This document shows positions 1 to 64,000 of a DNA stretch of 64,000 nucleotides, one piece after another. The notes under the pieces were generated by a model. That model was not told the origin of the DNA. It was given only the letters and a program-made list of their open reading frames with translations, and did no database searches. The stretch is from an uncultured Bacteroidales bacterium (GTDB taxonomy: Bacteria; Bacteroidota; Bacteroidia; Bacteroidales; UBA932), in the NCBI GenBank assembly GCA_944326225.1, contig CALVDI010000003.1, positions 16,061-80,060 on the forward strand. Reading direction: 5' to 3'. Each line of letters opens with the position of its first letter. Position 1 is the stretch's first letter. The position numbers were made by a program, and so were the translations under genes.

Positions 1-166
1 TTCCGTGTGAGTTTACGGAGAGATTTGACAAAACACTAACTGTATGAAAGAATCATTTTAGCATTTTTTATTGTGGTTGCAAGCAGTCAAATCTGTCCAC
101 AAACTCTGCTCTCCTTCGGAAAGCGGGCGCAAATATGAGAACAATTTTTCAATTCTCCAAATTTTC
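1..166. other. Window edge, no gene seen
   Basis: This AT-rich stretch lies downstream of the minus-strand pheS gene. I see no convincing reading frame and no clear hairpin terminator. It probably holds the 3' end of the pheS transcript. Confidence 0.5.
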
Positions 167-1195
167 TTACATCGCAGTCTCGAATTCGCGGAGGAAGCGG
201 ATATCGTTCTCAAAGTAGAGGCGGAGATCCTTGACCTGCCATTTGAGCATGGCGATGCGCTCCACACCCATTCCGAAAGCGAATCCGGTGTACTCCTTGG
301 GGTCGATGCCGCAGGCTTCCAGTACGTTGGGGTCAACCATGCCGGCACCCATAATCTCCAGCCAGCCGGTGCCCTTGCAGATATTGCAGCCCTTGCCGCC
401 GCAGATGTTGCAGCTGATGTCCACCTCGGTGCTCGGCTCGGTGAAGGGAAAATAGGAGGGACGCATCCGGATCTTGGTGTCCGGTCCGAACATCTCCCTT
501 ACGAAGATCAGGATGGTCTGCTTGAGGTCAGCGAACGACACGTTCTTGTCTACGTAAAGGCCTTCCACCTGATGGAAGATGCAGTGGGCGCGGGCGGATA
601 TGGCCTCGTTGCGGAACACCCTGCCCGGGCAGATGACCCTGATGGGCGGCTTGCGGGTCTCCATAGTCCTTACCTGCACAGAACTGGTGTGGGTGCGGAG
701 CAGTATCGGATTGACTCCGGAGGAGATGAAGAAGGTGTCCTGCATATCTCTGGCCGGATGATCCGGAGGGAAGTTGAGGGCCTCGAAGACGTGATGGTCG
801 TCCTCTATCTCGGGGCCTTCCGCCAGGGCATAGCCCTGCTTGCGGAAGATGGATATGATCTCCTCGCGGGTAATGGATATCGGGTGACGGGTTCCCAGCT
901 CGAAATGGTCTCCGGGCATGGTCATGTCGAATGAGGGCGCGGAGCCTTCGGCGGACTCGTCCGCCTTTGCCCTGAGTTCCTCAATCTTGGCGGCCGCCAT
1001 GTTTTTGAGGTTGTTCAGCTTCTGTCCGAACTCCCTCTTGCGGTCGGCCGAGATGGTCCTGAACTCGTCGAAAAGCTGGGTGATCTCGCCCTTCTTTCCC
1101 AGAAGATGGACCCTTAACTCTTCTATTTCCTTTTCACTCTTGGCTTTGGCTTCCTGAATCTCTTTCAGGATGCTTTCAATCTTCTCGTTGAGCAT
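167..1195 (-). CDS. pheS: Phenylalanyl-tRNA synthetase alpha subunit
   Basis: PheS is the catalytic subunit of the cytoplasmic alpha2-beta2 enzyme that charges tRNA-Phe. The 342-residue length is normal. The first ~85 residues form the charged, coiled-coil tRNA-binding arm (MLNEKIESILKEIQEAK onward). The class II core follows, with motif 2 around FRNEAISARAHCIFHQVEG and the ATP-binding motif 3 GMGVERIAMLKW near the C-terminus. A CNICGGKGCNIC cluster between motifs 2 and 3 is usual for bacterial PheS. The gene sits 30 bp downstream of arcA in a minus-strand series with manC and yraN. pheT is not next to it, as is common in Bacteroidota. Confidence 0.97.
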   Translation of the reverse strand: MLNEKIESILKEIQEAKAKSEKEIEELRVHLLGKKGEITQLFDEFRTISADRKREFGQKLNNLKNMAAAKIEELRAKADESAEGSAPSFDMTMPGDHFELGTRHPISITREEIISIFRKQGYALAEGPEIEDDHHVFEALNFPPDHPARDMQDTFFISSGVNPILLRTHTSSVQVRTMETRKPPIRVICPGRVFRNEAISARAHCIFHQVEGLYVDKNVSFADLKQTILIFVREMFGPDTKIRMRPSYFPFTEPSTEVDISCNICGGKGCNICKGTGWLEIMGAGMVDPNVLEACGIDPKEYTGFAFGMGVERIAMLKWQVKDLRLYFENDIRFLREFETAM

Positions 1196-1225
1196 CGTTT
1201 ATCGTATATGACTGTGAGTTATGTA

Positions 1226-2503
1226 TTATTCCCATTTTACCGCCTTACGGGACAGGGGCATGGTCATGCAGCGTGCTCCGCCGCCTCCACGGGGCAGCTC
1301 CGAGCCTTCGATGGTGATGACGCATCTTTTGTCGCCTTCCACGGATGCCTTCCCGTCGATGAAATCCCATGCGGGGATGATCTCGAAACCGTGCTTTGCC
1401 AGCTCGTCGAGGGTATGCGTGTTGCGGGCATAGGATATGACCTTGCCGGGTGCGAATGCGAAGAAGTTCGCACCGCTGTGCCACTGTTCCCTCTCCTGAT
1501 CCCATTCGTCGGCCTCACCGCCGCAGATGATCGGCTCCAGATCCATGCCTAGCCTGCGCAGGACGGAGAGGATGTTGGATACGCTGTTGATCTTGACTAC
1601 CTTGCCGTTCTCCATGGTGATGTGGACGGTCTGATACTGGTTGTCTCCCAGGATAAGAGGCTCGAACACCATGCATTTGTCCCTGTCGAGCAGGGTGAAT
1701 ACCATGTCGAGGTGGATAAATGACTCAGGGGAGTGGGGCAGCTGCTGTACGATGATGTGGCGCCGTCCCTCGGGCGCGAGGGCTCCCAGTCTTGACGCCA
1801 GCATGTCTATGCCCTGGGTGCTGGTCCTCATGCCGTTGCCTATCAGCAGGATGTCTTCCCTGGCGATGAGTATGTCGCCGCCCTCCATGTAGAGGTTGGT
1901 GTTGCCGGGCTGGTGGTCGTAGGCGTTGATGATACCGCACTCGAACTTACCGCTGCCCTTGTAGATGGCCTCCATGATCAGGGACTCGCGCATCCTCACC
2001 TTATTGGCCATCTTGCAGATGAGGGCGTTGTCGCCTATTGTCACTGCCGCGTCGCGGGTGAAATAGAAGTTGTACAGGGGAAAGAGGGCATAGTAGTCCT
2101 CGTTGAGGAATGAGGTCAGAGTGTTGATCTTGGCCGGAAGTCCCTCGATGAGGACTTTTGCCAGCTTGGCGGAGGACATCTCCATGAGCATGTCGAAGTA
2201 GTCGGTGACCTGCTCCATAACGCAGATCTTGCCGACCAGTGCCTGTCTTTCAACTTCGTTGTCAAGCACTTTCACAAGCAGGTCGTGAACGCTGTATACT
2301 TTTGCCAGGCGGGACAGCACTCCGCTGAGCTGCTTGTATTCTTCCTGAGCGATCGAGAGGTTGAGGATGTCGCTGTACAGGGCTCTCTGAGCCATCTTGG
2401 GAGTCATGTTCTCAACTTCCGCTCCGGGTGTATGAAGCAATACAGCCTCGAGATCTCCTATCTCGGACTGGATGTTTATCTTCAGTGGTTTCTTGTCTGT
2501 CAT
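1226..2503 (-). CDS. arcA: Arginine deiminase
   Basis: This enzyme hydrolyses L-arginine to citrulline and ammonia. The 425-residue protein has the guanidino-modifying alpha/beta propeller signatures: FTRD at 148-151, EGGD at 207-210, HLDMVFT at 264-270 and the nucleophile loop GGGGARCMTMP with Cys412. All catalytic positions I can judge are intact. No ornithine transcarbamylase, carbamate kinase or arginine/ornithine antiporter lies nearby, so a complete ADI pathway is not shown here. It lies 18 bp after manC and 30 bp before pheS, which suggests co-transcription without a shared function. Confidence 0.95.
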   Translation of the reverse strand: MTDKKPLKINIQSEIGDLEAVLLHTPGAEVENMTPKMAQRALYSDILNLSIAQEEYKQLSGVLSRLAKVYSVHDLLVKVLDNEVERQALVGKICVMEQVTDYFDMLMEMSSAKLAKVLIEGLPAKINTLTSFLNEDYYALFPLYNFYFTRDAAVTIGDNALICKMANKVRMRESLIMEAIYKGSGKFECGIINAYDHQPGNTNLYMEGGDILIAREDILLIGNGMRTSTQGIDMLASRLGALAPEGRRHIIVQQLPHSPESFIHLDMVFTLLDRDKCMVFEPLILGDNQYQTVHITMENGKVVKINSVSNILSVLRRLGMDLEPIICGGEADEWDQEREQWHSGANFFAFAPGKVISYARNTHTLDELAKHGFEIIPAWDFIDGKASVEGDKRCVITIEGSELPRGGGGARCMTMPLSRKAVKWE

Positions 2504-2521
2504 ATAGTTTTTCCTTTGAGT

Positions 2522-3616
2522 TTACATATATCTTGATTTCTCATTGACGGCCAGGTCCGTGATTACCTCCTTGAACTTGGCTCCGTCTCTGGGGCATATC
2601 ATCAGAACATCGTCGGTGTTGATGATGAGATAGTCCTTCATGCCTTTGACTACCACCAGCTTGTCTTTCTCATGCGAGATGATGACGCTGCCTGATGTCG
2701 AGTCTATCAGACTGTCTCCGCATTTGATCAGATTGCCGTTGCTGTCCTTTCCAGCGTGGAGGTACAGGGACTCCCATGTGCCCAGGTCGGACCATCCGAA
2801 CGAGGCCTGGAACACCCAGGCGCGGCTGGTCTTCTCCATCACTCCGTAGTCTATCGAGATGGCGGGGCAGTCCTCGTATATCCTCGTTATGAAATCCTGC
2901 TCTTTCGGGGTGTTGTAGTAGGCGTCTCCGTCCTTGAACAGGGAGTACACTTCGGGAAGCCATTTCTCCAGAGCAGAGCAGATGGCCGATACGTTCCAGA
3001 CGAATATGCCGGAGTTCCAGAGAAACTCTCCGCTCTCGACGAAGACCTTTGCCAGATCTTCGTTGGGCTTCTCGGTGAAAGTCTTTACCTTGTATGCTAT
3101 GTTGCCGTCAATGGTCTTGGACTGCTTCATGTTGCACTGGATGTATCCGTAGCCGGTCTCGGGACGGGTAGGGTCGATCCCCAGGGTAAAGAGTTCGTCC
3201 TTGCCGGAGGCATATTTCATGGCCGTCGAGATGGTGTCAATGAAAAGCGAGTCATTGGATATGAAATGATCCGAGGGAGCCACGACCATCGTGGCATTCG
3301 GGTTCTGGTGACGTATCTTCGTGGCCGCATAGGCTATGCACGGGGCAGTGTTGCGCCTGTAGGGCTCCGCCAGGATGTTCTCGGACGGAAGGTCGGGCAG
3401 ATGCTGCTGTACCAGGTCGGCGTAGGCGGCTGAGGTCACCACTATGATATTCTCTTTAGGGACAATCTTTGTGAAACGGTCGTATGTGAGCTGTAGAAAA
3501 CTCTTTCCTATTCCCAGAATGTCGAGGAACTGTTTGGGTAATGCGTTTCTGCTTATAGGCCAGAAACGGCTTCCGACCCCTCCGGCCATAATCACGCAAT
3601 AGAAGTTCTTGTCCAT
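2522..3616 (-). CDS. manC: Mannose-1-phosphate guanylyltransferase
   Basis: The product makes GDP-mannose from GTP and mannose-1-phosphate, a precursor for surface glycans and GDP-fucose. The 364-residue protein opens with the sugar nucleotidyltransferase signature MAGGVGSRFWPISRN followed by LPKQF, residues 11-31. Later motifs include APSDHF, FTEKP and the WNSGIFVWN substrate loop. It lacks the C-terminal isomerase domain of bifunctional ManC/AlgA proteins, as expected from the length. It is 11 bp from yraN and 18 bp from arcA on the same strand. Confidence 0.94.
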   Translation of the reverse strand: MDKNFYCVIMAGGVGSRFWPISRNALPKQFLDILGIGKSFLQLTYDRFTKIVPKENIIVVTSAAYADLVQQHLPDLPSENILAEPYRRNTAPCIAYAATKIRHQNPNATMVVAPSDHFISNDSLFIDTISTAMKYASGKDELFTLGIDPTRPETGYGYIQCNMKQSKTIDGNIAYKVKTFTEKPNEDLAKVFVESGEFLWNSGIFVWNVSAICSALEKWLPEVYSLFKDGDAYYNTPKEQDFITRIYEDCPAISIDYGVMEKTSRAWVFQASFGWSDLGTWESLYLHAGKDSNGNLIKCGDSLIDSTSGSVIISHEKDKLVVVKGMKDYLIINTDDVLMICPRDGAKFKEVITDLAVNEKSRYM

Positions 3617-3627
3617 ATCAGGTTCTT

Positions 3628-4251
3628 TTATATAGTTATGCTCTGTCTCTCATTCTCAATCGGAAAGAATGCGTCCTTGATGAAACTTATACGGCGGATA
3701 CTGCGCTCTCTGTCAAGTATGACGGATACGATGTCGAAGTGGATGTCTGCCTGCATCTTCCGTGCCCGGAGGTAGGCTCCTGCCGCAGCTTTCAGGTTGC
3801 GCTGTTTTCTGTAGTTCACGGCCCGCTCAGGCTCCAGGCATGTCGGTCCGGTCCTCGTTTTCACCTCGACGATATGGATGCCGTCTTCATGCCCGACTAT
3901 CAGGTCAACTTCCTTATGCCTGCAATGCCAGTTTCTTTCAAGCAACTTATATCCGTTCTGCAAAAGGTATTCCAAAGCCGCGTTCTCGCCTGCTCTTCCT
4001 ATGCCGACATTGCTGCTTGCGGTCTTGTCATCTTCCTGTGTGCAGTCACCGGCATTGTCTCCGCGCTTTGCCTCTCTCTTCATGTGCCCGCACCTTGTAT
4101 CACCTCGTCCGGCTCTGCCGTCATGCGGCATTCCGGCTCTACGCCCGGATTTCCTTTCCCTTCCTGTCCCGCCTATGTTGACGGGCCTCTGCATTCTGTT
4201 CCTACGCCTCATCCTCTCCTTATTTTTATAATATCGCACAAAGATAACCAA
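3628..4251 (-). CDS. YraN family (UPF0102) endonuclease-like protein, start uncertain
   Basis: The conserved core runs from VGIGRAGENAALEYLLQNGY to the end and holds the PD-(D/E)XK-like pattern E-V-D-L-I-V...H-I-V-E-V-K-T-R. Family members are normally about 115-130 residues. This frame is 207 residues because it opens with ~80 Arg/Gly-rich residues that look unlike a protein domain. Internal methionines at residues 14, 20, 41 and 57 are alternative starts; Met57 (position 4083) gives 151 residues and is the most plausible. The family is suspected to be a Holliday-junction-type nuclease, but its role is not settled. It is the first gene of the yraN-manC-arcA-pheS series. Confidence 0.85.
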   Translation of the reverse strand: MVIFVRYYKNKERMRRRNRMQRPVNIGGTGRERKSGRRAGMPHDGRAGRGDTRCGHMKREAKRGDNAGDCTQEDDKTASSNVGIGRAGENAALEYLLQNGYKLLERNWHCRHKEVDLIVGHEDGIHIVEVKTRTGPTCLEPERAVNYRKQRNLKAAAGAYLRARKMQADIHFDIVSVILDRERSIRRISFIKDAFFPIENERQSITI

Positions 4252-4304
4252 AATACTTCTATCCGCAGCCCGATTGCCAAAATTTTAAAAATGTTGTCAA
4301 AAAG

Positions 4305-4335
4305 TTTGGAAATAAAAAATTAATGCCTATCTTTG
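4305..4335 (+). promoter_or_regulatory. Promoter of tRNA-Gly
   Basis: A TTTG -33 box (4305-4308) is followed after 19 bp by the -7 box TATCTTTG (4328-4335). This matches the Bacteroidota housekeeping pattern TTTG-N19-TAnnTTTG. The tRNA begins 12 bp downstream. Confidence 0.85.
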
Positions 4336-4346
4336 CCGTCCCAATC

Positions 4347-4450
<104 letters not shown>

Positions 4451-4556
4451 GTGCCCTGACCTTCCGGGCTGTTCCTCGAACTCGCGGCCCCGAGTCACCC
4501 TCCGTCGGAGGGCCGGGGAGGATATGAGAGTGCGCGTATCCACGTCGCAGACGTGG

Positions 4557-4608
4557 GTTCGAGTCTCGTTTTCCGCTCTAAAGGTCAGTTTCCCGCTGAC
4601 CTTTTTTC
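4557..4608 (+). repeat. tRNA 3'-end direct repeat, copy 2
   Basis: This is a perfect 52-bp copy of 4399-4450, including the last part of tRNA-Gly and its terminator. The preceding bases CCACGTCGCAGACGTGG form a hairpin that imitates an anticodon arm but lacks a full tRNA body. No complete second tRNA exists here. It is best read as an attachment-site remnant. Confidence 0.75.
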
Positions 4609-4679
4609 ATTCCCGGTATAATTGCCAAAAATGGTTGGCGAAGTTGTTATAAGTTGCTAAAATAGTGTAATATATCGAA

Positions 4680-4705
4680 ATTAGATGAAATGCGTTTCAT
4701 CTAAT
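4680..4705. repeat. Perfect 11-bp inverted repeat
   Basis: ATTAGATGAAA and TTTCATCTAAT form an 11-bp perfect stem around a TGCG loop. No T run follows on either strand, so it is not a standard terminator. A second palindrome, GCGCTAGCGC, lies 24 bp further on (4730-4739). Both could be protein-binding sites of a lost mobile element, but nothing here shows that. Confidence 0.6.
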
Positions 4706-4998
4706 GAGTGATAATCAAAAAATAAGGAGGCGCTAGCGCTGTCTGGAGTGCGGGAACGGTAAGTAGAAGAGCACCCTGCAAATGCAATGTGTTGAATATG
4801 TGATAGTTGTGAATTGGGTGCGAGATTTTGGACGATATTTAAGGGGCGGCAGGAACACTATGTTTTTGCAAGTCTATGATTATTAGCTGTTTGCAAAATA
4901 GCTCTGCGCTTATGGTTACCGTTGTGCCTGCTTTTCTAAGGGATATGTCGTCATAGCCTTTTGATAGAACATGCTTTTGTGGGTGCTCAGATATCAAA

Positions 4999-5029
4999 GT
5001 TCGAGTTTCGTTTTCAACTGACCTTTTTT
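4999..5029 (+). repeat. tRNA 3'-end repeat, copy 3 (degenerate)
   Basis: GTTCGAGTTTCGTTTTC followed by AACTGACCTTTTTT matches the two ends of the 52-bp repeat with one substitution and an internal deletion of about 20 bp. Like copy 1, it is followed by GTGCC. The deletion removes the left terminator arm, so this copy cannot form the hairpin. Confidence 0.65.
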
Positions 5030-5121
5030 AGTGCCGGTACTTTAATCGCAATAAATAGGGGTTGTTTTTGTGGGGAATATGAGTTAATTTTGACGATTGA
5101 ATTTTAAAAAGCCACAGCAAA

Positions 5122-6525
5122 ATGTTCGCAAAAGAAGTTTATATCAACCGGAGGAATGTCCTGAAGACCAAGGTCGGCTCCGGTATTCTTTTATTCCTGG
5201 GCACAGGCGAGGCTGCCGTAAACTATGCCGGCAATGCCTACCGCTACCGTCAGGACAGTACCTTTAATTATTATTTCGGCCTGACGGATCCTGATCTGGC
5301 CGCTATTATCGACCTGGAGTCCGGCGAGGAGATTATTTTCGGCAACGATGTCGATATCGACGATATCATCTGGATGGGACCTCAGCCGCTGATCAGCGAC
5401 AAGGCTGCCTCGGTGGGTGTCTCCAAGTCATTCCCGTTCGCGGAACTGGAGAAATATGTCTCCAGGGCGAAGGCTCAGGGCCGCAGGGTGCACTTCCTGC
5501 CCCCGTACCGTTACCGCAATATGATTCTCCTCAACCAGATGCTCGGAATGCCTTTCGACAGGATGCGTGCAGAGGCTTCGGAGGAGTTCATCAAGGCGGT
5601 GGTGTCCATGAGGCTCATCAAAGAGCAGCGCGAGATAGAGGAGATAGACAAGGCCTGCAACATCGGCTATGCAATGCACTTTACGGCCATGAAGATGGCC
5701 AGGCTGGGCATGGTGGAGCAGCAGCTGGTCGGTGTGATGGAGGGCATCGCTGTCTCCGAGGGACTTATGCCGTCTTTCCCGACGATTCTCTCGCAGCACG
5801 GCGAGACCCTGCACAACCACAAGCATGACGGTGTCCTGACAGACGGGAAACTGATAGTCATAGATGCGGGTGCTGAGTCCAATACCAATTACTGTTCGGA
5901 TTTTACCAGGACTATACCGTCTTCAGGCAAGTTTACCACGAAGCAGAAGGAGATATACGACATAGTGTCGGCAGCCAATAATCTGGCGCAGAGCGTGGCG
6001 CGGCCCGGCATCACCTACACTGAGGTACATCAGGCAGTGTCCCGTCTGATGGCTCAGGGGCTGATCAATCTCGGTATTCTCAAGGGCGATCCGGACGAGA
6101 TAGTGGCGGCCGGAGCGCACTCGGTGTTCATGCCTCACGGTCTGGGCCACAATATGGGTATGGACGTACACGATATGGAGGATCTCGGAGAGGATTACGT
6201 AGGTTATGACGATACTTACAGGCGCAGCAAGCAGTTCGGTCTCGGTTCGCTCCGCATGGGCAAGATGCTCGAGCCCGGTCATGTGGTTACAGACGAGCCG
6301 GGTATCTACTTCATACCTGCCCTGATTGAGAAATGGAAGAAAGAGGGTATCAACACTCAGTATATCAACTTCCCTCTGCTGGAGAAAGAGTATTACGATT
6401 TCGGCGGTATCCGTCTGGAGGACGATATCCTCATCACCGAGAAGGGCTGCCGTCTGCTCGGCTCCAAGCGTCTTCCCATCACCACAGAGGATGTGGAGCG
6501 CGAGATGGCCGACAATTCTCTGTAA
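5122..6525 (+). CDS. pepP: Xaa-Pro aminopeptidase (M24B)
   Basis: The enzyme removes N-terminal residues preceding proline and acts in the cytoplasm as a dimanganese peptidase. The 467-residue protein has an N-terminal creatinase-type domain (about 1-175), then the pita-bread catalytic domain. The five metal ligands are visible: Asp in DAGAE (~248), Asp in DFTRT (~259), His in HGLGHNMGMDVHD (~340), Glu in TDEPGIY (~391) and Glu in RLEDDILI (~432). It is transcribed alone and has a hairpin terminator just after the stop. Confidence 0.95.
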   Translation: MFAKEVYINRRNVLKTKVGSGILLFLGTGEAAVNYAGNAYRYRQDSTFNYYFGLTDPDLAAIIDLESGEEIIFGNDVDIDDIIWMGPQPLISDKAASVGVSKSFPFAELEKYVSRAKAQGRRVHFLPPYRYRNMILLNQMLGMPFDRMRAEASEEFIKAVVSMRLIKEQREIEEIDKACNIGYAMHFTAMKMARLGMVEQQLVGVMEGIAVSEGLMPSFPTILSQHGETLHNHKHDGVLTDGKLIVIDAGAESNTNYCSDFTRTIPSSGKFTTKQKEIYDIVSAANNLAQSVARPGITYTEVHQAVSRLMAQGLINLGILKGDPDEIVAAGAHSVFMPHGLGHNMGMDVHDMEDLGEDYVGYDDTYRRSKQFGLGSLRMGKMLEPGHVVTDEPGIYFIPALIEKWKKEGINTQYINFPLLEKEYYDFGGIRLEDDILITEKGCRLLGSKRLPITTEDVEREMADNSL

Positions 6526-6552
6526 CAGCGGATCGATCTTGCGCAGAAATGA

Positions 6553-6588
6553 AACAGCCGGGCTGTCGTCACGACACTCCGGCTGCTT
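6553..6588 (+). terminator. Intrinsic terminator after pepP
   Basis: The outer arms CAGCCGG (6555-6561) and CCGGCTG (6579-6585) and the inner arms TGTCGT/ACGACA form a long stem, flanked by AAA on the left and a short T run on the right. It stands 28 bp after the pepP stop. Confidence 0.7.
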
Positions 6589-6685
6589 TGACTAATCATT
6601 AACCCTGTTCAATATATCTACTTCATGTTTCAGACATCAATTATTGCAGAGCAGGGTGATATGTGACACGGATTTTATATAAATC

Positions 6686-7675
6686 TTATATCGAAAGGAT
6701 GTGCGAGATGTCGTACCACTTGGTGTTGATCTCGTTGTGGCGGCTGCATGCCTCGGCAAAGGGTGTGAATACGGTCTCGTTCTGCATCTGGCCGACCATG
6801 ACGGCTGTGCGTCCCTCGAGCAGGGCCTTTACGGCCTCGCATCCCAGGACGCTGGCCAGAACGCGGTCGTTGCAGGTCGGCGAGCCGCCCCTCTGGATAT
6901 GTCCGAGAGTCGTGACGCGGGTCTCGTAGTCAGGTATGCGCTCCTTGACCTTGGCGGCTATGTCCATCGCGCTGCCCAGGTCGCCTCCCTCGGCTACGAT
7001 GATGATGCCGGAGGTCTTGTTCTTGCGCCTCTCGAACTGGAGGTATTCGCACAGGCTCTCGATGGTGGTGGGTATCTCCGGTATCAGAGTGGCCTCTGCG
7101 CCGGTCGCGATGGCCGTGTTGAGGGCAATGAAGCCGGCGTCACGTCCCATTACCTCCACGAAAAAGGCCAGGTTGTGGCTGTCGGCCGTGTCGCGCAACT
7201 TGTCTATGGCCTGTACGGCAGTGTTTATCGCCGTGTCGAAACCGATGGTGAAGTCGGTTCCGTAGATGTCGTTGTCTATGGTGCCGGGAACTCCGACTAT
7301 GGGGAGTCCGTACTCCTTATATAATAAATCTGCGCCGCGGAACGAACCGTCGCCTCCGATGACTACCAGTCCGTCGATGCCCAGTTCCCTGAGATTCTTG
7401 TAGGCCTTTTCCCTTACGAGTCTGTCCTTGAACTCGGGGAAACGGGAGGATTTGAGTATCGTGCCTCCCTGTGATATGATCTTGGATACGGAGTGGGACT
7501 GCATGGGCACGAAGTTCTTGTTTACTATGCCCTCATATCCCTGATAGAATCCGTAGATTTCCTTTCCGTTGAAAATGGCCGTTCTTACTACCGCTCTGAT
7601 GGCTGCGTTCATACCCGGTGCGTCTCCTCCTGATGTCAGGACACCGATTCGGTTGATTTTACTCTTGATTGCCAT
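6686..7675 (-). CDS. pfkA: ATP-dependent 6-phosphofructokinase
   Basis: PfkA phosphorylates fructose-6-phosphate in glycolysis. The 329-residue length fits the short bacterial type. The nucleotide loop GGDAPGMNA is at 16-24. GGDGS at 107-111 carries Gly at the position that is Asp in PPi-dependent enzymes, and PGTIDND at 130-136 also fits the ATP type (PPi enzymes have PKTIDND). LGHIQRGG near residue 250 contacts the effector or substrate. It is divergent from dusB, and its -7 box lies 33 bp upstream of the ATG. Confidence 0.96.
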   Translation of the reverse strand: MAIKSKINRIGVLTSGGDAPGMNAAIRAVVRTAIFNGKEIYGFYQGYEGIVNKNFVPMQSHSVSKIISQGGTILKSSRFPEFKDRLVREKAYKNLRELGIDGLVVIGGDGSFRGADLLYKEYGLPIVGVPGTIDNDIYGTDFTIGFDTAINTAVQAIDKLRDTADSHNLAFFVEVMGRDAGFIALNTAIATGAEATLIPEIPTTIESLCEYLQFERRKNKTSGIIIVAEGGDLGSAMDIAAKVKERIPDYETRVTTLGHIQRGGSPTCNDRVLASVLGCEAVKALLEGRTAVMVGQMQNETVFTPFAEACSRHNEINTKWYDISHILSI

Positions 7676-7707
7676 ATTTATATTTCCTCAAAATTTTAAA
7701 TTCGGCG

Positions 7708-7743
7708 CAAAGATATGGTTTTCTGTAATTATTTTTACTTTTG
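7708..7743. promoter_or_regulatory. Divergent promoter pair pfkA / dusB
   Basis: CAAAGATA at 7708-7715 reads TATCTTTG on the minus strand, the -7 box for pfkA. TACTTTTG at 7736-7743 is the plus-strand -7 box for dusB, 33 bp before its ATG. The two boxes are back to back, 20 bp apart. Confidence 0.7.
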
Positions 7744-7776
7744 CCCCTGCTTTTTAGGTTACAATAAGATTACAGG

Positions 7777-8796
7777 ATGAAGATAGGAGACCTTGATCTC
7801 GGGGACAGGCCCCTGCTGCTGGCACCCATGGAGGACGTGACCGATCTTTCTTTCAGATATGTCTGCAAGAAGTTCGGAGCGGATATGATGTACACGGAGT
7901 TCATATCCTCGGACGGACTGATACGCGATGTGCCGGGGTCGCTGTATAAGCTGAGGATATTTGACTATGAGCGTCCGATCGGTATGCAGATATACGGTCA
8001 CATACCAGAGGCGATGGTGGAGTCGGCCCTGAGGGTGGAGGCTGCCCGTCCTGATGTGATAGACATCAATTTCGGCTGTCCTGTCAACAAGATAGCCCGT
8101 CGCGGCGCAGGCTCCGGCATGATGCGCGAGCCGGACAAGATGGTGGAGATTACCCGCAGGGTGGTGGATGCGGTCAAGCTGCCTGTTACGGTCAAGACCC
8201 GTCTGGGCTGGGACGAGGACAGCAAGATCATCGTGGAGCTGGCGGAGCGGCTTCAGGACGTAGGCATCAAGGCTATAACGATACACGGCCGGACCCGCTG
8301 CCAGATGTACAAAGGCGAGGCGGACTGGACTCTGATAGGGGAGGTCAAGCGCAATCCGAGGATGAGGATACCGGTCATCGGCAACGGTGACATCAAGACT
8401 CCTCAGGATGCGGCCAATGCTTTTGAACGGTATGGGGTGGACGGTGTGATGGTGGGACGCGCCAGCTTCGGGCATCCGTGGATCTTCCGGGAGATGAGGC
8501 ACTATCTGGATACAGGGGAGGAACTTCCGCCCATGAGTGTAGGCGAACGGGTAGCCCTGGCAAAGGAACATTTTGCCAAATCACTGGAGTTCAAGGGCGA
8601 GCGGACGGGAGTGCTGGAGATGCGCAGGCATCTGTCCTGCTATTTCAAGGGACTTCCGGACTTCAAGGAGACAAGACTGCGTCTGGTGACCGAGAACGAT
8701 CCGGCCAGAGTGCTGGAGATACTTGACTATATAGGTGAGCGCTGGGGCGGAGCGGACGGGCCTACTCAATCTTCTCCCCTGTCCACGACTCTATAA
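7777..8796 (+). CDS. dusB: tRNA-dihydrouridine synthase (DusB type)
   Basis: This FMN enzyme reduces uridines in the tRNA D loop with NADPH. The 339-residue TIM-barrel protein has APMEDVTDLSFR at the start, the catalytic Cys101 in INFGCPVNKI, the FMN/tRNA-contacting HGRTRCQMYKG, and GNGDIKTPQDA followed by VDGVMVGRASFGHPW. The C-terminal helical tRNA-binding domain includes RRHLSCYFKGLPDFKETR. The last 35 bp overlap the end of a minus-strand gene for a small membrane protein. Confidence 0.95.
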   Translation: MKIGDLDLGDRPLLLAPMEDVTDLSFRYVCKKFGADMMYTEFISSDGLIRDVPGSLYKLRIFDYERPIGMQIYGHIPEAMVESALRVEAARPDVIDINFGCPVNKIARRGAGSGMMREPDKMVEITRRVVDAVKLPVTVKTRLGWDEDSKIIVELAERLQDVGIKAITIHGRTRCQMYKGEADWTLIGEVKRNPRMRIPVIGNGDIKTPQDAANAFERYGVDGVMVGRASFGHPWIFREMRHYLDTGEELPPMSVGERVALAKEHFAKSLEFKGERTGVLEMRRHLSCYFKGLPDFKETRLRLVTENDPARVLEILDYIGERWGGADGPTQSSPLSTTL

Positions 8797-8986
8797 GGGC
8801 CTTGCAGGCGACGGCTCCTACGGGAACGGCTATTACCAAGCTGCTGAAGATGCGCAGGAAGTCGGAGTTCATGTGCAGCCACTCGCGGCATATGTATGAG
8901 ATCAGGATGTATGTCACTACTGCGAGTGCGATGCAGATAGCCACTGCGGCTATTTTTCTTTGCAGAGAGATTTCGATTTTCTTCAT
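8762..8986 (-). CDS. Small two-helix membrane protein, unknown
   Basis: I do not recognise this 74-residue protein. It begins MKKIEISLQRK and has two hydrophobic helices: about 12-32 (IAAVAICIALAVVTYILISY) and 44-64 (IFSSLVIAVPVGAVACKALI). A short charged tail follows. It starts from its own ATG, with a -7 box (TATATTTG on the minus strand, 9019-9026) 32 bp upstream, so it is probably a real gene. Its 3' end is antisense to the last 35 bp of dusB. Confidence 0.7.
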   Translation of the reverse strand: MKKIEISLQRKIAAVAICIALAVVTYILISYICREWLHMNSDFLRIFSSLVIAVPVGAVACKALIESWTGEKIE

Positions 8987-9018
8987 AACGGATACAAGGT
9001 TAATAGGTTTTGTGCCTC

Positions 9019-9044
9019 AAATATAGCAAAAATCCTATATTTGT
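9019..9044. promoter_or_regulatory. Divergent promoter pair
   Basis: CAAATATA (9019-9026) gives TATATTTG on the minus strand for the 74-residue membrane protein. TATATTTG on the plus strand (9037-9044) serves the propeller lipoprotein whose ATG is at 9067. The boxes are separated by 10 bp. Confidence 0.7.
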
Positions 9045-9066
9045 CAGAAAATAAAATTCAGGAAGT

Positions 9067-10149
9067 ATGAAAAAAGGGCTTATTCTTGTTGTCTTGTCAA
9101 TTGCTCTTATTACGCATTTGTCTTGTACAGAAACACTCGATAATGACGCAGTTGTTTTGGATGAATCAATCTATGATACAGCACAGAAAGTGTTTCCGGA
9201 TACAGTATGCATATTCTCGGACACTGTCCTTTCCTCACATGCCTTGATGATTGACGGAAGGTATGCCGTACTGAGCATGGATGACCGTACATCGTACTTT
9301 TTAAAGGTATATGACACAGAGACCATGATGCCTGTGACTGATTATCTGCATTATGGAAACGGGCCGTATGAGGTGCTTGGAGCGTCAGTGGAGATTACGG
9401 ATGGAAGAATGGTTGTGCATGATCGCATCAACAGTGTTGTTTATCAGATGCCGTGTACGGATGTGCTTGTTGGAGGAAATCTTATTGACAGAAAGTATGC
9501 CTTCATGTCCAATGAGGTATTGCCATATGGAGACGGCTTTGTGGCACTTAATCCTTACTGGTTTGAGGATGAGCGTTTGGGTATAAGTAACGGTGAGCCC
9601 AGACTGTTCTTTTCTGACGGGATGGAAATATGCTATGATGATACGAAATTGCGTTCCAATACCGCTATGGATGCTGACTTGCTGTGCTCCTCTCCCAATG
9701 GCAGGATTGCATACGTGGACAGGTATTGTCCGCTGGTAGAAATCTATGATGATACCCTTGGTCTTGTCCGTAAGGTCTTTGGACCGGGTACTGAGATGCC
9801 CCTGTACAGGCAGAACGGCGATATCAATATTGTATGGGAAGAACTTCCGCTGACCACGTGGCAGTCTGCCTGTGCCGACGATGATTATATATACCTTCTT
9901 TGGAACGGGATAAAGGATGACCAGAAAGTGGAAAGACCGCAGACCTATATGTATGAGGCTGACGGTGAGGAGAAAGACCTGCTGCTGGTTGTCCTGAACT
10001 GGGAAGGAGCTTTTGTTAAGGCTTTCCGACCTCAGGGGCTGACATCTTATTCTGTGCTTAGTGTCGGCGATGGAGATGGTGTTGTTTATGCCTCCAGCGT
10101 GGATTCGGATATGACGCATCTGTCAATTCTGAACTATCGTATCTTCTGA
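9067..10149 (+). CDS. 6-bladed beta-propeller lipoprotein, unknown ligand
   Basis: The 360-residue protein starts with a lipoprotein signal (MKKGLILVV then LITHLSC, Cys20 as the lipidation site). It resembles the NHL/TolB-like propeller lipoproteins common in Bacteroidales. Blade-like repeats include HYGNGPYEVLGASVEI, an analogue of the GRGPGEY loop in the protein at 16987-18171, and LVRKVFGPG. Such proteins are exported and anchored to a membrane; their ligand is unknown. It stands alone between a divergent promoter and the ribosomal operon. Codon use is more AT-rich than in its neighbours. Confidence 0.7.
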   Translation: MKKGLILVVLSIALITHLSCTETLDNDAVVLDESIYDTAQKVFPDTVCIFSDTVLSSHALMIDGRYAVLSMDDRTSYFLKVYDTETMMPVTDYLHYGNGPYEVLGASVEITDGRMVVHDRINSVVYQMPCTDVLVGGNLIDRKYAFMSNEVLPYGDGFVALNPYWFEDERLGISNGEPRLFFSDGMEICYDDTKLRSNTAMDADLLCSSPNGRIAYVDRYCPLVEIYDDTLGLVRKVFGPGTEMPLYRQNGDINIVWEELPLTTWQSACADDDYIYLLWNGIKDDQKVERPQTYMYEADGEEKDLLLVVLNWEGAFVKAFRPQGLTSYSVLSVGDGDGVVYASSVDSDMTHLSILNYRIF

Positions 10150-10164
10150 TTCTCTGCATATTGT

Positions 10165-10195
10165 TTTGCTGGGTTGGAAATTTTGTATATCTTTG
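10165..10195 (+). promoter_or_regulatory. Promoter of the ribosomal operon
   Basis: TTTG (10165-10168), a 19-bp spacer and TATCTTTG (10188-10195) form a textbook Bacteroidota promoter. The leader to the GTG of rplM is about 60 nt. Confidence 0.88.
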
Positions 10196-10256
10196 CACCC
10201 CCTTATAATAGGGGGATTGCAACAAAATTTAATGTATTAACTTAAAAATCAACACA

Positions 10257-10712
10257 GTGGACACATTAAGCTACAAAACAGTGTCGGCTAACCCGAACAT
10301 GATCGAGAAGAAATGGGTAGTGGTTGATGCAACAGACCAGATCGTGGGCCGCCTTGCTTCCAAAGTGGCAATCATGCTGCGTGGCAAGAACAAGGTGTAC
10401 TACTCTCCGAACATGGACTGCGGTGATTATGTCATCATAATCAACGCCGAGAAAGTCCGTTTCACCGGAAAGAAGCTCACCGATAAGGTCTATGTACGTC
10501 ACACCGGTTATCCCGGAGGTCAGCGTTTCGCTACCCCCAAGGAACTTCTCGCCCGCAAGCCGGAAGCCGTAGTTAGGGAGGCCATCCGCAAGATGCTCCC
10601 CAAGACCCGCCTGGGTGCGCAGATGTACAGGAACCTTCATGTATATGCAGGTCCCGAGCATCCTCATCAGGCTCAATCTCCAGTATTAATCAACATTAAC
10701 GAACAAAAGTAA
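10257..10712 (+). CDS. rplM: Ribosomal protein L13, GTG start
   Basis: L13 is a large-subunit protein. The 151-residue sequence has [21 protein letters not shown], the central [16 protein letters not shown] and the conserved [22 protein letters not shown] near the C-terminus. The start is GTG at 10257, giving MDTLSYKT, the usual N-terminus in Bacteroidota; no upstream ATG is in frame. It is the first gene of rplM-rpsI-rpsB-tsf. Confidence 0.97.
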
Positions 10713-10719
10713 ACAGAGC

Positions 10720-11109
10720 ATGGAAGTAATCAACGCCCTTGGAAGACGTAAATCTGCTGTCGCTCGCGTTTATGTGACTACAGGCAAAGGCAACATCACC
10801 ATCAACGGCCGTACCCTTGAGGAGTACTTCAAGGAGGAGACTCTCCGTTATATCGTGAGACAGCCTCTGAATGTGACTGAGACTCTGACCGATTTCGACA
10901 TCAAAGTCAATCTTGACGGCGGTGGCATCAAAGGTCAGGCCGAGGCACTCCGCCTTGCCATATCCCGCGCACTCTGCGAGATCAACAAGGAGGCCTATCG
11001 TCCGGTTCTGAAGTCCAACGGTTTCCTCACCCGCGATGCCCGCGAGGTCGAGAGGAAGAAACCCGGACAGCCCGGTGCACGTAGACGCTTCCAGTTCAGC
11101 AAACGTTAG
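10720..11109 (+). CDS. rpsI: Ribosomal protein S9
   Basis: S9 is a small-subunit protein whose C-terminal tail reaches the P-site tRNA. The 129-residue protein shows [19 protein letters not shown] at the start, [19 protein letters not shown] in the middle and the basic tail ending QFSKR. It lies 7 bp after rplM. Confidence 0.97.
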
Positions 11110-11284
11110 TATTTACGTAGAACATTCAGAATGCACAGTCAGGATTCAAAACGGACAGACCCCTGTAAAGGTTACTGCGCGTTTGTCCTGCTGCGAGAAA
11201 TTTGGAAGACCGGCAGCATAGCCGCTACTTCGAGATTAACAAAGAGAACTCTTGTATAACACAGAGACAAAATTTAACAAAACA
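11110..11284 (+). promoter_or_regulatory. Untranslated gap before rpsB, possible leader RNA
   Basis: The ribosomal operon otherwise has gaps of 7-17 bp, so this 175-bp gap is unusual. It has G/C-rich segments (around 11150-11225) that could fold, and no good -7 box. A cis-acting S2-type autoregulatory leader is possible, but I could not match a known structure. Confidence 0.35.
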
Positions 11285-12142
11285 ATGCCCAGAACAAATT
11301 TCCAAGATTTACTTGATGCAGGTGTTCACTTCGGTCACCTGAAGAGAAAATGGAATCCCAAAATGGCTCCTTACATCTTCATGGAGAAGAACGGAATCCA
11401 TATCATAGACCTGCATAAGACTGTTGTCAAGATAGACGAGGCCGCGAACGTAATGAAGCAGCTCGCCCGTGCGGGCCGCCGTATCCTCTTCGTGGCTACC
11501 AAGAAACAGGCAAAGGACATCGTGGCAGAGTATGCCCAGAGTGTCGGTATGCCTTACGTGACTGAAAGATGGCCCGGTGGAATGCTCACCAACTTCCCCA
11601 CCATCCGTAAAGCTGTCAAGAAGATGCACACCATCGACGAGATGATGACCAACGGTACCTTCGAGACCCTCGCAAAGCGTGAGCGTCTCCAGATTACCCG
11701 TCAGAGAGCCAAGCTTGAGAAGAACCTCGGTTCCATAGCTGACCTCAACCGTCTTCCTGCAGCCCTTTTCGTAGTGGACGTACAGAAAGAGATGAACGCC
11801 GTAAAGGAGGCCAACCGTCTCAACATCCCGGTTATCGCAGTTGTTGATACATGTTGCGATCCCACACCTATTGATTATGTGATTCCCGGTAACGACGACG
11901 CCGCCAAGTCCGTATCAGTGATCCTCGATGCTCTTTGCGGAGCCATCAAGGAGGGACTGGAAGAGAGAAAGCTCGAGAAGGACAAAGAGGAGGAGGCCCG
12001 CGAGGCTGACAATGCCGCTTCCGGCAAGAAGATGCGTCCCCGCAAGGGTGCCGCTCCCAAGGCAGAGGCCGCACCTGCAGCTGAGCCTGTGGCAGAGGAG
12101 GCTCCCGCAGCTCCCGCTGAGCCTGCAGAAGTAAAGGAGTAA
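11285..12142 (+). CDS. rpsB: Ribosomal protein S2
   Basis: S2 joins the 30S subunit late and helps dock S1. The ATG at 11285 gives MPRTNFQDLLDAGVHFGH, the normal N-terminus, 285 residues long; an upstream TTG in frame (11252) is unlikely to be used. Core motifs are HLKRKWNPKM, FVATKKQAKDIV, RWPGGMLTNF and IPVIAVVDTCCDPTPIDY. The last ~45 residues are an Ala/Pro/Glu-rich tail (PKAEAAPAAEPVAEEAPAAP) typical of Bacteroidota S2. Confidence 0.97.
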   Translation: MPRTNFQDLLDAGVHFGHLKRKWNPKMAPYIFMEKNGIHIIDLHKTVVKIDEAANVMKQLARAGRRILFVATKKQAKDIVAEYAQSVGMPYVTERWPGGMLTNFPTIRKAVKKMHTIDEMMTNGTFETLAKRERLQITRQRAKLEKNLGSIADLNRLPAALFVVDVQKEMNAVKEANRLNIPVIAVVDTCCDPTPIDYVIPGNDDAAKSVSVILDALCGAIKEGLEERKLEKDKEEEAREADNAASGKKMRPRKGAAPKAEAAPAAEPVAEEAPAAPAEPAEVKE

Positions 12143-12159
12143 TTTAAAATAAGGTAACC

Positions 12160-13155
12160 ATGGAAATTAAAGCAATAGACGTTCAGAAGCTCCGCAAGAT
12201 GACCGGAGCCGGTATGATGGACTGCAAGAAGGCTCTCGTAGAGGCCAACGGTGACTATGAGAGAGCAAAGGAGATTATCCGTGAGAAAGGCAAGCTCGTG
12301 GCTGCCAAGAGAGCTGACCGCGAGACTTCCGAGGGTGCTGTCGTCGCCAAGGTGGACGGCGGCAAGGGTATCCTCCTGTGCCTCGGCTGCGAGACAGACT
12401 TCGTGGCCAAGAACGAGGAGTTTCAGGCTCTTGCAAATGCCATCGCTGATGCAGCCATCAAGGCTATGCCCGCCGATATGGATGCTCTCAAGGCCTGCAC
12501 TATCGCCGACGGCCGTACAGTAGAGGCCGCCATCACAGAGCAGATCGGCAAGACCGGTGAGAAACACTCCCTCGTGGCTTACGAGAAAGTAGAGGCTCCC
12601 TATATCATCTCCTATATCCACACCATCAACGGTAAGCTCGGCGCAATCGTCGGCTTCAACAAGGAAGTGCCCGTAGAGCTCGCCAAAGGCGTAGCCATGC
12701 AGGTAGCGTCCATGAATCCCGTCGCAGTCAACAAAGAGGCCGTGCCTCAGAATGTGATTGATGAGGAGCTCAAGGTGGCTGTCGAGAAGACCAAGGAGGA
12801 GTTGGTGAAGAAGGCTGTTGACGCAGCTCTCTCTAAAGCCGGCATCAATCCCGCCCACGTGGACAGCGAGGACCATATCCAGTCCAACACCGCCAAAGGC
12901 TGGCTCACTCCCGAGCAGGCTGACCAGGCCCGTGAGATTATCAAGACCGTCTCAGCTGAGAAGGCCGCCAATCTCCAGGAGGCAATGGTCAACAACATCG
13001 CCAACGGCCGTCTGAACAAGTTCTTCAAGGAGAATACCCTCGAGGAGCAGGAGTACCAGATGGGCGACGGTAAGACCTCAGTCAAGGCCGCTATCGCAGC
13101 CGTTGACAAGGATGCCAAGGTGACCGTCTTCAAGCGCATATCCCTCGTAGACTAA
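12160..13155 (+). CDS. tsf: Elongation factor Ts
   Basis: EF-Ts exchanges GDP for GTP on EF-Tu. The 331-residue protein has the N-terminal UBA-like module [25 protein letters not shown] and the motif [18 protein letters not shown] Bacteroidota-type insertion spans about residues 195-270, before the C-terminal [14 protein letters not shown]. It follows rpsB by 17 bp and ends at a strong hairpin terminator. Confidence 0.97.
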
Positions 13156-13180
13156 TTAGACATTTAAGAGTAGGAATAGA

Positions 13181-13215
13181 AAAGGCCGGAAGGACATTGT
13201 ATCCTTCCGGCCTTT
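13181..13215 (+). terminator. Intrinsic terminator after tsf
   Basis: AAAGGCCGGAAGGA (13181-13194) pairs perfectly over 14 bp with TCCTTCCGGCCTTT (13202-13215), around a 7-nt loop. The stop of tsf is 26 bp upstream. The symmetric A/T ends could let it work on both strands. Confidence 0.88.
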
Positions 13216-13285
13216 ATGTTATTGAAAATGAGCCTGCGATGCTGCTGCCAGACACTATCTGGGCTGTGCCGCAGTATTCATTTTT

Positions 13286-15118
13286 TTAAAGTCCTGCTAA
13301 TGGATCGCTGTTGATAAGCGAGATGAATCCTGTCCACTCTCCGTCCCATGTGTTGCCTTTGTCATCCAGGAAACTGAATGTCAGTGTGTAGGTTCCGTCA
13401 TCATTGGCGGTGATGGTGAGGTCTCCCGATGTCGCCGGAGCAAGAAGGCTCGGTTGCTGCATTCCGTCGAATCCTCCCATATAGCCGGTTCCGTTCATAA
13501 CTCCTCCATACTTCAGGAACCCCTGCCGATACTCGCCGATTGCCGGGTATGCCGGCTCTGGAGTACCATCGGCACCGGCCGTGTATGTCCCGGACGGGAT
13601 ACCTGCCTCGAATCCGAGCCTTTCAGCGACGAGGTCTACCTGCATACCGTCGCCTTCTGTCACACCGAACGGCGGTTTGAGAGAGAGTTGCCAGTTTCCA
13701 CCTCCATTGACATACCAGTCTCCGTAATAGTTTGCCGTGGCCTCTACGTTGGTGAGGTCAAGAGTGATGTCCCCCTCAAGTGACGAGAATGCCTCATCAT
13801 GCATACCTACAGATAGCCTGCCGCCGTAGCTTCCGGTTATTTTCTGTCCGCTGTCCGTGGTGAAGTCCCAACTTATGTAATAAGAACCGAACAAGTCAGT
13901 TACGGTCATGGTTCCCGAAGTGATGAAACCGTAATAAGGGTAAGCGTCTTCTCCGTAGACTGTCATATAAGTGCCGCCGGCCATGCCGTAGTAGAATCCC
14001 TGCTCCAGCGCGAAACTCTCGCCTACAGCCGAAGATGAGATGTTGTATTTTCCTGACGCTATGGCTCCGCTAGCATCGTATGGAAGCCATGCTGAAACTG
14101 TCAGGACGTTTCCGGTCTGAGGAATATTGCCGTTGTCATCGACGGTGTTGTCTGAAAACTGCATCGTGACGAGCATTATCGTCTTGTCGCTCGCCGCTTT
14201 GTAGAGCTCGGCAGTTGCGGCTATGGCAGTGAAGTCCACGTCCTCCTCGATGTTGCCGTATGGCGGCAGGGAGTCATCCCTCCATGTTCCGGAATCTCCG
14301 GAGTATATGACATGATGGGTCTTCCCGTCAGTGTCCAGAAGCTCGGCTTCGATGAGATAGCCGCCGTTTCCGTCCTCGCTTACAGTCATGGTGCCTTCAG
14401 CGAATATCGCGTACATGGGGCCGGGCAGTCCGTCATCACCCGCGGTGAACGCTCCGGACAGTTCCGGGGTGAACGTGAATTCAGCCGTTGTGCCCGGCTC
14501 TCCAAGAGTGTAGGTGCCCACCGGAATCACAGGGGCTCCGGCATCTTCGGGAGCAGGACCGAAACAGTCGAATACATAGTATGTCCCGCCTGGCTGTCCG
14601 TACCCGTCATCTGTGTACGGCACGTCCGATATGGTGGTGTAATAGCTGTATTCGCCGTTGATACCGTACTTGGTCCCGTAGTAAGTGCCGGTAAGCACGC
14701 TGGCGTTCAGTTCGTAGTCGTATCCGGGCACTGCTGCATTCTGGCTGACGTTCACTGAGTCCCTGGCCTCTCCTCCTTCATGTCTGTATAAGACAGTGAG
14801 TACCGTATTGCGCTCCTCTCCTGTCTCATTGGGCAGGACGGTAAATGTCACGGTGTTCTCTGCGGTGCAGTCCAATTCTGCAATCCAGTCCGCTGTGCAT
14901 AGGGCGGTTGTTTCTCCGTTTCCCGTTTTGTCAGTTATGGTGTAAGTTACTGAGCATTCCTGGCCGGAAGGGTCAGCCGTGATGTCCCCGGAAGTGATTT
15001 CAAGTTTGGGCGCGACAGGTTCCGGTTGAGGTTTTTCATCCTTATTGCATCCGGCAGTAAGGAGTGCTCCGCACAGCAATACGGTGATTGCGGCATTCAT
15101 TGATTTCATCTTGTTCAT
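13286..15118 (-). CDS. BACON-domain lipoprotein with repeated beta domains
   Basis: The 610-residue protein has a lipoprotein signal (LLTAGC, lipidated Cys near 24). A BACON-like Ig fold follows (about 36-130: ITSGDITADPSGQECSV, ADWIAELDC, NETGEERNTVLTV). The rest holds at least three related modules of about 140-160 residues. Each has a GTYxxG start, a strand of the SGTMTV or GDLTITAN type, then a D-x-x-G-K/Q/N turn and a GxYxG-type end. I infer a surface or periplasmic glycan- or protein-binding role. No SusC/D pair is adjacent, so the substrate is open. It lies 82 bp downstream of the AraC-type regulator gene. Confidence 0.75.
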   Translation of the reverse strand: MNKMKSMNAAITVLLCGALLTAGCNKDEKPQPEPVAPKLEITSGDITADPSGQECSVTYTITDKTGNGETTALCTADWIAELDCTAENTVTFTVLPNETGEERNTVLTVLYRHEGGEARDSVNVSQNAAVPGYDYELNASVLTGTYYGTKYGINGEYSYYTTISDVPYTDDGYGQPGGTYYVFDCFGPAPEDAGAPVIPVGTYTLGEPGTTAEFTFTPELSGAFTAGDDGLPGPMYAIFAEGTMTVSEDGNGGYLIEAELLDTDGKTHHVIYSGDSGTWRDDSLPPYGNIEEDVDFTAIAATAELYKAASDKTIMLVTMQFSDNTVDDNGNIPQTGNVLTVSAWLPYDASGAIASGKYNISSSAVGESFALEQGFYYGMAGGTYMTVYGEDAYPYYGFITSGTMTVTDLFGSYYISWDFTTDSGQKITGSYGGRLSVGMHDEAFSSLEGDITLDLTNVEATANYYGDWYVNGGGNWQLSLKPPFGVTEGDGMQVDLVAERLGFEAGIPSGTYTAGADGTPEPAYPAIGEYRQGFLKYGGVMNGTGYMGGFDGMQQPSLLAPATSGDLTITANDDGTYTLTFSFLDDKGNTWDGEWTGFISLINSDPLAGL

Positions 15119-15200
15119 GTTGGTATAAGTTTAAATGTTATAAATCGTAACGGTGTTTCACCGGTACAATATTATATCATAAACCATGAAAAAGAAAGTT

Positions 15201-16883
15201 TTACTTTTTACAATCCGCCAAATTGGCGTTTTGTAAAACAGTATCGCGGTATCTGGACGGCGGCATCCCTTTGGCCGCTTCGAAGAGTCTGTAGAAGGTG
15301 GTCAGGTTGTTGTATCCGAGACTGGCTGCGACGGCCTTGATCGGCGTGTCGTTTCCGGGGTCGGACAGTATCATCACGGCCTCGTTTATGCGGAAGGAGT
15401 TTACGTAGTAGTTGAACGACATGCCGGTGAATGATTTTATGACGGCGCACAGGTAGGTCCTGTTGGTCGAGAGCATCTGTGCCACCTTGTCTCTTGACAG
15501 GTCGCCCTGGCGGTACAGCTTCTGTCCGCGCATCAGCGACTCCAGTCTGTCGAACATTTCTTTCATCCGGTCTTCCGGCATGGATACCGCGGCGGATCTT
15601 GCCGGTCCGGCATCCTGTTTCTCGAGTATGGCCTGATGCTGTTTGAGCAGCTGGTGGTAGTTTTTCTTCTTATTGTGATAGAGCACGTACAGTCCGGCCA
15701 GTACACATATCGCAAGAGCACAAGCCATGACAGCGGTGTTGTATCTGTTGCGCCATCCCAGCAGCTCCACTTCATGCCTTTTTTTCTCATATTCCATCCG
15801 GACGGCATTGATCTCCCTCTCGGTTTCTAGACTCAGGAGCCTGTTGCCCTCCTCATTGTATTTTTTATAATAGTCCAGGGCTGTTCCGTATTCGGACATT
15901 TTCTCATATATCTCGGACAGTATCAGAAACATCTGAGGTCTCATCATCGGACTTCTCAGGGTGTCGGTAGTTCTTAGTCCGCGCAGAAGCACGTCTATGG
16001 CCTTGTCGTATTGTCCGTTTTCCTTCAGGTACTGCGAGTAGCCTATGAAGAGGCCGGAGACGGAGAAAAGGCCTGGCCCCTGCATTTCCCGGAATGCCTT
16101 CTCGTAGTAGAACAAGGCGCTGTCTTTGTCGCCGATGTTGCGCAGGATGTCAGCGTACAGCGACCATGTCTCACGTGCGAGGTCGTATTTCTCCACATAA
16201 GGCAGGGCTTTCCTTGCGTATGAGATGGCTTCTGGGGCATCGTGCAGCATCCAGTACATGTAGGCCGTTATGAGTGCTCCGAGGAAGATATTGTAGTCGT
16301 ATTTCCTGTCAAGTCCCATACGGTAGACATCGAGTGCATAGCGCAGGCCTGTGGAATCGTTGATGGCGTAATAGAGCATCGCCAGGTTTGTCTCGAGCAG
16401 CATCAGCCTGGAAGTGTCCTGTATCTCACGTGCATATTGCACGCCTTCGGTCAAGTAGCCTATGCCTTTGGAGTAGTTTCCTTCTCCGAATGCGGCGTTA
16501 CCTCCCATTGCATTGTACAATGTGGCGACGGCCCACCAGTCCTTTTCCGCCAGAGCCTCCGGAAGGGTTTTCTCGAAGTAGAAGTACATCGAGTCGACGA
16601 CGTTGGTGGTCATGAAGCACTGAGCCTTGTATATTTCGGCGTAAAGGACGTAGAGGCTGTTCTCTGTCCCGCTGCCCAGGTCTTTAAGTCTGTTCGATAT
16701 GCTCAATGCCCCGTCGTAGTCCTGTACGGCGAAACAGTCCTGTATCTTATTGACGTAGTATGCCAGAGTGTCGTCGTGGCTGCCGGCGTAACCGTGTATG
16801 TCCGCGTGTCGGCAGCCGGAGAGCAGCGGCAGCAGCATCAGCAGGGTCAGCGGTGTCAGGAATATGTTAATTCGTATATGCAT
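15201..16883 (-). CDS. TPR / transmembrane / AraC-type regulator
   Basis: The 560-residue protein has an N-terminal hydrophobic segment with a lipobox-like LLSGC (Cys24), about 300 residues of TPR repeats (for example YDGALSISNRLKDLG, ALPYVEKYDLARETWSLYADILRN), one transmembrane helix (about 373-396, TAVMACALAICVLAGLYVLY) and a C-terminal AraC helix-turn-helix domain (about 450-550; INEAVMILSD then IKAVAASLGYNNLTTFYRLF and a GMPPSRYR end). The TPR part should face the periplasm and the DNA-binding part the cytoplasm. It resembles hybrid two-component regulators without kinase and receiver. Likely targets are the flanking lipoprotein genes, but that is inference. A -7 box (TATATTTG, minus strand, 16913-16920) lies 30 bp upstream. 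Confidence 0.85.
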   Translation of the reverse strand: MHIRINIFLTPLTLLMLLPLLSGCRHADIHGYAGSHDDTLAYYVNKIQDCFAVQDYDGALSISNRLKDLGSGTENSLYVLYAEIYKAQCFMTTNVVDSMYFYFEKTLPEALAEKDWWAVATLYNAMGGNAAFGEGNYSKGIGYLTEGVQYAREIQDTSRLMLLETNLAMLYYAINDSTGLRYALDVYRMGLDRKYDYNIFLGALITAYMYWMLHDAPEAISYARKALPYVEKYDLARETWSLYADILRNIGDKDSALFYYEKAFREMQGPGLFSVSGLFIGYSQYLKENGQYDKAIDVLLRGLRTTDTLRSPMMRPQMFLILSEIYEKMSEYGTALDYYKKYNEEGNRLLSLETEREINAVRMEYEKKRHEVELLGWRNRYNTAVMACALAICVLAGLYVLYHNKKKNYHQLLKQHQAILEKQDAGPARSAAVSMPEDRMKEMFDRLESLMRGQKLYRQGDLSRDKVAQMLSTNRTYLCAVIKSFTGMSFNYYVNSFRINEAVMILSDPGNDTPIKAVAASLGYNNLTTFYRLFEAAKGMPPSRYRDTVLQNANLADCKK

Positions 16884-16986
16884 GAGTATGGCCAGTGTTA
16901 TGGGATTTCAAGCAAATATACTCACATGCCTGCCGCAGAGCAAATTTATCTGCGCTGACCTTGGATCTTATGTTTCTGTTGCCTGA

Positions 16987-18171
16987 TTATCTGAGCTTTA
17001 TGGGAGCGAGCATCAGGATGTTGTTGTTCTCGGGGGTGAGGCCGTCGAGGATTTCCTGAATACGGGCCTTGTTATCCTTAGAGAGATTGCCTTCTTTCAG
17101 GGCGTTCTTCGCAACTTCGGTAAAGGTCTCCGGGTCAAGGACAGTGTACCAGTAGCCGCCGGTGAAGGATACGTAGTCGGTCTCTCTGGCCAGGTAGTCG
17201 TTGTAGAATGTGGTTTTTATGCTTTCTCCTGTCCGGCGGTCGGTGACGACGTATTCGGGTTTGCCGGTGCTGAATCCCCATTCAGTCTGTACGGGGTAGC
17301 TTACACTGGTGATGAAGTGTCCGGGCAGCATGATGTAGGAGTGGATGGGTGCATCCTCATTGACATTGAGGTTGTAGTCTTCGGATTCCACCTCCTTGGT
17401 GTTGAAGTCGATGGTGTAGACCGGGTCGAGACTGCCCTCGTTTATTACGTAAAGCGAGTCCTGTCCTCCGCTCCAGGTCACCAGGGCCAGGTCAAATATT
17501 CCGTCCGCGTTTCCGTTGCTCTCTATCTCATTGCTGAAGTCAGGTGTCAGGGTCAGATGTCCGGACGGTATCTCCCATAGCACATTGCCCTGCATGTCCT
17601 GCTTCCAGGCTATCATGGGTACAATGTCTCTGAACGGCAGGGCGGCGACGGTAACTGTACCGGCCTTGGAGTCCACTTTGAACTGGCCTTTTGGCACTTC
17701 ATATTTCAAGGGAATCTCTTTCTTGAACTTGCCGGTACTCAGGTCGTAGCCGAGCAGTGTCTTGGTCTGCCAGGGAAGAAGCCATATCGTGCCGTCCTCC
17801 TCGTCTATCCTCGGAGAGCCGTAGGTGTTGAGGTACTCACCAGGGCCGCGGCCGATGGTGCCTACATCGCAGAGGAACTTACCGGTGGCTCTGTCGTAAA
17901 GTTTGGCCGGACCGCGCATGGATGCTCCGATGCAGATGTAGTGGTCACTTATTGCGTAGTTGTAACCTGTGGCGAATGCCTCGACCCTGCTGTCCAGGGC
18001 TATGAACTCAGGCTCTCCCGCCAGTTCGGAGATATTCATTGCCGGAGCCTGGCTGACCCGGTTGAAATTGACGCTGATGAGTTCTCCGTCATTTTTCTGT
18101 CCGCATGCGGTTGCGATGACGGCGGCCGCTCCTGCGGCAATGGCTTTCAGTAAGTGCGATTTTGTTCTCAT
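16987..18171 (-). CDS. 6-bladed beta-propeller lipoprotein
   Basis: The 394-residue exported protein has signal peptide MRTKSHLLKAIAAGAAAV and lipobox IATAC. The propeller begins near LAGEPEFIALDS. It carries the family hallmark loop VGTIGRGPGEYLNTYGSPRID (about 111-131), then blades such as IWLLPWQTKTLLGYDLSTGK. It matches the large Bacteroidales family of propeller lipoproteins (DUF4934-like); I know of no assigned enzymatic role. A good promoter lies upstream. Confidence 0.75.
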   Translation of the reverse strand: MRTKSHLLKAIAAGAAAVIATACGQKNDGELISVNFNRVSQAPAMNISELAGEPEFIALDSRVEAFATGYNYAISDHYICIGASMRGPAKLYDRATGKFLCDVGTIGRGPGEYLNTYGSPRIDEEDGTIWLLPWQTKTLLGYDLSTGKFKKEIPLKYEVPKGQFKVDSKAGTVTVAALPFRDIVPMIAWKQDMQGNVLWEIPSGHLTLTPDFSNEIESNGNADGIFDLALVTWSGGQDSLYVINEGSLDPVYTIDFNTKEVESEDYNLNVNEDAPIHSYIMLPGHFITSVSYPVQTEWGFSTGKPEYVVTDRRTGESIKTTFYNDYLARETDYVSFTGGYWYTVLDPETFTEVAKNALKEGNLSKDNKARIQEILDGLTPENNNILMLAPIKLR

Positions 18172-18199
18172 GGTACTTGAAGTTAGTGTTTTGCGCTGT

Positions 18200-18229
18200 C
18201 AAAGATATGAAAAAATCGACATAACCAAA
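18200..18229 (-). promoter_or_regulatory. Promoter of the propeller lipoprotein
   Basis: On the minus strand TTTG (18226-18229), an 18-bp spacer and TATCTTTG (18200-18207) form a promoter 29 bp before the ATG at 18171. Confidence 0.8.
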
Positions 18230-18300
18230 AAAAATAGTTATTTTCAGTTGTATTTTCCCCGCATTCTAGATGCTTTCTTTCCTGTATTTCGCTACATCGC

Positions 18301-18338
18301 GAGAGTGTACCACAGATGCTTGATAGTAGTACACTCTT
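18301..18338 (+). repeat. 38-bp palindrome A (REP-like)
   Basis: The arms GAGAGTGTAC and GTACACTCTT lie 18 bp apart; 9 of 10 arm positions pair as Watson-Crick and the tenth is a G-T wobble. It is the first of six copies with identical 10-18-10 geometry around the transposase gene. Confidence 0.85.
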
Positions 18339-18384
18339 CGAGGGATTTTGCGGTATTTGCCCCATATAGGAATGTTTTTACTTG

Positions 18385-18422
18385 GAGGGTGTACTATTTT
18401 TCAGAAAAGAAGGTACACTCTC
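18385..18422 (+). repeat. 38-bp palindrome B (REP-like)
   Basis: The arms GAGGGTGTAC and GTACACTCTC have the same 18-bp spacing, with one G-T wobble. It ends 29 bp before the -33 box of the transposase promoter. Confidence 0.85.
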
Positions 18423-18450
18423 CGAAGTGAAACTTCGTAGAGTAAATAAA

Positions 18451-18482
18451 TTTGTTCTCATCTCGGCTTCTTAGTATATTTG
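18451..18482 (+). promoter_or_regulatory. Promoter of RAYT-1
   Basis: TTTG (18451-18454), 20 bp, then TATATTTG (18475-18482). The in-frame TTG at 18480 lies inside the -7 box, which rules it out as a start and supports the ATG at 18522. Confidence 0.75.
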
Positions 18483-18521
18483 CAAAGACTTTCATTAAAT
18501 GATTACAAGGAAGAGAGAGAC

Positions 18522-19448
18522 ATGGGCAGGAGATTGTATCATATCTGTTTTACCTCTCACAATGAGGTACTTTGCCGAAGTTATAAGGATTACTGCATGA
18601 TGTTCAACTGCATTGCACAGGCTGTGTTCAAGACTGGCAGCAGTCTGTTGGCTCATGCCATAATGTCTACGCACGTACACATGATTGCCGTATGTGCCGA
18701 TCCGTCCAATCTGGTAATGCGGATAAGAACTTCGTATACACAGATGTTCAATCACCGTTACAAGCGCAAGGGAGCATTGGGGGAGAAGGCTTTCTTCTGC
18801 AGTAAGCTTGAGGGACGGCGTCATATCGCAGCCGCGATAAGTTATGTCATACGCAATCCCTACCATCACGAAGTGTGCGCAAACCTTTACTCCTATCCGT
18901 TCTCTTCCGTCAATCAGTATTTTAAGAATAAAATACAATCCTTTTCTCCTGTAACGGAAGCTGTGTTTCGAAGGAAAAAGTCGGATATTATACGGATAAA
19001 AAATCATCTGCCCGATGACGTTGATGTTTTGAGGTCAACCGGCATGATCTCATATGACGATGTGGTAGACAGTGTTTTGGTAGAGGGTTATTTCGGATCG
19101 TACCGCGCTTTTCTGTTCGGTCTTAACCGTAATGACTATGAGCGATGGATGCGGGAGCAGGAGGAAGATGACGATGGTCTGCCGCCGGTTACGCTCGGAA
19201 CTGTGGAGGCTTTTCTGCCGGATAGTGAGGTGCAGCTGATCTTGAAGCAGAATCAGCATTGGGTCAACGAGAAACGTGTTTCGGATATTGAGTTGTGCGA
19301 TATTATAGACCATCAGTGTGTACCGCGTTATGGGAAAGTCAGTTATGTACAGCTTTCCCATTCCGAGGTGGATGATGTGCGCCAGAGCCTTGCAGATGCG
19401 TTACGGGTATCGCAGGGGCAGTTGGAGAGGTGTTTGCCATATTCTTAG
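18522..19448 (+). CDS. REP-associated tyrosine transposase (RAYT), copy 1
   Basis: The 308-residue protein belongs to the Y1 transposase family (IS200/IS605-related, Transposase_17-like). HUH is His51-Val-His53 in STHVHMIAV, and the probable nucleophile is Tyr108 in ISYVIRNP. These enzymes nick and move single-stranded palindromic DNA. About 170 C-terminal residues extend beyond the catalytic domain, ending in a helix-turn-helix-like segment (VDDVRQSLADALRVSQGQLERCL). The start at 18522 (MGRRLYHICF) follows an AGGAAGAGAGAGA tract and lies downstream of the promoter. Six 38-bp palindromes flank it, two upstream and four downstream. It has no classical IS ends, so it is a domesticated-type RAYT, not an autonomous IS. 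Confidence 0.88.
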   Translation: MGRRLYHICFTSHNEVLCRSYKDYCMMFNCIAQAVFKTGSSLLAHAIMSTHVHMIAVCADPSNLVMRIRTSYTQMFNHRYKRKGALGEKAFFCSKLEGRRHIAAAISYVIRNPYHHEVCANLYSYPFSSVNQYFKNKIQSFSPVTEAVFRRKKSDIIRIKNHLPDDVDVLRSTGMISYDDVVDSVLVEGYFGSYRAFLFGLNRNDYERWMREQEEDDDGLPPVTLGTVEAFLPDSEVQLILKQNQHWVNEKRVSDIELCDIIDHQCVPRYGKVSYVQLSHSEVDDVRQSLADALRVSQGQLERCLPYS

Positions 19449-19474
19449 TTTTGTTTTGTGGAGACTGATGATGC

Positions 19475-19512
19475 GGGAGTGTACCATTTCCCCGAAATAT
19501 CGGTACACCCTC
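19475..19512 (+). repeat. 38-bp palindrome C (REP-like)
   Basis: The arms GGGAGTGTAC and GTACACCCTC have the standard 18-bp centre; the pair is less regular at two positions. It begins 26 bp after the transposase stop. CGTAG directly follows the right arm. Confidence 0.78.
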
Positions 19513-19592
19513 GTAGAGGCTATCCTGTCTCGTCGCCTCCGCAACCCATTCTCGTCGGCATTTACATCTCCCCTCACATCTCCCCTCCACAC

Positions 19593-19630
19593 GAGAGTGT
19601 ACCACGAGGGTGGGAAAATGGTACACTCTT
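19593..19630 (+). repeat. 38-bp palindrome D (REP-like)
   Basis: The arms GAGAGTGTAC and GTACACTCTT extend inward by CCA... and ...TGG-type pairing (ACCA/TGGT). The centre ends GGGAAAATG, shared with copy E. Confidence 0.85.
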
Positions 19631-19686
19631 ATTTGGGAAATGGATGCTGTGCCGTTTGTAGTGGCTTGTGGATGGCTGGCAATATG

Positions 19687-19724
19687 GGGAGTGTACGTGA
19701 AGCATGGGAAAATGGTACACTCTC
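19687..19724 (+). repeat. 38-bp palindrome E (REP-like)
   Basis: The arms are GGGAGTGTAC and GTACACTCTC with an 18-bp centre. The last nine centre bases equal those of copy D, suggesting recent duplication of D/E. Confidence 0.85.
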
Positions 19725-19792
19725 GTGGGGGAGGAGTAGGGTATGCCCGTCGAGAAGTGTTTATGAGTGTGGTGCGTATAGAATCTATGGGT

Positions 19793-19830
19793 GAGGGTGT
19801 ACGGATAATGTGGAGGAATGGTACACTCTC
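19793..19830 (+). repeat. 38-bp palindrome F (REP-like)
   Basis: The arms are GAGGGTGTAC and GTACACTCTC with an 18-bp centre. It is the last recognisable copy; nothing similar follows up to kbl. Confidence 0.85.
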
Positions 19831-19957
19831 CGATGGCAGAGGATAGAATATGGAAACTTTGAAGGGATGAAGACTAGGGAGGAAATTGGGCGGGAATCAG
19901 ATAAAGGACGGAAAATATGAAGAAAACGGGAACGGCAATCTAATGGAGGGGAAATGA

Positions 19958-19991
19958 AAAAGACCGGGTCCGGGAAAGGACGCGGTCTTTT
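19958..19991 (-). terminator. Intrinsic terminator of kbl
   Basis: AAAAGACCG and CGGTCTTTT (19983-19991) pair around an inner GTCC/GGAC stem. Read on the minus strand the hairpin is followed by a T-rich tract. It lies 31 bp after the kbl stop. Confidence 0.8.
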
Positions 19992-20022
19992 GTGGTTTTG
20001 TGTGTTGTGGAGCAGGGTGGGC

Positions 20023-21213
20023 CTATTTCAGGACGCCGAGTTCCTTGCCGATCTTGGTGAAGGCTGCGACGCATCTGTCGAGGTGCTCCTTCTTGTGGCC
20101 GGCGGATACCTGTACGCGGATACGGGCCTGGTCTTTAGGCACTACAGGGTAGTAGAATCCGGTTACGAAGATGCCTTCGTCCTGCAGGCGGGCGGCCATC
20201 TCCTGAGACAGCTTGGCGTCGTACAGCATGACAGCGCAGATAGCTGACTCGGTGGGCTTGATGTCGAAGCCGGCGGCCTTCATCTTGCTGATGAAGTAGT
20301 CGGTGTTCTCGTGCAGACGGTCCTGAAGCTCGTTGGACTCCTTCATCATGTCGAACATGCGGATACCTGCGGCCGCGATCATGGGAGGAATCGAGTTGGA
20401 GAAGAGGTACGGCCTTGACCTCTGGCGCAGCATGGCGATGATCTCCTTCTTACCGGTGGTGAATCCGCCGACGGAGCCGCCGAATGCCTTTCCGAGGGTA
20501 CCTGTGATGATCTCGATCTGGCCGCGGAGGTTGTAACGCTCGGTCACGCCGCGTCCGGTCTTTCCTACGACACCTGCGGAGTGCGACTCATCGACCATGA
20601 CCATGGCGTTGTACTTCTCGGCGAGGGCGTGAATCTTGTCCAGAGGACATACGTTGCCGTCCATGGAGAACACACCGTCGGTAACGATGATGCGGTGACG
20701 CTGTGCCTGGGCTTCCTGGAGACATTTCTCCAGTTCGGCCATGTCAGCGTTGGCATAGCGGTATCTCTTGGCCTTGCACAGACGCACGCCGTCGATGATG
20801 GAGGCGTGGTTGAGCGAGTCGGATATGATGGCGTCCTGCTCGTTCAGAAGGGGCTCGAACACACCGCCGTTGGCATCGAAGCAAGCAGCGTAGAGGATGG
20901 TGTCCTCAGTGCCGAAAAACTCGGCGATCTTGGCCTCGAGGGTCTTCTGCAGGTCACCTGTACCGCAGATGAAGCGCACGCTGGCCATACCGTAGCCGTG
21001 GGTGTCAAGGGCTTCTTTGGCTGCGTTCACAAGTTCCTTGCTGTCGGCGAGGCCGAGGTAGTTGTTGGCGCAGAAGTTAAGAGCTTTGGTGCCGTCCTGG
21101 AGCGTAATCTCAGGACCCTGGGGAGTGACGATTACGCGCTCCTCCTTGTACAGACCGGCTTCCTTGATGCTGTTCAGTTCGTTCTGAAGATAGGCTTGAA
21201 AATCTTTGTACAT
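20023..21213 (-). CDS. kbl: Glycine C-acetyltransferase (2-amino-3-ketobutyrate CoA ligase)
   Basis: This PLP enzyme interconverts glycine plus acetyl-CoA and 2-amino-3-ketobutyrate, the second step of threonine breakdown. The 396-residue protein has the alpha-oxoamine synthase features: NFCANNYLGLA, SVRFICGTGDLQK, DSLNHASIIDGVRLCKA, VDESHSAGVVGKTGRG and the Schiff-base lysine in GTLGKAFGGSVGG (about 243). Threonine dehydrogenase is not adjacent. It has its own promoter (TAACTTTG, minus strand, 21238-21245) and terminator. Confidence 0.94.
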   Translation of the reverse strand: MYKDFQAYLQNELNSIKEAGLYKEERVIVTPQGPEITLQDGTKALNFCANNYLGLADSKELVNAAKEALDTHGYGMASVRFICGTGDLQKTLEAKIAEFFGTEDTILYAACFDANGGVFEPLLNEQDAIISDSLNHASIIDGVRLCKAKRYRYANADMAELEKCLQEAQAQRHRIIVTDGVFSMDGNVCPLDKIHALAEKYNAMVMVDESHSAGVVGKTGRGVTERYNLRGQIEIITGTLGKAFGGSVGGFTTGKKEIIAMLRQRSRPYLFSNSIPPMIAAAGIRMFDMMKESNELQDRLHENTDYFISKMKAAGFDIKPTESAICAVMLYDAKLSQEMAARLQDEGIFVTGFYYPVVPKDQARIRVQVSAGHKKEHLDRCVAAFTKIGKELGVLK

Positions 21214-21237
21214 AATGCTGTGTATTTAGTTTGGGCA

Positions 21238-21245
21238 CAAAGTTA
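21238..21245 (-). promoter_or_regulatory. -7 box of kbl
   Basis: CAAAGTTA reads TAACTTTG on the minus strand, 25 bp before the ATG. I do not see a clear TTTG -33 box at the expected distance. Confidence 0.5.
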
Positions 21246-21477
21246 GTAATTTCACCGTACGGTTGTAAAGTTAAATTTGTCATATTGGCGAAATTTTCTT
21301 AACTTGCGGTCATCCAAAACAAACAATCATGCTGTACGCCTGTTGCATATTGTCTGTCTGGCATCTGTGGCCCTGGTATCGCGCGAGGGCAGTCCGATGA
21401 CGCGCGGCTTCTACCGCGCTGCTGTGACACGTGTACTGACCTTAACCACAAAACATTAAAAACCAAAACAACAAAAT

Positions 21478-21992
21478 ATGAAAAAATGTATCTTCTGATG
21501 TCCGCTGCCGAGTTTATAGCTTACGCAGGTTCTGTTATGAATGTGGACTACGGCTTGCAGGGAAGCAGTGCGTCGATATGGGATGCTAAGCGCTTTCTGA
21601 GAAAAAGTATTGGATGTGACGGTCTGAGTATTAGGAAATGTACAGACTTTGATAAGTTCTACGATAGGGTGACAGACCGGCTCAAGCATCACCTTCCGGT
21701 GTATGCGCGTGGAAATAACAGCAATGGGGTAGGTCATGCTTACGTGTTAGACGGGTTCGTAGAGCAGAAGAAGTATATTGACGACTTCGCAATGAGAAGA
21801 CGGTCGCTGCTGCACGTTAACTGGGGCTGGGGTGCAGATGATAACGGTTGGTTTCTGGCAGATGTGTTGGACAAGTATAAAAAGGTAGAGGATTTTGATC
21901 CTGATGAGCCGATGCTGGATTACGGTTCCGGGGAAGGCATATACGATGGAGGTATGAAGACATTGACGTATAGAGTGCCGGATTGGAGGTGA
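21478..21992 (+). pseudogene. C10 (streptopain-like) peptidase remnant
   Basis: A start ATG at 21478 reads MKKCIF and stops at once. Shifted by one frame, an open frame from 21486 encodes only the C-terminal half of a C10 cysteine peptidase: MNVDYGLQGSSA, the catalytic-His region NGVGHAYVLDG and the hallmark LLHVNWGWGADDNGWFLADVL. The prodomain and the catalytic cysteine half, about 200 residues, are missing. The likeliest history is an in-gene deletion that joined the first codons to the C-terminal half. The protein cannot be an active protease. Confidence 0.75.
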
Positions 21993-22021
21993 GTGATATA
22001 TATTAACTAATTATTTTTATT

Positions 22022-22897
22022 ATGGAAATCACAAAATATTTGTCGTTGGCTTTTGCGTTGATCAGTGTGTGTTCCTGCTCGTTATTTGCTGAAAAGGACG
22101 GGGACGACCCTCCTGTCTTTTGTGAGAGCGATTCGTTTGTCTTCGGATACTGGAGTTCATTGGAGGACACGATGTATGCAAGACCTCAGGAATACGGGCT
22201 GATATCTGTCGGTTGTGAGAATCACAAAAAATATAAGTTCGGGGCGTACAGCAATGAAGAAGACGGAGATGATTATGATGTTGAGGGATACCGGATGTAT
22301 CTGGATAAGTGCGAGCGGTATTCGGATGTTGGGTATGACACGGTGTATTATGTGATGGGGACTACCGGTCCGTCCAACGGATATCATTATTTCACCGAGG
22401 AGATTCGCGACGTGGGTGTAAGCTACAGTCTGGACTGGGGGGAGGGCTTCTCTGCCGGGTCGGAGTTGGGAGAGCTGTTCACCCTGTATGCCATCTCCCC
22501 GTTGGAGTATATCCGCAGGGGGTACACTGACCGTATAAGCTGCAAGGGGCATCCCGATGAGGAGATATTCGCGGTGATACAGAAACAGAATGGATGTGAT
22601 AAAAGGGTCGGGCGCCGTGGCTCAGATGGGGAAATGTATTTATCAACGGAACCTACAGAGGTCTTTGATAATTTTTACGGAGAGCCTATAGTGAGAAAGG
22701 TGTCAGAGCTGACGGAGGATGACCTGAGGCTTGTGGGCGGAGGAGAATGCTACTATTCAGGAGCCTGTATTCTGTTCGTGCTGAAGCCTGATTTTCTGCC
22801 TGAGGACCTGTCTGGTGTGCTGACCATCACCGTCACCACTGATCGCCGCACCTACACAGTGCCGTTCAACGGCCTTGCTGAGTTGGAGTTATCATGA
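22022..22897 (+). CDS. Lipoprotein of unknown function
   Basis: I do not recognise this 291-residue protein. It has a lipoprotein signal (MEITKYLSLAFALISVCSC; Cys17 or Cys19). The N-terminal half is acidic, with many Tyr and Asp, and the C-terminal strand-rich segment (LSGVLTITVTTDRRTYTVPF) looks like a beta-sandwich edge. It follows the C10 remnant by 29 bp. In Bacteroidales, C10 proteases often sit beside small lipoproteins or inhibitors, so it may be the surviving partner. A terminator follows. Confidence 0.65.
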   Translation: MEITKYLSLAFALISVCSCSLFAEKDGDDPPVFCESDSFVFGYWSSLEDTMYARPQEYGLISVGCENHKKYKFGAYSNEEDGDDYDVEGYRMYLDKCERYSDVGYDTVYYVMGTTGPSNGYHYFTEEIRDVGVSYSLDWGEGFSAGSELGELFTLYAISPLEYIRRGYTDRISCKGHPDEEIFAVIQKQNGCDKRVGRRGSDGEMYLSTEPTEVFDNFYGEPIVRKVSELTEDDLRLVGGGECYYSGACILFVLKPDFLPEDLSGVLTITVTTDRRTYTVPFNGLAELELS

Positions 22898-22914
22898 TGG
22901 GTTAATGTTTTCAG

Positions 22915-22961
22915 AAAGGAGACCGGTCCGAAAGAGATGTGCTTTTGAGGCCGGTCTCTTT
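22915..22961 (+). terminator. Intrinsic terminator after the lipoprotein
   Basis: AAAGGAGACCGG (22915-22926) pairs with CCGGTCTCTTT (22951-22961) with one bulged base, followed by a weak T run. It starts 17 bp after the stop. Confidence 0.65.
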
Positions 22962-23227
22962 GGCCGTATTCTCTTTCCGCGTACCATAAGGCATGGATGC
23001 TGTTCTCAAATCTCTTTCAATCAGTTAATTACAAGTATGGTAGTTGTGCTATGGCCTGTTTTTTCAAACCATAGCGTAGCGCTCTTGATGGGATGTATTT
23101 GGATATCAGAGTATTGATGAGTTGAGGACTGCTTCATGGGGGACATGTACAGCAATCGGGATTCCTGATGTGCCGCTTCAAGATATGTTGAGGGAAGTTT
23201 GCAGATAGCCGTTTTTATTGATAAAAA

Positions 23228-23258
23228 TTTGGAAACTGCGGAAGTTTTTTTAGTTTTG
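23228..23258 (+). promoter_or_regulatory. Promoter of the RND efflux operon
   Basis: TTTG (23228-23231), 19 bp, then TAGTTTTG (23251-23258). The tetR ATG is only 10 bp downstream, so the leader is very short. I see no clear palindrome for TetR binding. Confidence 0.8.
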
Positions 23259-23268
23259 CAACCTGATT

Positions 23269-23892
23269 ATGACGAACAGGGAGCAAATACTGAGAAATAC
23301 CTCCGCGCTTTTTCTGGAGCGTGGCTGCAAGTCGCTGACAATGGATGATGTGGCTTCGGCCAACGGTATGTCCAAGCGCACGCTGTACGAGATGTTCCAC
23401 GACAAGGCCGGGCTGTTGAGGGAATGTATACTTCTGATGCATAAGGGCAATATGGTCCGGTCTGAAGAGGAACTCGCAAAATCAGGCAATGTTCTTGAAT
23501 GGTTCATGCACTCGCTGGAGAACAAGGACGAGAAGCGTATGAGTTTCTATTATGACTTCTTTACGGAGGTCAAGCGGTATTATCCGGAGGTGTTCATGAA
23601 TGTGGTGCAGGATGTGAACAGATGGCACTGTGAACTGCTGGAGAGAGTAATCAGGCAGGGGCAGAAGGAAGGCCTGTTCATAACGGATATCCTGGACGCG
23701 CATCAGTTGTCCCTGCAGCTCTTCGAGCTTTCCGTGGCGGTTACGGACAGGGCGGTGCGCAATTATCTGGAGATCAAGCATGACCGTGGCTCGGACTGCC
23801 TGATGCTTTTCCTTATAAGAGGTATTGCTACGGAGAAGGGCCGGGAGTATATTGACGAATATCTGAAAAATAATAAATCACTGTTACGATAA
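23269..23892 (+). CDS. TetR-family regulator of the efflux operon
   Basis: The 207-residue protein has the N-terminal helix-turn-helix of TetR repressors (ILRNTSALFLERGCKSLTMDD then VASANGMSKRTLYEMFHDK, about 7-48) and a helical ligand-binding domain after it. It is the first gene of the RND operon; its TAA overlaps the ATG of the TolC gene by one base. The likely role is drug- or bile-responsive repression of its own operon, by analogy with AcrR-type systems. Confidence 0.9.
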   Translation: MTNREQILRNTSALFLERGCKSLTMDDVASANGMSKRTLYEMFHDKAGLLRECILLMHKGNMVRSEEELAKSGNVLEWFMHSLENKDEKRMSFYYDFFTEVKRYYPEVFMNVVQDVNRWHCELLERVIRQGQKEGLFITDILDAHQLSLQLFELSVAVTDRAVRNYLEIKHDRGSDCLMLFLIRGIATEKGREYIDEYLKNNKSLLR

Positions 23893-25268
23893 TGAGAAAA
23901 CAATTAGAAACAGCGGTAGTTGTATGCTGTGCCTCGGCTCTCTTCCTGATTGCCGGGGCTGTTCCGTTCAAGGCTGCCGCTCAGGCTCCGTCAGTGCCGG
24001 ATGCGGATACTTCGGTGATGTATTTCACGCTGGACGAGGCGATGGCTTACGCGCTGGAGCATAACTGGGACCTGCAGAACTCCTCGCTGGCCGTGCGTCA
24101 GGCGGAGGCTGACCGCTGGGGAGCGATTGCGACCATGCTTCCGCAAGTTAATGGAACATTGGACTATTCCAACTACATGGGATATGAGATGGAGTTCGGT
24201 GAGACCGGGCTGGCCATAGCCATGCCGCCTTACGGCTCCATAGGAGTCAATGCGGCCATGTCGGTGAGCGGTGCGCAGATTATCAGTGCACTCATCGGCA
24301 AGTTGTCTATAGAAATGGCAGATGTCTCGCACCGTCAGTCACAGCAGGAGGTGGCCGAGCAGGTGCGTCTGCTGTATTTTTCCGCACTGGTCAGTACGCA
24401 GACGGTGGAACTGCTTCGGCGCAACCTCGGCACAGTGCGCAAGCTGCACGAATTTTCCCAGAAATCGGTGGACGCCGGTGTCGCCGAGCAGGTGGACGCG
24501 GATCAGATACTGGTGCAGGTGGCGACTCTCGAGAGCTCCATCAACGAGGCCGAGCGCGGACTTGAGATGATCTACAACTCCATGCGCCTGCAGATGAACG
24601 TCGGTTTCGACAAGGAGATAGTCCTGACCCAGACTCTGGACGAGCTGATGGACGTGGAGCATTCGCTGGACTTGCTGTACGATGATTTTATCCTTGAGAA
24701 CAATTTCTCCTATCAGCTGGCCCTGCAGAGCACCGAGCTGTACAAGAAGCAGAAAAACCTTGCGGGATGGGCCTACGGACCTACCCTGAGCGCATTCTAC
24801 CAGTACACGGGCAGGAAGTATTTCTCCGATGAGATGACCATGAACATGACCCCTCCGAACATGGTAGGCCTGACTCTGTCTATCCCCATATTCTCCTCGG
24901 GCCGCAACTATACTTCTTTCCAGAAGGCCAAACTGGATTATCAGAAGCAGCTCAACACCTTGGAGAACACCAAGATGGCGCTGAACATCCAGCACCGTCA
25001 GCTCAAATACAACCTCTCCTCCGCCTACGAGCGCTATCAGACTCAGGTGAAGAACGTGGAGGTCTCCCAGGCCGTATTTGACAACATAGGCAAGAAGTAC
25101 GAGTTCGGACACGCATCCAGTCTGGATGTCACCAACGCCGCCACTACCCTCATCACGGCCCAGAGCACATACGTGCAGGCGGCCCTGGACTACGTGACGG
25201 CCCAGATAGAGCTGGAGAAACTCCTCAACAAGAATACTTACGGACAATCAACAAAGGAACAGAAATAA
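23892..25268 (+). CDS. TolC-family outer-membrane efflux protein
   Basis: The 458-residue protein has a signal peptide (AVVVCCASALFLIAGAVPF) and two OEP repeats rich in long helices. The first includes TLDEAMAYALEHNWDLQNSSLAVRQAEADRW. The second includes VGLTLSIPIFSSGRNYTSFQKAKLDYQ and the closing ALDYVTAQIELEKLLN. It forms the trimeric channel across the outer membrane for the adaptor and pump encoded next. The gap to the adaptor gene is 9 bp. Confidence 0.93.
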   Translation: MRKQLETAVVVCCASALFLIAGAVPFKAAAQAPSVPDADTSVMYFTLDEAMAYALEHNWDLQNSSLAVRQAEADRWGAIATMLPQVNGTLDYSNYMGYEMEFGETGLAIAMPPYGSIGVNAAMSVSGAQIISALIGKLSIEMADVSHRQSQQEVAEQVRLLYFSALVSTQTVELLRRNLGTVRKLHEFSQKSVDAGVAEQVDADQILVQVATLESSINEAERGLEMIYNSMRLQMNVGFDKEIVLTQTLDELMDVEHSLDLLYDDFILENNFSYQLALQSTELYKKQKNLAGWAYGPTLSAFYQYTGRKYFSDEMTMNMTPPNMVGLTLSIPIFSSGRNYTSFQKAKLDYQKQLNTLENTKMALNIQHRQLKYNLSSAYERYQTQVKNVEVSQAVFDNIGKKYEFGHASSLDVTNAATTLITAQSTYVQAALDYVTAQIELEKLLNKNTYGQSTKEQK

Positions 25269-25277
25269 GTTAAGGAT

Positions 25278-26285
25278 ATGAAAATAAAGGCAATCGCAAT
25301 TATCACGGCTGTCGCTCTGCTGAGCGGCTGCGGAGCCAACACGGAAGATGCCTCGGAGGAGAGGGTGGAGCAGGTGCGTACCACTCCGCTCGCGTATCAG
25401 GAGGTGTCCAGGCAGATAGAGCTCTCCACGACTCTTCAGGGATATGAGGAGATGAATATCTCTCCGTCGCTTACGGGTATCATAGAGAAAATATACGTGG
25501 AGGTGGGAGACAGGGTGCGCAAGGGGGACACCTTGGTGAGGATGGACCAGAACCAGCTCAACACCACCCGTCTGGCATATGCCAACCTCCAGATAGAGAT
25601 GAACAGGGTGCGGATGCTTTTGGAAAGCGAGGCCATCTCTCAGCAGACTTATGACCAGACCAAACTGAGTTTCGACCAGACGGCCGAGTCGTTGAGGTTC
25701 TTGGAGGAGAATACGTTCGTGCTGGCCCAGTACGACGGAGTCATCTCGTCCAAGAGCTATGAGGACGGAGAACTTTACGCTGGGGCACAGCCTATCCTGC
25801 GCCTGACTCAGATCAGCGAGCTTAAGGCCTACGTCAATGTCCCCGAGACTTATTTCCCTAAGGTGAAGGAAGGCATGAAGGTCAATGTGTATTCGGATAT
25901 TTATCCCGACAAGGTGTTCCCGGCCACGATAGAGATAGTCTATCCGACCGTCGACCCGGCCTCGCATACATTTACCCTCAAGCTGAGGATTCCCAACCGC
26001 AGCGAGTTGATACGTCCTGGTATGTACGTGAGTACGGTGCTCGACCTGGGCCGGACTGAGGCCCTCGTGGTGCCCTATCAGTCGGTGCTCAGGCTCATCG
26101 GCTCCAACAACCGCTATGTCTTCGTGGACGACGGCGGAGTAGCCAAGAGGGTCTTTGTTGAGATTGGCGAGCGTCACGACCAGACCATAGAGATATCCAG
26201 CGACAGCCTTAAAGTGGGCGACCCGATAGTCACCACCGGTCAGGCCAAGCTCGTGGACGGAGTCAGACTGAATGTTGTAAAATAA
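25278..26285 (+). CDS. RND periplasmic adaptor (membrane fusion) lipoprotein
   Basis: The 335-residue protein has a lipobox LLSGC (Cys18). A lipoyl half-motif follows (SPSLTGIIEKIYVEVGDRVRKGDTLVRMD), then a short helical hairpin, the second lipoyl half (AQYDGVISSKSYEDGELYAGAQP) and beta-barrel and membrane-proximal domains. It links the inner-membrane pump to the TolC channel. It sits 12 bp before the pump gene. Confidence 0.93.
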   Translation: MKIKAIAIITAVALLSGCGANTEDASEERVEQVRTTPLAYQEVSRQIELSTTLQGYEEMNISPSLTGIIEKIYVEVGDRVRKGDTLVRMDQNQLNTTRLAYANLQIEMNRVRMLLESEAISQQTYDQTKLSFDQTAESLRFLEENTFVLAQYDGVISSKSYEDGELYAGAQPILRLTQISELKAYVNVPETYFPKVKEGMKVNVYSDIYPDKVFPATIEIVYPTVDPASHTFTLKLRIPNRSELIRPGMYVSTVLDLGRTEALVVPYQSVLRLIGSNNRYVFVDDGGVAKRVFVEIGERHDQTIEISSDSLKVGDPIVTTGQAKLVDGVRLNVVK

Positions 26286-26297
26286 TCCCCGCCTGCG

Positions 26298-29200
26298 ATG
26301 AGTATCTACAAATCAGCGATCAACCGTCCGGTGACGACCCTTCTGGTGTTCGTCGCCGTGATAGTGATAGGCATATTCTCATTTCTGAGACTGCCTATCG
26401 ACCAGTTCCCGGAGATGGATCCGCCCTACATCTCCGTGCTCACTGTCTATCCGGGAGCCAGCGCGTCCGAGATAGAGACCAATGTCACCAAGATCATAGA
26501 GAACAACCTCAACTCCGTAGACTACCTGAAGGAGATAACCTCCACTACCAAGGACAATATTTCCGTGGTGCTTCTGGAGTTGGAGTGGGGTACGGACCTG
26601 GATGAGATTATCAACGACGTCCGGTCATATATAGACATGGTGAAGGACGAGCTGCCCGACGGCTGCACCAATCCTTTCATCTTCAAGTTCAGCACCAGCT
26701 CCATGCCTATCCTCCAGTATTCGATTACTGCGGACGAGAGCTATCCAGGTCTGGACAAACTGCTCAACGACGAGATTATCCCGCAGTTGAGCATGGTGAA
26801 CGGTATCGGAAACCTTACCCTTTCCGGCTCTCCGGAGCGTTATGTGTACGTGGACATCGACCAGCAGAAGCTGGACGCCTACGGTCTTCCCCTGGAGACT
26901 GTCGGCAGTGCGATAGCCGCCAACAACCTGAACCTTTCTTCCGGTACCGTCAAGATGAACAAGGAGCAGTACCAGCTCGAGGTGCGCAGTGAATACGTCG
27001 AGAGTTCCGAGATCAATGACATCGTGGTGACGGTGACTCCCGAGGGCCGGCAGGTCTTCGTGCGGGACCTGGCCACTGTCCGCGATACCATCAAGGACCT
27101 GAGTCTGGACGAGAAGACCAACGGCCGAGAGAGCGTGCGTCTGATGGTGACCAAGCAGACCGGAGCCAATACCGTGCAGATATGCGAGGATCTGGAGGAG
27201 GAGATGGCCCGTATCGAGCGGACTCTGCCCAACGATATCAAGATAGAGGTAATCTACGATTCGTCGGAGGACATCGTCAACTCCATCAACTCTCTGGAAG
27301 AGTCCATCCTGTACGCTCTGCTCTTCGTGGTGCTCGTGGTGCTTTTCTTCCTCGGAGAGTGGCGTTCTACTCTGATTATCTCTATAACGATACCTATATC
27401 CCTGATAGTGGCCTTTATCTACCTGATGCTGGCGGACAGCTCGCTGAACATCATATCGCTCAGCTCCCTGACCGTGGCCATCGGTATGGTGGTGGACGAC
27501 GCCATCGTGGTGCTTGAGAACATCACCAAGCACATAGAGAGGGGCTCCAGTCCGAGGGAGGCGGCCATCTACGCGACCAACGAGGTGTGGGTGTCGGTCA
27601 TCGCCACGACCCTTGTGATAGTGGTGGTGTTTGTCCCTCTGACCATGCTTACCGGTATGGCCGGCATCATGTTCAAGGAACTCGGCTGGCTGGTGACCAT
27701 CATGGTATGTACCTCTACCGTAGTGGCTATCTCCCTGACGCCTATGCTCTGTTCCAGACTGCTCAAGGCCCGTCCCGTGCGTGTCAACGAGCGTGGAGTA
27801 ATCGAGAACATTCCCCCCAGGCGCAACTGGTATCAGAGATATGTCATCCCCTTGCTGGACCGTCTGGACAGGGCGTATGCCAGGTTGCTGCGTTTCTGTC
27901 TGAGGCATAAGGCGTGGACGCTGGTGGCCATAACCCTGTTCTTCTTCGCATCCATAACGCCTTTCATTATGGGCAAGGTGGGTACGGACTTTATCCAGGA
28001 GACCGACAACGGCCGTCTGACAGTGGATATAGAGCTGGCTACGGGCTACCGCATCGAGGAGACCGCCAAGATGGCCCGCTATATAGAGAGCCGCTTCTAC
28101 GAGCTGGTGCCCGAGATAGAGCTGATATCGACCTCTGCCGGTACCACGGACGATGACGGTGTCTCGGCCATGTTCTCCACCACCATGAACAACACCATGT
28201 CCATGACCGTGGTCTGCAACAAGAAGAACGAGCGTGACCGCTCCATCTTCGAGATAGCCGAGGTGCTGCGTCAGGAACTGGCCTCCTATCCGGAGATTAT
28301 CGACTATCAGTGCGGCGTATCCAGTTTCATGGGCGGAGCCTCGTCCACTGTCGATGTGGAGATTTACGGCTACAGCTTCGATGAGACCAATGCCTTCGCC
28401 CAGGAGGTAAGGGCTGCCATAAGGGACAATGTCTACGGGGCCCGCGACATCGATATCAGCCGTGAGAAGGACCGCCCGGAGATAAAGATCAACCTCGACA
28501 AGGAGAAACTGGCCTACCACGGCCTCAACTCATCGACCGTTTCCACATACGTGCGCAACCGCGTGAACGGTATGGCCTCGGGCTACCTCAAGGAGGACGG
28601 AGACGAGTACGACATAGTGGTGCGCCTGCAGGAGGAGGACCGCAACTCCATCTCTGACATCGAGAACATGACTATTCCTACCGCGACCGGCTCCATGATC
28701 AAGATAAAGGAACTCGGCAGGATAGAGGAGTATTTCGCTCCGCCTACCATCGAGCGCAAGAGCCGTCAGAGGGTAGTGACCGTATCGGTGACTCCTTATG
28801 AGACATCCCTCGGAGAGCTGGCTGCCGGTATCCAGCAGACCATCGATCAGATGGGCGTGCCGAGCGGCATCACTGTCCGTCTGGCCGGTAATTACGAGGA
28901 TCAGCAGGATACTTTCCAGGATCTGCTGCTGCTGCTGGCCTTGATCATCATGCTGATATACATCGTGCTGGCATCCCAGTTCGAGTCCTTTGTCAAGCCG
29001 GTGATGATCATGACGGCCGTGCCTTTCGCTCTCTCGGGAGTGGTGCTGGCCCTGTGGATTACCGGTACTACCCTCGACATGATCGGCTCGCTTGGATTCA
29101 TCATGCTGGTGGGTATCGCCACCAAGAACGCCATCGTGCTGGTGGACTATACCAACCTGATGCGTGACCGTGGCTATGAGCTCAACGAGGCCATCGCCCT

Positions 29201-29513
29201 GTCCGGAGCCTCCCGTCTGCGTCCCGTGCTGATGACTGCCATCACTACCTTCCTCGGTATGCTGCCTATGGCCATGAGCAACGGCGAGGGTGCCGAGATG
29301 TGGAAGCCGATGGGTATCGTGGTCATCGGAGGTCTGCTGGTGTCCACCGTCGTGACCCTCGTGGTGGTGCCTGTATTCTACGCCCTGCTTTCCCGCCATG
29401 GAGAAAGAGACAAGGAGAAAAAGAACCGGGCTCAGTTTATATTCATGCAGCTCTCGCCTAATCCTGAGGGAGAGGACCCGGAGGTGCGCAGGAGCAGGGA
29501 TCTTAACCAGTAA
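26298..29513 (+). CDS. RND-family multidrug efflux pump (AcrB-like)
   Basis: The 1071-residue inner-membrane proton antiporter has the full RND plan: TM1 (VTTLLVFVAVIVIGIFSFL), first porter loop, TM2-6 with the proton-relay pair in TM4 (IGMVVDDAIVVLENI, Asp near 398-399), a large second periplasmic loop, and TM7-12 with the repeat motif GIATKNAIVLVDYTNLMRD. The hydrophobic HAE1 character (no CzcA-type metal signature) suggests organic substrates such as drugs or bile salts. The C-terminal ~40 residues form a charged cytoplasmic tail. Confidence 0.94.
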   Translation: MSIYKSAINRPVTTLLVFVAVIVIGIFSFLRLPIDQFPEMDPPYISVLTVYPGASASEIETNVTKIIENNLNSVDYLKEITSTTKDNISVVLLELEWGTDLDEIINDVRSYIDMVKDELPDGCTNPFIFKFSTSSMPILQYSITADESYPGLDKLLNDEIIPQLSMVNGIGNLTLSGSPERYVYVDIDQQKLDAYGLPLETVGSAIAANNLNLSSGTVKMNKEQYQLEVRSEYVESSEINDIVVTVTPEGRQVFVRDLATVRDTIKDLSLDEKTNGRESVRLMVTKQTGANTVQICEDLEEEMARIERTLPNDIKIEVIYDSSEDIVNSINSLEESILYALLFVVLVVLFFLGEWRSTLIISITIPISLIVAFIYLMLADSSLNIISLSSLTVAIGMVVDDAIVVLENITKHIERGSSPREAAIYATNEVWVSVIATTLVIVVVFVPLTMLTGMAGIMFKELGWLVTIMVCTSTVVAISLTPMLCSRLLKARPVRVNERGVIENIPPRRNWYQRYVIPLLDRLDRAYARLLRFCLRHKAWTLVAITLFFFASITPFIMGKVGTDFIQETDNGRLTVDIELATGYRIEETAKMARYIESRFYELVPEIELISTSAGTTDDDGVSAMFSTTMNNTMSMTVVCNKKNERDRSIFEIAEVLRQELASYPEIIDYQCGVSSFMGGASSTVDVEIYGYSFDETNAFAQEVRAAIRDNVYGARDIDISREKDRPEIKINLDKEKLAYHGLNSSTVSTYVRNRVNGMASGYLKEDGDEYDIVVRLQEEDRNSISDIENMTIPTATGSMIKIKELGRIEEYFAPPTIERKSRQRVVTVSVTPYETSLGELAAGIQQTIDQMGVPSGITVRLAGNYEDQQDTFQDLLLLLALIIMLIYIVLASQFESFVKPVMIMTAVPFALSGVVLALWITGTTLDMIGSLGFIMLVGIATKNAIVLVDYTNLMRDRGYELNEAIALSGASRLRPVLMTAITTFLGMLPMAMSNGEGAEMWKPMGIVVIGGLLVSTVVTLVVVPVFYALLSRHGERDKEKKNRAQFIFMQLSPNPEGEDPEVRRSRDLNQ

Positions 29514-29532
29514 AATAAAGGAGGAACGAAGT

Positions 29533-29826
29533 ATGAAATGTGTGTTTATCGTATACAATCAGGCCAATACAGAGAGGGTGGAGTATATGCTCGACGAGCT
29601 GGGTATCCGTGGATTCACCTTTTTCGAGCAGGTGCAGGGCCGCGGCAGCCGGGACGGAGAGCCCCGCCGCGGCACGCATACCTGGCCGGAGATGAATTCC
29701 GCGATGATGACCGTCGTGGAGGATGACAGGGTGGACGAGCTCCTTCAGACCGTCCGCAAGCTCGACAACCGCAACCGCGAGGTGGGCGTGCGGGCTTTCG
29801 TCTGGAATATCGAGCAGACAGTCTGA
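29533..29826 (+). CDS. Small PII-like protein of the efflux operon
   Basis: The ATG at 29533, 19 bp after the pump stop, gives a 97-residue protein MKCVFIVYNQANTERVEY. The beta-alpha-beta order, a Gly/Arg-rich T-loop-like stretch (VQGRGSRDGEPRRG) and the ending VRAFVWNIEQTV fit the PII/CutA ferredoxin-like trimer fold. The classical PII uridylylation tyrosine context is absent. Small PII-like proteins next to transporters can sense a ligand and gate transport; here the partner would be the RND pump. That role is inferred from position only. Confidence 0.7.
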   Translation: MKCVFIVYNQANTERVEYMLDELGIRGFTFFEQVQGRGSRDGEPRRGTHTWPEMNSAMMTVVEDDRVDELLQTVRKLDNRNREVGVRAFVWNIEQTV

Positions 29827-29854
29827 TTTTTTCAATACAATTTTTGATTTTGTA

Positions 29855-29862
29855 TATCTTTG
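29855..29862 (+). promoter_or_regulatory. -7 box of sdaA
   Basis: TATCTTTG stands 31 bp before the sdaA ATG. The -33 position has no perfect TTTG, but the region is T-rich. Confidence 0.6.
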
Positions 29863-29893
29863 TGCTCATATTTGAGTTACTGCAGGTATTGCA

Positions 29894-31105
29894 ATGGAGA
29901 GCATTAAGGAGATATACAAGATAGGCAAGGGACCCTCGAGCAGTCATACGATGGGCCCCAAGAAAGCGGCGGAGATGTTCAAGGGTCTGTGCCCGGGGGC
30001 ATCTTCGTTTGTTGTTACCTTGTACGGCAGTCTGGCCGCCACGGGCAAGGGGCACTTGACCGACGTGGCGTTGAAGGAGGCCCTGACCGGGGGCTCAGAT
30101 ACGGGCATAGAGATAGTCTGGAAGCCCAAGGAGTTCCTGCCACAGCATCCCAACGGTATGAATTTCAAGGCTTACAATGCGCATGGCGAAATGCTGTGCG
30201 AGAAGACCTATTTCAGTGTGGGCGGCGGCGATATCAGTGAGACCGGCCGACGGGATGCGCATAAGGATGTCTATCCGTTCAGCAAGATGAAGGATATCCT
30301 GGGCTGGTGCAATGAGAACAATTCCTATTTCTGGGAGTATGTGGCGAAATACGAGGATCCGGACATCTGGGACTATCTGGCTGAGCGCTGGGAGGTCATG
30401 AAGGACTCCATCGTCCGAGGCCTGGACCATGAGGGCGTGTTGCCCGGAGGATTGAATGTACGCCGCAAGGCCTATGCCTATTATCAGCACGCCAAGAGCT
30501 ACAACAGCTCCATGCAGCGGCGCGGACTGCTGTTCGCATACGCGCTGGCCGTCTCGGAGGAGAATGCCTCCGGCGGTACTATAGTCACGGCTCCGACCTG
30601 CGGCTCCTGCGGTGTGCTGCCGGCGGTGCTGTATCTCTTCCATACCTCGTATGGAGTGACGGAGAACAAGATAGTCAATGCGATGGCGACGGCAGGACTG
30701 GTCGGGGCCCTCATCAAGGAGAATGCATCGATATCGGGTGCGGAAGTGGGTTGTCAGGGAGAGGTCGGCACGGCCTGTGCCATGGCCTGTGCGGCTGCGA
30801 CGAGGATTCTCGGCGGGACTCCTCCCCAGATAGAGTGCGCGGCCTCGATGGGTATGGAGCACTGCCTCGGACTGACCTGCGATCCAGTTTGCGGATTGGT
30901 GCAGATACCTTGTATAGAGCGCAATGCGATAGCAGCTGCAAGGGCTATGGATGCGGCTCAGTACGCATTGATGTCAGACGGAAGTCACATAGTGCCGTTT
31001 GATGCAGTAATAGAGGCAATGAAGCAGACCGGCCATGACCTGCCAAGCCTGTACAAGGAGACTTCCGAGGGCGGACTGGCCAATTTGATACACAATAAAC
31101 GATAA
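29894..31105 (+). CDS. sdaA: L-serine ammonia-lyase (single-chain, Fe-S)
   Basis: The enzyme deaminates L-serine to pyruvate with an oxygen-labile [4Fe-4S] cluster. The 403-residue single-chain form joins the beta domain (SIKEIYKIGKGPSSSHTMGPKKAA at the start) to the alpha domain. Cluster cysteines appear in APTCGSCGVLPAVLY (about 233-236) and in TCDPVCGLVQIPCIERNA (about 329-340). It lies 18 bp before a beta-barrel gene that has its own weak -7 box (TATCTTCG, 31112-31119). Confidence 0.94.
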   Translation: MESIKEIYKIGKGPSSSHTMGPKKAAEMFKGLCPGASSFVVTLYGSLAATGKGHLTDVALKEALTGGSDTGIEIVWKPKEFLPQHPNGMNFKAYNAHGEMLCEKTYFSVGGGDISETGRRDAHKDVYPFSKMKDILGWCNENNSYFWEYVAKYEDPDIWDYLAERWEVMKDSIVRGLDHEGVLPGGLNVRRKAYAYYQHAKSYNSSMQRRGLLFAYALAVSEENASGGTIVTAPTCGSCGVLPAVLYLFHTSYGVTENKIVNAMATAGLVGALIKENASISGAEVGCQGEVGTACAMACAAATRILGGTPPQIECAASMGMEHCLGLTCDPVCGLVQIPCIERNAIAAARAMDAAQYALMSDGSHIVPFDAVIEAMKQTGHDLPSLYKETSEGGLANLIHNKR

Positions 31106-31123
31106 ATTTAGTATCTTCGCAGA

Positions 31124-31822
31124 ATGAAACGTTTTGCAGAAATATTATCCGCGGCAGTTCTTATGCTGGCAGTTGCCGGACCGGTGTCTGCGTCGGCGCA
31201 GGACGGAAAAGAAGACGGCAATAAGGACAGGTCCTATGCCTCGTCTTTCTTCAAGGTTGGAGTCAAGGGCGGTATAGATTTCATATCCATGAGCCGTTTT
31301 GAACTGGGGTATATATCCGAGTCGGTGAGCAGTCATACTGGATTTACAGCCGGTATTGCATTCAGTTTTGATCTTCCGGTAAGGGGCATGACTATACAGC
31401 CTGAGCTCAACTATGTGTCCAAGGGTGCGATGTATCGGGGAAAGACATCCGGAGGATCCAGACAGGACATGCAGTTCAGGACAGATTTTATCGAGGTTCC
31501 CGTCAATCTCCAGTGGGGGCTTGATCTGATACTTTTCCGACCTTATCTGATGGTGTCGCCGTATATCGGATATGCGGTGCATAAAGAACCGGGGACATTG
31601 GACTGGGACAGCATCAACCGTTTTGAATACGGAGTGGGCATCGGAGGAGGCATAGACTTCTGGAGGATTCAGCTGCAGGTCAAGTACAACTGGAATATAG
31701 GCCAGCTGGCCCGCAGTATCCCTGATGACGGTTTCGTGCCCGGACAGTCAGAGTCACCGTCGGGTCCTGTACGGATGGGCAATTACCGCGGCCTTGAGGT
31801 CAACCTGGTGTTTTTCTTCTGA
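31124..31822 (+). CDS. Outer-membrane beta-barrel protein (PorT-like), copy 1
   Basis: The 232-residue protein has a signal peptide (ILSAAVLMLAVAGPVSASAQ) and an eight-strand-type barrel, with alternating strands such as FFKVGVKGGIDFISM and the C-terminal NYRGLEVNLVFFF. It is paralogous to the protein at 32195-32818: both have QWGxxL, (V/F)SPYIG and QYGVG/EYGVG(I)G blocks in the same order. Function is unknown; such barrels are abundant in Bacteroidales outer membranes. Confidence 0.8.
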   Translation: MKRFAEILSAAVLMLAVAGPVSASAQDGKEDGNKDRSYASSFFKVGVKGGIDFISMSRFELGYISESVSSHTGFTAGIAFSFDLPVRGMTIQPELNYVSKGAMYRGKTSGGSRQDMQFRTDFIEVPVNLQWGLDLILFRPYLMVSPYIGYAVHKEPGTLDWDSINRFEYGVGIGGGIDFWRIQLQVKYNWNIGQLARSIPDDGFVPGQSESPSGPVRMGNYRGLEVNLVFFF

Positions 31823-31857
31823 TAAGACAGTTTTTAATGATATTTAAATATTAAGTT

Positions 31858-32178
31858 ATGTTAGCAATTAATGATTCTAATTTTGAAGAACTTGTAGTTA
31901 ACTCTCAGATTCCCGTACTTCTGGATTTCTGGGCGACATGGTGCGGCCCCTGCCGTATGATCTCTCCCATCGTGGAAGAGCTTGCAAATGAGTATGAGGG
32001 CAAATGGCTCATTGCAAAATGCAATGTGGACGAGGCTACCGATGTCCCCATGAAGTTCGGTATCCGCAATATCCCGACCCTGCTTTTCTTCAAGGGCGGT
32101 GAGATGAAGGCCAAGCTTGTAGGATCGACTACAAAAGCCGCTATTGTTGCCAAGATGAATGAGGTAGAGAATATGTAA
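31858..32178 (+). CDS. trxA: Thioredoxin
   Basis: The 106-residue protein has the redox motif WCGPC at 28-32 in VLLDFWATWCGPCRMISP. The cis-proline loop is RNIPTLLFF, and the C-terminus is the standard alpha helix. It has no signal peptide, so it is cytoplasmic. It lies between two paralogous barrel genes with gaps of 35 and 16 bp. Confidence 0.96.
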   Translation: MLAINDSNFEELVVNSQIPVLLDFWATWCGPCRMISPIVEELANEYEGKWLIAKCNVDEATDVPMKFGIRNIPTLLFFKGGEMKAKLVGSTTKAAIVAKMNEVENM

Positions 32179-32194
32179 CATAAAAAGTAAAGTT

Positions 32195-32818
32195 ATGAAA
32201 AAGATTTTTGCAGTTTTGTCAATGGCCTTTGTTGTGGCCTTGATGCCGGCGAAGGCACAGCCGGGTGAGGATTTCTTCAATCTCGGAGTAAGAGGCGGTC
32301 TCAATTTCTCCAATATGAGCGGCTTTAAGGATCTGGGACAGGATGGCTTCCTGAAGACGTATACCGGATTCAATGCCGGTCTGGTGTTTAACTTCAACCT
32401 GCCTCTCGGTTTTGAACTCAATCCTGAATTGCTTTATGTGCAGTCGGGTGTTAAGAAAGACGGTGTCCCTGCATCTCTTAAGACAGGTTCGCTCAGACTC
32501 CCTGTCAACATTCAGTGGGGAATCCGCTTATTCGGAGTAGTTAAACCGTACGTGGTGTTCTCTCCTTATATCGGGGGCGTCCTGTTCAGTGAAGGAACAG
32601 GGATGCTCGATATAGAAGATAAGTTTATCAACCGCCTTCAGTACGGAGTCGGTATAGGCGCAGGTGTCTATATCTGGCGTTTCCAGGTGTCTTTCAAGTG
32701 GAACTGGGATCTCAATCCTGTTATCAAGGAGAACAGTGAGATGGATCTTCCTCATTTTGGTGATTTGAAAGACAAGAAGTTCAACGGAGGTGAGCTCTCA
32801 CTGGCATTCTTCTTTTAA
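32195..32818 (+). CDS. Outer-membrane beta-barrel protein (PorT-like), copy 2
   Basis: The 207-residue protein has signal peptide MKKIFAVLSMAFVVALMPAKA and the same barrel plan as copy 1: DFFNLGVRGGLNFSNMS, LPVNIQWGIRLFGVVKPYVV, a C-terminal ELSLAFFF. It is probably a tandem duplicate separated from copy 1 by trxA. The next gene, a prenyl synthase, begins 3 bp after its stop, so translation may be coupled. Confidence 0.8.
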   Translation: MKKIFAVLSMAFVVALMPAKAQPGEDFFNLGVRGGLNFSNMSGFKDLGQDGFLKTYTGFNAGLVFNFNLPLGFELNPELLYVQSGVKKDGVPASLKTGSLRLPVNIQWGIRLFGVVKPYVVFSPYIGGVLFSEGTGMLDIEDKFINRLQYGVGIGAGVYIWRFQVSFKWNWDLNPVIKENSEMDLPHFGDLKDKKFNGGELSLAFFF

Positions 32819-32821
32819 CAG

Positions 32822-33814
32822 ATGACATTGACCGAAGAACTCAGAAGTGCGGTAGCCATGGAATGGGAAGGATTCGAGAGGCTTATGGCCGACTCGCTTA
32901 CCTCCCGCAGTGACCTCCTGAACCGTATCAACGGCTATCTGCTCGGGAATTCGGGAAAGAAACTCAGACCGCTGCTGGCCCTCGTAACCGCGAAGGCCTG
33001 CAGCGGTTCCATTAATCCGAAAGCCGTGGCCTGTGCGGCTGTATCCGAGCTGATACACACGGCGACTCTTCTGCACGACGATGTGGTGGACGGCAGTGAC
33101 CACCGCAGAGGACAGCTGACAGTCAGGAAACTATTTTCTTCCGGAGCGTCGTTGCTTATGGGTGATTACTGGCTGACCAGGGCCATTCATCTGCTCATAA
33201 AGTACGGCTGTCCTTATGAAGTCCTTGGCATTTATTCAAAGTCACTTGAAGAGTTGGCAGAGGGAGAGATCATCCAGATGGAGCTGGCCGACAGCCTGAA
33301 GACGACGGAGGACGATTATATTCAGGTTATCCGGCGCAAGACGGCATCCTTGTTCATCGCCTCGGTCAAGGGACCGGCCATAGTATCCGGGGCCTCTGAC
33401 GAGGTTGTGTCTGCCATGGAGCAGTACGCCTATTGGTTGGGATGCAGTTTTCAGATAAGGGACGATATCCTCGATTACCGTCCTACGTCCGAGACCGGCA
33501 AGGACAGCGACTGCGATATCATGGAACGCAAGATCACCATGCCTTTGCTCTGCGCCATGCGCAACGCTCCGGAAGAGGAGGAGCGTATCCGCCGCCGTAT
33601 GGGCGACATTGCCTGCGATCCGTCCAAAGTGGAGCAGGACAGGGAAGTCGCCGCAGAGATACGCAGTTTTGTCCTCTCTCACGGCGGACTTGACTCGGCC
33701 CGTGGAGTACTGCGTGACTATGCGCTCAAGGCTCAGGAATATCTGAAAGTGCTTCAGCCCTCCCAGTGCAGGGACGGCCTCATGTCCATAGCCGCTTACG
33801 TCGGCGGCCTATAA
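32822..33814 (+). CDS. Polyprenyl diphosphate synthase
   Basis: The product elongates isopentenyl diphosphate chains, probably octaprenyl-type for quinones. The 330-residue all-helical protein has the first aspartate-rich motif LLHDDVVDGSDHRRG (about 83-97), GKKLRP upstream of it and the second motif RDDILDYRP (about 212-220). The spacing between the first two Asp is DDxxD, typical of long-chain E-synthases. Its last 6 bp overlap the end of trmB on the other strand. Confidence 0.92.
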   Translation: MTLTEELRSAVAMEWEGFERLMADSLTSRSDLLNRINGYLLGNSGKKLRPLLALVTAKACSGSINPKAVACAAVSELIHTATLLHDDVVDGSDHRRGQLTVRKLFSSGASLLMGDYWLTRAIHLLIKYGCPYEVLGIYSKSLEELAEGEIIQMELADSLKTTEDDYIQVIRRKTASLFIASVKGPAIVSGASDEVVSAMEQYAYWLGCSFQIRDDILDYRPTSETGKDSDCDIMERKITMPLLCAMRNAPEEEERIRRRMGDIACDPSKVEQDREVAAEIRSFVLSHGGLDSARGVLRDYALKAQEYLKVLQPSQCRDGLMSIAAYVGGL

Positions 33815-34474
33815 TTTCCACCTTACATATGTGATCGGCTTGCCTTCGGCAAGGAACATCGACTCGTAGAATGTCTTGATGGACAGCAGCGGCTCTTTCT
33901 CGGCCAGGCCGGAGCCGTAGATGTCATTGTCGGCTTCCAGCAGGATGTGACCGCCCTCTTTTATGACTTCCAGAGTGGATTCGTGCAGGAGCTGGCTGTC
34001 GGTCTTAAGGTGCATTATGCCGTCCTTTTTAAGGAAATGAGAGTACCGCTCCAGGAATATGGGACTGGAAAGTCTCTTGTTGGGTTTCTTGGGCTGGGGG
34101 TCCGAGAAGGTCAGCCATATCTCCGACACCTCGTCCGGCCCGAAAAGCGAGTCGATGAAGTCTATCCGTGTACGGAGAAACGCCACGTTGGGCATATTGT
34201 GCTCGTGGGCGTATTTCGCTCCTTTCCAGAGCCGGGCACCCTTGATGTCCACACCGATGAAGTTCTTCTCCGGGAACCGCTCCGCCAGGGCGATGGTGTA
34301 CTCTCCCTTGCCGCAGCCCAGCTCCAGCACTATCGGATTGCCGTTGTGAAATACCTCTTTATCCCAGTTGCCTTTCAGCGGATGCTCCTTGCCCAGCACC
34401 TCGTCCATCGGGGGCTGGATGAGGCATCTGAAAGTCTCGTTTTCCTTGAATTTGCGTATTTTGTCCTTGCCCAT
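33809..34474 (-). CDS. trmB: tRNA (guanine-46-N7)-methyltransferase
   Basis: TrmB adds m7G at position 46 in the tRNA variable loop using SAM. The 221-residue Rossmann protein has the SAM loop VLELGCGKGEYTIALAE, FIGVDIKGARLWKGA, and the family motif IWLTFSDPQPKKPNKR. The first ~45 residues precede the fold. It is followed on the same transcript upstream by gldH (6-bp gap). Confidence 0.95.
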   Translation of the reverse strand: MGKDKIRKFKENETFRCLIQPPMDEVLGKEHPLKGNWDKEVFHNGNPIVLELGCGKGEYTIALAERFPEKNFIGVDIKGARLWKGAKYAHEHNMPNVAFLRTRIDFIDSLFGPDEVSEIWLTFSDPQPKKPNKRLSSPIFLERYSHFLKKDGIMHLKTDSQLLHESTLEVIKEGGHILLEADNDIYGSGLAEKEPLLSIKTFYESMFLAEGKPITYVRWKL

Positions 34475-34480
34475 AAGATT

Positions 34481-34996
34481 TTATTGTCCTGCCAGTGGTG
34501 TCTTATTGATGATGATTCCTATTCCGATGATTCCGGCGCCGGCTTCCGGGACAGCGGATACAGTCATTGTCCATTCTCCGTGTTCCTGAGGCCGGATATT
34601 GCTGCGGTACAGCCAGCTTATGTCGTAATATCCCGGTGTGGAGGCGGCTTGTATCCTGCCGTCCTCAGGATTGTTATTGATATAGTCCTTGACGGTGCGG
34701 TAGTCAGAGGGAAATGTGACCCTCTCCGAACCTGACTGTCCTGACGGAGATGTCAGGCTGACGGAGAATGTCACATTGCTGCATTCTGCGTCAGCCTTGA
34801 ATCTGGAGACCAGGCTGATGCCGTATACACATGCGCTGTCGCTCATATCGATGTCAAAGGAGACCCGGTCTTCCCCGCCGGCCTTCAGGGTAGTGAAATG
34901 GAAATCCTGGTCAGCGCTGCGTCCCTTGCCGGAGCATGAGACCATTATCATGCAGGCCGTGACAGTCAGAAGTGCCGTTACGGTACGCAGGCTCAT
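34481..34996 (-). CDS. gldH: GldH-like lipoprotein
   Basis: The 171-residue protein has a lipoprotein signal (LTVTACMIMVSC, Cys21) and a beta-rich domain ending GAGIIGIGIIINK, typical of GldH. GldH was named for gliding motility, but it is found in non-gliding Bacteroidota too, so motility is not implied. Position directly after the RicT gene, with a 4-bp overlap, is the conserved order in the phylum. Confidence 0.8.
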   Translation of the reverse strand: MSLRTVTALLTVTACMIMVSCSGKGRSADQDFHFTTLKAGGEDRVSFDIDMSDSACVYGISLVSRFKADAECSNVTFSVSLTSPSGQSGSERVTFPSDYRTVKDYINNNPEDGRIQAASTPGYYDISWLYRSNIRPQEHGEWTMTVSAVPEAGAGIIGIGIIINKTPLAGQ

Positions 34997-36168
34997 TTCC
35001 GCTCAGGTTTTTTATTACCGTTGGTCTTTTCCTTGTCACCGGTATTGCGGACCGGTCTTTTCTTCTTTTTCTTTTTCTTCTTTTTGTCGAAGCGGTCGAT
35101 GCTGTCGTCGCCTATGGAGGATACGAAGTCGATGGACTCACTGTCATCCCGGTTTTTCAGCATTGTCGCCGGTTTGTTGCCTTTCTGATTGGCGGCCTTG
35201 ATCCTGCGCACCTCTTCAACTGTCAGAGGGGTGACTTTTGAAGCATTGCCCTGTTCGTAGGAGAACCACATGATGCCTTTCAGCACATCTGTCTTGACCA
35301 GCCATGCCTGTCCGTCCATGAATTCCAGCGGAGCGTTGACCTGCGGTATGCGGTTGTGAGCGTCTACGTATACAGGTACCTCGTAATTGATGCAGCACTT
35401 GAGCTTGCCGCACTGGCCGGCTAGCTTCTGCGGATTGAGTGACAGATCCTGGCAGCGGGCGGCCTGAGTGGATATGGACTGGAAGTTGGTGATGAACTTG
35501 GCGCAGCACAGTGCCCTTCCGCAGACTCCCAGACCACCTATGAGGCCGGCCTCCTGACGGGCACCTATCTGCTTCATCTCTATCCTGATGCGGAACTCCT
35601 CGGCGAATACCTTTATGAGCTGGCGGAAATCCACCCTTTCGTCAGCGATATAGTAGAAGATAGCCTTCGTCCCGTCTCCCTGGAACTCCACGTCGCCTAT
35701 CTTCATGTCCAGTCCGAGGTCGGCGGCGATCTGTCTCGCCCTTATCATAGTGCTGTTCTCCCGGGCTATGGCTTCCTGCCATTTCTCCAGATCCAGCTGG
35801 CGGGCCTTCCGGTATATCTTCTTGAGTTCCTTGGTCTCCATGTCAAAATGGTTCCGGGCCATCTGTCTGCTGACCACAGGACCGCTCAGGGTTATGATGC
35901 CTACGTCATGTCCGGTGGCAGCCTCTACCACGACAAGATCGCCGGCTTTCAGAAGCAGGTGGGAAGTGTTCTCATAGAATCCCTTTCGGGTATTTTTGAA
36001 ACGTACTTCGTATATGTTGTTGAACTTCGGGTCGGAGATGCCCTCCAGCCAGTCGAAGTCGGCCAGTTTGCAGCAGCCCCGGCTGTAATTGCAGATAAGT
36101 TCCCCGTTTTCGGCTCTTTCTGTGATGCATCCCCTGGAACAGTCGTATGTTGTGTTTTTTTCTTCCAT
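34993..36168 (-). CDS. ricT: PSP1/RicT family protein
   Basis: The 391-residue protein carries the PSP1 domain (about 60-290) with the cysteine set of the family: GVCGRALCCAKF and QCGKLKCCINYE, plus an N-terminal CSRGC / CNYSRGCC pair. In Bacillus, RicT works with RicA/RicF as an Fe-S complex that assists RNA maturation; those partners are not seen here. The C-terminus is a very lysine-rich tail (a run of Lys after DRF) that may bind nucleic acid. Its start codon follows one half of a symmetric promoter. Confidence 0.88.
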   Translation of the reverse strand: MEEKNTTYDCSRGCITERAENGELICNYSRGCCKLADFDWLEGISDPKFNNIYEVRFKNTRKGFYENTSHLLLKAGDLVVVEAATGHDVGIITLSGPVVSRQMARNHFDMETKELKKIYRKARQLDLEKWQEAIARENSTMIRARQIAADLGLDMKIGDVEFQGDGTKAIFYYIADERVDFRQLIKVFAEEFRIRIEMKQIGARQEAGLIGGLGVCGRALCCAKFITNFQSISTQAARCQDLSLNPQKLAGQCGKLKCCINYEVPVYVDAHNRIPQVNAPLEFMDGQAWLVKTDVLKGIMWFSYEQGNASKVTPLTVEEVRRIKAANQKGNKPATMLKNRDDSESIDFVSSIGDDSIDRFDKKKKKKKKKRPVRNTGDKEKTNGNKKPERK

Positions 36169-36183
36169 ATTGTAGATAAATTA

Positions 36184-36205
36184 CAAAGATAATTATTTAT
36201 CTTTG
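36184..36205. promoter_or_regulatory. Symmetric divergent promoter ricT / holB
   Basis: CAAAGATA (36184-36191) is the minus-strand -7 box TATCTTTG for ricT. TATCTTTG (36198-36205) is the plus-strand -7 box for holB. Only 6 bp separate them and the whole 22-bp unit is nearly palindromic. Confidence 0.8.
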
Positions 36206-36214
36206 AATCTGGAT

Positions 36215-37354
36215 ATGCAATTTAAAGAAGTATTAGGAAACGAAGAGCTTAAGTCCCGTCTGATCAATATGGTGGACAGCGGACGTACCGGACATTCCCT
36301 CATGTTTGTGGAGAAAGACGGATACGGTGCCCTGCCTTTGGCCATGGCCTTGATTCAGTACATGATGTGCCGTAACCGGAAAGCCGGGGAGGATTCCTGC
36401 GGAGTATGTCCTTCCTGCCGCAGGGTGTCGGAGATGATGCATCCCGATATTCATTTCGCCTTTCCGGTCAACTCGGCTTCAAAGTCCGGCTCAGGCAAGC
36501 CGCTCAGCGGCTCTTTCATGCAGCAGTGGCGGGAACTCTACAAGGCCGATCCTTATTTTACGGAACCGGACCTTTACGAGCGGATAGGCATAGCCGACAA
36601 GGTGGGCGTGATAAGCGTGGCGGAGGCCAAGGAGATACTGGATTCGCTGAGCCTTAAGTCATACGAGGGCTACAGCAAGTTCATGCTGGTGTGGCTGCCG
36701 GAGCGGATGAACGCCGAGGCGGCGAACAGACTGCTGAAGATAGTGGAGGAGCCGTCCCCGGATACCTATTTCATATTTGTGACTCATGCGCCTGAACGGA
36801 TAATCTCCACGATACGTTCCCGTTCCCAGATGATACGGCTTTATCCTGTCTCCCAAGGGGAACTGACTCCGTTTCTGTCCGTCCGGACCGGAGTGCCGGC
36901 TGATGAGGCTGTACTGTATGCCAGAACCAGCGGAGGCAGTCCGGGACTGGCTCTCAACATGATACAGGGCAGTTCCGCATCGGAGGCCTATCTGCCTTTG
37001 CTGACATCAATGCTGGAAAGTGTGGTCGGAAAGGATCTTCCGGCTTTGCTGGAGGGCAATGACGCCGTGCTGGCTCTGGGCCGGGAGCGGCAGAAGGACT
37101 TCTGTCTGTATTCGGAGGCGTTTCTGCGCAAGGCTATGATGCACCGCCGCGGACTGGGCTCTATTGCCGACGTACTCCCTTCTGAGAAAGACGCTGTCAT
37201 ACGTTTCTCGTCAGCTTTGCCGGAGAGTTTCTATGAGAAGGCCTTTGCGGCTTTTGAGGGAGCCAGGACGGCGGTGGAGTCCAATGTCAATGCCAAGATG
37301 GTCTTCTGTAATCTGGTCAATGTGTTGTTTGCCTTATATAATTTCCGGGTATGA
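36215..37354 (+). CDS. holB: DNA polymerase III delta' subunit
   Basis: Delta' is part of the clamp loader. I chose the ATG at 36215 (MQFKEVLGNEELKSRL), because the in-frame TTG at 36203 lies inside the -7 box. The protein is then 379 residues. The P-loop is degenerate (FVEKDGYGALPLA), as expected for delta'. The zinc cysteines are Cys52, 62, 65 and 68 (CGVCPSC). RLLKIVEEPSPDTYFIF and RSRSQMIRL (sensor 1/arginine finger region) follow. Its end overlaps the next gene by 4 bp. Confidence 0.92.
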   Translation: MQFKEVLGNEELKSRLINMVDSGRTGHSLMFVEKDGYGALPLAMALIQYMMCRNRKAGEDSCGVCPSCRRVSEMMHPDIHFAFPVNSASKSGSGKPLSGSFMQQWRELYKADPYFTEPDLYERIGIADKVGVISVAEAKEILDSLSLKSYEGYSKFMLVWLPERMNAEAANRLLKIVEEPSPDTYFIFVTHAPERIISTIRSRSQMIRLYPVSQGELTPFLSVRTGVPADEAVLYARTSGGSPGLALNMIQGSSASEAYLPLLTSMLESVVGKDLPALLEGNDAVLALGRERQKDFCLYSEAFLRKAMMHRRGLGSIADVLPSEKDAVIRFSSALPESFYEKAFAAFEGARTAVESNVNAKMVFCNLVNVLFALYNFRV

Positions 37355-38139
37355 TTCTATATTTTTCAGGAACAGGCAATTCTCTTTGGGTTGCCGGGCG
37401 GCTTTCCCAGGCCCTGGGTCAGGCAAAGCCTGTATCTGTGGCGGATGAACTCAGAAGACATGCCGGTGATGCGGTGTGTGAATATGCCCTGTGTCAGGAC
37501 GAACCGTTGATACTGGTCTTCCCGGTACATTCGTGGGGGCCTGCGGAGATGATGCTGCGCTTCGTGTCCCGTCTGAGTGTACGGGATTATGCCGGTCAGA
37601 AAGTCTATGCTGTCTGCACCTGCGGGGATACCTGCGGCTGGACGGACCGGATACTCGGAGAGGCTTTGAGAAAGCGTCATCTGCCTCTTACCGGCTGCTG
37701 GTCGGTGCGGATGCCGAACAACTATATACTGATGAAGGGGTTCGGAGTGGATCCCGACGATGTGCGTGAAGCCAAACTGGCTGCTGCTCCGGCTGCGGTG
37801 GACGCTGTGGCAGCAGCTATACGGAATGGAGATACTGGTGTCCATCTGACCGTGGGCACTCAGCCCTGGTTGAAAAGCAGATTGATCAGTCCGCTTTTCC
37901 GCCGTTTTCTGGCAGGGCCTGACAGCCGGACTAAGTTTCATGTCAGCGAGGCCTGTATCGGCTGCGGTCTGTGTGAGCGCGTCTGTCCGACCGGTACTGT
38001 GATCATGAAGGACGGGAGGCCGGAGTGGGGACGCGGCTGCGTGCAGTGTACGGCCTGCATCAACCGGTGCCCTGTACGTGCGATTGATTGGGACAGTATT
38101 ACTCAGGGTCAGGGGCGGTACCACTATCCAGGTCTGTAA
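37351..38139 (+). CDS. EFR1-family flavodoxin/ferredoxin protein
   Basis: The 262-residue protein fuses a flavodoxin-like N-terminal part (FSGTGNSLWVAGRL, FMN loop at 5-12) with a C-terminal 2[4Fe-4S] ferredoxin: CIGCGLCERVCP (about 202-213) and CVQCTACINRCP (about 230-241). It should carry electrons in anaerobic metabolism; its partner is unknown. Its ATG overlaps the holB stop by 4 bp, so the two are translationally coupled. Confidence 0.88.
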   Translation: MILYFSGTGNSLWVAGRLSQALGQAKPVSVADELRRHAGDAVCEYALCQDEPLILVFPVHSWGPAEMMLRFVSRLSVRDYAGQKVYAVCTCGDTCGWTDRILGEALRKRHLPLTGCWSVRMPNNYILMKGFGVDPDDVREAKLAAAPAAVDAVAAAIRNGDTGVHLTVGTQPWLKSRLISPLFRRFLAGPDSRTKFHVSEACIGCGLCERVCPTGTVIMKDGRPEWGRGCVQCTACINRCPVRAIDWDSITQGQGRYHYPGL

Positions 38140-38157
38140 CGGGCACCGGTTGATGAA

Positions 38158-40047
38158 TTACGGGTTGGCTGATTTGAGAACCATCTCACAGCTGGAGCAG
38201 TTGAATGTGACCAGGATGTGACGGTCGTTGTTGACCAGGTAGAGCGGAGCGGCTTTCCTGACACCGTTTCCCGGCTGTCTGGGGCACAGCCTCATCTCAT
38301 ATCGTATGCAGTATTTGCAGCGCATGAATTCTATGTGGCGTGATGCGTCCAGCTCATAAGCCGGTGCAGCATCTATACCGACAGCGGCGTAGACTTCTTT
38401 TGAAAGAGAGTTGGCGCAGTTGAGCTGGGTAGTCTGCTTCGGCGGCACCAGCCGGCTGTGGTCTATCCTTTCCCACGGAACACTCTCAGTCATGTCGGCC
38501 TCATCATAGACGGCATCTATCCGGTCGTACAGCAAGCTTTCCAACTCGGCTGCAAGCTCCCGGCGCAGGGCATTGGCCGCTGAGGACGGGAGAAACGGGA
38601 GAGGGCCTTCTTCCGGCAGTTCAGTCAAGGTAAATGCGAACAGCCCGCTTTTGCGCGACAGCGATGCTTTCAGCCCGGACTCCGCCTTCTCTCTATTTGA
38701 GGCAGTCTCTGCCCTGAAGTGTCTTTCTGCACTGATGCCGTTGACGGTCAACACGCTCAGTGTCCAGCCGTCTCCGTCCTTGGAAAGAGCTGTGGATGCG
38801 GGAATCAGCCGTATGGGCCGGTCCCTGCTGATGCTGCGCTCAAACTCCTGGTTGTAGCTGCGGTAGACCTTCATTCCGATCCTGAGCATGGCAGAGACTT
38901 CCTGTGGTACAGATGAGAATATCCTGACCCCATTCTGGACTGTGTCGGCTCTCAGACCGTGGACTGTGCCGGATCTGGATATGAAGCACAGTCCGTCTCC
39001 GTTGGTCAGAGGTGTGCTGATATCTTCACGTGGCGCTATTTCGAAATATGCGCCGGCAGTACGTGGCTTTATCCAGGTGATGGTGCCGACAGGCTCTCCG
39101 ATACCTTTGGCATAGTTCCCCGAGCACCACTTATCTCTTTTGCCGTCGATGAAATAATGCGTATAGCCCCGGTTGAATGTGGCCTCCGGATGCGGCGTGA
39201 ATCCGCCGGTAGGGGTGCCGTAGGAACTGCGGACGTATTTTCCGCCGCTTTCCCGGACAATACGGTCGAGAGTGTCGCTGTATGTGCGGACTATGTTGCT
39301 CACATATGATATGTTCTTAAGCCTGCCTTCGATCTTGAAAGATGTGGCTCCGGCTTCTGCGAGCTGCTCTACGCGGTCCAGCAGGCAGAGGTCTTTCAGG
39401 GAGAGTATGGCTTTGTCGCGCAGGATGGTTTTTCCGCCTGCGTCTTTTACATCGTAGCGGGAACGGCAGGCCTGGATGCAGCAGCCTCGGTTGGCGCTGC
39501 GGCCAGTCAGGTACTGGCTCAGGTAACACTGGCCGCTGTAGGACACGCATAGTGCCCCGTGAACGAAGCACTCTATGCCGCAGCCCGGCACGGCTTCCGC
39601 TATCTCCCGTATCTGTTCCAGGCTCAGTTCGCGGGCCAGTACCAGTCTCTTGAATCCCAGCGAAGAGAGCCAGCGGGCCTGCTCCACCGTGCGGATATTG
39701 CATTGAGTGGAGGCGTGCAGCTCTATCGGGGGAATGCTCATCCTAAGTAGGCCCAGGTCCTGGACGATGAGAGCGTCACAGCCGGCTTCCGCGGCCTGGA
39801 ACACTGTCTGCCGGGCCGCATCCAGCTCGTGCTCGTAGATGAGCGTGTTGAGGGTCAGAAATACCTTTGCGCCGAACTTGTGGGCATATCCGGTCAGTTC
39901 GGCGATGTCATCGAAACTGTTGCCCGCGGCTTCCCTGGCACCGAACGAGGGGCCGGCGATATATACGGCATCGGCACCGCAGTCTATGGCCGCGATGCCG
40001 ATGCCCTTATTCTTAGCCGGAGCAAGAATCTCTAATGCTACTGGCAT
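38158..40047 (-). CDS. U32 peptidase-family protein, RlhA-like
   Basis: The 629-residue protein has the U32 core (EILAPAKNKGIGIAAIDCGADAVY at the start, SYSGQCYLSQYLTGR, NRGCCIQACR) and a C-terminal DUF3656-like part. This architecture matches RlhA, which hydroxylates C2501 of 23S rRNA, better than the shorter TrhP. Despite the name, a true protease activity is doubtful. Four cysteines of the core and a later CKYCIRYEMRLC cluster may hold an Fe-S centre. Its start overlaps the TPR gene end by 10 bp. Confidence 0.85.
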   Translation of the reverse strand: MPVALEILAPAKNKGIGIAAIDCGADAVYIAGPSFGAREAAGNSFDDIAELTGYAHKFGAKVFLTLNTLIYEHELDAARQTVFQAAEAGCDALIVQDLGLLRMSIPPIELHASTQCNIRTVEQARWLSSLGFKRLVLARELSLEQIREIAEAVPGCGIECFVHGALCVSYSGQCYLSQYLTGRSANRGCCIQACRSRYDVKDAGGKTILRDKAILSLKDLCLLDRVEQLAEAGATSFKIEGRLKNISYVSNIVRTYSDTLDRIVRESGGKYVRSSYGTPTGGFTPHPEATFNRGYTHYFIDGKRDKWCSGNYAKGIGEPVGTITWIKPRTAGAYFEIAPREDISTPLTNGDGLCFISRSGTVHGLRADTVQNGVRIFSSVPQEVSAMLRIGMKVYRSYNQEFERSISRDRPIRLIPASTALSKDGDGWTLSVLTVNGISAERHFRAETASNREKAESGLKASLSRKSGLFAFTLTELPEEGPLPFLPSSAANALRRELAAELESLLYDRIDAVYDEADMTESVPWERIDHSRLVPPKQTTQLNCANSLSKEVYAAVGIDAAPAYELDASRHIEFMRCKYCIRYEMRLCPRQPGNGVRKAAPLYLVNNDRHILVTFNCSSCEMVLKSANP

Positions 40048-40979
40048 TTGAGTTCGTTGTCTACTTTATGCTTTGCGTACTCGGCAAACTGAGGGTTGTT
40101 CAGGATGGCCTTGTAGTTGACGCAGGCGTTGGTCTTGTCACCTGTGGCCTCGTATGCCGTAGCAAGCTGATATCTGATCTGGTCGATGCTCCTGGCGTTG
40201 GGAGAGGCGGCGATGAATCCCTCGAAGTTCTCGATGGCTGCGGCGTAGTTCTTCAACTGGAGAGCCGCTGTGCCGGCGATCTGCATGGCTGTGGGATTGG
40301 GCAGTATCTCAATGGCTTTCTGAGCATACTCCAGAGCACTCTCGAAGTTTTTGGCCTTGAGTTCGGTATTGGCACTGGTAAGATAAAGAGTGGCAAGCTC
40401 TTTGCCGGCGGCGTCTTTCTGGCCGAGTTCAGATGCTTTTGCAAGAGCGTTGACTGCGGTCTCTATATCCTCCATACGGCGGGCAGCCTGACCAAGGCGG
40501 AGATATCCGATTGCATCATTGGGGTTGATCTCTATTACTTTCTCATAGTTCTTCATTGCGGATGCATAGTCTTTCTGGTTGAGAAAGAGATTGCCCTGCT
40601 GCATGTACAGTTGGGGGATGAGGGATTCAGCTTCGACGGCTATGTCATCCTGTCCGTATTCGTTGGCTTTTGCAATGGCCTGGTTGAGGACGACTACCGC
40701 AGAGTCTATGTCATTGGCGGCTGCCAGTTCCTTGCCGATGGCGTTGAGCAGGGTGGGAATGTTCCTCTGGCAGTTGAAGAGGAGCTCCTCAGCCTCCGGT
40801 CCTATGACCTCGGCCTGGCCGAGGGCTTCTTCAAAATATTTGAGTGCAGTGGTTTTGTCGCCCGCGTTAAGAGCGGTGGCACCCTCGTTGTAGAGGGCTG
40901 TCGCTGATTCCATATCCTGTGCGTAGAGTGAGACAGCGGTAATCACAGCGATGGTGAGAATAGATAAAACTTTTTTCAT
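40038..40979 (-). CDS. Secreted TPR protein
   Basis: The ATG at 40979 opens a signal peptide (MKKVLSILTIAVITAVSLYAQ), giving 313 residues. At least six TPR units follow, for example AMKNYEKVIEINPNDAIGYLRLGQA and ESALEYAQKAIEILPNPTAMQIAG. It probably acts in the periplasm as a protein-binding scaffold. It is co-transcribed with the RlhA-like gene and divergent from the M16 homologue. Confidence 0.85.
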   Translation of the reverse strand: MKKVLSILTIAVITAVSLYAQDMESATALYNEGATALNAGDKTTALKYFEEALGQAEVIGPEAEELLFNCQRNIPTLLNAIGKELAAANDIDSAVVVLNQAIAKANEYGQDDIAVEAESLIPQLYMQQGNLFLNQKDYASAMKNYEKVIEINPNDAIGYLRLGQAARRMEDIETAVNALAKASELGQKDAAGKELATLYLTSANTELKAKNFESALEYAQKAIEILPNPTAMQIAGTAALQLKNYAAAIENFEGFIAASPNARSIDQIRYQLATAYEATGDKTNACVNYKAILNNPQFAEYAKHKVDNELKCQ

Positions 40980-41003
40980 GTGTGTAGATTGATGTTCAGC
41001 CGA

Positions 41004-41032
41004 CAAATATAAGATATATTTTTATACATTTG
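41004..41032. promoter_or_regulatory. Divergent promoter pair TPR / M16 homologue
   Basis: CAAATATA (41004-41011) gives TATATTTG for the minus-strand TPR gene. TACATTTG (41025-41032) is the plus-strand -7 box, only 4 bp before the ATG of the M16 homologue. Confidence 0.7.
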
Positions 41033-41036
41033 TTTT

Positions 41037-43811
41037 ATGAAACGTGTTTTTTTCATAGTCATAATAGTCATAGCTGTGACTATGCTGCATGCTCTCCCGG
41101 CTTCAGCCCAGCTGGTGGGCATTCTGGAGGACGATGCCAGGATAGTCCGGGGCACCATGCCGAACGGTCTGGCATATTATCTGGTGCCCAATTCCTCGGT
41201 CAAGGGGTATGCGGATTTCGCATTTGTCCAGAGAAACGGACTGGCCATGGAGGACTCCTCCTCGCTGGGCATGACTTACCTGATGGAGTGCATGGCCCTT
41301 ACCGAGACGCACAATTTCCCCGACGGAGCCATTTTCTCCTTTATCGACGACATGGGGCTGAGCCGTACTGACGGCCTTGAGATAGAGGCGGAAGACTATT
41401 ATACCACATATTCATTCAACAATGTGCCCATAGGGAAGAACGCCTCGGTGGTGGACTCGATGCTGCTGGCGATGTTCAATATGTCCTCCGCCCTCATCGT
41501 GGACGATCGATCGGTGGAGCGGGGAAAGCATTTCTTCCGTAATATGTTCGCCTCTTCCATGACCCTGGACCGCCGCATAGAGGACAGTTTGGCGCGGTAT
41601 TATTTCGTCGGTACGCCCCTGGCCCCTCCGGCTGCGGAGGATTTGATGGAGGCTGTCGACGGATATACGGCGGCGGATGTGGCGGCTTTCTACAAGAACA
41701 GGTGCAGGCCTGACCGGCAGGCGATAGTCATAGCCGGGGACATAGACGCCGCTGCGGTCGAATCCAAGATCCGGGCCCTGTTCCAGATAATATCCAGACC
41801 CGGTACCCCTCTGCCCGATTTCCCGGATTCGGTCCTGGATGCCGCCGGGGGAGGGTATTTTTATTTTCAGGACAGGGAGGCCGACAGGGCCAGGGTGACA
41901 TTTGACTATATCGCGGACCCTCTGGACCCGTCTCTGCGCAATACGGCCATTCCGTTCATCTACAACTATGTGTCCGAAGTCGGAATGGATATCATGAGGA
42001 AGCGGCTGATGTCCGCGCTGGAGGACGCACCTTTCTATGCCCTGGACGTTCAGACCGGCATAGTGCCTTATCTCAACCGTATCTCCTACCGTCTTTCGGT
42101 GGAGTGCGCTCCTGAGGATTATGCGGATGCTTATGTACTGATCCTGAACGAGGTGGAACGTGTGTGCCAATACGGAATCTCGGACAGTGAATTCAGGAAG
42201 AGCAGTGAGGAATTCATAGACAGACTGGACGAGACTTACAGGCGTCGCTCTTCATTGGACAACAAGTACTACAGGAATATCTGTGTCTCAAATTTTACGG
42301 ACGGGTATGTGATGACGGGCATAGAGCTGTACAAGAGCTATATAGAGACGGCCGGGACTGTAGTGGACAGTTCGACAGTAGCCGCTTTCCTGTCATCTGT
42401 GTTCTCTGCGGACAGCAACCGGACCGTGGTGTGCTCTTCTCCCGAATACAGCGGGGGACTGGAATATTTCGCCGTCAGACCGGAACCGTATAAGGAGAAA
42501 TACATTCCGCGCCGTTCTGAGCCGGAGTACGCCGCCGGCAGTATTACGGACAGGACCAGGTTCGTCAATCAGTCCACCGGTGTAGTGTCCAGACGTCTGC
42601 CCAACGGAGCGACCGTGGCTTTCCGTAGACTGGACTCGGAGCCGGGGAAGGTGCATTTTACGGCGGTGGCCAGAGGCGGGCTGTCCTTGTCCGGGGACAG
42701 TCTGGCGGTGCTGCGCAAGTATATCAATGATGTGGCCCGGATATCGGTGGTCGGAGGCATGAACATGTATGGAATGCACCGGCTTCAGGACTCTCTGGGA
42801 GTATCGCTGGAAAGGACAGTCTCGGTGGGGGAGCGCAGGCTTTCGGGCAGTTTCCCTGTGGGCCGGATGGAGGACTTCTTGGATGTCGTGGCGATGTATT
42901 TCGAGGGAGCGGAGCCGGATTACGGTACTTTCGGCAAGTTCCGGCGGATGAAGGAAGGCTGTGAGCCGTATGCGCTCAATTCGCCCGAGAAGGTCTTTCA
43001 GGCCTTGCGTCAGAGGGATGTCCGCACCATGTCCGGAGAATTGATGGCCGAGGAGGAGGCCGGTATCGCCGGTCTGGACTATGACGCTGCCCTGAGGTTT
43101 GTCAATGCGCTTTTCTCCAATGTGTCGGAGTTCTCGTTTATCTTCGTGGGCGACTTTGAGGAGAACGACCTGCTCAGGGCCGTATACGCCAGTCTTTCAG
43201 GCCTGCCCGGCAGAAGGGCCGGACTAGGCCGCAGCGAGAACAGCAGATTTTTCATAGCGTCCTACGATGCGGCGGAAGAAGTGAGGGTGCCGATGAGTTT
43301 CCCGCGCCGCCTGTACAGCTGCAAGCTCACCGTGCCTTCGGAGCTCACTGTGGAGGACAGGATGCTTTCGGAGGTCGCCGGCAAGGTGATAGAGAGGGAG
43401 GTCATACGGCAGCTCTCGCTCAGGGGTATTCTGGCCGAGGCGGAGCGGAGATTCTACCGTTATCCCGAGGAGGTGATGACTGTGGAGTTCCGGTTCACGA
43501 CAGCCGGGCCTGTGGAAGATGTGGAGGATATGTTCGCGGATATACTGGTCTCCATGGCGGAGAAAGGCGTCAGCAAGGGTGAAGTGGCCGGAGTCAAGCG
43601 CAATATGGCCATGAAGGACAGGCTGCGGGAGTCCCGCGACTATCGGTACTGGGAGTCTGTGCTGCGCAACCGGTTCGTCAATATGAAGGACTTTTATACA
43701 AGACGCTCCGCTGCGCTGGATGCGGTCACGGCCGATCAGGTCAATGACCTGCTCTTTACTGTGCTGGACGAGGGGAATCTCTCCACTTTGTCGGTAATCC
43801 CTGAAGAATGA
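41037..43811 (+). CDS. M16 peptidase homologue lacking the zinc site
   Basis: The 924-residue exported protein (signal MKRVFFIVIIVIAVTMLHALPASA) has the layout of PqqL-like M16 proteins, with paired M16 domains. In the active site the normal HxxEH is replaced: LGMTYLMECMALTETHNFP aligns with the family's GLAHFLEHMxFxGTxNFP, so the ligand histidines become Tyr81 and Cys85; only Glu84 remains. The distal glutamate motif (usually ERGxVxEE) reads VERGKHFFRNMF and has also lost its ligand. It is therefore very likely catalytically dead and may act as a binding or chaperone protein. It overlaps the DUF3109 gene by 4 bp. Confidence 0.85.
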   Translation: MKRVFFIVIIVIAVTMLHALPASAQLVGILEDDARIVRGTMPNGLAYYLVPNSSVKGYADFAFVQRNGLAMEDSSSLGMTYLMECMALTETHNFPDGAIFSFIDDMGLSRTDGLEIEAEDYYTTYSFNNVPIGKNASVVDSMLLAMFNMSSALIVDDRSVERGKHFFRNMFASSMTLDRRIEDSLARYYFVGTPLAPPAAEDLMEAVDGYTAADVAAFYKNRCRPDRQAIVIAGDIDAAAVESKIRALFQIISRPGTPLPDFPDSVLDAAGGGYFYFQDREADRARVTFDYIADPLDPSLRNTAIPFIYNYVSEVGMDIMRKRLMSALEDAPFYALDVQTGIVPYLNRISYRLSVECAPEDYADAYVLILNEVERVCQYGISDSEFRKSSEEFIDRLDETYRRRSSLDNKYYRNICVSNFTDGYVMTGIELYKSYIETAGTVVDSSTVAAFLSSVFSADSNRTVVCSSPEYSGGLEYFAVRPEPYKEKYIPRRSEPEYAAGSITDRTRFVNQSTGVVSRRLPNGATVAFRRLDSEPGKVHFTAVARGGLSLSGDSLAVLRKYINDVARISVVGGMNMYGMHRLQDSLGVSLERTVSVGERRLSGSFPVGRMEDFLDVVAMYFEGAEPDYGTFGKFRRMKEGCEPYALNSPEKVFQALRQRDVRTMSGELMAEEEAGIAGLDYDAALRFVNALFSNVSEFSFIFVGDFEENDLLRAVYASLSGLPGRRAGLGRSENSRFFIASYDAAEEVRVPMSFPRRLYSCKLTVPSELTVEDRMLSEVAGKVIEREVIRQLSLRGILAEAERRFYRYPEEVMTVEFRFTTAGPVEDVEDMFADILVSMAEKGVSKGEVAGVKRNMAMKDRLRESRDYRYWESVLRNRFVNMKDFYTRRSAALDAVTADQVNDLLFTVLDEGNLSTLSVIPEE

Positions 43812-44419
43812 TCAAGTATATGGATACAATGGTGATAATAGACGACAAGATAGTCTCTTCGGAGATTTTTACGGAATATTTTGCCTGCGACTACGGAGTC
43901 TGCGGCGGGGTGTGCTGCGTCATCGGGGACAGCGGCGCTCCGATGGAGGAGGACGAGCCGGAGCGTATCGAGGCCAATTACGGCAGATTCTCCCCGCTGA
44001 TGTCGCCCGAGGGCCGGGCGGTGGTGGAGGAGAAGGGATTTTTCGAGGTAGACTCGGACGGGGACATGGTCACTCCGCTGGTCCCGGGCCGGGAGGAATG
44101 CGCCTATGCGGCCTGCGACGCGGAAGGCAGTTGGTTCTGCACCATCGAGCGGTCCTGGTGCCGGGGCGGCTCGGACTTTGTCAAGCCCATCTCCTGCCGT
44201 CTCTACCCGATCCGGGTCTCCAGGCTCTTCAACGGCATGACCGCCCTCAACCTCCACCGCTGGAACATCTGCTCCTGCGCCTTCGCAAAAGGCAAAAAGG
44301 AAGGCATCCCGGTTTTCCGTTTCCTGCAGAAGCCCCTGACGGATGCCTTCGGTGAAGAGTTCTATGCAGCACTGGAGGCTGCGTATGAGCAGTTTAGAGA
44401 GCCCAGAAGCCGACAGTAA
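43808..44419 (+). CDS. DUF3109 family protein
   Basis: The 203-residue cysteine-rich protein carries family motifs CDYGVCGGVCCVIGDSGAP near the start, AYAACDAEGSWFCTIERSW and KPISCRLYPIRV, with a late NICSCAF. About ten cysteines suggest a bound metal or Fe-S centre. Function is unknown. It overlaps the M16 homologue by 4 bp and its end overlaps 26 bp of the convergent barrel gene. Confidence 0.85.
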   Translation: MIKYMDTMVIIDDKIVSSEIFTEYFACDYGVCGGVCCVIGDSGAPMEEDEPERIEANYGRFSPLMSPEGRAVVEEKGFFEVDSDGDMVTPLVPGREECAYAACDAEGSWFCTIERSWCRGGSDFVKPISCRLYPIRVSRLFNGMTALNLHRWNICSCAFAKGKKEGIPVFRFLQKPLTDAFGEEFYAALEAAYEQFREPRSRQ

Positions 44420-45008
44420 AGTTGAACAGGAGTTTCTGGGTCATGTCCGGGTTGTAGGGACTGAGGTAGCGGAGGCCCAGGCCGACGTACAGGTTGTAGG
44501 CTCCGAGGTGCTTGGAGCCGAACTTCAGGCTCAGGTCGGCGTAGGCGAACCGGTAAGGGGTCTTGAGGTAGGTGGAGCCTCCGGAGGCATTGAGCTCCAG
44601 GCGCATCCTGTCATTCTTGTTGAGGAAGTCGTAACCCAGGTTGAGACCGAGTGTTCCGTTGGAACTGTAATATCCGTCGTAGTCATTGTAGCTTTCTTTT
44701 GTCATGCCGACGACGGCCTCGACCGGAATCCTGAGGGAGAGACCGTTCCGGAAAGATACTCCCGGGGCGATGTTCCAGTCGTATGTCATGAACTTAGGGT
44801 AGTCGAGCATGTCGGCACCCATTCTGATCTCGGTCAGGAATGAGAACCAGGCTTTCGGTCTTACGCCGGCTGTGTTGTTGTCTGTCTGCGCTGTGGTGAC
44901 GGTGTCGGCCTTCGGAACCGTAGTAGTGTCGTTCTGGGCCAGGGCATTGACTGCAGTGCCGGCCAGGAGCAGCAGTGTCGCTGCGGTGAGAAGTGCTGTT
45001 CTTTTCAT
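44394..45008 (-). CDS. Small outer-membrane beta-barrel protein
   Basis: The 204-residue protein has signal peptide LLTAATLLLLAGTAVNALAQ, a Thr/Val-rich linker (NDTTTVPKADTVTTAQTDNN) and a barrel-like domain that ends with alternating strands (LLFNFTVGFWAL, aromatic terminus). I cannot assign a function. It lies 15 bp after the TrmN6-like gene and is probably the last gene of the GntR-controlled operon. Confidence 0.7.
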   Translation of the reverse strand: MKRTALLTAATLLLLAGTAVNALAQNDTTTVPKADTVTTAQTDNNTAGVRPKAWFSFLTEIRMGADMLDYPKFMTYDWNIAPGVSFRNGLSLRIPVEAVVGMTKESYNDYDGYYSSNGTLGLNLGYDFLNKNDRMRLELNASGGSTYLKTPYRFAYADLSLKFGSKHLGAYNLYVGLGLRYLSPYNPDMTQKLLFNFTVGFWAL

Positions 45009-45023
45009 ACAAGTGTGTGTTGA

Positions 45024-45755
45024 TTATTGTTCATATAGGTAAAAATCCTTGGTAAGTGCTGCGTGTTCCGCGCTGCGGTGTCCGTCCGCGTAGGTAAGTA
45101 CAAGTGAGTCTTCTACCGGGGCGGGAACGGGACTTTTGCCGAAAGAGGCAAGGATTCTGCGGACTCCGGAACCGGGTCTGGAATAGACTCTGGTGAGCCT
45201 GTGCAGGTGAAGTCTGCTTCTGTCCGCCAGCCGCAGGATGGATCTTTCGGACTCGGAGGGGACGATCAGACTAAAGACCCCGGAGTCGGTGAGCAGGCCG
45301 GCGGAGAGCAGCAGCAATTCGTCATGCGGAAGGCCGCCCGTATGTCTGGCGGTGCAGCGGCGGCTGTCCGGATTGGTCAGTGTGTTGTCGTAAAACGGAG
45401 GATTGGAGACTATCAGGCTGAAGCGTTCTGATGCAGCCTCCGGGCCGTGACAGTAGTTCTGAAGGCTGGTGTGGATGGCTCTGAGCCGTCCGCTCCAGGG
45501 CGAGCCGGCGAAGTTTTCCCTTGCCTGCATGACCGCGTCCCTGTCGCAGTCGATGCCTGTGATACGGGCCTGGGGAAATCTCTGGGCCAGCATAAGGGCT
45601 ATCAGGCCGCTTCCGGTGCCGATATCCAGTATTTCCCCGGGACGGTCCTGACCGGCCCAGGCTCCCAGCAGGACTCCGTCAGTGCCCACTTTCATGGCGC
45701 ACCGGTCGTGCCATATTGTGAACTGTCTGAACTTGAAAAAAGGTGCTCCCATCAC
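45024..45755 (-). CDS. tRNA1(Val) A37 N6-methyltransferase-like (TrmN6/YfiC)
   Basis: The 243-residue SAM methyltransferase has the SAM loop LDIGTGSGLIALMLAQR and the catalytic N6-adenine motif NPPFYDN (about 118). Its N-terminus FKFRQFTIWHDRCAMKVGTDGVLLGAWA is typical of YfiC, which modifies A37 of tRNA-Val. Its start overlaps the receptor gene by 4 bp, an odd pairing of a tRNA modifier with an envelope operon. Confidence 0.88.
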   Translation of the reverse strand: MMGAPFFKFRQFTIWHDRCAMKVGTDGVLLGAWAGQDRPGEILDIGTGSGLIALMLAQRFPQARITGIDCDRDAVMQARENFAGSPWSGRLRAIHTSLQNYCHGPEAASERFSLIVSNPPFYDNTLTNPDSRRCTARHTGGLPHDELLLLSAGLLTDSGVFSLIVPSESERSILRLADRSRLHLHRLTRVYSRPGSGVRRILASFGKSPVPAPVEDSLVLTYADGHRSAEHAALTKDFYLYEQ

Positions 45756-48250
45756 ATCATTCCTCCCGTGCTTTGCTGCCCGGTGCTGATGCCCGAGGAG
45801 CCGCCTACGCGGGAAGACTCCTCGAAGCTGCCGACATTGCGTCTGCGCGTATTGGTCGCAGTACCGAAACGCCAGCTGAAGGACAGGGTGACTTTCTGGA
45901 TGTTCATACGCTGGTGGATGCTGTAGGTCAGCACATCGCCGGTGTACGAGGTGATGTCGCTACGGAACGAGCGGAGGATGTCCTGTACGTTGAGGGCGAT
46001 GGTGCCCCGGCCGTCCCAGAGGTTCTTCTTGATGCCGCCGAAGAGCATGTACATCGGCTGGATATTCATGTAGCCGATGGTCATGTTGCCGGAGCCGAAG
46101 CCTCCGACCTCTATCTTCCATTCCTTCGGCAGCAGGAATGTCAGGTTGCCGTAAAAGCTCTGGAGGAATGATCCGTCGCTGTAGCCGCCGGAGGTACTTG
46201 TGTTGCCGTTGTAGGCGGCGAAATAGTTGGCCGAGAAGTTCATCCACTTGGTGACAGGCAGTTCAGATACGGACAGGGCCGCTCCGGCTATCTCCTGTGT
46301 GCCGAAATTCTCCCAGATCAGACGCTGCTCGCCGTTGTCGGGATTGACTTCGGGGTGCTGCATGATCAGGTTGGAGTTGTGCTGGTACATCAGGCTCAGG
46401 TTGAGATGCTGGCCGTAGCCGACGGTCAGGGACACCTGGTCGGAGAACTGCGGGTCAAGTCCGGGGTCTCCCTCGGTATAGGAGTTGGCGGACATGTAGG
46501 AGCGGAACGGGTTGAGCTGGCTGTATCCGGGCCGGCTGATACGGCGGGTGTAGGAGGCTGCCAGCCGCCACTTCTGGGTGGGCATGTAGCTGACAAATGC
46601 AGTGGGGAAGAGATTGAAGTAGCTCTTGACGCTCTGCTCTCCGGCACTGCGCCAGTCGCCCCTGGCGTAGGTGTACTCACCTCTCAGGCCTATCTTCACC
46701 GACCATTTCGGACCGAAGCTCTTGGCTGCGGATATGTAGGCGGCGGCTATCTGCTCGTCGTACATGAAGAGGTTGGAAAGGCTGTCGCTGTAAAGCCAGG
46801 AGTTGCCGAGGAAGTCCTCGCGGACGGAGTTGTTGTCAGTAATGGTGCGGGACCATTTGAGACCGGCCTCCAGCAGTCCCGTCTGCCAGAACACCTGCTG
46901 GTAATCGGCCTTGACCGACCATATCTGCAGTTTCTGCGAGGCATTCTGTCGGAAAATGTTGGAGTCCAGCTCTATCATGGACTGAAGGCCGGGGACGGGT
47001 ATGTCGCTCTGGCTGCTCCTGTTGAGTATGTCAAAGTACGAGTAGTCGGCGTTGACGGTCAGTTCCTGGGCCTTGGCCTTGTCGAAAGTGTGGGTGTAGT
47101 TGAGGTTGGCCGAGATACCGTTGAAGCAGTCGCTGTTGTCTATGTCGCTTTCCACCCGACCCATCAGCTCTTCTCCGAGCAGGTGCTCCGTGAAATTGTC
47201 CCCGTAAGTGCCGGTGCCGCTGCTGCGGAAAGTGCCGTTGACGATTACTCCCAGGATATTGCGCTCGTTGATGTACCAGTCGTTACCGGCCCGGAACATC
47301 TGGTTGAGGCTGCTGTTGAGCAGGTTGGACCGGCTGGACATGGTGATGTCATAGTTCTCGCCGTAGAGGGAGCGGGAGTCCAGGGTCATGTTCATGTCAT
47401 CGTAGCGGGCGCTGTAGGTCAGGAAGGTGTTGGTCTTTTTCCCACGGTAACTGAGATTGACCGAACCGTCGGCCGCCTGATTGTACCGGTCGAAATACAT
47501 TCCGCCGTAACCCAGATTGACCGAGCCGTTGAGGCCATGGGTAAAATTCTTCTTGGTCACGATGTTTATGATGCCTCCGCCGCCGGCCGCGTCGTATTTG
47601 GAGGACGGGTGGGCCATGATCTCTATCCGGTCAATCGTGGTGCCGTCGGTGGAGTTGAGCAGGACTTCCAGTTCCTTGCCTGAGAGGTTGGACGGGCGGC
47701 CGTCAAGCCATACCGCTACGGTAGAGCCGTTGAGCTTGACGTTGCCGTCGAAGTCGATGGTCACGCCGGGAGCCTTGCGCAGCAGGTCCGTGCCGTTGCT
47801 GCCCTCGGTGGAGACTGCATCAGAGACGTTCATGACGATCTTGTCCAGTTTCTGCTCTATGACCGGACGGCGGGCGGAGACCACTACCGCATCCAGTATC
47901 ATGGCATCAGGTTGTAGTGCTATAATTCCGATGTCGTGCCCCGATTGCGGAGTCAGTTCTACAAATGCATCTTTATATCCGATGAGCGAAGCACGTAACA
48001 GGCATTTCCCCGCAGGAAGTGTTTTGAAGCAGAATCTTCCTGTCGAGTCTGTAGTGGTGCCGTCGATGACCGTGCTGTCGGATGCTATCAGGGCTACTGT
48101 CGCAAACTCCACCGGTGCCGATGTGGCGGCGTCCGTCACTCTTCCGGTCAATGTCCCGGTGTGTTCATGCTGCTGCCCGGCCAGGGCGGCTGCCGCAGTG
48201 GCCAGAATCATGCATACTGCCGCTGTCGCTGTAAGAATATGGTGTCTCAT
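45752..48250 (-). CDS. TonB-receptor-like outer-membrane protein
   Basis: The 832-residue protein has a signal peptide, a carboxypeptidase-regulatory-like domain (LTGRVTDAATSAPVEFATVALI, about 33-115), a plug (LDKIVMNVSDAVSTEGSNGTDLLRKAPGV) and a large barrel of the OMP_b-brl_3 type without an obvious TonB box. It may be an outer-membrane transporter or adhesin. It overlaps gntR and trmN6-like genes by 4 bp each, so it belongs to the ABC/GntR operon. Confidence 0.85.
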   Translation of the reverse strand: MRHHILTATAAVCMILATAAAALAGQQHEHTGTLTGRVTDAATSAPVEFATVALIASDSTVIDGTTTDSTGRFCFKTLPAGKCLLRASLIGYKDAFVELTPQSGHDIGIIALQPDAMILDAVVVSARRPVIEQKLDKIVMNVSDAVSTEGSNGTDLLRKAPGVTIDFDGNVKLNGSTVAVWLDGRPSNLSGKELEVLLNSTDGTTIDRIEIMAHPSSKYDAAGGGGIINIVTKKNFTHGLNGSVNLGYGGMYFDRYNQAADGSVNLSYRGKKTNTFLTYSARYDDMNMTLDSRSLYGENYDITMSSRSNLLNSSLNQMFRAGNDWYINERNILGVIVNGTFRSSGTGTYGDNFTEHLLGEELMGRVESDIDNSDCFNGISANLNYTHTFDKAKAQELTVNADYSYFDILNRSSQSDIPVPGLQSMIELDSNIFRQNASQKLQIWSVKADYQQVFWQTGLLEAGLKWSRTITDNNSVREDFLGNSWLYSDSLSNLFMYDEQIAAAYISAAKSFGPKWSVKIGLRGEYTYARGDWRSAGEQSVKSYFNLFPTAFVSYMPTQKWRLAASYTRRISRPGYSQLNPFRSYMSANSYTEGDPGLDPQFSDQVSLTVGYGQHLNLSLMYQHNSNLIMQHPEVNPDNGEQRLIWENFGTQEIAGAALSVSELPVTKWMNFSANYFAAYNGNTSTSGGYSDGSFLQSFYGNLTFLLPKEWKIEVGGFGSGNMTIGYMNIQPMYMLFGGIKKNLWDGRGTIALNVQDILRSFRSDITSYTGDVLTYSIHQRMNIQKVTLSFSWRFGTATNTRRRNVGSFEESSRVGGSSGISTGQQSTGGMM

Positions 48251-48627
48251 TGCTGTTGTCTGCTGTGCTTTCGGTAAAGGGAGACGATCTCCTCAATCGT
48301 TATGCCGAGGATGTCCATCTTGCGGAAGACCTCTTTCAGTTCCTCGGAGATGAAAGATCCGCGCTGTCTCTCCCGGATGATGCCTCTGGCCCCCGGGCTG
48401 ACGAAGTATCCGATGCCGCGCTTGTTGTGGATGATGCCGTCCTGGGACAGCTCGTCGTAGGAGCGGGCCACGGTGTTGGGATTGACCTCGAGGGAGACTC
48501 CGCATTCCCTTACCGACGGTATGCGGTCACCCTCGGGCCACTGACCTGTCAGTATCCGCTCGCATATCGAGTCGGCTATCTGCAGGTATATCGGTTTATG
48601 CTGGTCAAATTCCATAGTTGCTTGCAT
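48247..48627 (-). CDS. GntR-family regulator, YtrA type
   Basis: The 126-residue protein has a winged helix (YLQIADSICERILTGQWPEGDRIPSVRECGVSLEVNPNTVARSYDEL in outline, about 14-60, split here by its turns) and only a short C-terminal dimer helix. This small form is the YtrA subfamily, which usually controls ABC transporter operons. A matching operator stands at the head of the operon, 1.8 kb upstream, which suggests autoregulation. Confidence 0.9.
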   Translation of the reverse strand: MQATMEFDQHKPIYLQIADSICERILTGQWPEGDRIPSVRECGVSLEVNPNTVARSYDELSQDGIIHNKRGIGYFVSPGARGIIRERQRGSFISEELKEVFRKMDILGITIEEIVSLYRKHSRQQQ

Positions 48628-48639
48628 TTTACTGTGACC

Positions 48640-49506
48640 TTAATACTGAAGCCTGCGGATGCGGAAGTAGGTGAGTGCCCAGAAAACTATAGGGAGGATG
48701 CAGTAAATGAGTGAGAGTGCTCTGGACAGGGTTATCATCCACTGGAGCATGCGCTCGGGGGCTATGTCGGGATTGCTCTGCAGACTGTCGAAGAAGCAGA
48801 TGGCGGAGATGACGGAGATGACAGCCCCTATTACCCAGATACCCAGAAAAGTAAGCAGGGTATAGCCTATCTTGTGTCGGCGGAACAGCATATTGAGCAG
48901 GACAAATGCGCTCTGAGTCATGGCAATGCCTACGATTGGCGGTATGGACAGCGGATTTACGGTGTCGTACATCTTGTTGACTAAGTCAATGTGCATTGCG
49001 TCAGTGTTGAAACTGAAAGGCATGAAGCCCATGATTGTGTCCATATATACCTTGGAGGAGAACATGCAGCCCCAGATGCTGCCGGAGTAGCTGGCTTCAA
49101 ACGGCATGAGGGTGAGCAGGGAGTCGAGGCTCATCAGCAGGACTGTGGAGAGCAAGGGGAAGATGACCGAGCAGATGACCAGCATACTGATGCACTTCTC
49201 GAGGGTCGATGAAGGAGAGACGGCGTAGAAGACACCTTCCATGCGGCGGTTTTCGTTCTTGTAGAGGAAGAAGGGTGCCAGGCAGCCTATGATGCTGAGG
49301 ATTGTCGCGGCTGTGACTGCACGGGCTACGGTGGAGACTGGCTCACCGTCGATGAGATTAAGGGCCCATATGGCAAGGTAGATCATGAGAATGATGCATG
49401 TGCTGGTCAGGATTATAGAGTATTTCTCCTGAAGCTCCTTGTAGATGGTCAGGCCCTGCCTGCGTATGTTGAATGTTGCGTTCATGGTGTGTACGTATTT
49501 AGTCAA
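48640..49506 (-). CDS. ABC-2-type membrane permease
   Basis: The 288-residue protein has six predicted helices, for example IILTSTCIILMIYLAIWAL, TAATILSIIGCLAPFFLY and a C-terminal LIYCILPIVFWALTYF. It lacks any nucleotide-binding motif. Its place between an ABC ATPase gene (12-bp gap) and gntR identifies it as the permease of that transporter. The substrate is unknown. Confidence 0.8.
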   Translation of the reverse strand: MTKYVHTMNATFNIRRQGLTIYKELQEKYSIILTSTCIILMIYLAIWALNLIDGEPVSTVARAVTAATILSIIGCLAPFFLYKNENRRMEGVFYAVSPSSTLEKCISMLVICSVIFPLLSTVLLMSLDSLLTLMPFEASYSGSIWGCMFSSKVYMDTIMGFMPFSFNTDAMHIDLVNKMYDTVNPLSIPPIVGIAMTQSAFVLLNMLFRRHKIGYTLLTFLGIWVIGAVISVISAICFFDSLQSNPDIAPERMLQWMITLSRALSLIYCILPIVFWALTYFRIRRLQY

Positions 49507-49518
49507 GTGTGAATGTGT

Positions 49519-50364
49519 CTATTTGCTGAAAAGAGTCTTGAATGTCTCCTTGTTCTTGAGGGCCGCGTTGAAAAGGGCTTCGAGGTTGACTCTCGAGTCG
49601 GCCTCATCGCGGTTGGGAAGTACCTGGTAGTATCCGTTCAGGCCGCTCTCGCTCCAGTAGGCCTCGGGGCTGAGTGTCGGGGCGGTGGTAAACAGCAGCT
49701 TTTTGCTGATATCCTCTACGGATGCGTTGAGGATCATGCCTTCGCGGTCCAGGATGACTATCGGGTCTATGAGGTTCTCCAGGTCGCGTACCTGATGGGT
49801 GGAGATGACGATGACCCGGTCTTCGGTGGCACATTCGGAGATGACGCGGCGCAGGGTGGTCTTCGAGGGAATGTCCAGGCCGTTGGAAGGCTCGTCCATC
49901 AGCAGCACCCTGGTATTGAGGGCCAGGGCAAACGAGATCAGGGCCTTTTTCTGCTGTCCCTGCGAGAGCCGGTCGAAGCGGCTTGAGGCATCCACCTCGA
50001 AAGTCCGGCACAGCCTCTCGAACATGGCGTTGTCGTAACCCGGATAGAGCAGGGAATTGCTCTGCGCGAACCGCCTGACGGGGATGGGAGGGGCGATGAA
50101 GATCTCGGGGATGAAGTACAGGTCCTTGAGCATTTCGGGATTGCGCGAGGATGATCTGATGCCCAGCACGGAGCAGTCTCCGCTCTTGGGCCGCAGCAGT
50201 CCGCTGATGATGCGCAGCAGCGTGGTCTTTCCCACGCCGTTCTCTCCGAGCAGGCCGTAGATCCTGCCGGCCTCGAGACTCATGGACAGGTTCTCAAACA
50301 CCAGGTGTTTTCTGTAGCTGAATCTCAGATTCTCGATTCTTACTGTCGGTTCATTCTTTTCCAT
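49519..50364 (-). CDS. ABC transporter ATP-binding protein
   Basis: The 281-residue ATPase has Walker A GLLGENGVGKTTLLRI (about 34-49), signature SQGQQKKALISFALALN (about 132) and Walker B VLLMDEPSNGLD (about 151-162), then the H-loop STHQ. The C-terminal ~70 residues are an extra domain. The signature SQGQQKK deviates from LSGGQ, as in the YtrB/CcmA-like group. It is the first gene of the six-gene operon. Confidence 0.93.
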   Translation of the reverse strand: MEKNEPTVRIENLRFSYRKHLVFENLSMSLEAGRIYGLLGENGVGKTTLLRIISGLLRPKSGDCSVLGIRSSSRNPEMLKDLYFIPEIFIAPPIPVRRFAQSNSLLYPGYDNAMFERLCRTFEVDASSRFDRLSQGQQKKALISFALALNTRVLLMDEPSNGLDIPSKTTLRRVISECATEDRVIVISTHQVRDLENLIDPIVILDREGMILNASVEDISKKLLFTTAPTLSPEAYWSESGLNGYYQVLPNRDEADSRVNLEALFNAALKNKETFKTLFSK

Positions 50365-50434
50365 AACATTTACTTTTATGCTTTATCGTTTAACTTCAGA
50401 TTATTCGTCTTCTCCGTCCGCTGTCTTTCTACAT

Positions 50435-50458
50435 AGTGTACTAGATAACTAATACACT
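50435..50458. promoter_or_regulatory. Probable GntR/YtrA operator
   Basis: A 24-bp near-palindrome has half sites AGTGTACTAG and CTAATACACT; 10 of 12 positions match across the axis. The GTGTA...TACAC pattern is what YtrA-type GntR proteins bind. It lies just downstream of the -7 box, where a bound repressor would block initiation. Confidence 0.75.
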
Positions 50459-50459
50459 G

Positions 50460-50490
50460 CAAAGCTAAGCAAAAAAAATTACCTGACAAA
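50460..50490 (-). promoter_or_regulatory. Promoter of the ABC/GntR operon
   Basis: On the minus strand TTTG (50487-50490), a 19-bp spacer and TAGCTTTG (50460-50467) form a strong promoter. The ATPase ATG is about 95 bp downstream, leaving room for the operator in the leader. Confidence 0.85.
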
Positions 50491-50547
50491 TTTTTAATAA
50501 AAAATCTGCGTATCCGAATGTCAGTGGGAGTGTTGCTGTGCTGTTGT

Positions 50548-50760
50548 CTATTCTATGGGACTGGACTTAAGTATCTCCAGAGCTTGTTCATAGAGAGGAT
50601 CATCCACGACAACCTCGATGGGTATGAGGTCGGTATTGGCGACTCCAGCCGTCCAGATCAGGTTCTCGTTGAGGACGAAAGCCGGCACACCGTTTTCTTC
50701 CAGAACACCCTTGCAGATGTTGGCTGATATAGAATTGTTGAATTTCTTCACTACTTTCAT
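50548..50760 (-). CDS. DUF2007-type small protein
   Basis: The ATG at 50760 gives 70 residues starting MKVVKKFNNSISANICKGVL; a longer in-frame start at 50787 is less likely. The fold is the short alpha/beta unit of DUF2007 (putative signal-transducing protein), with LEENGVPAFVLNEN and a final EVVVDDPLYEQALEIL. It lies 32 bp downstream of the membrane protein gene. Confidence 0.78.
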   Translation of the reverse strand: MKVVKKFNNSISANICKGVLEENGVPAFVLNENLIWTAGVANTDLIPIEVVVDDPLYEQALEILKSSPIE

Positions 50761-50792
50761 TGTATCTCTGGTGCTGAGTGTGTCCAACGTGT

Positions 50793-51359
50793 TTACTTTG
50801 TATCACTACTTTCATCAGGGCTGCCGCCTAAATCGTAAGGGTCATCCGGAGTAGAACCGTTTTCCTGACGCAGGACATATTCGATGTGGCTTGCCAGTCG
50901 CAGTATATCCTTGCGGTTACCGCTGAGAATGAGAGGCGCTTCGCCTTTGGTGATGGTTACTGCATCTTCGTAGGCCCTCATGAATCGGGTAAACTTATTG
51001 CGGAGCCGGAAAGTAACCTGCTCTGCGTCCTCGCCGGTCTGTTCGTAGCCGGCCTCTTCGAATTCCTTCAGAATCTTGTCGCGGTGATCTTCGAAGTCTC
51101 CCTCTATCATGACTTCCTTCTTGACGAAGGTCAGTCCGGGGTATATGGCTGCGATGATGGCGAAGATCATCAGCATCTTCCACCATGAGCCGTAGTTGAA
51201 GATGGCGTCTCCGTCTTCCGGTGATGTGGCGAAAATATGGCTTCCGCTGTACTGATCAGGGAATAAAAGAACGATAATTCCCACGAAAATAGCTACAAGG
51301 ATGACGAAGATGAAAAAATATTTGACTGAGCGCATGACTCTTTTTGCCTTGGGATTCAT
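50793..51359 (-). CDS. Two-helix membrane protein, unknown
   Basis: The 188-residue protein has two helices (YFFIFVILVAIFVGIIVLLF, about 14-33, and KMLMIFAIIAAIYPGLTF, about 61-78), with ~110 cytoplasmic residues after them. That part (KKEVMIEGDFEDHRDKILKE onward) is a charged alpha/beta domain ending in an acidic tail. I do not recognise a family name. It is probably co-transcribed with the DUF2007 gene. Confidence 0.75.
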   Translation of the reverse strand: MNPKAKRVMRSVKYFFIFVILVAIFVGIIVLLFPDQYSGSHIFATSPEDGDAIFNYGSWWKMLMIFAIIAAIYPGLTFVKKEVMIEGDFEDHRDKILKEFEEAGYEQTGEDAEQVTFRLRNKFTRFMRAYEDAVTITKGEAPLILSGNRKDILRLASHIEYVLRQENGSTPDDPYDLGGSPDESSDTK

Positions 51360-51385
51360 ATTTTATCTGACTGTTTTTAATTAAA

Positions 51386-51419
51386 TTTGCTACAAATATA
51401 GTAAATCGTATTATTTTTG
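51386..51419. promoter_or_regulatory. Divergent promoter pair
   Basis: CAAATATA (51393-51400) gives TATATTTG on the minus strand for the gene at 51359. On the plus strand TTTG (51386-51389), 22 bp and TATTTTTG (51412-51419) lead to the ATG at 51445. Confidence 0.75.
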
Positions 51420-51444
51420 TCTTAACAATAAGATTATTTTTGAC

Positions 51445-52392
51445 ATGGAAGACATTAACAAGAAGGCCCCCGACAATGTCGCAGGGCGGGAAAAGACAGG
51501 AATGGCCGGTGCCGGCATTGATAAAGGCGACAATAACCGCAGGTTGAAAGTTACAGTGATAGTCCTTGCAGTAGTGGCGGCAGTTCTGGCTGTTGTCTTT
51601 GCCTACATATGGTATGATCGCCAGCAGATGATCAATGATCTTACCGTCGATAAAGAGAATCTGACCAATGAACTGATAGCACTTCAGGGTGAGTACTCAC
51701 AGCTCTCCAGTGACAACGACAGTCTCAATGTGCAGCTTGACCGCGAGAGAGAGAAGGTAGATCAGCTGCTTGTCCGCATAAAGGAGACAGACGCGGCCAA
51801 CAGAACCAAGATCCGTCAGTACGAGAAAGAGCTGGGTACACTCCGTGCTATCATGAAGCATTATATATTCCAGATAGATTCGCTCAACACCCTGAACCTT
51901 GCCCTTCGTAAGGATGCCGAGCAGGCCCGCATGGAGGCTAAGAAATCAAAGGAACGCTATGATGAGCTGAGTAAGACAACGGATGAATATGCCAAGCTTG
52001 TTGAGCAGGGATCCGAGATAAAGGCGCGAGGCATCAATGTGGTGGGCATCAATGCCTCGAACAAGGAGACTGACCGCAGCAGCCGTATCAAGAAGCTCCG
52101 TACCTGTCTCTCTTTGATAGAGAATTCAATAGCGCCCAAAGGTCTGATGACGGTATATGTCAGGATAAAGGGGCCGGACGGTGTACTCCTTACATCCGAG
52201 CAGCAGCGTATCTTCGAAGCCGGCGGTGAGCAGCTGGTATACACTGAGTCGCGTGAGGTGGATTATCAGGGCGAGGAAGTGGAGGTATGTATATATTATT
52301 CTCAGGAGCAGAAGTTTGTCAAGGGAGTGTATACGGTGGAGGTTTATACTGCTTCCGGATTGTTGGGTACGGGAGATATTCTTCTTCGATAA
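51445..52392 (+). CDS. Membrane-anchored coiled-coil protein
   Basis: The 315-residue protein has a cytoplasmic N-terminus of ~33 residues, one helix (VTVIVLAVVAAVLAVVFAYIWY, about 36-57), a coiled coil (about 60-180) and a C-terminal beta domain (LMTVYVRIKGPDGVLL ... VYTVEVYTASGLLG). It should face the periplasm. It is widespread in Bacteroidota without a known role. It lies 15 bp before hemW. Confidence 0.8.
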   Translation: MEDINKKAPDNVAGREKTGMAGAGIDKGDNNRRLKVTVIVLAVVAAVLAVVFAYIWYDRQQMINDLTVDKENLTNELIALQGEYSQLSSDNDSLNVQLDREREKVDQLLVRIKETDAANRTKIRQYEKELGTLRAIMKHYIFQIDSLNTLNLALRKDAEQARMEAKKSKERYDELSKTTDEYAKLVEQGSEIKARGINVVGINASNKETDRSSRIKKLRTCLSLIENSIAPKGLMTVYVRIKGPDGVLLTSEQQRIFEAGGEQLVYTESREVDYQGEEVEVCIYYSQEQKFVKGVYTVEVYTASGLLGTGDILLR

Positions 52393-52407
52393 TCATCGTG
52401 CCTGCTG

Positions 52408-53628
52408 ATGATATATGTCCATTTTCCTTTCTGCAGAACGTTCTGCACTTACTGTGACTTTTATTCGGTAAGGGAGAGAGGAAAAATGGAGCAGTATGTG
52501 AAAGCCCTTCTGCGCGAGATTGATGCGCGGAGGGCTTTTCTTATGCGGTGTGCGGAGCCTGCCACATTGTATATAGGCGGCGGAACCCCCTCTCTGTGCC
52601 CGTCCGGGTGGTTGTCGGAGATTGTGTCCGCTCTCCGTGCCGTTGCCGGGAATTTCGGAGAGCTGACCGTGGAGGTCAACCCTGACGATGTGACTCCGGA
52701 ATATGCGCTCGGACTGCGCTGCCTGGGAGCCAACCGTATCAGTATGGGCGTACAGTCATTCTCGGATGTCAGTCTCAGGTGGATGAACCGCCGTCACGAT
52801 GCCGCAGGAGCCCGTGAGGCTTTCCGGGTGCTGCGTGAGGCCGGCTTCGACAATATCTCGCTGGACCTGATTTTCGGTTACGACCCGGTGACGTGGGGGA
52901 CTCCGCCCTCGTCCGATGACTTGCTGATGCGGATGTGGAGTGAGGATCTGGAACAGATGCTGCATCTTCGTCCGGAGCACATATCGGCCTATCAGATGGG
53001 TGTCGAGGATGGCAGCGTGCTGGGAGAGAAAGCCTTGGCCGGTCTTTACTGCGAACCGTCCGACGAGTTGTGCGCCGCGCAGTATGCGCTGCTTCAGAAG
53101 ATGCTCGCCGGAGCCGGCTATGAGCAGTACGAGGTGTCCAATTTCGCGTTGCCGGGCCGCCGGGCGTTACATAACAGCGGTTACTGGGAGCGTATGCCGT
53201 ACATCGGTTTCGGTCCGGGAGCGCATTCGTTTGACGGAGACCGCCGCCGCAGCTGGAATGCTCCCGATGTGGACCTGTATGTCCGGTGCTGGCTGTCGGA
53301 GGTATCTCCCGGCCCTGAAATTCCGGTCGGGACTTCCGCTTGTTCAGGGGGAGCCGCTTGTTCCGGAGGCGCACATTACCGGGCGGACGGTGCGGCTTCC
53401 GGCAGCGAGACTCTTACCGATGAGGACGTGCTGGTCGAGAAAGTCATGCTGGGCCTGCGCAGGACTTCCGGCCTGCTTCTGTCGGATGTTCCGGAACTCG
53501 ATCCGGTGACTGTCACCCATCTGGTCTCCTCCGGCTCTCTCGTCGAGGATGCCGGCCGCATACGCATCCCTCCCTCAAGGCTCTTCATCAGCGACACCGT
53601 CATCCGTGCCCTCCTCCCCGCCGGCTGA
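52408..53628 (+). CDS. hemW: Radical SAM protein HemW
   Basis: HemW is a haem chaperone of the coproporphyrinogen oxidase-like family. The 406-residue protein has the radical-SAM cluster Cys9-x3-Cys13-x2-Cys16 (FCRTFCTYCDFYS), LYIGGGTPSLC, MGVQSFSD and HNSGYWERMPYIGFGPGAHSF. The HNxxYW motif without CPO-type extra cysteine supports HemW over HemN. A low-complexity insertion rich in Cys, Gly, Ala and Ser (about 312-332) interrupts the C-terminal part. Confidence 0.9.
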   Translation: MIYVHFPFCRTFCTYCDFYSVRERGKMEQYVKALLREIDARRAFLMRCAEPATLYIGGGTPSLCPSGWLSEIVSALRAVAGNFGELTVEVNPDDVTPEYALGLRCLGANRISMGVQSFSDVSLRWMNRRHDAAGAREAFRVLREAGFDNISLDLIFGYDPVTWGTPPSSDDLLMRMWSEDLEQMLHLRPEHISAYQMGVEDGSVLGEKALAGLYCEPSDELCAAQYALLQKMLAGAGYEQYEVSNFALPGRRALHNSGYWERMPYIGFGPGAHSFDGDRRRSWNAPDVDLYVRCWLSEVSPGPEIPVGTSACSGGAACSGGAHYRADGAASGSETLTDEDVLVEKVMLGLRRTSGLLLSDVPELDPVTVTHLVSSGSLVEDAGRIRIPPSRLFISDTVIRALLPAG

Positions 53629-53811
53629 TTCCGGTTATTTGCAGCCCATTTACTTTTCCAGCCCTCTGCCTCATGACGGGTGCTTTTCCATTTCTCCCGG
53701 AAAGTCTGTCGCTCCTCATCATCTTTCCGCCACCTCCTGCCCGTGTGGTATGTGCGGGCATCGGCGTTATGCGCAATATCCTGATTTTCTGGTTATTAAC
53801 TATTTTAAGGG

Positions 53812-53845
53812 TGGATTTCGGAGCCTTTTATACCCTCGAAATCCA
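53812..53845. repeat. Hairpin with 15-bp direct-repeat arm
   Basis: TGGATTTCGGAG (53812-53823) pairs with CTCGAAATCCA (53835-53845) with one bulge. The right arm belongs to CCCTCGAAATCCATC (53833-53847), repeated exactly at 55172-55186 on the other side of RAYT-2. Confidence 0.65.
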
Positions 53846-53980
53846 TCTGGGGAAATGATTAAGTAGCATTGAGCCAGTCTGTTACGTTTAGTTCTATGTG
53901 CGCGAGAATTCCGTTGCCTGACCTGATTGGCATGTCATTCTCGGCCATTATGCTGTCAATGTCCACAGCTTACCAAAAAC

Positions 53981-54038
53981 GTAAAAACTTTTTGCGGCAG
54001 CGTACGTCTTTGCTTATCGCAGTGGCGCAAGTTTTTAC
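53981..54038. repeat. Inverted repeat upstream of RAYT-2
   Basis: GTAAAAACTT (53981-53990) and AAGTTTTTAC (54029-54038) are perfect inverse copies. The pairing continues with GCG/CGC after a 3-base bulge. The loop of ~38 bp is GC-rich. Confidence 0.6.
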
Positions 54039-54104
54039 CGACTGGGCCGTCCATTTGCGTAAAATATATTTTGCAAAAAGCGTAAATAATTAGCAATCAG
54101 TGTC

Positions 54105-54135
54105 TTTGAAATTAATAAAGAGAGCCGTAACTTCG
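54105..54135 (+). promoter_or_regulatory. Promoter of RAYT-2
   Basis: TTTG (54105-54108), 19 bp, then the -7 variant TAACTTCG (54128-54135). The ATG is 7 bp further on. Confidence 0.65.
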
Positions 54136-54142
54136 CAGTATT

Positions 54143-54994
54143 ATGGAAAAGAAAAATTGGCATATCTGTACGGAAGGGCTTGAGGATGACCTTATATTCA
54201 AAAGTGCCGGCGATTTTGTGTACGGGATGAACGGAGTGCCTGTATGTGCGTTGACCAGCGGTGTTTCCATCCTGTGCTTCTGTTTAATGGACAATCATGT
54301 GCATTTTATTGTCAATGGGACGGAGGCTGACGGAGAGCGATTTATCAGACAGTATCTGCGTCGGTTGTCGCGCCTGGTCAGGATACCGGTGGAGAAGGCC
54401 TCGATGAAACTGATAGACGATGACGAGTATCTCAGGCAGGCTGTAGGATATGTCCTGCGCAATCCGGTCAAGGCTTACAATGTCATGCCTGCGGCTTATC
54501 CGTGGGGCTCGGGAGCACTGTATTTTGATGACTGTGTGATTGCTGCTCGGCACAGCGATTACGATACTGTGTCGGCAATAGGTGTCGTGAAGATGAGGAA
54601 GCTGCTGTGTTCGCGGGTGAGACTGCCGGACGATTACAAGGTGTCGCCTGACGGAATGGTGTGCCCGGAGTGTTATGTGGATATCAGTGCGGTAGAGGAA
54701 CTTTACAGTAACAGGCCGGCCAGGATGATGTACTATCTTTCGGTTAATAAGGACATGGAGATGGAACTCTCCGGCGACATGCTTCACAAGGCCAAGTATC
54801 GGGATGCGGACCTGCTCGGTACGGTCAGTGATATATGCCGCGAGTCTTTCTCGAAAAACGGGCCGGCGGATTTGCGGCTGGAGGACCGTTACCGTCTGGC
54901 TGACATTCTCCGCCGCAGATACGGTCTGGGGATTAAGCAGCTTGCCCGTCTGACCGGGACAAAACCCGCATTGCTCAAAATCGTTCTCAAATGA
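54143..54994 (+). CDS. REP-associated tyrosine transposase (RAYT), copy 2
   Basis: The 283-residue protein is a second Y1 transposase of the RAYT kind. HUH is His52-Val-His54 in MDNHVHFIV, and the probable nucleophile is Tyr103 in GYVLRNPVKA. The C-terminus has a helix-turn-helix-like end (LADILRRRYGLGIKQLARLTG then TKPALLKIVLK). It is clearly divergent from copy 1 and slightly shorter, so it is not a recent duplicate. It is flanked by a shared 15-bp repeat on both sides and a 38-bp palindrome about 360 bp downstream. Confidence 0.85.
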   Translation: MEKKNWHICTEGLEDDLIFKSAGDFVYGMNGVPVCALTSGVSILCFCLMDNHVHFIVNGTEADGERFIRQYLRRLSRLVRIPVEKASMKLIDDDEYLRQAVGYVLRNPVKAYNVMPAAYPWGSGALYFDDCVIAARHSDYDTVSAIGVVKMRKLLCSRVRLPDDYKVSPDGMVCPECYVDISAVEELYSNRPARMMYYLSVNKDMEMELSGDMLHKAKYRDADLLGTVSDICRESFSKNGPADLRLEDRYRLADILRRRYGLGIKQLARLTGTKPALLKIVLK

Positions 54995-55171
54995 CACGGA
55001 CATCGTACAGTCTAAGATGCTGATTTGCTGTAGTCATTTGGAGAGTGAACCTGTAGGACAATACCAGCCTGTGCAGTATATGAGGATAATTCCCGGGGAC
55101 TTTTCAACGGGAAGTGTGCGCATCTGTATTTTGCGTAATGGCCTGATAGACAAGGTGTCGCGGTTTCTGAC

Positions 55172-55186
55172 CCCTCGAAATCCATC
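55172..55186 (+). repeat. 15-bp direct repeat, right copy
   Basis: CCCTCGAAATCCATC is identical to 53833-53847. The two copies enclose RAYT-2 at a distance of 1.3 kb. This copy lacks the pairing arm of the left one. Confidence 0.65.
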
Positions 55187-55357
55187 GGTTTGTGAGGTGA
55201 AAGTGCTGATTATTAAGCAATTGGTAAGTATGAAAGATGCGCGTACATCCCGTAAATGCACCGGTGCAGAGTATCGTAGGTGGTGGGCCTGGTCTTTTCG
55301 ACCGCCTGCCTTCAACGCTGTCAAAGGAATGAGTGTGGTATGCGGATTTGTCGGGGG

Positions 55358-55395
55358 GAAAGTGCCCTGGATTCGCAATGAATTGGTACACTTTC
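55358..55395 (+). repeat. 38-bp palindrome G (REP-like)
   Basis: The left arm GAAAGTGCCC and right arm GTACACTTTC have the same 10-18-10 geometry as copies A-F; 8 of 10 arm positions pair. Outside the unit GG/CC extends the stem. The outer bases differ from A-F (GAAAGTG against GAGAGTG), matching the divergence of the nearby transposase. Confidence 0.65.
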
Positions 55396-55487
55396 CCAAA
55401 GGGACTGCATGAGGGTTGCCGACTGGAGTGGCTGCGGTTGACTTGTTGCGGCCTGCTGATGTGACTGGCCGGTGTGCTGGGGGTGGA

Positions 55488-56969
55488 TTAGCGGAAGAAG
55501 AGCTCGAAGCGGGTGAGGCCGTCGGGACCGGTGGCGAGACTGAAGCGGATGCCGGAGCGGGTGAGTATCTCGTGGATGACAGTCAGGCCGATGCCCTTGC
55601 CGTCGGGCTTGGTGGAGAAGAACGGGGTGAAGAGGTTGCGGGCGACTTCTTCCGGTATGGGCAGGCCGTTGTCGGATATGCACCAGTAGCCCGGCCTGGA
55701 GACAAGGGTAATCTGATTCCGGGAGGTATTAACAGGTGCTTCGATAGCGTTATGTTGGTTTTCAGAGAGATAGTTCCCAGAATCTGCGTCGGGGATGTTG
55801 GGCGCAGTATCATGCTTGCAGTGAGCGACGCAGTATCTTGAGCATGTCTGGATGGAGACTGCGTCGGGCTGTACGGATTCTGCAGTGCCTGAGGCGGTGT
55901 CGGGAGGGAAGGCTTCGACGGCGTTCTTGACGATGTTGGTGAGGACCTGCTCCATCAGCACAGGGTCGATGCTGACGTCTCCGGCGTTATCATCCAGGTC
56001 CAGCACCACGGCAATCTGCCGCCGGCCCTTGAGGCTTTCGAGGAAGGGTGCTGTCCTGCGCAGGAAAGAGTTGGCATCCACGGGCCGGCACACCGGGTCG
56101 GGAATCCGGGCCATCGAGGCGTACTCGGTGATGAACCGGCTCATGCGGTCAATGCGTGAGAGCAGTATCGAGAGCATGGAGGAGGTATCCTTATCGCCAT
56201 AGTCCGCGCTGCTCTGCTGCATCGCTCCGAGGGCGGATGTCAGTCCGGCCATGGTGTTGTTGACCTCGTGGGAGATGATGCGGATGACTTTCCGGTAGCC
56301 CCGTTTCTCGGCCTCGTACAGCTCTTCGGTCAGCGGCTCCACCATGTAGAACGTATGTGGAAATCCTCTGTCCATGAAGGACGACTGGGTGCAGCGGTAG
56401 ATGTGCAGCGGGTCGGTCTGGAGGATCCTGCCGCTGTCCGGTTCCACGGAGGCCATGAGCCTGAGCAGTGGCAGCCCGCTCTCGTCCAGGGAGAGACCTT
56501 TGTATGTGCCGATGCCGGTCAGGCCGAGGAAGCGGCACATGGCCGGATTGGCCGAGGACAGTTTCCCGTCTATGTCCATGATGAGCACTCCCATCGGGGA
56601 TGCGGCGATAAGCAGTTCCAGAAAATGGTTCTGCTCCTGGGCCCGTACCTCATCTTCGTGGAGCTGCCGGCTCATCCGGTTGAACAGCTCTATGATGCGG
56701 TCCGCGTCTGTCTGTCCTACGGGACGGAGCCGGGTGGAGAAGTCCTGTTCTTTCAGCAGGTCAATACCTCTCGACAGGGTGTCGATAGGCCGGACTGTTT
56801 TCCGGTAGAGTATGGCCAGCAGTACTATGACGGCTACGGTGCAGATCTGGATGACAAGCCAGGTCCATTCCTTCTTCTCAGGTGCGAGCACGAGTACGAG
56901 AACGGCAGTTCCGACTGTCAGTACGAGTATCAATGCGGCTATGAGCCTGAAATATCCCCGTGCGCTCAT
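55488..56969 (-). CDS. Sensor histidine kinase with Cys-bearing insertion
   Basis: The 493-residue membrane kinase has two helices (about 7-29 and 35-55), a HAMP-like linker, a PAS domain (about 110-215) and the H box IISHEVNNTMAGL with His234. The N box is NIVKNAVEA (345-353), D box SDNG (432-435) and G2 GKGIGLTVI. Between the N and D boxes lie about 63 extra residues (355-417) with Cys376-x3-Cys380-x3-Cys384, absent from typical HATPase domains. It is the partner of the sigma-54 response regulator encoded 4 bp upstream on the same strand. There is almost no periplasmic loop, so it may sense a membrane or cytoplasmic signal. Confidence 0.9.
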   Translation of the reverse strand: MSARGYFRLIAALILVLTVGTAVLVLVLAPEKKEWTWLVIQICTVAVIVLLAILYRKTVRPIDTLSRGIDLLKEQDFSTRLRPVGQTDADRIIELFNRMSRQLHEDEVRAQEQNHFLELLIAASPMGVLIMDIDGKLSSANPAMCRFLGLTGIGTYKGLSLDESGLPLLRLMASVEPDSGRILQTDPLHIYRCTQSSFMDRGFPHTFYMVEPLTEELYEAEKRGYRKVIRIISHEVNNTMAGLTSALGAMQQSSADYGDKDTSSMLSILLSRIDRMSRFITEYASMARIPDPVCRPVDANSFLRRTAPFLESLKGRRQIAVVLDLDDNAGDVSIDPVLMEQVLTNIVKNAVEAFPPDTASGTAESVQPDAVSIQTCSRYCVAHCKHDTAPNIPDADSGNYLSENQHNAIEAPVNTSRNQITLVSRPGYWCISDNGLPIPEEVARNLFTPFFSTKPDGKGIGLTVIHEILTRSGIRFSLATGPDGLTRFELFFR

Positions 56970-56973
56970 CGTC

Positions 56974-58296
56974 CTAGAGTTCTATTTTGTATTTTTCCAG
57001 ACGGCGGTAGAGAGAGGCCCTGGTGATGCCCAGGGAGGCGGCTGCCCGGGTCATGTTGCCGTTGCAGTCGGACAGTGCCCTGCGGATGCGCTCTTTCTCC
57101 AGCTCTTCCAAAGTGAGGCTGCCGGAGGAGCGTGCGGCTGACGGCTCCGGCGCACCTCCCATGCAGCGGGCGATGTCGTCCTTGCCGATGGTCCCGCCGG
57201 GTGCCATGATGAGGGCCCGCTCCACCACATTCTTCAGTTCCCGGATATTGCCCGGCCACGGCAGACGGCTCAGGTATTCCACCGCCTCGGAGGAGAACTC
57301 CGCCCGGGACGGTACATCCTTGGCGAAATGCCTTACCAGCAGGGGAATGTCCTCCCTGCGCTCTCTTAGCGGGGGCAGATGGATGGGGATGAGATTGAGG
57401 CGGTAGTAGAGGTCTTCGCGGAAAAGTCCCTGGCTCACCATGTCAGGCAGGCTGCGGTTGGTGGCCGAGATGACCCTGACATCGGTCTTGCGGGGCAGGC
57501 TCTCTCCGAGCGGCTCGTATGTGCGGTCCTGGAGCACGCGGAGCAATTTGACCTGACAGACAGGCTCCAGCTCTCCGATTTCGTCAAGGAAGATGGTGCC
57601 CTTGTCGGCCAGCTCAAAGCGTCCCTTGCGGTCTGTCCAGGCATCGGTGAAAGCCCCCTTCTTGTGCCCGAACATCTCGCTGTCGAAGAGGCTGGAGCTC
57701 AGGCCTCCGAGATTGACCTTGACGAACGGTCCGGATTGCCTGGGAGAGTTGAGGTGGATGGCCTCGGCGATGAGCTCCTTGCCCGTGCCGCTTTCCCCGG
57801 TGATGAGCACGGACGCTCCGGTGGGGGCCACCCTCAGCACTGCGTCCAGCACTTCCCGCATCATGGGGCTGCGGCCGATAATCCGCTCGAATCCCCTGCC
57901 CGTGTCCGGGGTCTGCTCCGCCTGCGCCGAGTTCAGGTGCAGGGCAGTGCCTATGCGTTCCAGCAGAGCCGTATTGTCCCAGGGCTTGGTGATGAAGTCA
58001 AATGCTCCCAGCCTCATGCCCTCCACGGCCAGGGAAATGCTGCCCCAGGCCGTCATGAGTATGACCGGAGTGGACGGGGCGAGGATACGCACCTTCCGCA
58101 GAAGCTCCAGACCCTCCTCGCCGGTGGTGGACAGGGAGTAGTTCATGTCCATCAAGATGAGTTCCGGCTCCTGACGGCGCACGGTCTCTATCGCCTCTTT
58201 CGGACCCGGTACGGCCTCTGCCGTCAGTCCGGCCCTGCCCAGCAGGAATCTAAGCGATGCTCTTATCGCATCATCATCGTCTACAATCAGTATCAT
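56974..58296 (-). CDS. Sigma-54-dependent response regulator (NtrC type)
   Basis: The 440-residue activator has a receiver domain with phospho-acceptor Asp50 (LILMDMNYS). The AAA+ domain shows Walker A GESGTGKE (167-174), sigma-54-contacting loop GAFTDA (214-219, the usual GAFTGA with Asp for Gly) and Walker B TIFLDEIGEL (234-243). A Fis-type helix-turn-helix closes the protein (MTRAAASLGITRASLYRRLEK). It should activate a sigma-54 promoter after phosphorylation by the adjacent kinase. The only such promoter I see here is at 59784, in front of the export operon. Confidence 0.95.
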   Translation of the reverse strand: MILIVDDDDAIRASLRFLLGRAGLTAEAVPGPKEAIETVRRQEPELILMDMNYSLSTTGEEGLELLRKVRILAPSTPVILMTAWGSISLAVEGMRLGAFDFITKPWDNTALLERIGTALHLNSAQAEQTPDTGRGFERIIGRSPMMREVLDAVLRVAPTGASVLITGESGTGKELIAEAIHLNSPRQSGPFVKVNLGGLSSSLFDSEMFGHKKGAFTDAWTDRKGRFELADKGTIFLDEIGELEPVCQVKLLRVLQDRTYEPLGESLPRKTDVRVISATNRSLPDMVSQGLFREDLYYRLNLIPIHLPPLRERREDIPLLVRHFAKDVPSRAEFSSEAVEYLSRLPWPGNIRELKNVVERALIMAPGGTIGKDDIARCMGGAPEPSAARSSGSLTLEELEKERIRRALSDCNGNMTRAAASLGITRASLYRRLEKYKIEL

Positions 58297-58300
58297 AATG

Positions 58301-59566
58301 TCACGGTTTCAGTAGGTTGATGGGAACGACATACACTCCGTCCTCTCTTCGGTAAGAGCTGCCGACGGCAGTCAGTACCATTAAGAACGAGGGCGCTTTT
58401 TCATTGCTCTTTTCCTCAAGTTTTGCTTTCAGCGTCTTAAGTGAATCGGCACCGGCCTCGATCAGCTCGTCTCCGCCCAGTTTGATCTCCACGGCTCCCC
58501 AGCGTCCGTCGTCAAGATGTATGACGGCATCGCATTCCAGTCCGGTGTTGTCCCTGTAGTGCAGCACCTCTCCGCCAAGGGTCTCCGCATATATTCTGAG
58601 GTCGCGCACGGCCATATCCTCAAAGAACAGCCCCAGGCTTTCAAGATCTCTGAGCAGGTCTTCCGGCATGACACCCAAGGCCCTGCATGCGATGGATGTG
58701 TCTACAAAATGCCGTGTGGGAGTCGAGCGTATGGAGGTCTTGGAGCGGATGTCGGGATTCCACGCAGCCATGTCCTCGATGATGTACAGGTCCTTTAAGG
58801 CTTCCAGATAGTCGTCAAAGGTCTTGGGATCCATTGTCCTTTCGTTGCTCTGGCGTACATCTGCGATGATGGTCGATATTGCGGCTTCTGTCGAGATATG
58901 ACGGGCGTAGCTTCTTACGATCATTCTCAGCACTTCCGGTTTCTTGTTGCGGAAACGCTCGTTCTCACAGTCCTCGAACACAAAAAGTCCGTTCCAATAA
59001 TTTTTGGTTATCTCTATGGCGATATCTTTAGAAGCCAGCACGGACACCGGCCAGCCGCCACGGCAGATCAGATGAGCGATATTCTCCAGAGACGCATCCT
59101 GATTCAAGTCCCATACGGAAGCGGCATCGCCGTTGAACAGCCCCTGCAGTGAGACCGTTCCTTTTGACTCTTTTGATTCCCACAGACTCATCGGGCGCAT
59201 TCTCACGGGAGTGATTCTTCCGGCTCCGCTGTGATGTACCTCGGTCTTGTCCGCAGGAGTGGAGCTTCCGGTCAGAATATATTTGCCGAATTCGTATTTG
59301 AAATCCAGGTCGTCCTTGACTTGATTCCAGATATCAGGGGCTTTCTGCCATTCGTCTATCAGCCTGGGACATTCTCCGTTGAGCACCGCTTTGGGATTCA
59401 TCCGCGCCATAGCGATGGCCTGTTTCGTGTTCAGCTTTATGAAACTCTTCTGGTAAAGCATACATGTGGTGGTCTTGCCGCAGAACTTCGGGCCGGCCAC
59501 GACGATTGCCCCGGAGGTTCTCAGCTTAAGTTCTATCTCCTTTTCGATAAGGCGGCTGTAATACAT
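58301..59566 (-). CDS. DUF4143 AAA-type ATPase
   Basis: The start at 59566 (MYYSRLIEKEIELKLRTSG) fits the family better than the in-frame ATG at 59587, because the -7 box TATCTTTG (minus strand, 59590-59597) lies directly before the latter. The protein is then 421 residues. It has Walker A AGPKFCGKTTT, Walker B-like PRLIDEWQ, the arginine-containing VRMRPMSLWES and the C-terminal DUF4143 domain with the nuclease-like VIHLDDGRWGAVEIKLG. Such ATPases are usually lone, mobile-looking genes. Only 4 bp separate it from the regulator gene, so they are probably co-transcribed. Confidence 0.88.
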   Translation of the reverse strand: MYYSRLIEKEIELKLRTSGAIVVAGPKFCGKTTTCMLYQKSFIKLNTKQAIAMARMNPKAVLNGECPRLIDEWQKAPDIWNQVKDDLDFKYEFGKYILTGSSTPADKTEVHHSGAGRITPVRMRPMSLWESKESKGTVSLQGLFNGDAASVWDLNQDASLENIAHLICRGGWPVSVLASKDIAIEITKNYWNGLFVFEDCENERFRNKKPEVLRMIVRSYARHISTEAAISTIIADVRQSNERTMDPKTFDDYLEALKDLYIIEDMAAWNPDIRSKTSIRSTPTRHFVDTSIACRALGVMPEDLLRDLESLGLFFEDMAVRDLRIYAETLGGEVLHYRDNTGLECDAVIHLDDGRWGAVEIKLGGDELIEAGADSLKTLKAKLEEKSNEKAPSFLMVLTAVGSSYRREDGVYVVPINLLKP

Positions 59567-59589
59567 AGGGAATGTTTTATAATCCATTG

Positions 59590-59597
59590 CAAAGATA
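59590..59597 (-). promoter_or_regulatory. -7 box of the DUF4143 ATPase
   Basis: CAAAGATA reads TATCTTTG on the minus strand. It is 3 bp from the ATG at 59587, arguing for the start at 59566. No TTTG -33 box is clear in the tandem repeats behind it. Confidence 0.6.
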
Positions 59598-59666
59598 GAA
59601 ATTCCTATGATTTTCAGTATAAAATTCCCAAGATTTTCAATGAAAAATTCCCAAGATTTTCAATCG
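59598..59666. repeat. Three tandem 23-bp repeats
   Basis: Units at 59598-59620 (degenerate), 59621-59643 and 59644-59666 share AAATTCCxAxGATTTTCA. Units 2 and 3 are identical over 21 bp. The 23-bp period is near two helical turns, so bound proteins would lie on about the same DNA face. They stand between the ATPase promoter and the enhancer palindrome. Confidence 0.85.
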
Positions 59667-59687
59667 TGGGCTGAGCGGAGGTTCGGT

Positions 59688-59725
59688 CAGGTGTCCGCAG
59701 AGGGGTGTCCGATATCGGACACCTG
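59688..59725. promoter_or_regulatory. Probable enhancer site of the sigma-54 activator
   Basis: A perfect 20-bp palindrome GGTGTCCGATATCGGACACC occupies 59704-59723. A further half site CAGGTGTCCG (59688-59697) precedes it, and its inverse CGGACACCTG closes the region at 59725. The distance of 60-95 bp to the -24 element fits an NtrC-type upstream activating site. Confidence 0.8.
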
Positions 59726-59783
59726 TACGGAAATGAACGGATGTCGTCGAGGGTAAAATATTGATAAATAGCATAGTGAGATG

Positions 59784-59800
59784 CTGGCACGGGGATTGCC
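59784..59800 (+). promoter_or_regulatory. Sigma-54 promoter of the export operon
   Basis: CTGGCACGGGGATTGCC matches the consensus YTGGCACGRNNNTTGCW at all positions except the last. The GG of the -24 element and the GC of the -12 element have the required spacing. It lies 26 bp before the ATG at 59826 and contradicts the in-frame ATG at 59781. Confidence 0.85.
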
Positions 59801-59825
59801 GTCCATATCGGCAAACTTATACGAT

Positions 59826-61160
59826 ATGAGAATAGGTCTATATTTCAAGCAGGCGTGGTACAACCTCCGGGTGAACCGGGTGTACAGCGCGGTGTTTATC
59901 GTCGGAACGGCAGTCTCGGTCGCGCTGGTGATGGCTTTTCTGACCGTGCTCTCCTCCAGAGTGGTCAATACCGTGCCGGAAACGCACAGGGACAGGATGC
60001 TGAGTGTCAGCCATCTGTTATATAAGGGAGATATGGGAACGCTGGGCTTCGGAGTGTCGGCTGAGTTCGGAAAGCGTTTTTTAGACAGTATGCCCGGAGT
60101 GGAGTGCTGGACAGCAATGGCTCCGGGACATTTTATGGAAGGTCCGCTCACATTGAGGGATGCCGCCGGCATCAGCTGCAAGGCGTACACCCGTTTCGTG
60201 GACCGGAACTTCTGGAGGGTCTTCGATTTTCAGTTTATCGCTGGCAGACCCTTGTCGGAAAGCGGTATGCACGGCAGTGCAGCCGAGCTGGTGGTCTCCG
60301 AATCGATAGCACGCCGTCTTGCCGGAAAGTCGGATGCGGTGGGTAAGGAGGTGTACTGGGACGGCCAGTTGTTCCGGATATGCGGAGTGGTCAGGGATGT
60401 GCCCATAAGCGCGTCTGCGGCTTTTGCCGAGGCTTGGATGCCTTTGGACGAGTACGACATCAACATGTCGTGGCTCGGACGGATGTTCTCCGGCAAGAGC
60501 AGTTTTCTGGGGGACGGATTCATATATATTCTGGCTGACGACAGGGCCTCGTTCCGTAAAATCAGGTCGGGGATTGAGGGCCGCCTGGAGATATTCAACC
60601 ATACCGATGACAGCGGCTCGGAACTGAGCCTGCCCCGGGGAGTACCGTCGTATGTGGAAAGTGTGTTCGCACAGTTTGATATTCATGGCAACAGTCAGCC
60701 TATTACGCCCTATATCTGGATGAGTGTCGGAGTGCTCCTGCTTATCCTGCTGGTGCCGCTTTTCAATCTCTCCGGCATGGTGACTTCCAGGATGGAGGCA
60801 CGTCTGACCGAGTTCGGTACCCGTAAGGCCTTCGGTGCCTGTGGTGGTTCCATCCTCTCGCAGATAACCTGGGAGAATCTGCTGCTGACACTTATCGGCG
60901 GAGTGCTGGGGCTGGTGCTGTCCTGGCTGCTGCTGGAGGTGTTCTCCCGTCAGGTCAGCATGTTGATACCGGGTGGCGGATGGATGCCGGGCTACGGGAC
61001 TCCTGAGGCCGGGTATTTTGATTTCAGAGATTTCTACAACATATACCTGGGGACTGCACTGCTTCTTATCATAGTGGTGCTCAATGTACTGTCGGCCCTA
61101 CTTCCTGCCCGCAGAGTCATCCGGCATCCGATAACCGAATCGTTGAACTATAAAAAATAG
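59826..61160 (+). CDS. FtsX/MacB-type ABC permease 1
   Basis: From the ATG after the sigma-54 promoter (MRIGLYFKQAWYNLR) the protein has 444 residues. It has one N-terminal helix (VYSAVFIVGTAVSVALVMAFL), a periplasmic MacB-PCD domain of ~220 residues, and three C-terminal helices in the FtsX domain (LLLILLVPLFNLSGMV, LLLTLIGGVLGLVLSWLLLEV, LLLIIVVLNVLSALLP), with the MTSRMEARLTEFGTRKAFGA-like coupling loop. It should work with an ATPase not encoded in this window. The next gene starts 6 bp later. Confidence 0.88.
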   Translation: MRIGLYFKQAWYNLRVNRVYSAVFIVGTAVSVALVMAFLTVLSSRVVNTVPETHRDRMLSVSHLLYKGDMGTLGFGVSAEFGKRFLDSMPGVECWTAMAPGHFMEGPLTLRDAAGISCKAYTRFVDRNFWRVFDFQFIAGRPLSESGMHGSAAELVVSESIARRLAGKSDAVGKEVYWDGQLFRICGVVRDVPISASAAFAEAWMPLDEYDINMSWLGRMFSGKSSFLGDGFIYILADDRASFRKIRSGIEGRLEIFNHTDDSGSELSLPRGVPSYVESVFAQFDIHGNSQPITPYIWMSVGVLLLILLVPLFNLSGMVTSRMEARLTEFGTRKAFGACGGSILSQITWENLLLTLIGGVLGLVLSWLLLEVFSRQVSMLIPGGGWMPGYGTPEAGYFDFRDFYNIYLGTALLLIIVVLNVLSALLPARRVIRHPITESLNYKK

Positions 61161-61166
61161 CGTACT

Positions 61167-62492
61167 ATGATAAGGCAGATATTCAAGCAGATATGGTTTT
61201 ACCGCCGGGGCAGTGCCTGGCTGTTTGCGGAGCTTCTTGTGATCGCTGTCGTGTCGTGGTTTGTAGTCAACCGGATATGGAATGTCCAGTACAGGATTCA
61301 CGCCATACCCGACGGCATAGACTATGACGGGGTGTATGTGCTTTCTCTCGATGAGCTGTATCCCGGTCAATATGGCTATGACAGCACCTACGATACGGAC
61401 GAGGCCCGTATGGAGAACTTTTTCCGGGTAGGCGACATGCTGCGTCAGATGCCGCAGATACAGAGTCAGGCCACGATAAATATGACTCCATGCTTGGGCA
61501 GCATAAGTGTGATGACAATATTCCTGGACAGTGTTACGATGGTGAATACAGCTGTGATTCAGAGAATTTCTGGGGCGGAGGACTTTCGGTTACTAGGATA
61601 CAAGGTACTGCTGCCTGAGGACGGTGAACTTGTGGATGAACCCAATACGATACTTATTTCCGAAGATCTGGCCATGACGCTGTTCCCTGGAGTCAGTCCG
61701 GTAGGAAAGACTCTCAGGGATGCACTGGATGACTCCAGTCCGAATTACGCTTCGGATTATGATAATAGAAAGATAACAGGAGTCATCGCCAATGTCCGTA
61801 TGAGCCCGGATGCTGAGAATATTCCGATGCTGATAGAGAATATCCACAGGCAGGAGTACTTTGAGGATATTGTATTTAATGAAGAGTATAAATACGCTTT
61901 CCGGACTGTGCCGGGGGTGGATGCGGAGGAGTTTGCGGCAGAGTTGGGCCGGAAACTTGAGAGCGGCGGAGGCCTGGGCAATTACAGAGTGAGGGAGGTA
62001 GTGTCTTACAGGGAGATGGTGGAGGACAGGATTCTGTCCGGCAGCATGGACCGGCTGTTCCTGTGGAAGGCTCTCAGGATATTCCTTATCATCAATGTGC
62101 TTCTGGCGGTGGTGTCCATCAGCTGGCTGAGAATGGAGGAGCGGTGCGGGGAGATCAGCGTCCGCCGGGCGATGGGAGGCTCCGGGTGGAGGATTCTCGC
62201 CCAGAACATCGGAGAGATATGGGTCGTGACCGCAGCGGCCGCCCTTATTGCCAGTGTGGTGGTGATCAATATCATTGTGCTGGGGAAGATGGATATCGTA
62301 GGGGAGACAGAACAGTTCATGCTGCCGGTGACAAGAGATCTGTATCCGCTGTTATTTGACCCTGTACTGCATTTTCTGGCGGTGGAGGGCATTGTCCTGG
62401 GGCTGCTCCTTGTCGTGGTGACGGTGGCGGCTGCTGTGCCGGTGCTGCTGGCCATGCGACAGTCTCCAGTCGAAGGTCTTAGGGACGAGTGA
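61167..62492 (+). CDS. FtsX/MacB-type ABC permease 2
   Basis: The 441-residue protein has the same plan as permease 1 but is clearly divergent: N-terminal helix (AWLFAELLVIAVVSWFVV), periplasmic domain with ISGAEDFRLLGYKVLL and TLFPGVSPVGKTL, and three helices after residue ~295. The coupling loop reads RMEERCGEISVRRAMGGSGW. Permeases 1 and 2 may form a heterodimer. It is 22 bp before the adaptor gene. Confidence 0.87.
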   Translation: MIRQIFKQIWFYRRGSAWLFAELLVIAVVSWFVVNRIWNVQYRIHAIPDGIDYDGVYVLSLDELYPGQYGYDSTYDTDEARMENFFRVGDMLRQMPQIQSQATINMTPCLGSISVMTIFLDSVTMVNTAVIQRISGAEDFRLLGYKVLLPEDGELVDEPNTILISEDLAMTLFPGVSPVGKTLRDALDDSSPNYASDYDNRKITGVIANVRMSPDAENIPMLIENIHRQEYFEDIVFNEEYKYAFRTVPGVDAEEFAAELGRKLESGGGLGNYRVREVVSYREMVEDRILSGSMDRLFLWKALRIFLIINVLLAVVSISWLRMEERCGEISVRRAMGGSGWRILAQNIGEIWVVTAAAALIASVVVINIIVLGKMDIVGETEQFMLPVTRDLYPLLFDPVLHFLAVEGIVLGLLLVVVTVAAAVPVLLAMRQSPVEGLRDE

Positions 62493-62514
62493 TTTTTTAG
62501 AGGATTTGATAGAA

Positions 62515-63798
62515 ATGGAAAGTACAATACATACGATGGACAGAAATCTGACTGTTAAGGAGAAATGGCAGGACCGCCGCAAGGTCATCATCCGCTGGAG
62601 CCTCGGAACAGGAGCGGCGGTGGCGGCTGTGGTGCTGCTGGCAGTGCTGATCCAGCCGTCAGTGCGTGAGAGCAGTATAAAGATGGCGGCGGCGGATATT
62701 GGCTCGATAGATTTTGCCGTATCGGCTACGGGCAAGGTCGTGCCCGGCTATGAGGAGACCATAAATGCTCCGATATCGTCCCGGGTAGAGGAGGTCTTCA
62801 AGCGGGCCGGAGACGTGGTGCAGGCCGGGGAGCCTCTGCTCAGGCTGGATCTGACAGCAGCGCAGGCCGAATACGACAAACTGGAGGACGAGGAGCAGAT
62901 GAAGATCCTGAGACTTGACCAGATGCGGATTTCTAACCGCAATCAGCTTTCAGAGATGGAGATGAGGATAAAGATCCAGGAGATGGAACTGGACCGGAAA
63001 GAAGCCGCCTTACGCAATGAGCGGTATCTGGATTCTCTGGGAGCAGGCACTCCCGATAAGGTCAGGGAGGCGGAGCTGGCCTATACGGTGGCCAGTATGG
63101 AACTGGATGAGAACCGGCAGAAACTGGAAAACCAGAGGGAGTTGTCAGCAGCCGACGAGGCGGTGGCAGAACTGGAACTTTCCATTTTTCGCAAGAATAT
63201 GGAGCAGAGCCGCCGCCGGCTTTACGACGCCGGTATCAGGGCTCCGTATGCGGCTACCCTGACTTATATCGCGGATGAGATAGGCGCTCAGGTCTCCGAG
63301 GGCAGCAAGATAGCCATGCTGGCCGATCTGACCCGCTTCAAGGTGGAGGGCGAGCTGGGGGACATGCAGGCCGGCAGGATAGCCGAGGGGTACCGGACGA
63401 CCGTGCTGGCCGGACGGGATACGCTTGCCGGAGTCGTATCGGGCATCTCGCCTCTGTCCACAGACGGCCTGATATCGTTCTCGGTGCAGCTTGACGATGA
63501 GTCGGCTCCGGTTCTGCGCTCCGGGCTCAAATGCGATATCTACGTGGTCTATGCCTGGCGTGAGAATGTGCTCCGCCTGCCTTCCGGTACGTACTATAAA
63601 GGGGCCGGCAACTACGATCTCTTTGTACGTGAGGGCGACCGTCTGGTCCGCCGCCGTGTGGCCCTCGGCGAGGCCAACTACGACTATGTGGAGGTCGTCT
63701 CCGGCATAGAGCCGGGCGAGCAGGTGGTCATCTCGGATATGTCCGACTATGCGAAGCAGCCGGAGCTCAAGATCAAGCCGGCCAAGAGGAAAAGATAA
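62515..63798 (+). CDS. HlyD/MacA-type membrane fusion protein
   Basis: The ATG at 62515 gives 427 residues. A single N-terminal helix (GAAVAAVVLLAVLIQP, about 30-46) anchors it, without a lipobox. The lipoyl half NAPISSRVEEVFKRAGDVVQAGEPLLRLD is followed by a long coiled coil (about 120-235) and the second lipoyl half GIRAPYAATLTYIADEIGAQVSEGSKI. It should connect the permeases to an outer-membrane channel, which must be encoded beyond the window. Confidence 0.9.
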   Translation: MESTIHTMDRNLTVKEKWQDRRKVIIRWSLGTGAAVAAVVLLAVLIQPSVRESSIKMAAADIGSIDFAVSATGKVVPGYEETINAPISSRVEEVFKRAGDVVQAGEPLLRLDLTAAQAEYDKLEDEEQMKILRLDQMRISNRNQLSEMEMRIKIQEMELDRKEAALRNERYLDSLGAGTPDKVREAELAYTVASMELDENRQKLENQRELSAADEAVAELELSIFRKNMEQSRRRLYDAGIRAPYAATLTYIADEIGAQVSEGSKIAMLADLTRFKVEGELGDMQAGRIAEGYRTTVLAGRDTLAGVVSGISPLSTDGLISFSVQLDDESAPVLRSGLKCDIYVVYAWRENVLRLPSGTYYKGAGNYDLFVREGDRLVRRRVALGEANYDYVEVVSGIEPGEQVVISDMSDYAKQPELKIKPAKRKR

Positions 63799-63810
63799 AA
63801 TCGTTGTTAT

Positions 63811-64000
63811 ATGAAACTTGGAATGTATATAAAAGAGGCGTGGTACGACCTGCGCAAGTCAAGGGTGTACAGTGCGGTCTATATCATCGGTACGGGCTTC
63901 TCGCTGGCACTGGTGATGGCTTACCTGACGGTGCAGTCGATGCACTTCGACAACTCCTATCCGGAGGTACACAGAGACCGGATGCTTATAATTCCGGCAT
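63811..64000 (+). CDS. FtsX/MacB-type ABC permease 3 (cut by window end)
   Basis: The first 63 codons are visible. They read MKLGMYIKEAWYDLRKSRVY and a helix YSAVYIIGTGFSLALVMAYL. They closely match the N-terminus of permease 1, including the HRDRML motif after the helix, so the gene is a paralogue. It follows the adaptor gene by 12 bp in the same operon. The remaining sequence is outside the window. Confidence 0.85.
   Translation, partial: MKLGMYIKEAWYDLRKSRVYSAVYIIGTGFSLALVMAYLTVQSMHFDNSYPEVHRDRMLIIPA

Follow-up and report, generated by a model that had tools for sequence, protein, structure and literature searches.

In the REP/REPIN systems of E. coli and Pseudomonas, a RAYT gene is flanked by palindromes that have dispersed copies, and the repeat and its enzyme diverge together. 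A REPIN is a doublet of two inverted REPs mobilised as one unit. The hairpin of a canonical REP bears a GTAG tetranucleotide at its 5' foot. The enzymes of canonical REPs carry a guide-reading motif, W94-Q95 (PMC6006769). Other RAYT-like genes, known as TIRYT or TIRtrons, are flanked by inverted repeats (PMC3733652) and belong mostly to TnpA-REP subclass 2.1 (PMC6006769). The sequence GGGGWSAS is common to only some TIRs according to PMC3733652, and PMC6006769 reports having found nothing REP-like in the vicinity of subclass 2.1 genes. Subclass 2.6, equivalent to Bertels group 5, comes mostly from Bacteroidetes and has atypical flanking secondary structures that are copied elsewhere; its proteins have a median length of 179 aa and the motifs NH[LIV]H, WQ and YIH[QN]NP (PMC6006769). 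The original prediction for the locus described here had rested its novelty on the rarity of such systems outside Proteobacteria. This ground is not supported, since PMC6006769 already describes subclass 2.6, a mostly Bacteroidetes RAYT subclass with atypical flanking structures.

The locus lies in a stretch of 64,000 nucleotides from an uncultured Bacteroidales bacterium, which we call the window and which was analysed as a whole. Its features are as follows.

18301..18338, no strand: palindrome A, 38 bp, arms matching at 9 of 10 positions
18385..18422, no strand: palindrome B, 38 bp, arms 9 of 10, 84 bp after A
18522..19448, + strand: RAYT-type HUH/Y1 transposase gene, 308 aa from ATG
19475..19512, no strand: palindrome C, 38 bp, arms 8 of 10
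19564..19587, + strand: tandem duplication of 12 bp within the C-D spacer (C to D is 118 bp here and 106 bp in three sister loci)
19593..19630, no strand: palindrome D, 38 bp, arms 9 of 10, 118 bp after C
19657..19661, + strand: TGTAG in the D-E spacer, 30 nt after CAC (about 40-42 in the spacers of other clades)
19687..19724, no strand: palindrome E, 38 bp, arms 9 of 10, 94 bp after D
19793..19830, no strand: palindrome F, 38 bp, arms 9 of 10, 106 bp after E

All six 38-bp palindromes were located at the predicted starts, and the predicted layout, two upstream and four downstream of the transposase gene, is the one found. The arms had been described as 10 bp long. Their inner part, GTGTAC...GTACAC, is perfect in all six palindromes, but over the full 10 bp the arms match at 9, 9, 8, 9, 9 and 9 positions and none is perfect. 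Allowing up to two mismatches, GTGTAC-N18-GTACAC has seven matches in the window compared to 1.21 expected and a maximum of five in 100 shuffles. The exact matches are the six palindromes only; the seventh, an inexact match at 55362, lies inside a palindrome of another arm type (type II). In the frame used below for all clades, the window type reads GAGAGTG-N24-CACTCTC. Folded as single-stranded DNA, 44-nt pieces of the six palindromes give predicted energies of -5.4 to -9.9 kcal/mol (z -2.1 to -5.1), and the predicted structures are mostly a stem with an open loop.

The reading frame of the gene opens at a TTG at 18480 and ends at 19448 (322 aa). The ATG at 18522 is the likely start because the corresponding frame of the clade I RAYT of G015 (L036) has a TAG four codons past the upstream TTG, before the ATG. 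The protein falls under the cut-offs of both curated models for RAYT / TnpA-REP, scoring 21.2 bits with Pfam Y1_Tnp (cut-off 23) and 35.7 bits with NCBIfam NF047646, the REP-associated tyrosine transposase (cut-off 80). All 34 relatives match Y1_Tnp at E <=1 and NF047646 at E <=0.01, and H65, H67, Y122 and N126 (322-aa numbering) are invariant in all 34 aligned relatives. The protein thus has the HUH pair and single catalytic tyrosine by which RAYT / TnpA-REP proteins are recognised. A profile of the 34 relatives matches the E. coli-type TnpA-REP structure 4er8 (E 2.6e-4); together with the HUH and tyrosine residues, this match upholds the prediction that the gene amid the palindromes is of the RAYT type. 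Its motifs are THVH, LGE and YVIRNP. We found no W in the aligned region of any of the 34 relatives, and hence no W94-Q95 motif, with the alignment of the most distant rows being unsure. The window protein also has a long C-terminal extension. TIRYT / subclass 2.1 proteins are marked by a helix-turn-helix (HTH) domain at the C-terminus. For the window protein, an AlphaFold model built from a four-sequence input is poor (mean pLDDT 43) and places three C-terminal helices at 269-318 (pLDDT about 60-78); three HTH Pfam models each match one of the 34 members weakly (E 0.045-0.081).

The window contains a second, distant RAYT-type gene at 54143-54994 (+ strand, 283 aa), 22-26 % identical to the first. 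About 360 bp after it, at 55357-55396, lies the type II palindrome, GGAAAGTG-N24-CACTTTCC, whose arm type is unlike that of the six.

We counted type I copies, those with arms of the window type, with up to two mismatches in a genus sample of 19 genomes, 16 of which have some RAYT match. The window genome (G000; 1.99 Mb, 83 % complete) has ten: the six at the locus, a pair on contig C28 with a 105-bp spacing, and single copies on C14 and C2. The repeats flanking the window gene are therefore also dispersed in its genome (six flanking, four elsewhere), as for RAYT genes. The copies sit between long ORFs that we take as genes, and short frames (81-158 aa) overlap them. A clade I RAYT is found in four of the 19 genomes (G000, G009, G012 and G015) at 98-100 % identity. 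These four hold 10, 8, 19 and 11 type I copies respectively, 48 in total; six per genome are at the RAYT locus and 4, 2, 13 and 5 are away from it (24 of 48), with one G012 copy doubling as type II. The 15 genomes without a clade I RAYT have two copies altogether, one in G014 with two mismatches and one exact in G017, and 13 of them have none. The original prediction had proposed looking for further copies in this genome and for their scarcity in relatives lacking this RAYT. Both were observed, with four copies beyond the six and near-absence from the relatives (two copies in 15 genomes vs 48 in four). At loci L022-L024 all six palindromes recur in unchanged order; B differs at one arm position, and the centres have some changes. 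Judged by length, the contigs of these loci are identical with G009:C13, G015:C8 and G012:C6 and therefore bring no additional evidence.

Paralogues in the genus and in its relatives, compared at 73-38 % identity, are accompanied by palindromes with other arms:

Type II: GGGAAAGTG-N24-CACTTTCCC
Type III: GGAAGGTG-N24 (N23 in L043; L039 has GAAGGAGT)
Type IV: GAAGGTG-N24
Type IVb: GCAGGTG-N23/24
Type V: CCRCAACGGCA-N18-TGCCGTTG
Clade VI, more distant: ATGTTAG-N41/42
Clade VII, more distant: AAGGTG-N29

Most of clades I-IV share the frame GTG-N23/24-CAC with differing arms. Clades I, II, III, IVb and V have palindromes upstream as well as downstream of the gene, and downstream copies only were seen in clade IV. 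At E <=1e-20, a RAYT match is present in 49 of the family's 199 genomes, spread over 8 of 25 genera. A fragment of a related gene also occurs at the end of a contig in the record of Muribaculum sp. An289, a culturable relative. We retained 85 loci, related and not independent, after removing L022-L033, any frame shorter than 600 nt and a single locus that gave no match. At 43 of these, at least two palindromes with the same arms and the same length occur within 500 bp of the gene, compared to none in 415 first-order shuffles and none in 54 window controls. Such pairs are found at 31 of 38 loci with at least 32 % identity and at 12 of 47 below this value; 35 of the 42 loci without a pair are under 32 %. 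For other genera, 15 of 20 loci have a same-arm pair, and eight of the 15 have palindromes of 38-48 bp at a spacing of 72-73 bp. Clade groups had been set beforehand from identity and arms. A branch of the tree separates each of clades I, III, V and VI from the rest (support for III is only 87/53), and IV is apart from IVb. Arm similarity correlates with protein identity over 23 representatives (Mantel r 0.25, p 0.0007), a weak signal that comes chiefly from pairs above 70 % identity.

The copy numbers of types I and III/IV follow the RAYT clade. With up to one mismatch, III/IV arms number 106, 96, 96, 77, 73, 27, 26, 23 and 23 in nine genomes with a gene, or part of a gene, of clade III, IV or IVb, three of which rest on fragments assigned by the tree (L044, L060 and L061) and one of which, G011, has IVb only; the other ten genomes have 0-3 and the reversed control gives 0-2. 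The copy numbers of types II and V do not track RAYT presence. Type II arms occur 16 times in G011, the genome with the clade II gene, and 20, 10, 15 and 14 times in the four clade I genomes, where no clade II RAYT was found; five further genomes have 1-4 and nine have none. Type V arms occur 85, 46, 37 and 19 times in four genomes with a clade V gene; where none was found they number 130, 58, 42, 42 and 25 in five genomes, 6-13 in six, 1 in one and 0 in three. In G007, 7 of the 85 type V copies are beside the gene. A one-to-one match between repeat type and RAYT clade, which we considered, thus fails for types II and V. For types I and III/IV there is good support for a link between the clade of the enzyme and the arms of its repeats. 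It is conceivable that RAYT genes are missed elsewhere, as incomplete assemblies breaking at repeats could hide them. The largest number, 130 type V palindromes, belongs to G010, in which a clade V RAYT was not detected.

Constant length around a free centre had been predicted for the palindromes. Searching the 19 genomes with exact type I arms (GAGTGTAC/GTACACTC) and any spacer from 3 to 33, we found N18 in 18 of 19 copies and N17 in one; exact type V arms with a free spacer gave N18 in 74 of 75 and N20 in one among the matches listed. The length is therefore nearly constant as expected, but the centre is patterned and not free: in abundant families it tends, by eye, to an A/T tract, a CG-rich middle and an A/T tract. 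A conserved inner stem in the centre was rejected as inconsistent between types, also by eye. The length of the repeated unit proved to be different from the predicted 38 bp. Solo copies (22 type V, 14 type II and 10 type I, the last set including two with type II arms) have a conserved block of about 42-44 bp, and the flanks of the 22 type V copies have little common sequence beyond about 44 bp. From this comparison we dropped 38 bp as the unit in favour of about 42-44 bp. A 105-bp unit ending in TGTAG was rejected as the mobile element since its spacer is present in few solo copies: scores above 0 were obtained for 3 of 22 solos of type V, 2 of 14 of type II and 4 of 10 of type I, as well as for 1 of 12 last type V copies.

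Arrays are built as palindrome-spacer-palindrome. Neighbour spacings below 140 bp at RAYT loci are 72 (13 cases), 73 (3), 83 (2), 84 (3), 85 (1), 94 (4), 104 (4), 105 (15), 106 (22), 117 (2), 118 (5) and 127 bp (1), forming clusters near 72, 84, 94, 105, 117 and 127 bp. The step from cluster to cluster is about 11 bp, which is expected for sites that share one helix face. The 12 distinct values give R 0.785 at 10.5 bp with a best period of about 11, and the six cluster centres give 11.0 bp (p 0.0003), in a test that is post hoc and uses spacings of related loci that are not independent. Among the dispersed type III matches listed, two places with 39 bp and one with 120 bp fit this pattern poorly or not at all. 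Within the genus, many of the compared spacers resemble one another. Among the distinct spacers listed, TGTAG is present in all 9 of type III, in 6 of 14 (type V), 2 of 3 (type II), 2 of 4 (type IVb) and 3 of 10 (type I), and in none of the 8 of type IV. It stands mostly at a single offset, about 40-42 nt past the CAC in spacers that have one and 30 nt in the D-E type, and it occurs in either orientation relative to the gene.

Related genomes differ in these arrays. One orthologous type V site with the same flanks has 44 bp and one palindrome in G001, 149 bp and two palindromes in G003, G008 and G010, and 464 bp and five palindromes in G007, the steps being exactly 105 bp; in G002 only one flank was matched. 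This array, with one, two or five units depending on the species (L176, L245, L246, L253, L261), is a possible typing marker. A two-palindrome array on G012:C22 is absent at the matching site in all three sisters (G000, G009 and G015). G012:C8 and G015:C25 have an array in common that is missing from the G000 stretch; in G009 a shorter sequence, unrelated to it, takes its place. A copy after the end of a gene in G000:C2 and G015:C49 is absent from G012:C18, whose alignment goes no further than the stop codon. For G012:C6, the matching G000 stretch was not found within the piece compared. The absent arrays compared have no clean empty site or junction, and no target site can be named. Presence and absence between relatives support the mobilisation advanced in the original prediction only indirectly, and the lack of a clean junction speaks against it. 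Stop-free runs have a median of 519 nt at 120 palindrome centres vs 414 nt at 949 random positions, a crude comparison biased by locus edges that at face value points, if anything, against avoidance of open frames.

We consider it probable, judging from sequence, that the locus represents a divergent RAYT-repeat system in which the palindrome is the substrate of the RAYT and copies spread. The gene would encode an HUH/Y1 single-strand-DNA transposase-like enzyme with a long C-terminal extension, and the substrate would be the palindrome of about 42-44 bp with half-sites at a constant distance (GTG-N24-CAC for the window type). The RAYT, probably as a dimer, would recognise both half-sites, and a dimer measuring palindrome length would fit the data. 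The palindrome may be processed as single-stranded DNA, and the RAYT may insert it, or a palindrome-spacer-palindrome block, at new sites, with mobilisation being rare. Arrays would gain or lose whole units (105 bp at the compared site) with recombination shaping them, and the palindromes may be placed on one helix face. Directly observed are the co-location of gene and palindromes, arms that vary with the clade, a near-constant geometry, copy numbers that go with the RAYT clade for types I and III/IV, array variation by unit steps, and presence or absence between relatives.

Some of the same observations can be read in other ways. The near-constant distance between half-sites, the spacing clusters about 11 bp apart as on one helix face, and the two copies just upstream of the gene would all suit double-stranded operator sites, selected and immobile, for the C-terminal part of the RAYT or another regulator. 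We regard this as unlikely given up to 130 copies of one type per genome, many of them arrayed, their one-sided presence between sister genomes, and arrays that change by exact 105-bp units. Those exact steps also resemble recombination between repeats, and solo palindromes resemble deletion products. It could be argued that host processes alone (replication slippage, recombination and gene conversion between palindromes) spread the copies with the RAYT as neighbour or passenger, the more so as type II and V copies occur where no matching RAYT was found. That the arms vary with the RAYT clade, and that type I and III/IV copies are nearly absent without it, makes this explanation distinctly unlikely.

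Lastly, the palindromes may be terminal repeats of a RAYT-carrying transposon and no separate mobile unit, since they bracket the gene in each of clades I, II, III, IVb and V, like the inverted repeats of TIRtrons (PMC3733652). This is very improbable when 24 of 48 type I copies are found elsewhere than at the RAYT locus, only 7 of the 85 type V copies of G007 stand beside the gene, and the flanks of 22 solo type V copies are alike over about 44 bp and little beyond. 

A bolder version of the RAYT-repeat reading can be proposed only tentatively. We hypothesize that these genes may form an undescribed Bacteroidales RAYT class of paralogues, each with a private palindrome of constant length. The palindrome would be read as a double-stranded dimeric site that is defined by the geometry of the DNA, with about three turns between half-sites in clades I-IV and a phasing of the arrays at about 11 bp, and not as a GTAG-tagged hairpin; the arrays would serve as assembly platforms.

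These results extend RAYT-repeat systems in gut Bacteroidales, and many paralogous enzyme-repeat pairs in one genus offer natural controls. Differing arms on a similar frame could provide a route to how a RAYT recognises its repeat without a GTAG tag. The arrays might also break assemblies.

The system resembles canonical REP/REPIN in having flanking palindromes with dispersed copies and arms that diverge with the enzyme, and differs from it in the long centre of nearly constant length. No GTAG was found directly at the 5' foot of any of the six palindromes, whichever strand is read, or in the foot consensus of dispersed copies. With no GTAG foot and no W94 motif, these are therefore not canonical REPs, and we rejected that assignment.

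CRISPR arrays consist of short palindromic repeats at regular spacing. The likeness here is superficial and lies in the regular short palindromes, for example 44 + 28 bp in other genera. It ends with arms that go with the adjoining RAYT, with spacers that are in many cases alike within the genus, and with repeats that also occur solo. Palindromes of 38-48 bp at 72-73 bp spacing in other genera (L278, L279, L281-L283, L286-L288) might be miscalled as CRISPRs.

In the open-licence literature we found no description of a fixed-length-palindrome RAYT system in its present form. Subclass 2.6 is similar in its mostly Bacteroidetes hosts and in a gene flanked by atypical structures with copies elsewhere (PMC6006769). 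We rejected membership on protein motifs and length: the window protein has 308-322 aa, THVH, no W and YVIRNP. The nearest known systems are TIRYT/TIRtrons. According to PMC3733652 and PMC6006769, they share with the present system an HUH/Y1 RAYT-like protein longer than the canonical one and inverted repeats that are not GTAG REPs; some of the repeats are self-complementary and form moderately abundant families with dimers or clusters. The Y and W motifs here are unlike those tabulated for subclass 2.1 in PMC6006769, and its Y motif (YIELNP or Y[IV]HLNP) is found in none of the 34 relatives. GGGGWSAS is absent, by eye, from the type I-V arms, the nearest sequence being GGGGAAAG of type II. 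Compared to TIRYT/TIRtrons, the present system thus combines arms without GGGGWSAS with a length that is near fixed over clades I-V, clustered spacings and up to 130 copies.
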